DNA of 39,488 nt, taken from the NCBI GenBank assembly GCA_020723285.1, contig DYJE01000042.1, forward strand, positions 1-39,488. The letters are read 5' to 3'. Both the position numbers and the translations under genes were made by a program. The notes beneath the pieces were generated by a model. That model saw only the letters and a list, made by a program, of their open reading frames with translations. It searched no databases and was not told the origin of the DNA. This document shows, piece after piece, positions 1 through 39,488 of the stretch. Positions within the stretch are counted from its first letter, which is position 1. Every line of letters begins with the position of its first letter. The stretch is from Desulforapulum autotrophicum. GTDB taxonomy: Bacteria; Desulfobacterota; Desulfobacteria; Desulfobacterales; Desulfolunaceae.

Positions 1-87
1 CCATGATCGACTAAAATTACTCTACGTTGGCTTGGTTTGGGTGCGGAATGTCAGGGTATGGTGTTGGGTATGGATTTTTTCAGCCAA

Positions 88-120
88 TAAAAAAGGCCCT
101 TGAATTTCTTCAAGAGCCTT
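88..120 (-). terminator. Rho-independent terminator of the tRNA-Val/tRNA-Asp unit
   Basis: Read on the minus strand, a 12-bp stem (one G-U pair) with a GAAA loop is followed directly by a run of T residues. It lies about 10 bases after the CCA end of tRNA-Asp and ends the two-tRNA transcript. Confidence 0.9.
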
Positions 121-130
121 GATTATCGAG

Positions 131-207
<77 letters not shown>

Positions 208-222
208 GTTTGGGGTGTTTTG

Positions 223-298
223 TGGTGGGCGATGCAGGGCTTGAACCTGCGACTTCAACCTTGTAAGGGTTGCACTCTCCCAACTGAGTTAATCGCCC
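223..298 (-). tRNA. tRNA-Val (TAC)
   Basis: A 76-base cloverleaf on the minus strand. The anticodon stem AACCC/GGGTT-type arm encloses the loop CTTACAA, giving anticodon TAC (Val). The acceptor stem GGGCGAT pairs with ATCGCCC, and the CCA end is encoded. It is the first gene of a two-tRNA unit with tRNA-Asp. Confidence 0.96.
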
Positions 299-335
299 GT
301 ATTGTGCGGCTTTAACCGCTTCAAAACGGATGAAT

Positions 336-363
336 ATTTAACAGGATAACTTTGCTGAGTCAA
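336..363 (-). promoter_or_regulatory. Candidate sigma-70 promoter of the tRNA-Val/tRNA-Asp unit
   Basis: On the minus strand, TTGACT (-35) and TTAAAT (-10) are separated by 16 bases, about 38 bases upstream of tRNA-Val. This lets the tRNAs be transcribed independently of lon, which ends just upstream. Between lon and this promoter lies a 7-bp inverted repeat (373-379 / 393-399) with an A/T-only loop and no trailing T run, so it is not a typical terminator. Confidence 0.5.
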
Positions 364-416
364 GCGATTATTCGGCCATGTTTTATTTTTTTATGGCCGG
401 TCCTCCTGGGCCGTTC

Positions 417-2792
417 TCAATCCTTGAACAAAGGATCGTTATCCGTCACGATCAATGAAGACTGAAGCACCTCATCCAGATGTTCGACAAAGACAATGTC
501 GATTTCTTTCGTAATGAAAGCAGGGATTTCCGAAAGATCTTTCTCGTTGTCCTTTGGGGCGATAACCCGCTTGATGCCGCCCCGGTGAGCGGCCAGTATT
601 TTTTCCTTGAGCCCGCCGATGGGCAGGACACGCCCCCTCAGGGTAATTTCGCCGGTCATGGCCACATTCCTGTCCACAGGTCTTTGGGTCAGGGCCGAAA
701 CTATGGCCGTGCACATGGCGATTCCGGCTGAAGGACCGTCTTTGGGAATGGCTCCTTCAGGCACGTGGATATGGATGTCGTTTTCTCCGTAGAAATCCTT
801 GTCGATCTTCAGCCGTTCCGACCGGGAACGGACATAGCTCACTGCGGCACGGGCAGATTCCTTCATGACATCCCCGAGTTTTCCGGTGACGATAAGGTTG
901 CCTTTTCCGGGCATGAAAACCGTCTCGATACACAGGAGCTCACCGCCGACGGCAGTCCACGCGAGGCCGGTGACAATACCGATCTGGTTTTTCTCCTCCA
1001 CCTGAGCGAACCGGTACTGAACAGGCCCCAAGTGTTTCTGAACGGTTTTGGACGAAATGGTCACTTTACCCGGCTGGTTCTTTTTCACCACGTCCAACGC
1101 TGTTTTCCGGCAGATCGCCGCAATTTCACGTTCAAGGTTCCGGACTCCCGCCTCGCGGGTATAGTCGCGGATGACACTGTATATGGCTTTTTTTGAGAAA
1201 AAAACGTTTTCCGGCGACAGACCGTTCATCCTGACCTGTTTGGGCACAAGATAATCACGGGCGATCTGGTATTTTTCGATCTCCGTGTAACCGGCGATAC
1301 GGATCACTTCCATGCGGTCCTGAAGAGGCAGAGGAATGTCCGTCAGCGTGTTGGCGGTGGTAATAAACAGGATGTCCGACAGATCGTAGTCCACATCGAG
1401 GAAATGATCGTTAAATTTGTTGTTCTGTTCGGGATCCAGAACTTCAAGAAGGGCGGATGATGGATCTCCTCTGAAATCCATACTCATCTTGTCCACTTCA
1501 TCGAGACAGAACACGGGATTGTTCACCCCGGCCTTTTTGAGGTTCTGAATAATTTTTCCCGGAAGGGCTCCGACGTAAGTCCGTCTGTGGCCCCTTATTT
1601 CGGCTTCGTCTCTGACGCCGCCTAAAGATATCCGTATGAATCGCCGTCCCGTGGCCCTTGCCACGGATTTGGCCAGCGATGTTTTTCCCACACCGGGAGG
1701 CCCTACAAGACAAAGAATGGGGCCACGGATTTTATTGACCAGGGATTGAACGGCTAGGTATTCAAGGATTCTCTGCTTGGGTTTTTCAAGACCGAAATGA
1801 TCGTCGTTCAGAATTTTTTCAGCCCGTGTCAAATCATGACAAACCTTGCTTCTGTTGTACCATGGAAGATCAAGCAGCCAGTCGATGTAGTTCCGCACCA
1901 CACTGGCCTCGGCGGACATGGGTGACATCATTTTAAGCTTCTTGAACTCCTGCCTGATTTTGTGGGTGGCCTCTTTGGACATGCGTTTGGCGCTGATCCG
2001 TTTCTCAAGCTCCTGAAGTTCGTCATCCGCCGAATCATCAGCCCCCATTTCACGCTTGATGGCCCTCATCTGTTCGTTAAGATAATAATTTTTCTGCGTC
2101 TGCTCGATCTGGTCCCGCACCCGACCCTTGATTTTCTGGCCCATGGCGAAAATCTCCCCTTCCCGCCGGATCAGCTTGAGAAGCAGAGTGAGCCGGTCAC
2201 CAATGTCGATGGCCTCCAGGAGCTGCTGTTTTTCCGTAACCTTGAACGCAATATGTGAAGATATGGTGTCCGACAGTTTCGAGGGATCGGTGATGGTCGA
2301 AACCTTGGTGACAATATCTTTGGAGATGCTTTTATTGATTTTGCTGTACGATTCGAATGCACTGCCGACGGCTCGGACCAGTGCTTCAATTTCGGGCGTC
2401 TGGGTTTCGTTTTCCGCGATGGGTTCAATTTCAACTTTGAAAAAATCATCACCGCTGATGAAAGAGATGATTTTTGCTCTGAATTTTCCTTCCACCAGGG
2501 CTTTGACTGTTCCGTCGGGAAGCCGGAGAAGTTGAAGAATGGTACCCACGGTCCCTGTGGTGTTGATGTCCTTTTCTTTGGGAGAGTCGACTCCCGCCAC
2601 TTTCTGGGTCGCCAGAAATATGGTTTTATCCTTGTTCATGGCATCGGCAAGGGCGTTGACGGATTTCGTCCGGCCCACGAACAGGGGCACCACCATGTGG
2701 GGGAAAACAACAATATCCCTCAAGGGCAGAATGGGGAGAACGACACTGGACTCATCCGAACCATCTTTGAATATTTTGGGTATGTTTATCAT
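417..2792 (-). CDS. lon: Lon ATP-dependent serine protease
   Basis: A 791-residue protein of normal length for bacterial LonA. It degrades misfolded and short-lived regulatory proteins in the cytoplasm. The N-terminal substrate-binding domain (about residues 18-210, starting [16 protein letters not shown]) is followed by a coiled region, an AAA+ module with Walker [10 protein letters not shown] and Walker [10 protein letters not shown], and the C-terminal protease domain. The Ser-Lys dyad is visible as S688 in KDGPSAG and K731 in GGLKEK. It is the last protein gene of the tig-clpP-clpX-lon cluster, about 120 bases after clpX. No strong Shine-Dalgarno sequence precedes the ATG; the start is supported by the family N-terminus. 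Confidence 0.97.
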
Positions 2793-2911
2793 ATCGGCAC
2801 TTGTTTCAAAAAGGGCATGAAATAGCGTTTAAAGAAAGGTCAATCACGCACGGTTAAACCGTATCATCTCAACAGGCATGCTTTCCAGCCAATCCGGGTC
2901 CGATGAAGATA

Positions 2912-4156
2912 TCAGGCCTGTTTTTTGGAAGATCCGTAGATAATGATGGGGTCTTCTTCATTCAGGATGACGTCTTCACTGATCACACACTCCTCGACAT
3001 TTTCAAGGGAGGGAATATCATACATGATATCCAGCATGGCGTTTTCAAGAATGGCTCTAAGCCCTCTGGCTCCCGACTTCCGTTTGACGGCGAGTTTGGC
3101 AACGGCGCGAAGGGCCTCGTCGGTCAACCTCAACCGGACGCCTTCGTACTCGAACAGTTTTTGAAATTGTTTGGCCAGAGCGTTTTTGGGTTCGGTAAGG
3201 ATCCGCACCAGAGAATCCTCGTTCAGTTCACCCAGGGTTGCCACAACGGGTAAACGGCCCAGAAACTCAGGAATGAGTCCGTATTTCACGAGGTCTTCCG
3301 TCTGAACAAATTTCAGAAGATCTCCCAGGTTCTTGTTATCCTGTTTCTGCACATTGGCTCCGAAGCCCATGGCCTTTTTACCGATTCTTCGCTGAACAAC
3401 CTTGTCCAGTCCGTTGAAAGTCCCGCCGCAGATAAATAGGATGTTGGTGGTGTCCACTTTGACGAAATCCTGCTGGGGGTGCTTTCGGCCGCCTTTGGGG
3501 GGGACACTTGCCGTGGTTCCTTCTATGATTTTTAGAAGTGCCTGCTGAACACCTTCGCCGGACACGTCCCGGGTGATGGACGGATTGTCGGATTTCATGG
3601 CGATTTTATCGATCTCGTCAATGTAAACGATACCGCGTTCCGCTTTTTCAACATCGTAATCGGCGTTCTGAAGAAGGGCGAGTATGATATTTTCCACATC
3701 TTCACCCACGTAACCCGCTTCTGTCAGCGTCGTGGCATCCGCGATGGTGAAGGGAACGTCAAGGAATCGCGCCAGGGTCTGGGCCAGAAGGGTTTTTCCG
3801 CAGCCCGTGGGCCCGATGAGAAGAATGTTGCTTTTCTGAATTTCAACGTCGTCTGTACGTACCGTGGAATCGAGGCGTTTGTAATGGTTTCGCACGGCCA
3901 CGGCCAGAATTTTTTTGGCGTGGTCCTGTTCGATGACGTATTCATCCAGCATGCGCTTAATTTCACGGGGCGTCATCAGTTTTTCAGGACGGTCGATATC
4001 CTTGGTGCTTTCATCGTCGATGATTTCACCGCAAAGCTGGATGCATTCATCGCAGATATAGACACTTGGCCCCGCAATGAGTTTTTTGACTTCCCGCTGG
4101 TTCTTTCCGCAAAACGAACAGAAAAGCTTGTCGTTTCCCTCTCCATGATCTGTCAT
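2912..4156 (-). CDS. clpX: ClpX, ATPase subunit of the ClpXP protease
   Basis: A 414-residue AAA+ unfoldase that recognises tagged substrates and feeds them to ClpP. The N-terminal C4 zinc-binding domain is visible as CSFCGK and CDECIQLC, followed by Walker A GPTGCGKT, the GYVG pore loop, Walker B YIDEIDK and the RKH-like segment RRIGKK. The open frame extends 12 codons further upstream, but those overlap clpP. The ATG at 4156 starts one base after the clpP stop and has GGAGGAT (4167-4161) at ideal spacing, and it gives the family N-terminus MTDHGEG. Translation is therefore probably coupled to clpP. Confidence 0.97.
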
Positions 4157-4157
4157 A

Positions 4158-4778
4158 TCAATCCTCCGTCTTGTCCAGAGTCTCCAGCTCACCTCTGTTC
4201 GTCACGACATGATCGATGATGCCGTAACGTTTGGCTTCTTCGCCAGACATGAAATAATCGCGGTCCGTGTCACGCTTGATGCGCTTGATATCCTGATTGG
4301 TGTGAAAAGCCAGCATCTGATTCAGGACTTCCTTCATCCGGAGAATCTCTTTTGCCTGAATTTCGATATCGGAAGCCTGACCCTGCGCTCCGCCCAGGGG
4401 TTGATGAATCATGATTCTGGAGTTTGGAAGGGAATACCGTTTTCCACTGGTTCCTGCGGCAAGCAGCAAAGACGCCATACTGGCTGCCTGCCCGATGCAT
4501 ACGGTTGAAATGTCGGGCTTGATGTACTGCATGGTATCGTAAATGGCCATTCCTGCCGTGACAGAACCACCGGGAGAATTGATGTAGAAATTGATATCTT
4601 TTTCAGGATCGTCGGATTCCAGAAACAGAAGCTGGGCCACAATGAGATTGGCCACATCGTCGGTAACTGCTGTCCCTAAAAAAATGATTCTATCTTTAAG
4701 GAGCCGGGAATAGATATCGTATGAACGCTCGCCCCGGCTTGTCTGTTCGATCACGTATGGCATGGGTATCAGTGACAC
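4158..4778 (-). CDS. clpP: ClpP, proteolytic subunit of the Clp protease
   Basis: A 206-residue serine peptidase that forms the tetradecameric barrel used by ClpX. The catalytic triad is S100 (GQAASM), H125 (MIHQP) and D174 (DTDRDYFMS), and the glycine-rich oxyanion segment NSPGG is present. Length and N-terminus ([12 protein letters not shown]) match the family. An AAAGGAGG-type ribosome binding site lies just upstream. It sits between tig and clpX, the standard order in proteobacteria. Confidence 0.98.
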
Positions 4779-4871
4779 GTTTTATCCTCCTTTAACACAC
4801 GGCGGCTTTCAATATCGGACATGCAAAAAGAACAAAAAACACAGTATGTTAAATCATGTTTTGTTCAAAGT

Positions 4872-4905
4872 AAGGATATGTTTCGACTTCATGAAACATA
4901 TCCTT
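4872..4905 (-). promoter_or_regulatory. 13-bp perfect hairpin between tig and clpP
   Basis: A perfect inverted repeat with 13-bp arms (4872-4884 and 4893-4905) and an 8-base loop, seven bases after the tig stop codon. On the transcribed strand the hairpin is followed by ACTTTG rather than a continuous T run, so it looks like a leaky terminator, attenuator or RNA-processing/stability element. It could set the ratio of trigger factor to ClpXP. Confidence 0.6.
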
Positions 4906-4912
4906 TTGCTGA

Positions 4913-6220
4913 TCAGGCTTCAAGTTCCTGTTTGACTTCTTCAACGCTGCTTTTTTCAATTATAAGCTTTAATGCCTTTTTTTCAAGCAAAGTGTGCTTG
5001 AAATATTCGGTTTTATCCGGATTGGCCCTGTAAAACGATTTGATCGCCTCAACAGGCTGGTTGATGGCTTTGGCGGTGTCCTGATATCCGGCATCCATTT
5101 CATCGTCGGTCAGTTCCAGTTTTTCCTGTTTGATGATACCGCCGAGAATCAGATGACGACGGACCTGTTTTTCCGCAAGCCCGCTGTATTCTTGTTCCAG
5201 GTCTTCACGGGTCTTTCCGATCTGCTCAAGGGTGATGCCGTTCATCATGAAAGCCCGTTCGGCTTCGGCGATGATGCTGGCCAGTTCGTAACGGACCATC
5301 ATATCCGGAATTTCAAAACTCATCCTTTCGATCAGAGACTGATAGATCTGTTCGTTGATATCGTGCTCCGAACGTTTTTCGTAGCCTGACTTCAGATTTT
5401 CCCGGATCACGTTCCGGATTTCGTCGACGGTGGTGTAGTCCCCCACCTGACGTGCAAAGTCATCGTTCAGCTCAGGAAGGACTTCGACCTGGATGGCGTT
5501 CAGTTTGACGGTGAAAGAGACTTTGTTGCCCGCAAGTGATTTGTTGATGTAGTCCGGGCTGTAATCTATCTCGAACACCTTCACGTCCCCTTGTTTCATT
5601 CCGATAAGCTGATCGTCGAAATCCCTAGAAAGGGCGGCCGATCCTATTTTGTGGCTGGCGTTTTCAACTTTGGGCGTCGCTCCGAAAGGTTGCCCGCCTA
5701 CAAGGCCTTCGTATTCAAGAAGAACAAAATCGTTTTCCACAGTCGGCCTGATTTCGTCGATGGTCACCCGTTTTGCAAGATTCTTGCGGATCATCTCGAT
5801 CTGAACGTTCACTTCTTCATCAGACGCTTCAAAAACCTTTTTCTTGATCTGGATACCTGAGAAATCAATCTGACCCAGGTCCGGCAGCAACTCCAGGGTC
5901 GCGCTGTATTTGTAGGACGTCTTGGGATCGAATTCGCTTTTTGTGACCACAGGTTCTCCGATGAACATCAGCTTCTTGTCCTGAATGGCTTCAAACAGCG
6001 TGGACTGGATCAGGGTATTGATAACATCGGCTTCAACGTCAGCCTTGAATTTTCGTTCCAGAATGGCCCTCGGGGTTTTACCCTGTCTGAATCCGTTGAC
6101 TTTTGCCGTTTTTTTCAGATTGTTGTAAGCGTTATCCACTTCGCTTGCCACTTTGTCTTCCGGCACTTCGATATGCAGAATTTTTTTGACGGAATTCACA
6201 TCTTCGATCGTAACTTGCAT
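4913..6220 (-). CDS. tig: Trigger factor, ribosome-associated chaperone
   Basis: A 435-residue peptidyl-prolyl isomerase chaperone that binds nascent chains at the ribosome exit tunnel. The N-terminal ribosome-binding domain contains the signature-like GFRQGKTPRAI (family GFRxGKxP). An FKBP-type domain follows (about 155-245, with VENDFVLLEYEGLVGG), then the helical C-terminal domain. Two in-frame ATGs lie six bases apart. The downstream one (6220) is chosen because GAGGG at 6232-6228 is seven bases away and the resulting start MQVTIEDVNSVKK fits the family. It is the first gene of the quality-control cluster. Confidence 0.96.
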   Translation of the reverse strand: MQVTIEDVNSVKKILHIEVPEDKVASEVDNAYNNLKKTAKVNGFRQGKTPRAILERKFKADVEADVINTLIQSTLFEAIQDKKLMFIGEPVVTKSEFDPKTSYKYSATLELLPDLGQIDFSGIQIKKKVFEASDEEVNVQIEMIRKNLAKRVTIDEIRPTVENDFVLLEYEGLVGGQPFGATPKVENASHKIGSAALSRDFDDQLIGMKQGDVKVFEIDYSPDYINKSLAGNKVSFTVKLNAIQVEVLPELNDDFARQVGDYTTVDEIRNVIRENLKSGYEKRSEHDINEQIYQSLIERMSFEIPDMMVRYELASIIAEAERAFMMNGITLEQIGKTREDLEQEYSGLAEKQVRRHLILGGIIKQEKLELTDDEMDAGYQDTAKAINQPVEAIKSFYRANPDKTEYFKHTLLEKKALKLIIEKSSVEEVKQELEA

Positions 6221-6226
6221 TATCAT

Positions 6227-6581
6227 CCCTCTTTTTCGGAGCCTCTTCCTTATCAGGCCCTTATCCAGGTTGTCGTGTTAACGTTCCGCCTGTCGTCCAT
6301 AGCCAAAGGGCGTCCAATCCCATCGACAGGTGATAGCGCGGGGCGGAATCATAAAAAAACTGTTCAAACCATCCTTCTTTAATGATAACGTAGCGGGCGG
6401 TTCAACCAAATCAAATAACACATTATTGAATCAATTTTCTTTCTGCGAACCGGCTTTCAGCCATTTTGGCGTCGTTAATCATAAAGCCAATTTGCAAAAG
6501 TAATATTAATCGAAAATGCTGTCAAGTCATTTGAAATACGAAGTGCCCTGACGGTGTTTCTTTGAACATTCCGGATGGTTT
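6227..6581. other. Divergent intergenic region between tig and the amidase gene
   Basis: An AT-rich stretch of about 350 bases without a gene. On the minus strand a TTGACA box (complement at 6520-6525) is followed by AT-rich sequence with TATTAC/TACTTT, a possible tig-cluster promoter with imperfect spacing. It would leave a leader of about 270 bases. I see no riboswitch fold, repeat or RNA gene that I can name. Confidence 0.4.
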
Positions 6582-7358
6582 ATGAACTTCAGCGTCAGTC
6601 GGTCAACCTTAATCCTCGCTTTTATCCTTTTTATTAATGCGGCGGCATGGACTCCCTGCCCTGCCGAAGAAGAGGCCGGTCGTGACAAGCCCGCCCCGGT
6701 CAGGAAAACCGTTGTCATCGATCCCGGCCACGGTGGAGCGGATAACGGTGCCACAGGGCCGGGACGAAGCAGGGAAAAGGATCTCACCCTGTCGTTCGCC
6801 AGACTCCTTGAATCACGGTTATCGAAAAAATATAAGATCATCATGACCCGTAAAAGCGACAGCGCCGTTGAGGCAAGAAACAGGACTGAAGCGGCGAACA
6901 AAGCCCAGGGAGATCTTCTGATCAGTGTTCATGCCGGAGGGAGTTTCAACCCTGACACAGGCGGAATCGCTCTTTATTTTCACGAACCCGAAGCCGCTTC
7001 GCTTCAAAGGACTGAAGAAGAATCGCCCCAGGCTTTCACTGCTATGGTTCGATGGGATTCGGTCCAAGACCGGTACAGATCTCTGAGCAGAACCCTGGCC
7101 CTGATCATGAATGAAAACCTTTCGGTCATACCGGTGGAAAACGATCGTTTGACGGTCTCTGTTTCGAGTTTGCCGGACAGGGTTTTGGCTGGAGCTGACA
7201 TGCCCGCGCTTCACATGGAAATCGGACAACTGACCAACGCTTCCGACGAAAAAAGACTGAAAAAAAAGGACTTCCTGGCCCGTATGGCCGATGCGGTCCT
7301 TAAATCCGTTGATACTTTTTTCGATCAATATCCCGAGAAGTCGGTCCGGGAATTCTGA
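6582..7358 (+). CDS. Secreted N-acetylmuramoyl-L-alanine amidase (Amidase_3 family)
   Basis: A 258-residue zinc amidase that cleaves the amide between MurNAc and the stem peptide of peptidoglycan, acting in the periplasm. The first 28 residues form a signal peptide (ILAFILFINAAAW, then a Pro-Ala-Glu cleavage region). Zinc and catalytic residues of the family are visible: H50 in VIDPGHGG, E65 in SREKDL, H117 in SVHAGG and the catalytic E213 in HMEIGQL. There is no LysM, AMIN or SPOR domain, so targeting must come from elsewhere. The ribosome binding site is weak. It stands alone between tig and tRNA-Pro. Confidence 0.9.
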   Translation: MNFSVSRSTLILAFILFINAAAWTPCPAEEEAGRDKPAPVRKTVVIDPGHGGADNGATGPGRSREKDLTLSFARLLESRLSKKYKIIMTRKSDSAVEARNRTEAANKAQGDLLISVHAGGSFNPDTGGIALYFHEPEAASLQRTEEESPQAFTAMVRWDSVQDRYRSLSRTLALIMNENLSVIPVENDRLTVSVSSLPDRVLAGADMPALHMEIGQLTNASDEKRLKKKDFLARMADAVLKSVDTFFDQYPEKSVREF

Positions 7359-7441
7359 AAAAGAATGCAAAATCCCGTGATAACGGACCGTTGTCTCTTG
7401 ATCGAATATGCCTTGCCCGGATGATTCTGCAGATTAATGTG

Positions 7442-7470
7442 TTGCAAGATAATAAAAAGAATGCTAAATT
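7442..7470 (+). promoter_or_regulatory. Candidate promoter of tRNA-Pro
   Basis: TTGCAA (7442-7447) and TAAATT (7465-7470) are separated by 17 bases, about 35 bases before the mature tRNA-Pro 5' end. Each box matches sigma-70 consensus at four of six positions, and position and spacing fit a tRNA promoter. Confidence 0.4.
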
Positions 7471-7505
7471 CGCAGCTCTTTTAAGCATCAGAATCGAGAT
7501 TGAAG

Positions 7506-7582
7506 CGGGGCGTAGCGCAGTCTGGTAGCGCGCTTGCTTTGGGAGCAAGATGTCGCAGGTTCGAATCCTGCCGCCCCGACCA
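7506..7582 (+). tRNA. tRNA-Pro (TGG)
   Basis: A 77-base cloverleaf. The acceptor stem CGGGGCG pairs with CGCCCCG, the anticodon stem CTTGC/GCAAG encloses TTTGGGA (anticodon TGG, Pro), the T arm is GCAGG-TTCGAAT-CCTGC, and the CCA end is encoded. No integrase or duplicated 3' end is seen next to it. Confidence 0.97.
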
Positions 7583-7631
7583 ATCCCAGTCCTTATTAAT
7601 TCTGTATACAGCCTTCCAAACAAGCTGATGT

Positions 7632-7940
7632 TCAGTTCGCCTTGACCACTGAAAAATGCCGATCCAGCCGCATGGTGCTGAACAGACCGTAAATATCTTC
7701 TGCGATATTGATGACTTTAAGTTTCCCGCCTTTCTGGTCCAGCGAATTATGGGTTGCAATGATAACCCCGATTCCAACAGAGTCCACCATTTCAACACCC
7801 GCAAGATCTATCACAAGTTCCGCCGGAGACTCCTGGATCTGCGAATTCAATTCAGCCCGGAATTCGTTCGCCATGGAAGCTACCACGTCTCTGCCCGGTT
7901 TAACGATGACTTGTGACCCGTCTTTGCTGATCGTGCTCAT
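7632..7940 (-). CDS. STAS-domain anti-sigma factor antagonist (SpoIIAA-like)
   Basis: A 102-residue single-domain protein. The motif [17 protein letters not shown] is the STAS phosphorylation loop, with S54 as the expected phosphorylated serine. Such proteins bind an anti-sigma kinase (HATPase, RsbW-like) in the unphosphorylated state and release a sigma factor or another target. No partner kinase, phosphatase or sigma gene lies in this window, so its pathway cannot be named. GAGGTG sits six bases before the ATG. It stands alone and converges on tRNA-Pro. Confidence 0.9.
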
Positions 7941-8234
7941 AAAGACACCTCATTAGATTTATGCGTTATCGGATAATAGTTGTGATCTCACCTTCACATG
8001 AAATATTCAGCGATCACCGGCTTATGTGAATTCGTTCAACGTAAGTTTTTAAACTGAAAACCGCTTTTTCGCAGGCTTTTTCAATGATTTGAACCTGAAT
8101 TGGGGGAAGGAGGCCTTATCACTCCACGGACACTCGAATTTACTGTTACGGAAAATTTAACATATCCTTTTTTAAATCTCAAACAAATTTACGTGAAGCC
8201 CTCTTTATCCGGATCCGATCAACACGAAAAAACT
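7941..8234. other. Intergenic region upstream of lnt with no recognised gene
   Basis: About 300 AT-rich bases between the divergent STAS gene and lnt. I see no open frame with codon structure or ribosome binding site, and no RNA gene. The only distinct element upstream of lnt is the dyad and promoter listed separately at 8235-8265. Confidence 0.5.
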
Positions 8235-8265
8235 CATTGACACAAGGCTTGTCAATGCCGGATAA
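8235..8265 (+). promoter_or_regulatory. Candidate lnt promoter overlapped by a dyad operator
   Basis: TTGACA (8237-8242) is followed after 18 bases by GATAAG (8261-8266). The -35 box is embedded in an inverted repeat with arms CATTGACA (8235-8242) and TGTCAATG (8250-8257) separated by seven bases. The geometry is that of a repressor site covering a promoter. The RNA start would lie about 40 bases before the lnt GTG. Confidence 0.4.
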
Positions 8266-8312
8266 GAAGACGGGACGAACACCGGCAACATCTGTATCAA
8301 TGAGGGAAATCA

Positions 8313-9911
8313 GTGACCACCATCATATCCGGAACGGCGAAATGGCTTCAGCACCGCCGTCGAATCATCCATCTCATTTTTTTTTCAGGCCTTTCCGGGT
8401 TTCTTCTTTCATTGTCCTATCCAAAGTCAGGGCTGTCTTTTCTGGCATGGATCGCCCTCGTGCCTTTTTTATCATCTCTAAAAAGCGGCCATGCCCGTGA
8501 ACCTTATGTTTCAGCTTTGAGTTTCGGCGTTGTCCACGGGCTGACCCTTTTGTATTGGGTTGTCCATACGCTGAACATTTACGGGTATCTTCCCATGGTG
8601 CTCTGCATTCCCATCCTGCTTCTTCTGGTGCTGTACCTGTCATGCTACCCCCTGCTTTTCGCATGGCTCATCGTAAAAATCGTAAAAAAACCGATGTATC
8701 TGATGGCTGCCGCACCGTCAATGTGGGTTTTACTGGAATACTTGAAATCCTGGGCGCTGACGGGTTTCCCCTGGGAACTCCTGGGATATTCACAGCACAA
8801 TGTGATACAGATGATCCAGATTGCCGATATAACCGGTGTATACGGGATTTCCTTTCTTATCGTGCTTGTCAATACCGCTGTTTTTACCGTGTTTTTATAT
8901 ATGGCAAAAAAAGACTGGTGTGGTGAATCCGTCACAGGAAAAACGGCCTTTGTTCACGGAATTCTGGCCACAGCATGCGTTGTCCTTGTCGCGGCTTACG
9001 GTTTTTTTCGGATTCAGGCCACGGATTACGCCTCTGCGGCAGCCGATACAGCCACAGTTTCGGTTGTGCAGGGAAATATCGACCAGTCCGTCAAATGGAA
9101 CTCATCGTATCAGGTAAAAACCCTGATGACATATGGCAAATTGTCCAAACTCGCCGCCGGTAAGGACAAACCCGATTTCATCGTATGGCCCGAAACGGCG
9201 GCCCCTTTTTATTACGAAAACGACCGACTTCTCACTGCCCTTCTGAAACAGACCCTGACGGAATGCGATACGGAGTTTCTCATCGGCTTTCCGTCTTATG
9301 AAAAGGACGGCGGCCGTTACAGATTTTACAACAGCGCGTATGCCATGGCACCGGATGGTCAGGTCGGGGGGAAATACAGCAAGGTTCACCTGGTTCCCTT
9401 TGGCGAGTACGTTCCGCTTCAGGACTTTCTGCCGTTTATCGATAAGCTGACGGCGCAGTCCGGTGATTTTTATGCCGGTCAAAAAGGAGACACGTTGGTT
9501 TTTAGCCCTGGGAAAATCGGGGTTCAGATATGCTTCGAGGTGATTTTCCCGAACCTCACCCGGGCCATGGTTCAAAACGGGGCCCGGCTCATCGCCAACA
9601 TCACCAACGACGCCTGGTTCGGAACCACCAGCGCTCCTTACCAGCATTTTTCCATGGTGAAATTCAGGGCCGTTGAAAACAAGCGGGCGATTGCCAGAGC
9701 GGCCAACACGGGAATCAGCGGGTTCATCGATCCATGCGGCCGGGTGCTGGCCGCCACGGGTTTATATGAAGAAGCCTATCTGACCCGCAAACTGCCCCTG
9801 CCGGGCCACATGACGTTCTACACCCGTTTCGGTGACGTCTTCGTGTTGTTCTGCGCAGCCCTTATGATTCCGGCCCTGGTGAGCTTCTTCAAAAGACATG
9901 GGGCCAAATAA
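8313..9911 (+). CDS. lnt: Apolipoprotein N-acyltransferase
   Basis: A 532-residue inner-membrane enzyme that adds the third acyl chain to the N-terminal cysteine of lipoproteins. The first 220 residues contain about six hydrophobic segments; the periplasmic nitrilase-like domain follows, with one C-terminal membrane segment. The catalytic triad is E294 (VWPETAAPF), K357 (YSKVHLVPFGE) and C407 (GVQICFE). The start is GTG at 8313, with GAGGG six bases upstream. It provides the last step of maturation for the lipoproteins encoded at 13649 and 28128. A strong terminator follows. Confidence 0.97.
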   Translation: MTTIISGTAKWLQHRRRIIHLIFFSGLSGFLLSLSYPKSGLSFLAWIALVPFLSSLKSGHAREPYVSALSFGVVHGLTLLYWVVHTLNIYGYLPMVLCIPILLLLVLYLSCYPLLFAWLIVKIVKKPMYLMAAAPSMWVLLEYLKSWALTGFPWELLGYSQHNVIQMIQIADITGVYGISFLIVLVNTAVFTVFLYMAKKDWCGESVTGKTAFVHGILATACVVLVAAYGFFRIQATDYASAAADTATVSVVQGNIDQSVKWNSSYQVKTLMTYGKLSKLAAGKDKPDFIVWPETAAPFYYENDRLLTALLKQTLTECDTEFLIGFPSYEKDGGRYRFYNSAYAMAPDGQVGGKYSKVHLVPFGEYVPLQDFLPFIDKLTAQSGDFYAGQKGDTLVFSPGKIGVQICFEVIFPNLTRAMVQNGARLIANITNDAWFGTTSAPYQHFSMVKFRAVENKRAIARAANTGISGFIDPCGRVLAATGLYEEAYLTRKLPLPGHMTFYTRFGDVFVLFCAALMIPALVSFFKRHGAK

Positions 9912-9914
9912 ATA

Positions 9915-9943
9915 TTTACATCACAAGGCCTATCCATTATGAA
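9915..9943 (+). promoter_or_regulatory. Candidate promoter upstream of prfB
   Basis: TTTACA (9915-9920) and TATGAA (9938-9943) are separated by 17 bases, just after the lnt stop codon. Transcription would start around 9950, immediately before the terminator hairpin at 9953, which makes the arrangement unusual and the promoter call uncertain. Confidence 0.3.
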
Positions 9944-9952
9944 TAGACATTA

Positions 9953-9987
9953 AACAACGGATGAATTCCGTTGTTTTTATTTTTTTA
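9953..9987 (+). terminator. Rho-independent terminator between lnt and prfB
   Basis: A 9-bp perfect stem (9953-9961 with 9967-9975) and a five-base loop are followed by TTTATTTTTTTAT. It ends the lnt transcript only about 30 bases before the prfB start codon. Confidence 0.88.
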
Positions 9988-10017
9988 TCCAAACAACAGA
10001 AACACAGGGAGGATCAC

Positions 10018-11116
10018 ATGTCGTTTGAACTTAAAAGCACGTTAAGGGATTGTCAGGCCAAACTCAAACAGCTCGAAGGTTGTCTTTGACTTCCCTGGCA
10101 AACATCACAGACTGAAAGAACTCGAAGCCCAGATCGGGCATAAAGATTTCTGGAACAATCCCGACGCCACAGCGCCTGTTCTCAAGGAACGAACCCATCT
10201 GACCCAGTCCATCGACAACTGGAACGCCCTGAACACCCTGGTGGAAGACGCGGAAATTCTCCTTGAGCTTGCTCAGGAAGAAGGGGATGATTCTGTTTTG
10301 CGCGATGTGGAAAAACAGATCGGGGATATTGACGCACGGATCTCCCGGATGTCCATCGAGATGATGCTGGACGGTGAAACCGACGGATGTGACGCCATTG
10401 TGTCCATCAACGCCGGGGCTGGCGGCACCGACTCCCAGGACTGGGCGGAGATGCTGTTCCGCATGTATTCCAGGTGGTGCGACCAGAGAGGTTTCAAGGA
10501 AACCATCATCGACTATCAGCCCGGCGACGAGGCGGGAATCAAGAGCGTCACATTTTCCGTGGCCGGAGAAAACGCGTTCGGGTATCTGAAAGTGGAGTCC
10601 GGAGTTCACCGGCTGGTCCGCATTTCTCCGTTCAACGCAAACGGCAAACGGCAGACCTCCTTCAGCTCGGTCTTTGTGTACCCCGAGATCAAGGATGAAA
10701 TCGTGGTGGACGTGGAAGACAAGGATATCAGGATCGACGTCTTCCGCGCCAGCGGCTCCGGCGGACAGCATGTCAACAAGACAAGCAGCGCCGTGCGCAT
10801 CACACATTTCCCGTCGGGCATCGTGGTCCAGTGTCAGCAGGAATCGTCGCAGCACAGGAACCGTGACATTGCCATGCGAGTCCTGAAGTCGCGCCTGTAT
10901 CAGCTTGAAAAGCAGAGGCGGGATGAAAAACTCCAGGCCATCCATGACGGAAAAGACGAGATCAACTTCGGCAGCCAGATCCGTTCCTACGTCCTTCATC
11001 CGTACCAGATGGTGAAAGACCACCGGACAAGCCATGAAACAGGAAACGTGAAAAGTGTTCTGGACGGCAACCTGGACTCCTTCATCGAGGCTGCGCTCCT
11101 TTCGGGGAATTCATAA
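10018..11116 (+). CDS. prfB: Peptide chain release factor 2, with +1 programmed frameshift
   Basis: Release factor 2 ends translation at UGA and UAA. The reading frame starts at ATG 10018 (GGGAGG five bases upstream) and meets an in-frame TGA at 10087-10089 after 23 codons. The slippery site CTT-TGA-C (10084-10090) with an upstream GAAGGT Shine-Dalgarno-like element is the known RF2 frameshift signal. After the shift the frame continues from GAC at 10088 for 342 codons, giving 365 residues, the same length as the E. coli protein. The RF2 tripeptide SPF (ISPFNANGKR) and the GGQ motif (GSGGQHVNK) are present. It is autoregulated: low RF2 favours the shift. The HD hydrolase gene follows four bases later. 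Confidence 0.97.
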
Positions 11117-11119
11117 GAT

Positions 11120-11695
11120 ATGCTCGACGCGGAAGGCATTCTCCGGAAGTTTTACGACCCGGATTCCGAAGTATACAGAATTCTTGTCACCCACAGTCGC
11201 CATGTGGCCGCCAAAGCCCTTGAAACGGCGAAAAAAGTGGCGCATCTCAAGCCCGATCTGGAGTTTATCGAAGAAGCGGCCATGCTCCATGACATCGGCA
11301 TCGTCAGGACCCGGACACTGAAACTGGGATGCCACGGCGATCAGCCCTATGTGTGCCACGGATACCTGGGACGGGCCATGCTCGATTCCCTCGGCCTTTT
11401 CCGCCACGGTCTCGTGGCGGAACGGCATACAGGGGTGGGTATCACGAAACAGGATATCATGGAAAGAAACCTCGGGCTTCCCCTTCGGGACATGGTGCCT
11501 CTCACGCTGGAAGAAGAGATCATCTGTTACGCCGACAAGTTTTTTTCCAAGAACCACGGGGCTGTTTCAACTGAAAAAACCATGGACGAGGTGCTCGCCT
11601 ATTTCGCCCCCTTTGGCGAAAAACAGGTGGAACGTTTTAAATTCTGGGCCCGTCGATTCGGTGATCTGCCATGTACAACGAATTCTCCGTCCTGA
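11120..11695 (+). CDS. HD-domain metal-dependent hydrolase
   Basis: A 191-residue cytoplasmic protein with a single HD domain: the first metal-ligand His in VTHSRHVAAKA, the HD pair in AMLHDIGIV, and a downstream His in ERHTGVG. The glycine-rich segment and size resemble the YqeK/uncharacterised HDIG family of nucleotide or phosphate hydrolases. The natural substrate is unknown. It begins four bases after prfB and overlaps thiL by 25 bases, so it belongs to the same transcript, but this does not reveal its role. Confidence 0.85.
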   Translation: MLDAEGILRKFYDPDSEVYRILVTHSRHVAAKALETAKKVAHLKPDLEFIEEAAMLHDIGIVRTRTLKLGCHGDQPYVCHGYLGRAMLDSLGLFRHGLVAERHTGVGITKQDIMERNLGLPLRDMVPLTLEEEIICYADKFFSKNHGAVSTEKTMDEVLAYFAPFGEKQVERFKFWARRFGDLPCTTNSPS

Positions 11696-12630
11696 AAAAC
11701 ATCATGAACAGGATTGACGTCCTGAACCAGGGGAATCCTGCCCTGGTCATTCCTCCCGGCGATGACGCGGCCCTGCTGGCCCCGCTTTCACGGCCGGTGG
11801 TGACCACGGATACCCATCGTGAAGGCGTCCATTTCAAACTGGAATGGCAAAGTCCCCATGACATCGGGTACAAAGCCGTGATGGCGGCCCTGAGCGACCT
11901 TGCGGCATCCTATGCGCGGCCTGTCTGCCTGTTCATCAATCTTGGCCTTCCCGCATCGGCTTCCGAATCCTTGGCCGGAGATTTATACGACGGCGTCAAA
12001 GCTGCTCTCACCCAAACATCCTGTGCCATGGGCGGCGGCAATATATCCATGTCGGAAACCGTGTCTCTTGATCTTTTCGCCCTGGGTGAAGGTGATCCGG
12101 TGATATTTCCCATGCGGTCCGGGGCGGTGCCGGGTCAGGGCATGTACGTCACGGGACCTCTGGGTCTGGCCCGGGGCGGTCTGATGTGCTTACAGCGCGG
12201 GGAACCTGGATTTCCGGATCTGGTCGAACGTTTCAAAAAGCCGTCGGCCCGTTTCGACGCGGCGGGAGTGTTGAAACAAAACGGCGTAGCCTGTGTCATG
12301 GATGTCAGTGACGGTCTTTCCGGCGACGCGGGCCATGTGGCCAGGGCGTCGAACCTGACGGTCCGGCTTCATATCGGCCATGACCATGTCCATCCGTCTC
12401 TTGAAAAATTCTGCCGGGTTTCGGGTGAAAACGCCCAGGCCATGATGATGTCGGGCGGTGAAGACTACGAACTGCTTTTCACCTGCAATCCCCAGATGTT
12501 TGAAAAAATCAAAGCCGATCTTCCCCAGGCGTTCCGGGTGGGAACTTGTCTGTCTTATACGGGCCGGAATCTTGAAGGCGTGCCGGAATCCTGCCGCTCG
12601 TATGTCCACGGAGAAACAATAAGGACGTGA
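11671..12630 (+). CDS. thiL: Thiamine-monophosphate kinase
   Basis: A 319-residue enzyme that phosphorylates thiamine phosphate to thiamine diphosphate using ATP. Motifs typical of the PurM/ThiL fold are present: the metal-binding IPPGDDAALL near the N-terminus, TTDTHREGVHF, GGGNIS and MDVSDGLSGDAGHVA. The start at 11671 has GGTGAT six bases upstream and gives the family-like N-terminus NEFSVLKNI, although it overlaps the HD gene by 25 bases. No other thiamine genes lie nearby. Confidence 0.92.
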   Translation: MYNEFSVLKNIMNRIDVLNQGNPALVIPPGDDAALLAPLSRPVVTTDTHREGVHFKLEWQSPHDIGYKAVMAALSDLAASYARPVCLFINLGLPASASESLAGDLYDGVKAALTQTSCAMGGGNISMSETVSLDLFALGEGDPVIFPMRSGAVPGQGMYVTGPLGLARGGLMCLQRGEPGFPDLVERFKKPSARFDAAGVLKQNGVACVMDVSDGLSGDAGHVARASNLTVRLHIGHDHVHPSLEKFCRVSGENAQAMMMSGGEDYELLFTCNPQMFEKIKADLPQAFRVGTCLSYTGRNLEGVPESCRSYVHGETIRT

Positions 12631-12636
12631 TGAACG

Positions 12637-13425
12637 ATGAAACTTTTTGACAGCCATGCCCATCTCGATGACACGTCCTACCTTAAAGACTGGAACGACG
12701 TTCTTGACCGGGCAAAAAACGCGGGGGTTCATGCCGTCATGCTGGTGGGCATCACGGAAAAAAATTCCGAACATTTGATCCGTATGGCTGAGGACAATCC
12801 GATGTTCCGCTGTTCGGTGGGCATCCATCCCCATGACGCGGCGAGTGCCGACCAGCGCGCCATCGATCATCTGAAGAGCCTTGCCGTGAAACACCCTGTG
12901 GTGAAGGCCTGGGGTGAAACAGGCCTCGATTTCGCCCGGATGCACTCGCCACGGCCGGATCAGGAACGTTGGTTCGAACGGCAGATGGACGCCGCCGCCG
13001 AACTGTCGCTGCCCCTGATATTTCATGAACGGGATTCCGGGGGTCGTTTTCTGGACATGGTCCGTCATCATGCCCGGAACCGTGATCTCAAAGGCGTGGT
13101 TCACTGTTTCAGCGGCAGCACGGCGGAACTGAGCGCCTACCTGGATCTGGGGCTTTATATCGGAATCACCGGCATCCTCACCGTGAAAGCCAGAGGCGAG
13201 GAACTTCGGAAACAGGTCCTCCATATCCCAGAAAACCGTCTTGTGGTGGAAACCGACGCCCCCTATCTCACCCCCTCCCCCGAGAGAAACAAACACAAAC
13301 GCAACGAACCAGCCTTTGTCCGGACCACGCTTTTGAAGCTTGCGGAAGTCCGGGGCGATGACCCCGATTGTCTGGCCGACCATGTCTGGAACAACACCCT
13401 GAACCTTTACGGAATGATGGCATAA
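12637..13425 (+). CDS. TatD-family metal-dependent hydrolase / DNase
   Basis: A 262-residue TIM-barrel protein. Metal-binding motifs appear in family order: FDSHAHLDD near the N-terminus, GIHPHDA, WGETGLDFAR, VVHCFSGS and VETDAPYLTPSPERN. Members are 3'-5' exonucleases or deoxyribonucleases involved in DNA repair or degradation. The expected HxR motif reads FHERDS. It follows thiL by six bases with AAGGA upstream, making it the last gene of the prfB-HD-thiL-tatD run. Confidence 0.92.
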   Translation: MKLFDSHAHLDDTSYLKDWNDVLDRAKNAGVHAVMLVGITEKNSEHLIRMAEDNPMFRCSVGIHPHDAASADQRAIDHLKSLAVKHPVVKAWGETGLDFARMHSPRPDQERWFERQMDAAAELSLPLIFHERDSGGRFLDMVRHHARNRDLKGVVHCFSGSTAELSAYLDLGLYIGITGILTVKARGEELRKQVLHIPENRLVVETDAPYLTPSPERNKHKRNEPAFVRTTLLKLAEVRGDDPDCLADHVWNNTLNLYGMMA

Positions 13426-13502
13426 TATACCGGCCCATGCGTTTGCCGGTTCCGTCTGTGAATCCTGATCTGGCATAAACAAACGTTACCCCTAATGACA
13501 TA

Positions 13503-13525
13503 TTTTTGATGTTGATCATCAAAAA
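13503..13525. promoter_or_regulatory. Dyad in the region before the LRR lipoprotein gene
   Basis: A perfect 9-bp inverted repeat, TTTTTGATG and CATCAAAAA, around a five-base centre. It lacks a T run on the correct side for a forward terminator, so it may be a protein-binding site. I could not find a convincing promoter between it and the gene at 13649. Confidence 0.35.
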
Positions 13526-13648
13526 AAATTATGCCCGCGTAAAAAGACCGCTTTCATTTTGTTGACCAAAACGATATACCGGCGTCAGCGATCCGGGGGG
13601 CGCTGATGTGATTTGGCATTGATTTAAGTGTTTTTTTGCGAGGGTGAT

Positions 13649-15706
13649 ATGACGGCTTCCGGTTTACGCAGTTTCATGTGTTTTGTACTTTCCATTTCCT
13701 GTCTTTGGGGTTGCTCGACGTTTAACAAGCCTGTTGACAGAGCTTTTTTCAACGAATACCAGCAGCACGGCAATCATTATTTCAGTGATCGCGGCCATGA
13801 TCTCATGGATGTGATAAGTTGTTCCTTTGAATACCCGGTTCTGGGGGCCGCCATCATTGCGGGACCTCTGAAATTCGGGGTGTTGAACCGTGTCCATACA
13901 GGAGGCGCAGCGTCCGGTCCGGGATTTGGCGGCATGGCACCCCTGAATGGATGCGGATACCGCTGCGGCCAGTTGGGCTGTTATGAACAGGATGAATCGG
14001 TGCTTGGAATGGCTATGGACTCCCTGCCCGCGTACCCCGACACAAGCCGGGCTGTTTTGAGGGGCAAAGGACGAAAGGCCGGAGAAGACGCTTACAATAC
14101 GGCTCCGATGCTGTTCAGGATCGGAGCCGCCGCAGGTGTTTTCGGCGGGGTCCGCCTGGAGTTCAACTTCGGTGAGCTTGTCGATTTTATCGTGGGTTTC
14201 GCCGGTGTCGACCTGATGGACGACGACCTGAACAATATGATACACGGGGTTTCGTATCTCGATCTCAAAAATTCCGAACTGGATGTTTTATCCGGAAAAA
14301 TCGGTCATTTTACCGATCTGCGCCGCCTGGACATTTCGGGAAACCGCTTGACGGAACTCCCCCCGGAGTTGAAAAAACTAAGAAAACTGTCGGAGCTGAA
14401 CGCGGGCCACAATAGGCTGACGTCCTTTCCCGAGGCCCTCTGCGGCCACGACTACCTTGCTGTCCTCAGGCTGAAAGGCAATGCCATCCAATCCCTTCCC
14501 CCGAACTTCAAACACCTCCGAGCCCTTGAAATTCTTGACCTTTCGGATAACGGACTGACCGGTATCCCACTGGCCCTGTGCCAGACCCGGCGGCTCATCG
14601 ATCTGGACCTGAAGGAGAACCGTATCGACCGGCTGCCACCTGAAATCGGGCACCTTTCATATCTTGAAAACATGGATCTGGCGGGAAACCCTCTGGGGCA
14701 GATTCCACCGGTACTTTTGTCATTGCACAGGCTGAAAACCCTTTCTCTGAGCCGGACCGGACTGACACAGGTTCCAGGGGACATGACCGGGCTTTCAAGT
14801 CTGTCTCGACTTGACCTTTCGTTTAACGGAATCGAACATCTCGACGCCTCGATTCCGGGAAACATGCCCAAACTAGAAATCCTGGACTTAAGGGGCAATC
14901 CGTTGTCAAAGGATGACATGGTGGACCTGTACTGCCTTTTCGGAAACCATGTCAGGCTTGACGTGCCGTTCGAGGAATGCATGGCCGGCCCCGCGCATGA
15001 AAAAAACGGCAGGCCATCGGGCCATGGAAAAAAGCGCCTGAAAAACGCCCTGGGAATGGATTTCGTGTACGCCGAGCCGGGCTGGTTTTTCATGGGAAGC
15101 CCTGAAAGCGAGCGTCGCCGGTTCAGCGATGAAGAACGCCATCAGGTGACACTGACCAGGGGCTACTTCATGCAGACCACGGAAGTGACCGTGGATCAAT
15201 GGAATGCGGTCATGGGAAACAGCGGACCTTCTGTCGTGAAACCTGGCTGCGGCGACTGCCCGGTGACGGACGTCAGCTGGCATGACGCCATGGCGTTCAT
15301 CAGAACATTGAACGAACGGGAAGGCCACAACACATACAGGCTCCCCACCGAGGCGGAATGGGAATACGCCTGCCGGGCCGGATCCCAAACCCCATTCCCC
15401 TTTGACAAAAACCTGCCCTCGTCACGGGCGGGATACACGGGACACGCGGTGAAGACCGGCCGTCTTTCTCCCAATTTCTGGGGAATATACGACATGAGCG
15501 GCAACGTCGAAGAATGGTGTGCCGACTGGTATGGCGAATACAGCGGCGGTCACAGCGTCGACCCGGAAGGTCCCGAAACAGGAGAAGGGCGGGTGATCCG
15601 GAGCAGCGGTTTCGATGGAAAACATGTCCGGTCAGCCCAGCGCAACCTGAACCGCCCGGATTTCAAGTCGTCCACTCTTGGCTTCCGGCTGGCCAGGAAC
15701 CTGTGA
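13649..15706 (+). CDS. Lipoprotein fusing leucine-rich repeats to a sulfatase-modifying-factor (FGE-like) domain
   Basis: A 685-residue exported protein. The start at 13649 has GAGGGTGAT upstream and gives a signal ending in a lipobox-like LWGC. Residues of about 40-210 form a glycine-rich domain of unknown function ending in GELVDFIVGF and a DDDL stretch. About 210-445 are LPPEL-type leucine-rich repeats (LDLSDNGLTGIP, LDLKENRIDRLP and others), a protein-binding scaffold. About 470-685 are an FGE-sulfatase / C-type-lectin-like domain (GWFFMGSPESE, RLPTEAEWEYACRAG, WGIYDMSGNVEEWC, STLGFRLAR). The active-site cysteines of true formylglycine-generating enzymes are not visible near the C-terminus, so a non-catalytic or binding role is more likely. 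Lnt at 8313 would mature it. It stands alone. Confidence 0.85.
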   Translation: MTASGLRSFMCFVLSISCLWGCSTFNKPVDRAFFNEYQQHGNHYFSDRGHDLMDVISCSFEYPVLGAAIIAGPLKFGVLNRVHTGGAASGPGFGGMAPLNGCGYRCGQLGCYEQDESVLGMAMDSLPAYPDTSRAVLRGKGRKAGEDAYNTAPMLFRIGAAAGVFGGVRLEFNFGELVDFIVGFAGVDLMDDDLNNMIHGVSYLDLKNSELDVLSGKIGHFTDLRRLDISGNRLTELPPELKKLRKLSELNAGHNRLTSFPEALCGHDYLAVLRLKGNAIQSLPPNFKHLRALEILDLSDNGLTGIPLALCQTRRLIDLDLKENRIDRLPPEIGHLSYLENMDLAGNPLGQIPPVLLSLHRLKTLSLSRTGLTQVPGDMTGLSSLSRLDLSFNGIEHLDASIPGNMPKLEILDLRGNPLSKDDMVDLYCLFGNHVRLDVPFEECMAGPAHEKNGRPSGHGKKRLKNALGMDFVYAEPGWFFMGSPESERRRFSDEERHQVTLTRGYFMQTTEVTVDQWNAVMGNSGPSVVKPGCGDCPVTDVSWHDAMAFIRTLNEREGHNTYRLPTEAEWEYACRAGSQTPFPFDKNLPSSRAGYTGHAVKTGRLSPNFWGIYDMSGNVEEWCADWYGEYSGGHSVDPEGPETGEGRVIRSSGFDGKHVRSAQRNLNRPDFKSSTLGFRLARNL

Positions 15707-15801
15707 CGTGTTTCCGAGGGTTTCAAGGTCGGGGTTGATCATTCCTCAAAGGTGCTGTAAAAGGAAGTTCTTTGTCCATATGAAGGGGGATGTGACGCAC
15801 C

Positions 15802-16884
15802 ATGGCAAACACCAGCAACCGTAAGAAAAAACCCGAGGCGGCCAGGCCCGATCGGGGCAAAGCGGCTCCAAATCGTAAGAAAGCCGCCCCAAAAAAAGGG
15901 GGGGCGCAGGGGTCGTCGTTCATGCGCGCCGTCTCAGGGATTTTTCTCCTTGTCCTCATTGTGGTGGCCGCAGGTCTTGCGGTTCGTCATTTTTTCCCAC
16001 CGGAGGTCCAGAAAAGAAAAACACATTACGAGGTGTTTCCCCAGCATGATTCCGTCCCGGATAAAAAGCATGAATCATCGGATCTGAGATATAAAGATGA
16101 AAGCGTGGACGAACCGGAGGCCGCCGATGACCGGGAAAAGGATGCCGGCATCGGAGAAGTTGCAGGTAAGGAGGACCCGCCTGAAAAAGACGAGCCTCCT
16201 GTCAACCGTGAGGACCTTCCCAGAGTGGCGCTGATCATCGACGATATCGGGTATGACCGCTCCATGGCGAAAAAACTCGCGGACATCGATCCGGGCATGA
16301 CCTTGTCCATTCTTCCACACAGCCCGAACCGCAGGGAAATCATGTCTTACGCCCGGAAAACCGGCGTGGAGATTATGCTTCACCTGCCCATGGAGCCCAT
16401 GGAATACCCGAAGGTGGACCCCGGCCCCGGCGCGCTGCTCATGTCCCAGGACGCGGACACGATGATCGGACGCCTGCACGAGGCCCTGGAATCCGTTCCC
16501 GACGCCGTGGGGGTGAACAACCACATGGGGTCCCGGTTGACCTCGGAGTCCACACGGATGTACCAGGTTTTTTCCATTCTCCGTAAAAAGGGGCTTTTTT
16601 TTATCGACAGCCGCACCTCGTCCAAGAGCGTGTGCCGCCCCTCGGCGTCCCTTCTCCAGCTTACCTACGGCGAAAGGGATGTTTTTCTTGACCACAGCCA
16701 GGATCGGGAAACGATCCGCAAACAGCTGAGGACCCTTGTCCGGATGGCGGAACGGAGAGGAAGTGCCATTGGTATAGGGCATCCCCACACTGAGACGTAT
16801 GAGATCCTGGTGGATGAATATCCGAGGCTGATCAGCCGGGTCCGCATCGTCCATGCCTCGGAGCTGGTCCGGCCCGCCGGATGA
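15802..16884 (+). CDS. Divergent polysaccharide deacetylase (YibQ/DUF610-like)
   Basis: A 360-residue protein. A basic Lys/Pro/Ala-rich N-terminal 35 residues precedes one membrane segment (about 43-62, ISGIFLLVLIVVAAGLAV), then an acidic linker to about residue 135, then the periplasmic domain. That domain shows VALIIDDIGYD, LSILPHSPN, EIMLHLPMEP, GVNNHMGSRLT and FFIDSRTS, the pattern of the divergent polysaccharide deacetylase family. These proteins are anchored to the inner membrane, often near cell-division amidase genes; the substrate is not established. GGGGGAT lies upstream of the ATG. Confidence 0.85.
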   Translation: MANTSNRKKKPEAARPDRGKAAPNRKKAAPKKGGAQGSSFMRAVSGIFLLVLIVVAAGLAVRHFFPPEVQKRKTHYEVFPQHDSVPDKKHESSDLRYKDESVDEPEAADDREKDAGIGEVAGKEDPPEKDEPPVNREDLPRVALIIDDIGYDRSMAKKLADIDPGMTLSILPHSPNRREIMSYARKTGVEIMLHLPMEPMEYPKVDPGPGALLMSQDADTMIGRLHEALESVPDAVGVNNHMGSRLTSESTRMYQVFSILRKKGLFFIDSRTSSKSVCRPSASLLQLTYGERDVFLDHSQDRETIRKQLRTLVRMAERRGSAIGIGHPHTETYEILVDEYPRLISRVRIVHASELVRPAG

Positions 16885-16922
16885 GGGTGGAAAGGCTTTT
16901 TGAACATGGATTATATTTTCAC

Positions 16923-16950
16923 TTGACAATCGATTGAAACAGTCTAAAAT
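16923..16950 (+). promoter_or_regulatory. Sigma-70 promoter of the rplU-rpmA-obgE-proBA operon
   Basis: A perfect TTGACA (16923-16928), 16 bases, then TAAAAT (16945-16950, five of six consensus positions). The leader to the rplU start is about 57 bases. This is the strongest sigma-70 promoter in the window, fitting a ribosomal protein operon. Confidence 0.75.
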
Positions 16951-17013
16951 AGTTAGGTTTTTAAATCCGAGGTCCGTATGGACTGATAATAAAGCAAAAA
17001 CGGGAGATTAGAG

Positions 17014-17328
17014 ATGATGTATGCTGTGGTTTCAACCGGCGGAAAGCAGTATAAAGTCCAGGAAGGCGAAGTCCTTCGTGTGGAAAAACTGGAAGGCGAC
17101 GTGGGCGCTCCAATTTCCTTCGACAGCGTTCTGATGTTTTCCGATGGAGAAAAGGTCTCACTGGGACGTCCTGTCATCGACGGTGCCGTGGTCAGCGGAC
17201 ATATCGTCCAACAGGGAAAAGAGAAAAAGGTCATCGCTTTCAAATACAAACGTCGTAAACATTCCCGCCGTAAAGTGGGCCACCGCCAGATGTTCACCGC
17301 GGTGAAAATCGACAGTATCAAAGCGTAA
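17014..17328 (+). CDS. rplU: 50S ribosomal protein L21
   Basis: A 104-residue large-subunit protein that binds 23S rRNA. The family N-terminus MYAVVSTGGKQYKV and the C-terminal FKYKRRKHSRRKVGHRQ are intact. Two adjacent ATGs exist (17014 and 17017); GGGAG is seven bases from the first, which is kept, but the second matches the usual N-terminus. It is first in the operon with rpmA and obgE, the standard proteobacterial arrangement. Confidence 0.98.
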   Translation: MMYAVVSTGGKQYKVQEGEVLRVEKLEGDVGAPISFDSVLMFSDGEKVSLGRPVIDGAVVSGHIVQQGKEKKVIAFKYKRRKHSRRKVGHRQMFTAVKIDSIKA

Positions 17329-17399
17329 TTCAAGCCTGATTTCAGCCGTTCCGGGTTTTCATCGCAAGAACCCCGGAATGCTCTATAAGGAGTTCAAAA

Positions 17400-17654
17400 A
17401 TGGCACATAAAAAAGCGGGCGGCAGTACCAAAAACGGTCGCGACAGTAACGCCCAAAGACGCGGAGTCAAACGTTTCGGCGGAGAATCCGTCCTTGCAGG
17501 AAATATCATTGTACGCCAGGTGGGCACATCCGTCCATCCCGGCAATAACGTAGGCGTTGGAAAGGATTACACCCTTTTTGCGTTGATCGACGGCGTCGTC
17601 AAATTTGAACGACTCGGCCGCGACCGCAAAAAAGTCAGTGTTTATGCAGCGTGA
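17400..17654 (+). CDS. rpmA: 50S ribosomal protein L27
   Basis: An 84-residue large-subunit protein near the peptidyl transferase centre. The N-terminus [16 protein letters not shown] is the mature-type L27 start, without the cleavable Firmicutes extension. AAGGAG precedes the ATG. The stop codon overlaps the GTG of obgE. Confidence 0.98.
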
Positions 17655-18724
17655 AATTCATTGATGAAGCCATCATTACTGTCCAGTCCGGGAACGGCGG
17701 AAGAGGATGCGTCAGCTTCCGCCGGGAGAAGTTTATCGAACGGGGCGGTCCCGACGGTGGAGACGGTGGGGATGGCGGAAGCGTTGTTTTAAAGGCGGTC
17801 GGCAGCCGCAGAACTCTTTACGAGTTCCGCCACCGTCATCATATCGCAGCAGAAAACGGAAGGCCCGGCGAGGGTCAGCAACGGCACGGCCGTAACGGTG
17901 AAGACATCCTGATGGAACTTCCCGTGGGTACCCTCGTCTCGGACCTGGAATCCGGTGAAATCGTCCACGATTTTGTCCATGACGGTGAAGTGGTGGTCAT
18001 TGCCAAGGGCGGGCGGGGCGGACGAGGCAACAAACGTTTTGCCACTGCCCGGAACCGCGTTCCCCGATTCGCCCAGCCCGGTGAGCCCGGTGTATTCATG
18101 GAACTGAAGCTGGAACTGAAGCTTCTCGCGGACGTGGGCATCATCGGTTTTCCCAACGCAGGCAAATCGACCCTGATCAGCGTCATTTCATCGGCACGGC
18201 CCAAAACGGCCGCCTATCCTTTCACCACCCTGACACCCAATATCGGCATGGTCCAGCACGAATGGGGTGAGCCTTTCGCCGTGGCGGACATTCCCGGCCT
18301 CATTGAAGGGGCGCATCAGGGACTGGGCCTTGGCATCCAATTCCTGAAACACGCCGAGCGGAACAAGTTCCTGCTTCACCTGATGGATGCTTCGGCCATC
18401 GATCCGGAAGATCCCCTCAAAAACTACAGGACCCTGAACAAAGAGCTGGCCCTTTACAGCAAAGCTCTGGCTGAAAAAAAACAGATTCTGGTTCTCAACA
18501 AGATGGACCTTCCCGAAGCACCTGAACTGGCGGATCTGTTTCAAAAAGCCATGGGGGATGTGGACATCATCCGTATTTCGGCCGCCACAACAATGGGGGT
18601 GGCCGAACTGAAAAAAACACTCGCCGACATGGTGCATCAAGACGTTTACCATTCTGACAACGATCACGATCAGGATGACCAGGATGAGCACACAGATGAC
18701 GAATTCCCAGACGATGAACTCTGA
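17651..18724 (+). CDS. obgE: Obg-family GTPase (ObgE/CgtA)
   Basis: A 357-residue ribosome-associated GTPase acting in 50S assembly and the stringent response. The glycine-rich Obg domain occupies about residues 1-158. The G domain follows: G1 [10 protein letters not shown]2 TT in [10 protein letters not shown]3 [10 protein letters not shown]4 NKMDLP and G5 ISAATT. The last 25 residues are highly acidic and His/Asp-rich ([18 protein letters not shown]), a short version of the acidic tail of other ObgE proteins. It starts at GTG in a GTGA overlap with rpmA, so translation is coupled. The tail is encoded by DNA that also holds the candidate proB starts. Confidence 0.96.
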
Positions 18725-19847
18725 CATCCAGAAACACATCTCAAGCGCCCGGCGTATCGTGGTCAAGGTGGGCAGCGGGGTTCTGACCCGCGACCTGGGC
18801 CTTAACCTCACGGTCATCGCATCCCTGGCCCGGCAGATCAGCGGCCAGATGGACAAGAAACGTGAAATGATCCTCGTCAGTTCCGGTGCTGTGGCCTCGG
18901 GGGTGAAAAAAATCGGCCTTCCCAAACGGCCGGACAAAATGCCGGAAAAACAGGCTGCGGCGGCCATCGGTCAGGCCGGGCTCATCCACGAATACGAAAA
19001 GGCGTTTTCCATTCACGGCAAGCATGTGGCCCAGATTCTTCTGACCGACGAGGATTTAAGCAACAGAACGCGGTATCTGAATGCCCGGAACACCATGGGA
19101 ACCCTGCTTGACTGGGGCGTCCTTCCCATCATCAACGAAAACGACACCGTGGCGGTGGCGGAAATTAAATTCGGGGACAACGACAGCCTGTCCGCACGTG
19201 TGGCCCTCCTCATGGAAGCCGACCTCCTGATCAACCTCACGGACATCGACGGTCTTTACGACAAGGACCCCCGGCGTCACCCCGAAGCCAAACGCATCCG
19301 CGAGCTTGCGGGCATCGGCAAACACATCGAGGAACTGGCGGGCGGCGTTCCCGGAGCCCTGGGAACAGGCGGCATGCTGACGAAAATCAAAGCGGCGCGG
19401 AAAATGATCGCGTCGGGTATCCCCATGATCATTGCCTCGGGCAAAGACCCGGAGATTCTGGAAGACCTGTTTCAGGGCAAGGACAAGGGAACGTTTTTCA
19501 GACCCAGACACCAGCGCCTGGGCAGCCGGAAAGGCTGGATCGCCTTCAACTCCAAACCCAAAGGCGCGGTTTACCTTGACCATGGCGCAGCGGAAGCGGT
19601 AAGAATGAAAGGAAAAAGTCTTCTGCCCAGCGGCATCACACGGGTTCAGGGCGAATTCCGCATGGGTGCGCCGGTTGAAATTAGGGACCCGGAACAGGGT
19701 GTGATCGGGGTGGGGCTGGTGAATTACAGTTCGGAAGACATCGACACCATCAAAGGCCTCAAGTCCAAAGATATCGAAAAACGGCTGGGGCACAAAGAAT
19801 ACGACGAGGTGATCCACAGGGACAACCTCGCACTGACCGGAGAGTGA
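18684..19847 (+). CDS. proB: Glutamate 5-kinase
   Basis: It phosphorylates glutamate to gamma-glutamyl phosphate, the first and feedback-regulated step of proline synthesis. The kinase domain begins [14 protein letters not shown] and contains [11 protein letters not shown] and [10 protein letters not shown]. The C-terminal PUA domain (about the last 100 residues, [26 protein letters not shown]) makes it the long form. The start is uncertain: in-frame ATGs at 18675, 18684, 18696 and 18714 all lie inside the obgE tail and none has a clear ribosome binding site. I give 18684 (387 residues). proA follows four bases later. Confidence 0.94.
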
Positions 19848-19851
19848 CATC

Positions 19852-21108
19852 ATGAGTGTGGAAACCATCATCAAGGACATGGCGGAAAAAGCGAAAAAAG
19901 CCTCGGTCCGCATGGCCTCCCTGACATCCGACCAGAAGAACAAAGCGCTGGTGGACCTGGCGGAACGCATCGAAACATCGGCGGAAAAACTCCAGAGTGA
20001 AAACAGGAAGGATCTGGATCGGGCCAGAGACATGGGCCTCACCGACGCCATGATCGACCGGCTGACCTTATCTGACAAAGTGATCGCGTCCATGGCCGAC
20101 GGCCTCCGCTATGTGGCCAAGCTGGAAGACCCTGTGGGAGCCATCACCAAAACATGGTCCCGGCCCAACGGACTTCAGGTGTCCAGGATGCGGATTCCCC
20201 TGGGCGTGATCGCCATGATCTACGAATCCCGGCCCAACGTCACCATCGACGCGGCGGGACTCTGCCTCAAGGCCGGAAATGCCATCATTCTCCGGGGCGG
20301 TTCAGAAGCTCTTCATTCCAATCAGGCTCTCGCGGCCCTGATCACCGAGTCCCTCACCGCCTGCGGACTTCCCGAACACGCGGCCCAGGTCGTTCCTGTC
20401 CGTGACCGGGACGCGGTGAATATCCTTCTCAAACAGGAAGAAAGCATCGATCTCATCATTCCCAGGGGTGGAGAAAGCCTGATCCGCGCCGTGGTTGAAA
20501 ATTCACGGATTCCCGTGCTCAAACATTACAAAGGCGTCTGCCATGTATACGTGGACAAGGACGGCGATCACGCCATGGCCGAAAACATCTGCCTGAACGC
20601 CAAAGCACAGCGCCCCGGCGTGTGCAATGCCATGGAAACCCTTCTGGTTCACCGGGACGAGGCGGCGGGTTTTCTGCCCCGGATGGCTGCGGCGTTTAAA
20701 TCGGTAGGCGTGACCCTCAAGGGCTGTGAACAGACCCGGGCTATTCTTCCCGATGTGGAACCCGCGACGGAGGAAGACTGGGCCACCGAATACCTGGATT
20801 TGATCCTGTCGGTGAAGGTGGTGAGGGATATGGACGAGGCCCTCGCGCACATCGCGGCCTACAGTTCGAAGCATACCGAATCCATCGTGACAAATGATTA
20901 CGCACGGGCCCGCAGATTCATCCGCGAAGCCGATTCTTCTGCGGTCATGGTCAACGCCTCCACACGGTTCAATGACGGAGGCGAGCTTGGGCTTGGCGCG
21001 GAAATCGGTATCAGCACGTCGAAGCTCCATGCCTTCGGACCCATGGGGCTTGAAGAACTGACCACCACCAAGTTTGTGGTGTTCGGCGACGGGCAGGTGC
21101 GCGGGTAG
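19852..21108 (+). CDS. proA: Gamma-glutamyl phosphate reductase
   Basis: A 418-residue NADPH-dependent enzyme that reduces gamma-glutamyl phosphate to glutamate semialdehyde, the second step of proline synthesis. Family motifs are [16 protein letters not shown], the segment [17 protein letters not shown] with the catalytic Cys, and [32 protein letters not shown] precedes the ATG. It is the last gene of the operon; a repeat element rather than a standard terminator follows. Confidence 0.97.
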
Positions 21109-21136
21109 AGCGGATAGCAAAGATGAACGTCCAACA

Positions 21137-21290
21137 TTGATGGACTCGTAAAAAGTCGCCCGATGGCTATGGAAAAAGGCCCAGAGGCAAGGCATAGTGT
21201 TTGGCCAGGCGCGAAGGCATACATATAGTATGTCGAGTGTCTGGCCAAACACTATAACGCCGCATATGGGACTTTTTACGACGCCATCAA
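21137..21290. repeat. Nested palindromic repeat element (MITE/REP-like)
   Basis: A 154-base element with three nested inverted repeats. The outer arms (21137-21157 and 21270-21290) match at 19 of 21 bases and include GTAAAAAGTC / GACTTTTTAC. The inner arms (21195-21208 and 21241-21254) are a perfect 14-bp match, TAGTGTTTGGCCAG. At the centre, CATAC-ATATA-GTATG spans 21218-21232. A 9-base direct repeat, CAACATTGA, occurs at 21132-21140 and 21288-21296 and overlaps the arm ends. It has no coding potential. The form is that of a non-autonomous mobile or REP-type repeat; copy number in the genome cannot be seen here. Confidence 0.75.
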
Positions 21291-21320
21291 CATTGAACAT
21301 CCAACGTCCAACATCGAATG
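21288..21320. repeat. Degenerate direct repeats beside the palindromic element
   Basis: The unit CAACATTGAACATC / CAACGTCCAACATCG recurs imperfectly here, and AACGTCCAACATTGA also occurs left of the element at 21126-21140. Short AACATT/AACGTCC iterations of this type are common in intergenic spacers; no function is assigned. Confidence 0.45.
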
Positions 21321-21465
21321 GGTTGTTCTTCGGAGGGTCGTCGTGCCGGTCTTGGGGGCCGGGGTTTATCATACAGCACATGATGATCCGTGGACTGAAC
21401 GTTTATCCCTTTGCCTGTCCGTCAGTGACCATTCGGATTTGATAAACAACCACGGGTGTTACATC

Positions 21466-22170
21466 GTGACAGACGAGCAAACGACAAAGCAGGACCTCTG
21501 GCCCGGTGAAGGCATCTCCCGGGTCGGTTTGTTTGGGGGAACCTTTGATCCGGTTCACCGGGGGCACCTGCGCGTGGTCATGGACGTGAAAAAGGGTTTC
21601 GGGCTTGACACGGTGGTGGTCATCCCGTCGGCCGTTCCGCCGCACAAGACGGTCGCGCATGTTTCAAGTGCCGCCGACCGCCTGGCCATGACCCGGCTCT
21701 GTTTCGAAAACCGGGACGGGTTTACCGTGTCGGATGTGGAGCTGGCCCGGGAAGGGCCTTCCTACACCATCGATACTGTCAGGTGGTACATGGAGACGAA
21801 AAAGCCCATGGACACGATGATGCTGATCATGGGTGCCGATGCTTTCTTTGAAATCCACACCTGGAGGTCGTACCGGGAAATCCTTGAAACCGTGGACCTT
21901 GTGGTGATGAAACGTCCCGGTCTGCCGGGTGACATGGGGGAAAAGACAGCCCGATATCTTACCGCCGTCATGGATGGCGGATACAGGTCAAGCGGCCGGT
22001 CCCTTTGTTTTCAGCACGAAAAGTTCAGGTCTGTTCACCTGTTTGAGGTAAAACAGATGGAGGAATCGTCCACGGAAATCCGGCGGCGAATTAAAAACAA
22101 CCTCGATGTGTCACGGTTTCTTCTTCCGGAAGTCGATGACTACATCAGGACAAAAGGATTGTACAGATGA
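21466..22170 (+). CDS. nadD: Nicotinate-nucleotide adenylyltransferase
   Basis: It transfers AMP from ATP to nicotinate mononucleotide in NAD synthesis. The nucleotidyltransferase motif VGLFGGTFDPVHRGHL and the C-terminal STEIRRRI (family SSTxIR) are present, with IMGADAFFEIHTW between. The open frame extends to 21343, but that part has no family similarity. The GTG at 21466 (234 residues) is the most reasonable start, although its ribosome binding site is weak. The stop overlaps the rsfS start (ATGA), and the rsfS pairing supports the call. Confidence 0.9.
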   Translation: MTDEQTTKQDLWPGEGISRVGLFGGTFDPVHRGHLRVVMDVKKGFGLDTVVVIPSAVPPHKTVAHVSSAADRLAMTRLCFENRDGFTVSDVELAREGPSYTIDTVRWYMETKKPMDTMMLIMGADAFFEIHTWRSYREILETVDLVVMKRPGLPGDMGEKTARYLTAVMDGGYRSSGRSLCFQHEKFRSVHLFEVKQMEESSTEIRRRIKNNLDVSRFLLPEVDDYIRTKGLYR

Positions 22171-22553
22171 GCGGCAAAAGAAAAGAAAAAACAAACGACG
22201 ATTTTTTAAAACCCTATATCGCGGTGCTTTCGGAGCGTAAAGCTGAAGACGTGATGGTTCTGGATGTCCGGGGTCTCACCTCCTACACCGACGCCTTCAT
22301 CATTGCCAGCGGAAGATCCACACGTCAGGTATCGTCCATCGGCCAGCATATCGATACGGAAATGAAAAAGAAGGGTGTGAAAGCCTTCAGCGTGGACGGT
22401 CTCGAAGAAGGACGATGGGTTCTTCTGGACTACGGTGACGTGATCATTCATGTGTTTTACGAGGAGGTCCGAAGGTTCTACAACCTGGAAGGCCTCTGGG
22501 CCGACGCCCGGCAGGTGGATATAACCGGAGAGAACGCCAACAACCCGTCGTAG
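22167..22553 (+). CDS. rsfS: Ribosomal silencing factor RsfS (Iojap family)
   Basis: A 128-residue protein that binds L14 on the 50S subunit and blocks subunit joining in stationary phase or starvation. Family motifs are DVMVLDVRGLTSYTDAFIIASGRSTRQV and WVLLDYGDVIIHVFYEEVRRFYNLEGLWADA. It overlaps nadD by four bases; nadD-rsfS is a widespread gene pair. Confidence 0.96.
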   Translation: MSGKRKEKTNDDFLKPYIAVLSERKAEDVMVLDVRGLTSYTDAFIIASGRSTRQVSSIGQHIDTEMKKKGVKAFSVDGLEEGRWVLLDYGDVIIHVFYEEVRRFYNLEGLWADARQVDITGENANNPS

Positions 22554-22609
22554 GTCGGTTTTTCAAACCCGACACATGCCCCGAGCCTTAATCAGAACAA
22601 GGTGCAACC

Positions 22610-24133
22610 ATGAACAAACCCGTGATGCTGATGATACTGGATGGTTGGGGCATCAACCCCTCCCGTGAAAACAACGCCGTGGCCATGGCCGCCACGCCCA
22701 ATCTCGACCGGCTATTTTCAGAATACCCCAGCACCCGGTTGGACTGCTCAGGCCCGGACGTGGGCCTGCCCGAAGGTGTCATGGGAAATTCCGAGGTGGG
22801 CCATCTCAACATCGGCGCCGGGCGCACGGTGTACCAGACCCTTCTCCGCATTGACCGGGCCATCGCCGATCGCTCCTTTTTCGACAATCCCGCATTCAAA
22901 ACCGTGATGAACGAGGTGGAATCCCGAAAATCACGTCTTCACATCATGGGTCTTGTTTCAGATGGCGGCGTCCACAGCCAGCTCACCCATCTCCTGGCCC
23001 TGGTGGACATGGCGGAAAGCCTGGGGCTCAACGATGTCCTGATTCACCCCATTCTGGACGGCCGGGACACACCGCCGGACAGCGGACTCGGCTATATCGG
23101 CCGGCTTTCCGCCGCCCTGTCAGGCAAAAAGGGCGTTCGTATCGCAACCCTTTGCGGACGTTATTATGCCATGGACCGGGACACCCGCTGGGAACGGACG
23201 GAGCAAGCGTACCGACTTTACACCGAAGGGACAGGTGTTACCGAAGACGATCCGTCAACCGCCATCCGCAACGCCTATGACCGGGGTGAAACCGACGAAT
23301 TCGTAAAACCCGTGGTGCTCGATCCGGCGGCCCCGATGGCCGACGGCGATGGTCTGATTTTTTTCAATTTCCGTGCCGACCGTGCCCGTCAGATCATCCG
23401 TGCGTTTGCCTCCGCCGAGTTTCAAGGCTTTTCGCGAAACAAAAAACCGTCACTCTGCGGCACCGTGTGCATGGCCCTCTACGACGAAACCTTCAATCTG
23501 CCTGTGGCTTTCGGGCCTGTAAAACTTTCGGGGATTCTGGGTGACGTGATCAGCCGAAAGGGCCTCACACAGCTGCGCATCGCCGAAACGGAAAAATACG
23601 CCCATGTGACTTACTTCTTCAACGGAGGAGAGGAAAAACCCTTCGAAGGCGAAGATCGCTGCCTGATTCCGTCCCCCCGAGACGCCGCCACTTACGACCT
23701 CGCCCCCCGGATGAGCGCCGACACGGTGGCGGATGAGCTGGTCAACCGGTTGTCTTTCGGCAATCCTTACGCCCTGATCGTGGTGAATTTCGCCAACATG
23801 GACATGGTGGGCCACACTGGTGTGATCTCGGCAGCGGTCATGGCCGTTGAAACCGTGGACGCCTGCGCGGGCCGGGTGATCGAGGCTTTCAGGAAAACCG
23901 GCGGCGACGTGATCGTCACGGCGGATCACGGCAATTCCGAACAGATGACCGATGAAAACGGCGGTCCCCACACAGCCCACACCCTGAATCCTGTGCCCCT
24001 GATCCTGGTGTCCGACAGCCTGAAAAACGCGGATTTAAAAACCGGTTGCCTGGGCGACATCGCCCCCACGGTGCTTGAGGTCATGGGCATCGAAAAACCG
24101 GTGGAGATGACCGGAACATCTCTGATCTGTTGA
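22610..24133 (+). CDS. gpmI: 2,3-bisphosphoglycerate-independent phosphoglycerate mutase
   Basis: A 507-residue metalloenzyme that interconverts 3- and 2-phosphoglycerate in glycolysis and gluconeogenesis. The alkaline-phosphatase-type core is visible: LMILDGWGI with the first metal ligand, the phosphoserine motif MGNSEVGHLNIGAGR, and the C-terminal metal site TADHGNSEQM followed by GPHTAHTLNPVPLIL. Length is typical of the Mn-dependent iPGM family. It follows rsfS by 56 bases. Confidence 0.97.
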   Translation: MNKPVMLMILDGWGINPSRENNAVAMAATPNLDRLFSEYPSTRLDCSGPDVGLPEGVMGNSEVGHLNIGAGRTVYQTLLRIDRAIADRSFFDNPAFKTVMNEVESRKSRLHIMGLVSDGGVHSQLTHLLALVDMAESLGLNDVLIHPILDGRDTPPDSGLGYIGRLSAALSGKKGVRIATLCGRYYAMDRDTRWERTEQAYRLYTEGTGVTEDDPSTAIRNAYDRGETDEFVKPVVLDPAAPMADGDGLIFFNFRADRARQIIRAFASAEFQGFSRNKKPSLCGTVCMALYDETFNLPVAFGPVKLSGILGDVISRKGLTQLRIAETEKYAHVTYFFNGGEEKPFEGEDRCLIPSPRDAATYDLAPRMSADTVADELVNRLSFGNPYALIVVNFANMDMVGHTGVISAAVMAVETVDACAGRVIEAFRKTGGDVIVTADHGNSEQMTDENGGPHTAHTLNPVPLILVSDSLKNADLKTGCLGDIAPTVLEVMGIEKPVEMTGTSLIC

Positions 24134-24218
24134 AGAAACCGACATAGCTGTGGTATGTTTTCAACGACGTTAAATCCACGGTATCGATGGATGGCAAGCA
24201 TCCGGAACGGAACAGATC

Positions 24219-25064
24219 ATGAAAAACCCTGAAACCCTCATGGCACGGTTCAAGGCGGTGAAAACCCTGCCCCACGTGGCCATGAAACTCATCAAGATGA
24301 TCGCCGCCGACGAAGGCATGGCCAGGGATTACGAAGACGTGATCCGCCATGACCCCACGTTGGTCATGCGTGTTTTCAAACTGGTGAACAGCGCGCATTT
24401 CGGCCTTGCTGAAAAGGTGGAGGATCTTTCGGAAGCCCTTTCTGTCATGGGCCTCAACAACCTGCGAAACATGGTGGTCATCGAGGCTCTCAAGGAAATT
24501 TACAAAGGAAAAATGAAAGCCGGAAAATTCTCCGGCAAGGCCCTCTGGAATCACTGCCTCGCCACCGGTCTCTGCTGCCGGATGATCAGCGAACGGATCT
24601 TCGACCAGAAAGGTGATGATGCGTTTCTCAGCGGACTGCTCCACGACGTAGGGCTGATGGTGGAATTCCAGGCGGCCCCGGATCAGTTCGAAGCCATGTC
24701 GGAATCCAGGAAAGGGAAAGAAAGTGTTTCCCTCATCGATCATGAAAACAAGGTGTTCGGCACCAATCATTCGGAAACGGGTTTCTGGCTGGCCCGTGAA
24801 TGGAAACTGCCCGCCGTGGTCCAGTTCGGCATCAGAGACCACCACACAATGCTTGACGATGTGAGTCCGTCCAGCATCACCGGTCTGATCCAGCTGGGAG
24901 AGCTGATCGCCTCGCGCTCGGGGTATATGGCTCATCCCGAACACGAAGATACTCTTTCCCCGCCTCTTGTAAGGCATCTCCGCGACAACATCGACGCTTA
25001 CCTGAACATCCAGCAGGACCTGAACGAAGAAATGGACAGGGCCAAAGGGGTCTACAGTCCATGA
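24219..25064 (+). CDS. HDOD-domain signalling protein
   Basis: A 281-residue cytoplasmic protein consisting of one HDOD domain (about residues 5-205: LPHVAMKLIKMI, VMRVFKLVNSAHFGL, NHCLATGLCCRMI, GLLHDVGLMVEF). HDOD domains derive from the HD hydrolase fold and usually act as non-enzymatic signalling modules. No other signalling domain is fused, so the input or output partner is unknown. It overlaps the DUF523 gene by four bases (ATGA), suggesting coupled expression. Confidence 0.88.
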   Translation: MKNPETLMARFKAVKTLPHVAMKLIKMIAADEGMARDYEDVIRHDPTLVMRVFKLVNSAHFGLAEKVEDLSEALSVMGLNNLRNMVVIEALKEIYKGKMKAGKFSGKALWNHCLATGLCCRMISERIFDQKGDDAFLSGLLHDVGLMVEFQAAPDQFEAMSESRKGKESVSLIDHENKVFGTNHSETGFWLAREWKLPAVVQFGIRDHHTMLDDVSPSSITGLIQLGELIASRSGYMAHPEHEDTLSPPLVRHLRDNIDAYLNIQQDLNEEMDRAKGVYSP

Positions 25065-25543
25065 CACCGAAAATCATGGTCAGTGCCTGTCTGATGGGGC
25101 ATCGTGTCAGATACGATGGTAAGCGTGTACCGGTTCATCCCTGTTTTGTAAAATGGAATGCTCTGGGATGGGTTTATCCCTTCTGTGCTGAAGTGGAAGG
25201 CGGACTTGGAGTGCCAAGAAAACCGTGTGAAATCGTGGGCGGTGATGGAGCGGATGTCCTTGCCGGTGTGGCCCGTGTGATCCGCTGTGACGGACTGGAT
25301 GTGACAGGGTTTTTTTTAAAAGGCGCGAAGAACGCGGAAAAATTCATTGTGCAGCATCAGATCGTTTACGCAGTGATGAAAGACGGAAGCCCGTCCTGTG
25401 GAAGCCACAGGATATACGACGGGTCGTTTTCAAAAATCAGGATTCCCGGCAAAGGCGTCGCCGTTTCTCTTCTGTATCGCTCCGGCGTTCGCGTTTTTTC
25501 GGAAAATGATATCGACATCCTGGATGGCATACTGAGCGGATAA
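25061..25543 (+). CDS. DUF523 family protein
   Basis: A 160-residue protein with the DUF523 pattern: N-terminal VSACLMGHRVRYDG, then YPFCAEVEGGLGVPR, MKDGSPSCGSHRIYDG and the final GKGVAVSLL. The conserved cysteines at VSACL, PFCAE and SPSCG suggest a metal or thiol site. The usual CPE is CAE here. The biochemical function is not established. It is translationally coupled to the HDOD gene and converges on the cold-shock gene six bases away. Confidence 0.85.
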   Translation: MTPKIMVSACLMGHRVRYDGKRVPVHPCFVKWNALGWVYPFCAEVEGGLGVPRKPCEIVGGDGADVLAGVARVIRCDGLDVTGFFLKGAKNAEKFIVQHQIVYAVMKDGSPSCGSHRIYDGSFSKIRIPGKGVAVSLLYRSGVRVFSENDIDILDGILSG

Positions 25544-25549
25544 GCTCAA

Positions 25550-25750
25550 TCAGAGTTTGATCACGTCGATGGCCGCAGGCCCCTTTTTTCCTTTGCCCAG
25601 CTGGTACGACACCCGTTCACCTTCGCGAAGCACTTTGAATCCCTGCATGTTGATCCCCGTGTGATGAACGAACACATCGTCCCCTTCATCCTGCCGGATA
25701 AAGCCGTAACCCTTTTTTTCATTGAACCATTTCACAGTCCCCGTGGGCAT
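25550..25750 (-). CDS. Cold-shock protein (CspA family)
   Basis: A 66-residue OB-fold nucleic-acid chaperone. The RNP1-type motif KGYGFI and RNP2-type DVFVHH are present, in MPTGTVKWFNEKKGYGFIRQ. The open frame extends 31 codons upstream, but GGAG lies eight bases before the ATG at 25750 and that start gives the standard N-terminus. Its long leader (about 110 bases from the candidate promoter) is common for csp mRNAs. Confidence 0.96.
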   Translation of the reverse strand: MPTGTVKWFNEKKGYGFIRQDEGDDVFVHHTGINMQGFKVLREGERVSYQLGKGKKGPAAIDVIKL

Positions 25751-25867
25751 ACACGTTCTCCATTTCAGTTTGTGTCTTTTCAATATGTCAGGAAGGGCAA
25801 TGAATGTTAAAAAGAAGCCTGTTTCATGGCTGACCCTATTCACTTGAGAACAGGGAGCTGTAAACCG

Positions 25868-25894
25868 GTTATCGCAAAATCATTCGCTTGTCAA
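25868..25894 (-). promoter_or_regulatory. Candidate promoter of the cold-shock gene
   Basis: On the minus strand, TTGACA is followed after 15 bases by an extended -10 element TGCGATAAC. The start would lie about 110 bases before the csp ATG, leaving a long untranslated leader. Confidence 0.45.
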
Positions 25895-25990
25895 ACATAA
25901 AAATCATCACACGAATGCAACCTCTGGCATCAACTCTGTCAATTCAAGACAGACACTCCATCCCATGAAGTTTTTCTGAAAAGGTGCAAT

Positions 25991-26016
25991 AAAAAAGGGC
26001 GGGTTAAACCCGCCCT
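25991..26016 (-). terminator. Rho-independent terminator of amtB-glnB
   Basis: On the minus strand the GC-rich hairpin AGGGCGGGTT/AACCCGCCCT is followed by TTTTTT. It lies 28 bases after the glnB stop codon and separates the nitrogen operon from the csp gene. Confidence 0.9.
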
Positions 26017-26043
26017 GAAATCGTGAGATTATCAATTCTGTCA

Positions 26044-26403
<360 letters not shown>

Positions 26404-26418
26404 TTATGTCGATGGAGA

Positions 26419-27714
26419 TTAGTCGATTTCAAAAGCACGTTCACCGTGGATCGCGTTATCCAGACCCATGACTTCCGCTTCTTTTTCCACCCGGATTCCG
26501 TTAGTGATCATTTTTGTGATAAAGATGACGATCAGGGTGGCCACAGCCGAATACGCGGCGGTTCCTGCGATGGATATGAGCTGAATCACAACTTGCTTAG
26601 GATTGCCGTAAAACAGGCCGGACGCTGTGGACGTGATGTCGGGACAGGCAAACAGACCGGTTGCGATGGCACCCCAGATTCCGCAGACACCGTGGACTCC
26701 GAAAGCGTCCAGGGAATCGTCGTATCCGATTTTGTGTTTGATGACGGCCACGCTGAAATATCCGAGGACGCCTGCCACAAGACCGATGATCAGCGAACCT
26801 CCAAGGTTGACGAATCCTGCGGCCGGCGTGATGGACACAAGGCCTGCAACCGCGCCTGACGCGATACCGAGAACCGTGGGCTTTCCGCTTCTCATCCATT
26901 CAGCGCACATCCAGCTGATGGCGGCCATGGCGGCGGAAGTGTTGGTCACCATGAACGCAGACGCTGATATTCCATCGGCGGCAAGTGCACTTCCGGCGTT
27001 GAAGCCGAACCACCCGAACCAGAGGAGGCCGGCACCCAGGGCGGTCAGTGTAACACTTGATGGGAACATGGCTTCTTTGCCGAAACCCGTGCGCTTTCCA
27101 AGCACAAGGCACAATACAAGCCCGGCGATACCGGCGTTGATATGGACAACGTTGCCACCCGCGAAATCGAGAGCCCCCATTTTAAACATCCAGCCGCCGC
27201 CCCACGCCCAGTGGCAGATCGGAGCATAGACTACGGTGATCCAAAGAACCGTGAACACAATCCAGGACGAGAATTTCATTCGGTCCACCACTGAACCCAG
27301 GGCCAGGGCCACGGTGATGCAGGCGAACGTCATCTGAAACATGATGAATACAAGTTCGGGGATCGATCCGGAAATACTGGCAATGCCGACGCCGGCAAGA
27401 AACAGTTTGTCAAGTCCGCCGATGATGCCTTTGACATCGGTGCCAAAAGACAGGCTGTACCCCCACATGACCCAGACCACGCTGCCAAGGCAGTAGGCGA
27501 TGAACGTCATGGCAAAGGTGTTGAGCAGGTTCTTGTACCGGGACATGCCCCCGTAAAACAAGGCCAGGCCGGCGGGGGTCATCATCATGACCAGAGCTGT
27601 GGCGACGATGATCCACGCCGTGTTGCCCGCATTGATCGTCGGAACGTCCTCCGCGTAAACGGAAAGCGGAATAAGGGATAGAATCGCTGAATAAATGATC
27701 GGTTTCATTTTCAT
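26419..27714 (-). CDS. amtB: Ammonium transporter (Amt family)
   Basis: A 431-residue inner-membrane channel with an N-terminal signal (IIYSAILSLIPLSVYAED) and about 11 membrane segments. The twin pore histidines are visible in GNVVHINAGIAG and in FGVHGVCGIWG. The open frame begins four codons upstream, but those codons contain the Shine-Dalgarno GGAGG itself, so the ATG at 27714 is the start. A sigma-54 promoter lies upstream, and glnB follows. Confidence 0.97.
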   Translation of the reverse strand: MKMKPIIYSAILSLIPLSVYAEDVPTINAGNTAWIIVATALVMMMTPAGLALFYGGMSRYKNLLNTFAMTFIAYCLGSVVWVMWGYSLSFGTDVKGIIGGLDKLFLAGVGIASISGSIPELVFIMFQMTFACITVALALGSVVDRMKFSSWIVFTVLWITVVYAPICHWAWGGGWMFKMGALDFAGGNVVHINAGIAGLVLCLVLGKRTGFGKEAMFPSSVTLTALGAGLLWFGWFGFNAGSALAADGISASAFMVTNTSAAMAAISWMCAEWMRSGKPTVLGIASGAVAGLVSITPAAGFVNLGGSLIIGLVAGVLGYFSVAVIKHKIGYDDSLDAFGVHGVCGIWGAIATGLFACPDITSTASGLFYGNPKQVVIQLISIAGTAAYSAVATLIVIFITKMITNGIRVEKEAEVMGLDNAIHGERAFEID

Positions 27715-27773
27715 GGGGTCCTCCAAAAAGTTTATAAATAATACATGCCGAAATTTCTGTTGACTTTCTCTAT

Positions 27774-27789
27774 TGCATGGTCGATGCCA
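27774..27789 (-). promoter_or_regulatory. Sigma-54 promoter (-24/-12) of amtB-glnB
   Basis: On the minus strand TGGCAT-CGACC-ATGCA matches TGGCAC-N5-TTGCA with the invariant GG and GC at exact spacing. The RNA start would be near 27763, about 50 bases before the amtB ATG. This fits NtrC-type nitrogen control; no consensus NtrC site was identified upstream. Confidence 0.7.
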
Positions 27790-28127
27790 AGATAAGAAAT
27801 ATCTTGTAAAAGTATTAAATTCAGATAAATAAATGATTTTTAAAATTCTATGGGCAATATTTAAAATACAATTTTGTATATTTGTTACAAATATATTCCA
27901 AATTTGAATTTTAGCATTTCCTGGATATCCGCGCTGTTAAATCGGGTGGCAAATGAGTGTATAGCGCGTACCATAAACGACACTCTGCCAATACGTTTAA
28001 ACTGTCAGGGTCGGCTCGGAGAGAAAATGATTGACACTTTAAATAGAGAGGGATATTTCTGTTAATAACAACCCCTTACGATGAATTCAAATCGATGGTC
28101 CATGTCAATTATAAAGGAGTGATGCCC
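27790..28127. other. AT-rich divergent intergenic region between amtB and the lipoprotein gene
   Basis: It contains the upstream part of the amtB control region. On the plus strand a TTGACA box at about 28031-28036 has TATTTC 17 bases later, a weak candidate promoter for the gene at 28128. I see no gene in it; a 63-codon open frame at 27874 lacks a ribosome binding site and family similarity. Confidence 0.4.
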
Positions 28128-29636
28128 ATGACACCAACCCCTAAAACAAGAGTGTATCGTGCCTGGGTGGCCGTGTTTTTCGCGCTCACCACTTTTTGTC
28201 TGATGGCTGCAATCCAAAGCTGCGGCGGTTCGGGCGGGACTGGCGACGGCAAAACCCTCACAGACACCGAACAACCACCGGATGTGCCGAACGTTGATGA
28301 CGACGACCCCGGAGAGATGCCGACCGATGAAGACGGAATCAATTACAAAATCAAGGCCGATGACCTTGTGGATCAGATCTATGCGGCAGATTCCGTGGAC
28401 GAGATCGAACCCCTGATCAGGGAAATCATGACCATTCTCGCTGTGCCGGTCTACAACCACGATCATGTGGCCATCGTGCCGGGCTCGGGCTCCCTGTCCG
28501 AGGGCATGGCGGTTCGGGATTACCACGTCTATATCCTGGCCGATTCCATATTCAGGTATATCAAAAAGCCGGAGCAGCATGCCACAGCCAAGACCTTTGC
28601 CGACGGTGTCCAGAATCTTGTGGGTGACAAGGGCCCGGCGAAAATCAAATTCGCGGGAACCAGCCAAACCGAGGAATTCGACGAGGGCATGGTCCATTTC
28701 ATGGCCATGCTGTACGACCAGTTCTCCCAGATCATGGGATTCAAGCGGCAGTACTTCCTTGCAGACCTGTTCACAGCCCTCGCAAAGAAAACACCGAAAC
28801 ACGAAGTCACGGGGAATTTTTACCTCGATCCCCTTCAGGCTTTTCTCATGAAACTGGACTGGCTGACAAAACCGCTGAACCCTGCGGAATACATCGGTTT
28901 CCAGTCGGCTTTGACCGGTCTTCCGCCCCAGCTGGCAGCGTTGCTGGCCCAGAACGGCATCACCCTTCCCACCCCAAAAAGCACCAAAGGTGACGGCATG
29001 GACACTGTCAAAGGCTACTGGAGCATGGCGCAGTACGTTGCCGGGGCGATCGAGGACACCGTGGGCACGGTTCTTGACGTGGGCGGTATGGTGGCTGGCG
29101 AGATCATCGCTGACGGTACCCAGATTTCCATTGAATGTGACACACCCATGTACTATGGCTCCGGCGAGCATACCATCAGCATTTCCGTTGTATTTGAAGT
29201 GGATCTCAACAAGTTCGCCACAGATTACGGCTGGATCGGCGGAGTGGATCTGCCGGAAAAAGGGCCCATCAAACGGGCCAAAGTGTCTCTGGCAAATTAC
29301 GAGGTTCTGGCTCCCAGGCATGGCCTTTTTTCCAGCGGTAATCTTGACGTGCTGAGAAGTCTTGGCGCAGGCGGGGCTATTGCGGATGACAATGGCCAGG
29401 TTTCAGTCAACTTCACAATAAACGAACAGAATGAAACCACCTGCGATGAGGAAGACGAGGACCCGGTGGAACTATTGGTGGAAGTGAACCCCATCACCGA
29501 TCCCACAGCCTGGCAGCCCGGCATCGTGAATGCCATCTGGCCCCGCTCCATGACGAGCCATGTGGATGTGCGATGGAAAAAATCCTCCGGTGCATGCAGC
29601 GGCTCCGGTGGAAGCGGTGGAAATTACAGCAAATAG
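28128..29636 (+). CDS. Secreted lipoprotein of unknown function
   Basis: A 502-residue protein that I do not recognise. The start at 28128 is chosen because AAAGGAG is eight bases upstream; two earlier ATGs are too close or have no site. A signal peptide ends at a lipobox-like IQSC with Cys at residue 32, followed by a flexible Gly/Asp/Pro-rich linker to about residue 75. The main domain (about 80-420) is mixed, with no repeats I can name. The C-terminal part has an acidic run (CDEEDEDPVELL) and ends in a Gly/Ser-rich tail with two Cys. It sits six bases before the O-antigen ligase-like gene, so a cell-surface role is plausible. Confidence 0.75.
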   Translation: MTPTPKTRVYRAWVAVFFALTTFCLMAAIQSCGGSGGTGDGKTLTDTEQPPDVPNVDDDDPGEMPTDEDGINYKIKADDLVDQIYAADSVDEIEPLIREIMTILAVPVYNHDHVAIVPGSGSLSEGMAVRDYHVYILADSIFRYIKKPEQHATAKTFADGVQNLVGDKGPAKIKFAGTSQTEEFDEGMVHFMAMLYDQFSQIMGFKRQYFLADLFTALAKKTPKHEVTGNFYLDPLQAFLMKLDWLTKPLNPAEYIGFQSALTGLPPQLAALLAQNGITLPTPKSTKGDGMDTVKGYWSMAQYVAGAIEDTVGTVLDVGGMVAGEIIADGTQISIECDTPMYYGSGEHTISISVVFEVDLNKFATDYGWIGGVDLPEKGPIKRAKVSLANYEVLAPRHGLFSSGNLDVLRSLGAGGAIADDNGQVSVNFTINEQNETTCDEEDEDPVELLVEVNPITDPTAWQPGIVNAIWPRSMTSHVDVRWKKSSGACSGSGGSGGNYSK

Positions 29637-29642
29637 GCCGGG

Positions 29643-31457
29643 ATGAAATTTTTCCGATCAACCGGAGGGGCGATGGGCGTCTGTGCCATCGCCCTTCTTT
29701 TTACACCCGGTCTGGCCGCGCCGTTCCGACTGGTGAAATGGGCGATCTGGGGTGCTGTTCTGGCTGTCATGGCTGTCCGGCATGCCTCAGGACATAATTT
29801 TCAACATTCCCCCATTCCCAGGAACCGCGCGCTATTCATCACCTCTGTCGTCTTCGCCGCATGGACCATTCTCGTCCCCTGGATCACCACGCCGTATCCC
29901 ACAGCCCACGCCGCCGGATCTTTCCTGGTTGTCATGGGGCTGGGGTTTTCGTGGCTTTCGGCATTTGAACTTCAGAAGGCTGGACATCATGAAACGTGGC
30001 GCGGCCTTTTTGTTCTCGGCCTTGGCGGAAGCCTGGTGTCACTCATCGCGTTTTTCCAGGCGTCGGAGCTCACGCTGCCCGGCTTCATGCCCGGCCTGTC
30101 CCGTGAATTCCGGGTTTTGGGAACCCTCGGGAATCCCAACTGGACCGCAGGCTTTCTTCTCCCGATGCCGCCGCTGCTTCTGGGCGTCAGATCATGGCTT
30201 TCAGAAAAAAACGAATCCCGCCTTGTCCAGGCCGCATGCCTCGCAATGGCGGCCTTCATATCAGCCGCCACCGTGGCCACCGGATCGAAAGCCGGAATCC
30301 TGGCCCTTGCAGCGGGATTCGCGGGGTATCTTCTCCTTGATCCCAGGATGGAACGCCGGAACCGACGGCTGGCCATCGCAGGAATCTTTGTCGCTTTAGC
30401 GGTTGCAGGCTCAGGGCTTGGGTTCAGCGGCCTTCTCCACGATTTCCCCTGGACCCGGGGCAGGCTGTTTCTGTGGATCGCCGGCCTTACGCTGCTGGCC
30501 CGGCATCCCATGACCGGTATCGGCCTTGGCGGCTTTCCGGCCGGGTATCCCCATGCGATTCCGCTGATCACCGGCGGTGATCACCGGGCGTTTATGCCCC
30601 TTCACCGCGTGGAATTCGCATACAATGACACGCTTCAGTTCGCCGTGGAATCGGGACTTCCGTCGGCCCTTCTTTATCTCGGACTTGTTTTTCTTGTGCT
30701 GCGACAGACTCTCCGTAGGGGGGACAGACTGTCCCGGGGTGTGGGCGCGGCAGCCGCCGCCATGGCTGTGTACGGATGTTTTGATTCGCCCCTTCAGCTG
30801 CCGGGAACCCAGGCTTTATGGTGTTATCTGCTGGGATGGATGATGGCCGGGCAGCCGGAAAATGACGGGCAGCCTGAAAAAACATGTCGTAAACGACTCT
30901 GGCGGAACGTCTTCCTTTCCGCAGGCCTTGCCCTTCTGGGTCTGTTCCAGGCGGTGCGGTTCAGCGCCGCCGAGATTTACTGGACCCTTGCCTCATCGTC
31001 CGTTGCGGAAAGAAATATCCCGCAGGCTGCGTCACATATGGAAAATGCGGTGGATTACACCCCTGAAAACGCGCTCCTGTTATCCGAAGCGGCCGTGGTT
31101 TTTTATCGCAACCGGGATACCTTGAGGTCCCTTGAAACCGTTGACCGGGCCCTCATGACCGGGTTCAGCTTCGATGATCTGTTTCTGCGGCAAAAAATTC
31201 TCTGGCTGACCGGACATTCAACGGAAGTGCTAAATGAATGGAAACGCATGGCCGCAGACTATCCCGGCCTGTTCACGCCCCATATCGAACTTGGGCGGAT
31301 GTATCTGGAAAAAGGGGATGTGAGAAACGCCAGGCGCGAGCTTGGCACAGTTCTCGATATCCGGCAGCGCGGGGACCTTAACCGTTCGTATCATGCGGAG
31401 GCCCAACGGTTGCTCGATCAGATCCGTTTGGAAGAAAAACGAACCTGGCAGAAATGA
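29643..31457 (+). CDS. O-antigen ligase/polymerase-like membrane protein with TPR tail
   Basis: A 604-residue protein. About residues 10-410 contain roughly ten hydrophobic segments with a large periplasmic loop carrying HRVEFAYNDTLQFAVESGLP, comparable to the HNxxL..E.G(L/I) motif of the Wzy/WaaL (O-antigen ligase) family. About 430-600 form tetratricopeptide-like repeats (RNIPQAASHMENAVDYTPENA, PHIELGRMYLEKGDVRNARREL). The family joins or polymerises glycans on the periplasmic face, or ligates glycans to proteins; TPR fusions occur among protein O-glycosyltransferase-like members. The substrate is unknown, as no glycan gene cluster lies nearby. It is probably co-transcribed with the preceding lipoprotein. 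Confidence 0.8.
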   Translation: MKFFRSTGGAMGVCAIALLFTPGLAAPFRLVKWAIWGAVLAVMAVRHASGHNFQHSPIPRNRALFITSVVFAAWTILVPWITTPYPTAHAAGSFLVVMGLGFSWLSAFELQKAGHHETWRGLFVLGLGGSLVSLIAFFQASELTLPGFMPGLSREFRVLGTLGNPNWTAGFLLPMPPLLLGVRSWLSEKNESRLVQAACLAMAAFISAATVATGSKAGILALAAGFAGYLLLDPRMERRNRRLAIAGIFVALAVAGSGLGFSGLLHDFPWTRGRLFLWIAGLTLLARHPMTGIGLGGFPAGYPHAIPLITGGDHRAFMPLHRVEFAYNDTLQFAVESGLPSALLYLGLVFLVLRQTLRRGDRLSRGVGAAAAAMAVYGCFDSPLQLPGTQALWCYLLGWMMAGQPENDGQPEKTCRKRLWRNVFLSAGLALLGLFQAVRFSAAEIYWTLASSSVAERNIPQAASHMENAVDYTPENALLLSEAAVVFYRNRDTLRSLETVDRALMTGFSFDDLFLRQKILWLTGHSTEVLNEWKRMAADYPGLFTPHIELGRMYLEKGDVRNARRELGTVLDIRQRGDLNRSYHAEAQRLLDQIRLEEKRTWQK

Positions 31458-31506
31458 ACTCTGGCTATCGGCATTGACACATGGTATAAGCAGGGTCTTA
31501 TTATTT

Positions 31507-31526
31507 GACGCCTTCCAGTCGGCGTC
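31507..31526 (+). promoter_or_regulatory. Hairpin in the leader of the DEAD-box helicase gene
   Basis: The arms GACGCC and GGCGTC are separated by an eight-base loop. A TTGACA box at 31474-31479 lies just upstream, suggesting that the helicase has its own promoter and a leader of more than 100 bases. The hairpin is followed by TGCTTTACTG, too poor in T for a confident terminator. Confidence 0.35.
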
Positions 31527-31640
31527 TGCTTTACTGTGGTTGATTCCTTCCTTTTCAGTCACCTTCCAAGCAATATCATCGTTTCACCCTGGACTGGCCC
31601 CGGACACCGGGGTGGGCAACATCAGGATTCATTAAATTAT

Positions 31641-32921
31641 ATGTCATTTGAAAAACTGGGTCTTCGGACCGAACTTCTGCGCGCCGTTGCGGCCAAAGGT
31701 TACACCACTCCCACACTGGTTCAGGCCAAAGCCATTCCGGCTGTCCTCGCTGGCCACGACATTCTTGCCGGTTCCCAGACAGGAACGGGAAAAACAGCGT
31801 CATTCGCTTTGCCCGTGCTTCACCGGCTCAGCCTGGACACTTACAGACAGAACAAACCCCGGGCCCTTGTACTGACCCCCACCCGCGAACTGGCGGTCCA
31901 GGTGGAAGAAAGTTTCAGGACTTACGGGAAAAATCTTCGTATCCGTTCTGCCGTGATTTACGGCGGTGTAGGCATGGGACCCCAGGTGGGGGCGTTCAGG
32001 CGGGGCGTGGACCTCGTGGTGGCCACTCCGGGCCGTCTGCTCGATCATGCCGGACAGCGCACCGTGGACCTCTCACGCGTGGAGATCCTCATCCTTGACG
32101 AGGCGGACCGGATGCTGGACATGGGATTTATCCGCGATATCCGGAAAATCATAGCCCTTCTTCCCAAACACCGTCAGAATCTCATGTTTTCAGCCACATA
32201 CAGCAAGGAAATCAGGGCTCTTGCCGACAGCATGCTGAAACAGCCTGTGGAAGTCGACGCGGCTCCGAGAAACACCACCGTGAAAACCATCACCCAGAAA
32301 GTGTACCAGGTGCCCAGCAACAGGAAGCGCGAGCTTCTCTCCACTCTGATCCGGGATGGCAAGTGGCAGCAGGTTCTCGTTTTCACACGCACCAAGCACG
32401 GGGCCAACAAACTGACCCAGCAGCTGTTGAACGACGGGGTCAGCGCTGCCGCCATTCATGGAAACAAAAGTCAGGCCGCCCGCACACGGGCCCTTTCGGA
32501 GTTCAAATCCGGTGAAATAAGGACCCTCATCGCCACGGACGTGGCGGCCCGAGGGCTCGACATTCAGCTTCTGCCCCATGTGGTGAACTATGAATTGCCC
32601 CATGTCCCGGAAGACTATCTGCACCGCATCGGCCGAACAGGACGGGCCGGAGCCTGTGGCATGGCCCTTTCCCTGGTGTGCGAGGAGGAAAGAAAACAGC
32701 TGAACGACATTCAGAAACTGCTGAAGCAGACCCTTGCCGTGGAAGACGCGCCGTCCGGTTTCAAAAAAGAGGCGGCCGCGCCTACGCCTGCCCCATCGTC
32801 AAGGCCCAGACATCAGGACAGAAGGCCTTCAGAAAAAAAAGTGGTCGTCGAAGAGGAACCGGCCCGAAAAAAATCTTTTCGAAAATCCGGCGAAAAATCC
32901 TCCCGGTCCGCACGCTGGTAG
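31641..32921 (+). CDS. DEAD-box ATP-dependent RNA helicase (RhlE-like)
   Basis: A 427-residue RNA helicase used in RNA turnover or ribosome assembly, often cold-induced. Motifs in order are the Q motif ([14 protein letters not shown]), I ([10 protein letters not shown]), Ia (PTRELAVQ), Ib (TPGRL), II (DEAD), III (SAT), V ([10 protein letters not shown]) and VI ([10 protein letters not shown]). The C-terminal 55 residues are a basic, low-complexity RNA-binding tail. The open frame extends to 31536, but [21 protein letters not shown] at 31641 is the RhlE-type N-terminus. The ribosome binding site is weak and the leader AT-rich. Its stop is two bases from the stop of the convergent regulator gene. 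Confidence 0.94.
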
Positions 32922-32923
32922 GA

Positions 32924-34324
32924 TTATTCCTTCCTGAAGAGATCACCCCGGATATCGAACCGTTTCATGACCTGTTGAAGGGCCTGGCGTTCCAGGCCCA
33001 TATTCCGCGCCGCCTGGCTGACATTGCCCTGGCATTCGGACAGGTGGTGGGAAAGATAGGCCCGGTTGAATTCCAGCAGGGCCTTTTCCTTGGCGTCCTT
33101 ATAAGAAAGGTTCGTGGACACTGGGCCGTTTTTCATGGTGGCTGCCTTGTCCGGCCGGGTCTCAAGCCCGGCGTCGGTCACGGTGACCGCAGGGCCGTCC
33201 GCGTAGAGTATGCCCCGGATAATCACGTTTTCAAGTTCCCGGATATTGCCTTCCCAGGGTTTCGTCATCAAAACGTCCAGAAGGTCAGGGGACAGGGTTT
33301 TCAGGGGTTTGCCCATGTTCCGGCAGTGCTTTTCAAGTAGATGGCTTGCAATGAGGGGGATGTCCTTGTCCCGGTCGCGCAAAGGGGGCATGGCGATGGG
33401 CAGCACGTTCAGCCTGTAATAGAAATCCTCCCTGAACTGGCCTTTTCGTATAAGATCCGGGAGGTTCTGGTTGGTGGACGCGATGATTCGTGTGTTCACT
33501 TTGATCAACCGGGTGTCCCCCAGGGGTTTGATCTCCTTGTCCTGAAGCACCCGGAGCAGTTTGGTCTGGATCGCCGGACTGATTTCACCGATTTCATCAA
33601 GAAATATCGTGCCGTTATCCGCTTCCTGAAACAATCCGGTCTTGTTGCCCGTGGCATGGGTGAAGGCCCCTTTTCTGTAACCGAACAGCTCGCTTTCCAG
33701 GATGGCCTCGGGAACCGTGGGGCAGTTTACCGTGATAAACGGTCCGCTTCGCCGTTCACTCATGTTGTGAATGGCCCGTGCCACCATGTTTTTTCCCGTA
33801 CCCGATTCTCCGGTGATCAGCACGGTCACATCCGTCCCTGCCACCATGGCCATGGTTTCGTACACTTTTTTCATGGCCATGCTTTGACCCACCAGATCCT
33901 GATGCAGACCGCCGCTGAAGCAGCTCCGCTGGAGCATACGGTTTTCCTTTAACAGCCCGCTCCTCTCCAGGGCTTTCCTGAGGCTCACCACCAGAGCGTC
34001 ATGGTCAAAGGGCTTGGTCACAAAATCGTAAGCCCCGTTCTGCATGGCGTGAACCACCATGTCGATGCTGCCGAAAGCGGTCATCATCACCACGGTCTGG
34101 TCAGGCCGGTGGTCCTTGATCCGCCTGAGAAGTTCCAGGCCGTCCATGCCCGGCATCTTGATGTCGCTCAGCACCAGGTCAAAAGCCTCCCGGTCCAGAA
34201 CGGCCAGGGCTTCGTCCGCCGAAGAAGCCGTGACGATGCGCGCGTCGAGTTCGGGGGACAAGGTCCGGGCCAGGAGGTTCAGCATGTCTCTTTCGTCATC
34301 GATGATCAGTATGGCGTGTTTCAT
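32924..34324 (-). CDS. NtrC-family sigma-54-dependent response regulator
   Basis: A 466-residue regulator. The receiver domain occupies residues 1-120 with phosphoacceptor D54 (VLSDIKMPGMDG) and K104. The AAA+ domain covers about 143-375 with Walker A GESGTGK (172-178) and Walker B-like GTIFLDEIGE. A Fis-type helix-turn-helix lies at the C-terminus (GNVSQAARNMGLERQALQQVMKRF). The sigma-54 contact loop reads GAFTHA (219-224) instead of GAFTGA. It is the third gene of the minus-strand operon, nine bases after the kinase gene, and AAGGG precedes its ATG. Its likely target is the sigma-54 promoter at 36399; another target is possible. Confidence 0.95.
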   Translation of the reverse strand: MKHAILIIDDERDMLNLLARTLSPELDARIVTASSADEALAVLDREAFDLVLSDIKMPGMDGLELLRRIKDHRPDQTVVMMTAFGSIDMVVHAMQNGAYDFVTKPFDHDALVVSLRKALERSGLLKENRMLQRSCFSGGLHQDLVGQSMAMKKVYETMAMVAGTDVTVLITGESGTGKNMVARAIHNMSERRSGPFITVNCPTVPEAILESELFGYRKGAFTHATGNKTGLFQEADNGTIFLDEIGEISPAIQTKLLRVLQDKEIKPLGDTRLIKVNTRIIASTNQNLPDLIRKGQFREDFYYRLNVLPIAMPPLRDRDKDIPLIASHLLEKHCRNMGKPLKTLSPDLLDVLMTKPWEGNIRELENVIIRGILYADGPAVTVTDAGLETRPDKAATMKNGPVSTNLSYKDAKEKALLEFNRAYLSHHLSECQGNVSQAARNMGLERQALQQVMKRFDIRGDLFRKE

Positions 34325-34333
34325 GGGAGACCC

Positions 34334-35509
34334 TTATCGTTCATTGGTTATGTCCGGGAGCGGGAGTGACAGGGTGAAAGTGCTGCCCTCACCCTCCCTG
34401 CTTTCCACACGGATATCGCCCCCGTGATCCTTGATGATGCCGTAGGTCACGGAAAGACCTAAGCCCGTGCCCTGGCCGGTGGGTTTCGTGGTGAAAAAAG
34501 GCTCGAAAATACGGGTGATGTCACACTCGGCGATGCCTTTTCCATTGTCGATGACCCTAATTTCCCCATGGATGTGGTCCGGTGACCGCCGGGTTTCAAG
34601 GGTCAGGACGCCGCCATCGTCCATGGCGTGGCGGGCGTTCATCACCAGGTTGACGAACACCTGCCTGATTTTCTCCCTGTTCAGGTGAAGGAAGGGAAGG
34701 CTTGAGTCGTAATGCTTCACCACCGCTATTTTCCCCGAATCCGTATGCTTGGTGATGAAATCGAGAACATCATCCAGAATCAGGTGGACGTCACAGGGGC
34801 TTTTGTCCGTTCCTGAGCTCCGGGAAAAACTTAAGAGGTCCGCCACAATCCGCTGGCAGTGTTTCACATGCTTTTCGATGGTCTTGAGATCGTTTTTCCG
34901 TTCGGACTCTTCCGTCTCCGACCGGATCAGAAGCTGGCAGTATCCCAGAATGACCCCCAGGGGGTTGTTGATTTCATGGGCCACACCGGCGGAGAGTTCA
35001 CCGATGGCTGCCAGCTTTTCTGTCTGAGACATGTGTTTTTCAAGGACCATGCGCTGGGCCGACTCGGCCGCGAGGTCCCGGGTTCTTTTTTCCACACGGG
35101 CTTCCAGGCTCTGGTTCAGGGACACCAGCTGCTCATGGGCCTGCTGAAGGGCGTTCTGATCTTTGAGGATCCGGATGTAGATTTTCCAGATCTGACGGAA
35201 AAACAGGGTGATGGAGGCCACAAGAATCAACGCCAGGGTGTTGACCGAGCCGGAATAGGGCTGGAGAGCCTTCCATGCCTCGTCAAATCCGTCCATGATC
35301 AGGAACTGTTTCACGATATGCCCGGTGCTTCTGGACACGGCGAAAACAACGAGGCCGGAACAGACCCACACCAGATAAATCCAGATGGCGTTGCCTTTGT
35401 CATGGGCCCTGATGTCGAACGTAAGTTTCAGGCAAAGGAAACCCATGATGATCATGGACAATGAGCCGATTATATCCACCACCACAATGGGCATGTAGCT
35501 CAGGGTCAT
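34334..35509 (-). CDS. Membrane-bound sensor histidine kinase
   Basis: A 391-residue kinase. Three membrane segments (about 7-28, 42-60 and 90-110) replace a large periplasmic sensor domain. One segment edge carries SRSTGHIVKQFLI with a buried His. A coiled coil (about 115-165) leads to the HisKA domain with H178 in GVAHEINNPLGVILGY, then HATPase_c (N box NLVMNARHA, G1 DNGKGI, G2 GTGLGLSV). No PAS domain is present, so sensing probably happens in the membrane or through a partner. It overlaps the upstream 160-residue membrane protein gene by four bases (ATGA) and is followed by the response regulator, its evident cognate. Confidence 0.94.
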   Translation of the reverse strand: MTLSYMPIVVVDIIGSLSMIIMGFLCLKLTFDIRAHDKGNAIWIYLVWVCSGLVVFAVSRSTGHIVKQFLIMDGFDEAWKALQPYSGSVNTLALILVASITLFFRQIWKIYIRILKDQNALQQAHEQLVSLNQSLEARVEKRTRDLAAESAQRMVLEKHMSQTEKLAAIGELSAGVAHEINNPLGVILGYCQLLIRSETEESERKNDLKTIEKHVKHCQRIVADLLSFSRSSGTDKSPCDVHLILDDVLDFITKHTDSGKIAVVKHYDSSLPFLHLNREKIRQVFVNLVMNARHAMDDGGVLTLETRRSPDHIHGEIRVIDNGKGIAECDITRIFEPFFTTKPTGQGTGLGLSVTYGIIKDHGGDIRVESREGEGSTFTLSLPLPDITNER

Positions 35510-35988
35510 TGTTCCGCCCCTTTACCCTCGCCTGAGCCAAGGGAAGCCTTGATCCGCCGAAGGCCCGTGTACAGCAAGAAAAGGGCCGGAACACAGATCA
35601 GATGGTCCAGCTTGCCCAGGTAATAGACCAGAGGAAGCCAGGATGAACCGCCCCCTGACAGGGTGACGGAAAAGGGGGTTGTCCTTTCCACCGAGACCAG
35701 CCGCGCCTGTTCGTCCAGAAAGTGCATCAGGATCACGTCGATATTCCACAGGCCCATGAGAACGGCAAATCCCATGATGTAACGCCAGCCCGGATGCCCC
35801 AGGAGCCTGCCCTCCCTCAGCCAGTAAACGAATGCTCCCATGGACACGAGAAAAAACACATGGCCCATCTGATGGACCACGATGCCCTCGTTTCCCCCGT
35901 GGGCCTGGATGGCCAGGAGCGGTTCTGGAAACAGCGTCCAGGCCAGACTGATGCATGCGGTCATGCGTAAATATCGTTCTCGTTTCAT
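35506..35988 (-). CDS. Small His-rich membrane protein, putative sensor partner of the kinase
   Basis: A 160-residue protein that I do not recognise as a named family. It has an N-terminal signal or membrane segment (ISLAWTLFPEPLLAIQA) and about three more hydrophobic segments (VFFLVSMGAFVYWL, YIMGFAVLMGLWNIDVIL, LICVPALFLLYTGL). Histidines sit at AHGGNEG, VHQMGH, LMHFLDE and LDHLIC, mostly at or inside membrane segments, a pattern compatible with heme or metal binding. It is first in the operon and overlaps the kinase gene by four bases, so the two are almost certainly made in equal amounts. Acting as signal receptor for the kinase is inference. Confidence 0.8.
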   Translation of the reverse strand: MKRERYLRMTACISLAWTLFPEPLLAIQAHGGNEGIVVHQMGHVFFLVSMGAFVYWLREGRLLGHPGWRYIMGFAVLMGLWNIDVILMHFLDEQARLVSVERTTPFSVTLSGGGSSWLPLVYYLGKLDHLICVPALFLLYTGLRRIKASLGSGEGKGAEQ

Positions 35989-36037
35989 GATGATTCTCTC
36001 AAGAATGGATCGTTCTTTTTCTCAGATGACGCTAAAT

Positions 36038-36066
36038 AATATAAAACCCCGCCGTTCGTGTCTTAA
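36038..36066 (-). promoter_or_regulatory. Candidate sigma-70 promoter of the membrane protein/kinase/regulator operon
   Basis: On the minus strand TTAAGA and TATATT (five of six -10 positions) are separated by 17 bases, about 45 bases before the ATG at 35988. It suggests sigma-70 expression of the sensor operon, in contrast to the sigma-54 promoter facing the other way. Confidence 0.45.
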
Positions 36067-36130
36067 CCGATATAAGGCAGCAATCCATATGCCACGACGT
36101 AAAAATAATGATTATGGGGCCTGGGCCTGA

Positions 36131-36142
36131 TGATGCGCATCA
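36131..36142. promoter_or_regulatory. Perfect 12-bp palindrome, candidate regulator site
   Basis: TGATGCGCATCA is a perfect palindrome between the divergent operons, about 270 bases upstream of the sigma-54 promoter at 36399 and about 65 bases upstream of the candidate kinase-operon promoter. It could be an enhancer site for the NtrC-type regulator. Confidence 0.4.
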
Positions 36143-36170
36143 CACACATCTGCAAGAAACGTTGGGCAGC

Positions 36171-36186
36171 GCATTAAAAATAATGC
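36171..36186. promoter_or_regulatory. 16-bp dyad, second candidate regulator site
   Basis: GCATTA-AAAA-TAATGC is a perfect inverted repeat 28 bases beyond the palindrome at 36131, placing the two centres about 42 bases apart, close to four helical turns. Paired sites on one DNA face are usual for NtrC-type activators. The two dyads share GCAT-type half-sites only in part. Confidence 0.35.
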
Positions 36187-36398
36187 ACATGAAATGTCAC
36201 ACGCCCATCGAATGGATTTCTTGCTCTTTTTATAGCATGCCATATTTTTTTGTCACAGCCATATTTTTATTGCACAAGGTGTTCATCAACCGTGAATCCG
36301 GTCCATCCTTTGGCTTTGCGAGTTTTCAAATATCTTGTAATGTCAAATGGTTGTCAATTGCGCAAGGGGGGCATCCCACAAAGACAGCCTTCTTCCAC
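36187..36398. other. AT-rich spacer between candidate enhancer sites and the sigma-54 promoter
   Basis: No gene is seen. The hexamer TGTCA(C/A) recurs on the plus strand at 36195, 36251, 36341, 36352 and again at 36427. These could be binding half-sites or chance in AT-rich DNA. The segment contains T-tracts that might favour DNA bending. Confidence 0.35.
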
Positions 36399-36414
36399 TG
36401 GTATGGAATTTGCT
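36399..36414 (+). promoter_or_regulatory. Candidate sigma-54 promoter (-24/-12) of the DUF169-TauE operon
   Basis: TGGTAT-GGAAT-TTGCT matches TGGCAC-N5-TTGCW, with the invariant GG (36400-36401) and GC (36412-36413) at exact spacing. Transcription would start near 36425, 40 bases before the DUF169 ATG. It faces away from the NtrC-type regulator's operon. Confidence 0.65.
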
Positions 36415-36464
36415 CCTGAATCAGGCTGTCACTACACAACGTTCATTATTATGGAGACAAAACC

Positions 36465-37247
36465 ATGAATTACAAACAAGCAATGGAAACACTGATCTGG
36501 AACTTCAGACTGGATTACGACCCTGTGGGCATCCGCTATGTTTTCGATGAATCAGAAAAAAGCTCGCTCAAGGTGACCCACACATCCAAGGCGAAATTGT
36601 CCTACTGCATGTACCTTGCGGCGGCCCGGTCCGCAAGGCACGCCCTTTTCATGGACCCTGAACGCCTGCTCTGCAAGAACGCCCAGCCGGTGTTCGGGTT
36701 CCGTGGTCTTGAAAAGGGAACCGACGGGAAGAACCACGAAAAATACCTGATCGATCCCGAGCTTTCATGGCAGGCGCCCCAGGAAAAACAGCGCCTTGAG
36801 GAAGGGGCCTGCAAAGGGATTTTCATGGCTCCCCTCGAAAACTACGATGCCGCCGGCGTTGATCCCAGCGTGGTGTTTCTCATGGTCACACCGTTCCAGG
36901 CCTACCACATCCTGAACGATTACATGGCGGCCATGAACAGACCCAATCTCACCTTTTTCGCCACACCCAACTCGGCCGTCTGTTCAGGCAGCGTATACAC
37001 CTACAACAAAAATACCGCCAACATGACCACCATGTGCGCCGGATCCAAAGCCTCCGGAAAAACAGAGATGAACTATATGAATCTGTTCATTCCCGGCGGC
37101 CAGATCATCGCCACCGTCGAACAGCTGGTGAAACGCATCGAAGTCAAGGGCGGTCCGTCACTTCTGGGCGCGGGCGGCCAGCCCTGGCCCGGTCTGGACG
37201 TGTGCTCGGGCTGTCCCATGATCAAGTTTGAAAAAGTCGAATCCTGA
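36465..37247 (+). CDS. DUF169 family protein
   Basis: A 260-residue cytoplasmic protein of the DUF169 family, seen as the N-terminal LIWNFRLDYDPVGIRYVFDE (family pattern RP(V/L)GV) and a Cys-rich body: SYCMYLAAAR, LLCKNAQPVFGF, GACKGIFMAPL, AVCSGSVYTYN, MCAGSKASGKTEM and the C-terminal CSGCPMIKFE. The repeated cysteines suggest a metal or cofactor site. The family has no firmly established biochemical function. GGAG lies upstream of the ATG. It is the first gene behind the sigma-54 promoter and lies 34 bases before the TauE gene. Confidence 0.85.
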   Translation: MNYKQAMETLIWNFRLDYDPVGIRYVFDESEKSSLKVTHTSKAKLSYCMYLAAARSARHALFMDPERLLCKNAQPVFGFRGLEKGTDGKNHEKYLIDPELSWQAPQEKQRLEEGACKGIFMAPLENYDAAGVDPSVVFLMVTPFQAYHILNDYMAAMNRPNLTFFATPNSAVCSGSVYTYNKNTANMTTMCAGSKASGKTEMNYMNLFIPGGQIIATVEQLVKRIEVKGGPSLLGAGGQPWPGLDVCSGCPMIKFEKVES

Positions 37248-37281
37248 TATTTATAAACCTTTTGAGGAGAGAGAAAGTACC

Positions 37282-38646
37282 ATGCAAAAACCGCGTAAGA
37301 TTATCACATTGACCTTGGTCACCCTGGTGTGTCTGACCCTTGCTCTGACGTTTGCCCAGGCTGAGGATGCCACGACAGCGAAAACCGCCGATACCGCTGT
37401 GGTCACAGCGCCTGCATCGTCCGCCGATCCGGCGGCAGCTCCGGCCCCTGACACCGCCGCTCAGGCAACGGAAACACCGGCACCCGCTGCCAGCGCATCG
37501 GTTACCCCTGAAGTGGCCGCCCCGGCCGCTGTCCCCGCTTCAACAGAACCGGCCAAACCCCAGGGCAAAGGCAGCAAACTTGAAAAAGCCATTGCCGCAG
37601 CCCCCGCAGGAACGGAAAAAGGCCAGATCGACCCCGCGAAACCCGCAGGCTTCCTTGGAATTCCAGGCGGCCCCAATGTCAACGTGCTCCTCGCCCTGCT
37701 CTGGGCCGTATGGGTGGGCTGGATCTTCTCCACGGTGGGTGCTTTCGGCGGCGTCATGGCCGGTGTGGGTCACATGAGCGTTTTCGGATTCGGCAACTAT
37801 GCAGGTTCTTTCAAAAAAACAGCTCCGGACCTTGGAAAAGTCATCACCGACTCCATCAAAGCCTCCAACCAGTTCCTCGTGGGACTCTCCGCAGCCATCA
37901 GCAGTTTCAACTACCTGAAAATGAAACGCCTTGTTCTTCCCCTGGCTCTAAGCCTGGGTGCCGGCTCTCTTCTCGGCGCATGGGGATCGGCCGCGCTTTC
38001 AGCCGGAAAGCTGGATTTCAAATCATACCAGGGCTACTTCGGACTTTTCGTTCTGGGGCTGGGCTGCTGGCTGCTTTATGAAACAACCCCCGCCGGTCAA
38101 GCCAAAAAGAAAACCGCCAAGGAAGCGGCCCAGGCCTTCGAAGCCAACGCAAAAAAATTGAAAAGCGGCGAACAGGTGGATCCGGCCCATGTGGGCCTCA
38201 AGATCAACAAACTGACCCTTACGGCCTGTGAATTCACGTTCTTCGGCGTACCCTTCCGGTTCAACACCGCAGTTCCCTTCATCGGCGGCATCATTATCTC
38301 CGCCATCGCGGCGTTCCTGGGTGTGGGCGGCGGTTTCCTCCTCGTTCCCTTTCTCACCAGCGTGACCCAGCTTCCCATGTACCTTGCCGCAGGAACTTCG
38401 GCCCTGGCGGTCCTGATCAGCATGGTGACCAGCATCGTCACCCTGATCAGCAAGGGCACCCCCATTGACTGGATGCTCATCGGTATCGAGCTTGTGGGTA
38501 TCGCCATCGGTTCCGTCATCGGCCCCATGACATCCAAGTACTTTTCTGACGTGACCCTGAAAAGGATCTTCATTGTCCTTTCCGTCTACGTGGGGCTGGG
38601 TTATACGCTGAAGGGCTTCTTTGGAATCAAATTCCCCGGCGTGTGA
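37282..38646 (+). CDS. TauE/SafE family membrane exporter with Ala/Pro-rich N-terminal region
   Basis: A 454-residue protein. Residues 1-28 are a signal peptide ending AQAED. About 30-100 are an Ala/Pro/Thr-rich linker predicted to be periplasmic. From about 125 there are about eight membrane segments in two TauE halves, seen as GAFGGVMAGVGHMSVFGFG and FLGVGGGFLLVPFLTSVT. The family is associated with export of sulfite, sulfoacetate or other organosulfur anions. The long pre-region is unusual, since most family members start directly with a membrane segment. The frame is open to 37228, but the ATG at 37282 gives the signal peptide and follows a GAGGAGAG stretch. It is co-transcribed with DUF169. 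Confidence 0.88.
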   Translation: MQKPRKIITLTLVTLVCLTLALTFAQAEDATTAKTADTAVVTAPASSADPAAAPAPDTAAQATETPAPAASASVTPEVAAPAAVPASTEPAKPQGKGSKLEKAIAAAPAGTEKGQIDPAKPAGFLGIPGGPNVNVLLALLWAVWVGWIFSTVGAFGGVMAGVGHMSVFGFGNYAGSFKKTAPDLGKVITDSIKASNQFLVGLSAAISSFNYLKMKRLVLPLALSLGAGSLLGAWGSAALSAGKLDFKSYQGYFGLFVLGLGCWLLYETTPAGQAKKKTAKEAAQAFEANAKKLKSGEQVDPAHVGLKINKLTLTACEFTFFGVPFRFNTAVPFIGGIIISAIAAFLGVGGGFLLVPFLTSVTQLPMYLAAGTSALAVLISMVTSIVTLISKGTPIDWMLIGIELVGIAIGSVIGPMTSKYFSDVTLKRIFIVLSVYVGLGYTLKGFFGIKFPGV

Positions 38647-38662
38647 CGGGCGATGATCCATA

Positions 38663-38725
38663 GGGGCGGTCAACTTTTACCGCCCCGTTATCTGGAATTT
38701 TTTGCAGGCCGGGTTCACGCCCGGC
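38663..38725 (+). terminator. Two tandem hairpins after the TauE gene
   Basis: The first hairpin has arms GGGGCGGT (38663-38670) and ACCGCCCC (38679-38686); the second has GCCGGG (38708-38713) and CCCGGC (38720-38725). A T run (TTTTTT) lies between them but 12 bases after the first stem. They may act as a partial terminator or 3' stabiliser that lowers expression of the next gene. Confidence 0.5.
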
Positions 38726-38775
38726 TGCCGAGTCAAGGATACGGCCTTGACGATAAACGATCAAAAGGTGAAACC

Positions 38776-39279
38776 ATGAACGGAACGGATATCTTTCTCA
38801 TGCTCGACGCGTGGATGATTGCGCCTTTCAGATGGGTTTCGCCTGCCGAGGCGGGTTTTATTGTGGGGACCTTCGCCCTGGCTGTTCAGAGCGATCTCAC
38901 AGGCCGCCTCTGCCTTCTGTTCATGAACAAGATCCAGCGCCACCTTCGCGATGCTTATGACCGCGAAATCCTTGACCGCCAGACCCTGTCCTTCAGGGCC
39001 GCCCAGGCCAAGGACAAAACAGCCTATCTGGCTCAGAACGACCTGGCTCAGGAAGCCTACGGGAAATCCATGGCTTTGGCGGTGGGCCGATTCTGCGCCA
39101 GATTCTGGCCGGCGGTCATGGCCCTGGCGTGGATGAAATCCCGCTTCAGCGACACACCGCTTTCCATTCCCCTGAAATACACGGACACCCCCTTAAATCT
39201 TTCATACACTGCCGTCTTCCTCGTCTTGTTCATATCCTTCGGGCTCCTTGTCAGACAGTCCCGATGGCCCTTTCGATAA
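38776..39279 (+). CDS. Small three-segment membrane protein of unknown function
   Basis: A 167-residue protein that I do not recognise. It has a first membrane segment (about 24-38, AGFIVGTFALAVQS), a charged amphipathic helical stretch (about 50-95, RHLRDAYDREILDRQTLSFRAAQ), a second hydrophobic segment (about 105-120, FWPAVMALAWM) and a third near the C-terminus (YTAVFLVLFISFGLLV). One membrane segment, a cytoplasmic coiled hairpin and two further segments recall the EMC3/TMCO1/DUF106 branch of the Oxa1 superfamily, but that is a topological impression only. AAAGGTG precedes the ATG at 38776. It follows the TauE gene by about 130 bases with hairpins between. Confidence 0.75.
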   Translation: MNGTDIFLMLDAWMIAPFRWVSPAEAGFIVGTFALAVQSDLTGRLCLLFMNKIQRHLRDAYDREILDRQTLSFRAAQAKDKTAYLAQNDLAQEAYGKSMALAVGRFCARFWPAVMALAWMKSRFSDTPLSIPLKYTDTPLNLSYTAVFLVLFISFGLLVRQSRWPFR

Positions 39280-39288
39280 GACGCCAAA

Positions 39289-39488
39289 TCAAAAGAGAGA
39301 TGAGAACTGGCGTGATGTGCCGGTCAGCGTGGCGATGCCGCTGCGGTATTGCGCTCCGGTGTCGTCGTAAACATACAGGGCATCGGCCTGACCGGTGGTT
39401 TTGGTCCGAACAAGCTGGCCTTGGGTGTTGTAAATAAACAACGGTGTCCAAAATTGGCCATAAAAGCCATGAAAATTCATATGATTAT
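39289..39488 (-). CDS. C-terminal end of a YD/RHS-repeat-like protein, cut by the window edge
   Basis: The frame is open to the right edge and ends at a TGA at 39289. It contains IYNTQGQLVRTKTTGQADALYVYDDTGAQYRSGI, which fits a YD-repeat (YDxxGxL...YxYDxxG) of RHS-type surface or toxin proteins. The rest of the gene is outside the window, so it cannot be judged intact or broken; the last 15 residues after the repeat do not look like a toxin domain. It may also be a remnant. Confidence 0.45.
   Translation of the reverse strand, partial: NHMNFHGFYGQFWTPLFIYNTQGQLVRTKTTGQADALYVYDDTGAQYRSGIATLTGTSRQFSSLF

What the first reader, a model, noticed from the sequence alone, without database searches (positions are those of the whole stretch)
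36399..36414. Sigma-54 promoter in front of DUF169
The GG and GC dinucleotides are at the exact -24/-12 spacing, TTGCT matches the -12 box fully, and the element is 40 bases from a leader-type start. The adjacent divergent operon encodes a sigma-54 activator.
Basis: partly seen in the sequence, partly recalled or inferred. Interest (0 to 1): 0.55.

Follow-up and report, generated by a model that had tools for sequence, protein, structure and literature searches.

The report
Shared-enhancer sigma-54 promoter pair
In a sulfate-reducing bacterium, the predicted switch in front of a DUF169 gene looks real: it is one half of a back-to-back pair of sigma-54 promoters that share conserved activator binding sites, a layout kept in many related species, which makes the control of a poorly understood transporter gene set testable.

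Summary
In detail: TGGTATGGAATTTGCT lies at 36399-36414 (+), predicted start of transcription 36425. The reading is supported and can be extended. A second -24/-12 element, TGGCATATGGATTGCT (36094..36079, minus strand), faces the divergent operon for a small hydrophobic protein, a histidine kinase and an NtrC-type regulator. With a matrix trained on relatives only, these two are the best sites of the window (19.8 and 18.4 bits; third 8.5). Between them lie three copies of a palindrome (about TGCAATAAATTTATTGCA) found in related loci, most likely the regulator's binding sites. Two outward sigma-54 promoters with such palindromes between them recur in 56 of 100 fetched loci (51 of the 56 with the promoters 306-415 bp apart), mostly beside TauE-type transporter genes; the commonest palindrome spacings, 19 and 68 bp, are those of the window. 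The kind is known (ZraR drives divergent sigma-54 promoters); this regulon and motif were not met in the papers searched. The DUF169-TauE pair resembles the Desulfovibrio 'nitrate cluster', where disruption of several genes gives nitrate resistance. No start site or binding was measured.

The parts
36399..36414 (+). -24/-12 element of the DUF169-TauE operon, TGGTATGGAATTTGCT; predicted +1 at 36425
   Evidence: conserved in L024/L079, one record
36079..36094 (-). -24/-12 element of the divergent MEM-kinase-regulator operon, TGGCATATGGATTGCT; predicted +1 at 36068
   Evidence: best sigma-54 site of the window (19.8 bits)
36167..36190 (.). putative activator site 1 (palindrome), 22.4 bits
   Evidence: best hit in the window of a model trained without the window
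36235..36258 (.). putative activator site 2, weak (9.6 bits) but at the commonest spacings, 68 bp from site 1 and 19 bp from site 3
36254..36277 (.). putative activator site 3, 18.5 bits
36453..36456 (+). GGAG, likely ribosome binding site of DUF169
   Evidence: sequence
36465..37247 (+). DUF169 (PF02596) protein, 260 aa, six cysteines invariant in 27 aligned sequences
37282..38646 (+). TauE/SafE (PF01925) transporter, 454 aa
38776..39279 (+). P3, about 167 aa, no Pfam match, start uncertain; a relative often follows TauE in other genomes
35506..35988 (-). MEM, 160 aa, hydrophobic by eye, no Pfam match; related frames in 168 of 389 genomes of the order
34334..35509 (-). histidine kinase, 391 aa (HisKA, HATPase_c)
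32924..34324 (-). NtrC-type response regulator, 466 aa (receiver, sigma-54 AAA+ with GAFTHA loop, Fis-type HTH)

Best explanation
36399-36414 is a working sigma-54 promoter, one arm of a bidirectional control region. Inferred mechanism: the kinase, perhaps with the small MEM protein as its sensing partner, phosphorylates the NtrC-type regulator; the regulator binds three palindromes at 36167-36277 and, by DNA looping and ATP hydrolysis, opens sigma-54 polymerase waiting at two outward promoters. Rightward (36399) it turns on DUF169-TauE-P3, leftward (36094) its own operon, a positive feedback. Shown by sequence: the elements, their layout and its conservation. Inferred: binding by this regulator, activation, autoregulation. 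The signal is unknown; a sulfur oxyanion such as thiosulfate taken up by the TauE protein is my best guess.
For: The two best sigma-54 sites of the window face outward from one intergenic region. Divergent pairs of such sites lie upstream of TauE in 28 of 45 TauE rows of the first 60 loci; the consensus has 55 exact hits there against 7 for its mirror, and with one mismatch allowed 22 against 0 within 400 bp upstream of TauE. A palindrome was found de novo between the pairs; trained without the window it hits 32 of 34 further loci (68 hits) against 0-2 hits for each of 20 permuted controls, and its two best window hits (22.4, 18.5 bits) lie between the promoters; 0 of 300 Markov copies of the region reach 18.5. 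27 of those 34 loci have the pair with a palindrome inside. 39 of 57 loci (window included) have palindromes 19 bp apart, and 68 bp is the next commonest spacing; the window has both. 3 of 34 genome-wide matches of a palindrome pattern are in this region. The regulator gene is in the divergent operon; its GAFTHA loop is among the variants that PMC4641369 expects to work (passage) and its HTH is conserved in relatives. One RpoN gene. No sigma-70-like site faces DUF169 in the scan of 35950-36500.
Against: No transcript or binding data. The bare motif is common genome-wide. The middle palindrome is weak (9.6 bits; best site elsewhere in the window 9.5), and single permuted matrices reach 6.0-16.2 bits somewhere in the window. 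A sigma-70-like TTGACA-17-GATATT faces the regulator operon at 36357..36329, so that operon need not depend on sigma-54 alone. Relatives without the layout: L080 (82-83% identical DUF169) has neither a site upstream of DUF169 nor TauE nearby; 44 of 100 fetched loci, many of them DUF169 genes outside this gene set, gave no pair with palindrome. In 5 of 6 Desulfoluna-type loci the palindromes are present but the -12 box is TTGTA. Regulators of L131 and L190 differ in the HTH (LDRQ) yet have palindromes, so HTH and motif do not covary strictly. Window DNA was part of the first word count, though not of the trained models; many loci are close kin of one another.
Confidence: 0.88

Rival explanations
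1. Both promoters and the palindromes are real, but a different sigma-54 activator of the same cell binds them; the neighbouring regulator serves other genes.
For: Activators of this genome were not counted and no binding was tested. In L162 and L163 a TauE-P3-DUF169 set lies beside a PAS-type sigma-54 activator instead, though no palindrome was found there.
Against: The palindrome is found mainly beside the TauE and MEM-kinase-regulator genes in the fetched loci. Loci L134-L137 and L094, whose regulator reads MDRQALQQ in the HTH, show no palindrome of 14 bits or more; but L138, of the same type, shows three such hits, so this covariation is suggestive only.
Confidence: 0.08
2. 36399-36414 is a chance match and DUF169 is read from another promoter.
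For: The bare pattern matches 29 times in the genome against 20 for its mirror, and 9 of 27 checked matches lie inside frames of 150 codons or more.
Against: Rank two of the window by a matrix trained on relatives, 15 of 16 bases kept in L024 against 36 of 59 around it, paired with palindromes in the recurring layout.
Confidence: 0.03
3. Only the leftward promoter is activated; the rightward one binds sigma-54 polymerase but is little used.
For: The leftward site is slightly stronger (19.8 against 18.4 bits).
Against: In relatives a promoter of this type lies upstream of TauE in most rows that have a pair.
Confidence: 0.03

Closest known systems
ZraR with zraP/zraSR of Salmonella and E. coli
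   Same: NtrC-type response regulator drives divergent sigma-54 promoters of its own two-component operon and of a target gene (PMC4987338 passage) and binds the spacer between them (PMC8249747 passage)
   Different: target is DUF169-TauE instead of the chaperone ZraP; kinase and regulator score far under the ZraS and ZraR cut-offs (191.4 of 479, 354.2 of 760 bits)
Desulfovibrio nitrate cluster Dde_0597-0605 / DVU0251-0245
   Same: DUF169 and TauE genes beside a kinase and a response regulator (PMC4001038: abstract, section 14 and passages); L162 carries TauE-P3-DUF169 with a PtxB-like protein, kinase, receiver and the start of a PPDK domain, L163 the same order as far as a kinase-like sensor cut by the end of the stretch
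   Different: there the response regulator is annotated as a receiver only and its DVU gene is 360 bp, too short for a sigma-54 domain; the divergent layout was not seen in L162 or L163
Two-component sigma-54 regulons of Desulfovibrio vulgaris (TSUP permease operon DVU0132-0133)
   Same: TauE-family permease bound by sigma-54 response regulators (PMC4641369, passages)
   Different: other regulators (DVU0110, DVUA0057); orthology and motif likeness not tested

Membership tests
sigma-54 (-24/-12) promoter | GG and GC with ten bases between, TTGC at -12 | tested here: met
sigma-54 (-24/-12) promoter | RpoN in the genome | tested here: met
   one Sigma54_DBD match, C19
sigma-54 (-24/-12) promoter | upstream activator sites and an activator with GAFTGA-type loop | tested here: met
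   by sequence only: palindromes, GAFTHA
sigma-54 (-24/-12) promoter | RpoN-dependent start 12 bases after the GC | not testable with these tools
   needs 5' end mapping
ZraPSR system | kinase and regulator pass the curated ZraS/ZraR scores | tested here: not met
   191.4 of 479 and 354.2 of 760 bits
ZraPSR system | divergent sigma-54 promoters with activator sites between | tested here: met
   layout only
Desulfovibrio nitrate cluster | DUF169, TauE, hypothetical protein, PtxB, kinase, receiver, PEP/pyruvate-binding protein and phosphatase together | tested here: not met
   window has DUF169, TauE, P3, kinase and a regulator with a sigma-54 domain; the window's end at 39488 and the helicase gene after the regulator leave no PtxB or PPDK beside them as far as seen
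Desulfovibrio nitrate cluster | orthology of the DUF169 and TauE proteins with Dde_0597/0598 | not tested
   the Dde sequences were not fetched

The most novel reading that the evidence does not exclude
The TauE-DUF169 (or TauE-molybdopterin oxidoreductase) gene set is an inducible uptake and processing system for a sulfur oxyanion such as thiosulfate across Desulfobacterales, switched by a so far undescribed two-component system through a shared three-site enhancer, and is the order's counterpart of the transporter through which nitrate enters and inhibits Desulfovibrio.
Probability: 0.25. Interest if true: 0.55.

Novelty: new member of a known kind. Interest (0 to 1): 0.4.

Why it matters
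It turns a single motif match into a proposed regulon with a candidate activator, binding motif and layout that recurs in many genomes of one order of sulfate reducers. The target genes resemble the poorly annotated cluster in which several disruptions give nitrate resistance in Desulfovibrio, which bears on the control of souring by nitrate. Signal and substrate can now be sought with a reporter.

Tried and rejected
Bare consensus scan of the window: not enriched. Leader peptide at 36451: no such closed frame in L024. Genome-wide search for more targets of the palindrome: 34 sites up to 2 mismatches; the pattern is its own mirror, so its printed control says nothing, I wrote it after seeing the sites, and I did not examine the other 31 places. 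Of 27 other sigma-54 pattern sites none has a palindrome of 14 bits or more within 400 bp; the best, L200, has 12.3 bits inside the downstream frame. A molybdopterin oxidoreductase like that of relatives: best match in the own genome 29% identical, so probably no ortholog in a genome 97% complete. DUF169 fold: good model (mean pLDDT 87.3, residues 234-242 under 50), no PDB sequence match at E 1, Foldseek best E 0.16, VIA best Z 5.7, many rows thiolase-type: uninformative. Papers: no account of this regulon or motif in the listings of searches, in an open-access library that lacks most subscription journals; passages read in PMC5840216, PMC10102598 and PMC6052904 and PMC3333781 gave nothing on it.

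I had also given 305-415 bp for all pairs; 5 of 56 lie outside (up to 648).

Full report
Observation. The element TGGTATGGAATTTGCT is at 36399-36414 on the plus strand, with GG at 36400-36401 and GC at 36412-36413. It fits TGGYRYRNNNNTTGCW exactly. Counting -12 at 36413 gives +1 at 36425, 40 bases before the DUF169 ATG at 36465. The ATG at 36451 that may have been called a leader start overlaps the likely ribosome site of DUF169, and the matching frame in L024 has no stop before DUF169.

A second element. On the minus strand TGGCATATGGATTGCT (36094..36079) faces the divergent operon (predicted +1 36068, ATG at 35988): a 160-aa hydrophobic protein (MEM), a histidine kinase, and an NtrC-type response regulator. 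The genome (5.44 Mb, 92 contigs) has one RpoN. Exact pattern hits in the genome are 29 against 20 for the reversed pattern. Besides the two here, 27 were looked at: 15 promoter-like, 9 inside frames of 150 codons or more, 3 neither. The pattern alone is therefore weak evidence.

Relatives. The genome belongs to the family of Desulfoluna: contigs of its family neighbours have the lengths of records named Desulfoluna. DUF169 relatives were found in 25 of 389 genomes of the order at E 1e-40 (own genome included), MEM relatives in 168 of 389. I fetched 60 loci and later 40, from the best listed matches and not at random. The genes TauE, P3, MEM, kinase and regulator form a recurring set. In 33 of the 55 pair rows the gene on one side is a molybdopterin oxidoreductase related to that of L103 (Pfam); in L091, L093 and L133 it is DUF169.

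Promoter pairs. In the first 60 loci the consensus has 55 exact hits against 7 for its mirror; with one mismatch allowed, 22 lie within 400 bp upstream of TauE against 0. 28 of 45 TauE rows have a divergent pair with at most two mismatches in all, 306-415 bp apart except one of 648. L079/L024 (one record, 85-86% identical DUF169) keeps TGGTATGGAACTTGCT 66 bases before its ATG: 15 of 16 bases agree, against 4 of 10 upstream and 32 of 49 downstream; its contig ends just upstream, so its other sites are unknown. Of the 25 DUF169 loci among those 60, 5 have a site within 400 bp (L079, L087, L091, L093, L133); DUF169 elsewhere is mostly without one.

Activator sites. A word-pair count on 29 regions between the promoters (window included) gave TGCA-N10-TGCA in 18 of 29, the commonest palindromic pair; in three shuffles the most frequent pair of any kind reached 8, 7 and 7. 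A 24-mer matrix trained on the 28 other regions reads CAGTGCAATAAATTTATTGCACTG; its best hits in the window's 39.5 kb are 36167 (22.4 bits), 36254 (18.5), 36235 (9.6) and, elsewhere, 9.5. On 34 loci not used for its training it gives 68 hits in 32 loci; each of 20 column-permuted matrices gives 0-2 hits. In the window the permuted matrices peak at 6.0-16.2 bits. Some of these 34 are close kin of training loci, so they are not fully independent. 27 of the 34 have the promoter pair with a palindrome inside.

Layout. In 56 of 100 fetched loci, and in the window, the pair with palindromes is present; in 51 of the 56 the promoters are 306-415 bp apart, in 5 farther, up to 648; the window's 305 bp is the shortest. 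One to four palindromes lie inside; 39 of the 57 have two exactly 19 bp apart, and the next commonest spacing is 68 bp (10 cases). The window has 68 and 19. This register supports even its weak middle site. 19 bp is close to two helical turns, as expected for neighbouring dimers (inference).

Promoter matrix. A matrix from 102 sites of relatives ranks 36094 minus (19.8) and 36399 plus (18.4) first and second of the window; the third scores 8.5. 2 of 100 Markov copies of the window hold a site as good as 36399. Its training sites were picked by the consensus, so it sharpens the consensus and is not independent of it; by the same matrix 16 of the 27 other genome sites score 18 or more, so the score itself is not special to this place, the palindromes are.

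Mechanism. The regulator has the receiver, the AAA+ domain with GAFTHA, among the variants that PMC4641369 expects to work (passage), and a Fis-type HTH. 67 regulators, window included, were aligned (one without its HTH); ERQ(A/S)LQQ is common, and L094 and L134-L138, which lack the pair, read DRQALQQ after M; L138 nevertheless has three palindrome hits of 14 bits or more, and L131 and L190 (LDRQ) have palindromes too, so the covariation is only suggestive. The best reading is a shared enhancer that fires both promoters, with autoregulation. A sigma-70-like site at 36357..36329 toward the regulator operon could supply the basal level.

Biology. In D. alaskensis and D. vulgaris, insertions in several genes of a cluster with TauE, kinase and receiver genes (and, in D. 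alaskensis, DUF169) give nitrate resistance, not nitrite resistance; the DVU0245 mutant stayed sensitive and DVU0250 gave conflicting results; the authors suggest a leaky thiosulfate transporter (PMC4001038: abstract, section 14, passages). L162 has TauE-P3-DUF169 beside a PAS-type sigma-54 activator, PtxB-like, kinase, receiver and PPDK genes, L163 the same order as far as a kinase-like sensor cut by the end of the stretch. This links the window's gene trio to that cluster by gene content only; neither L162 nor L163 shows the palindrome, and the best sigma-54-like site there, in L163, scores 12.6 and lacks the GC. The Dde proteins themselves were not compared.

Known kind. ZraR drives divergent sigma-54 promoters of zraSR and zraP (PMC4987338 passage; binding in PMC8249747 passage). 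The window looks alike in layout but is no ZraPSR by score.

Noticed in passing
36357..36329, minus strand: Sigma-70-like TTGACA-17-GATATT facing the kinase/regulator operon; could give basal expression.
   Followed up: no
36465-37247: DUF169 has six cysteines invariant in 27 aligned sequences (C48, C70, C173, C191, C247, C250), which may mean metal or cluster binding or redox chemistry; no known fold recognised.
   Followed up: partly
L080/L023 and L017: A same-family genome keeps an 83% identical DUF169 without TauE, kinase or promoter nearby, and a second match covering only residues 198-259 about 3 kb away.
   Followed up: no
L081-L086 upstream of TauE: In 5 of 6 Desulfoluna-type loci with palindromes of 15-21 bits the -12 box reads TTGTA, GC changed to GT; L086 has TTGCT.
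   Followed up: partly
L200 (own genome C25, 330675..330660, minus): Very strong sigma-54 site (26.4 bits) with a 12.3-bit palindrome hit about 148 bases downstream, inside the frame; a further target or chance.
   Followed up: no
L103 226-2310 and the like: Molybdopterin oxidoreductase of about 694 aa divergent from TauE in many relatives; no close match in the own genome.
   Followed up: partly
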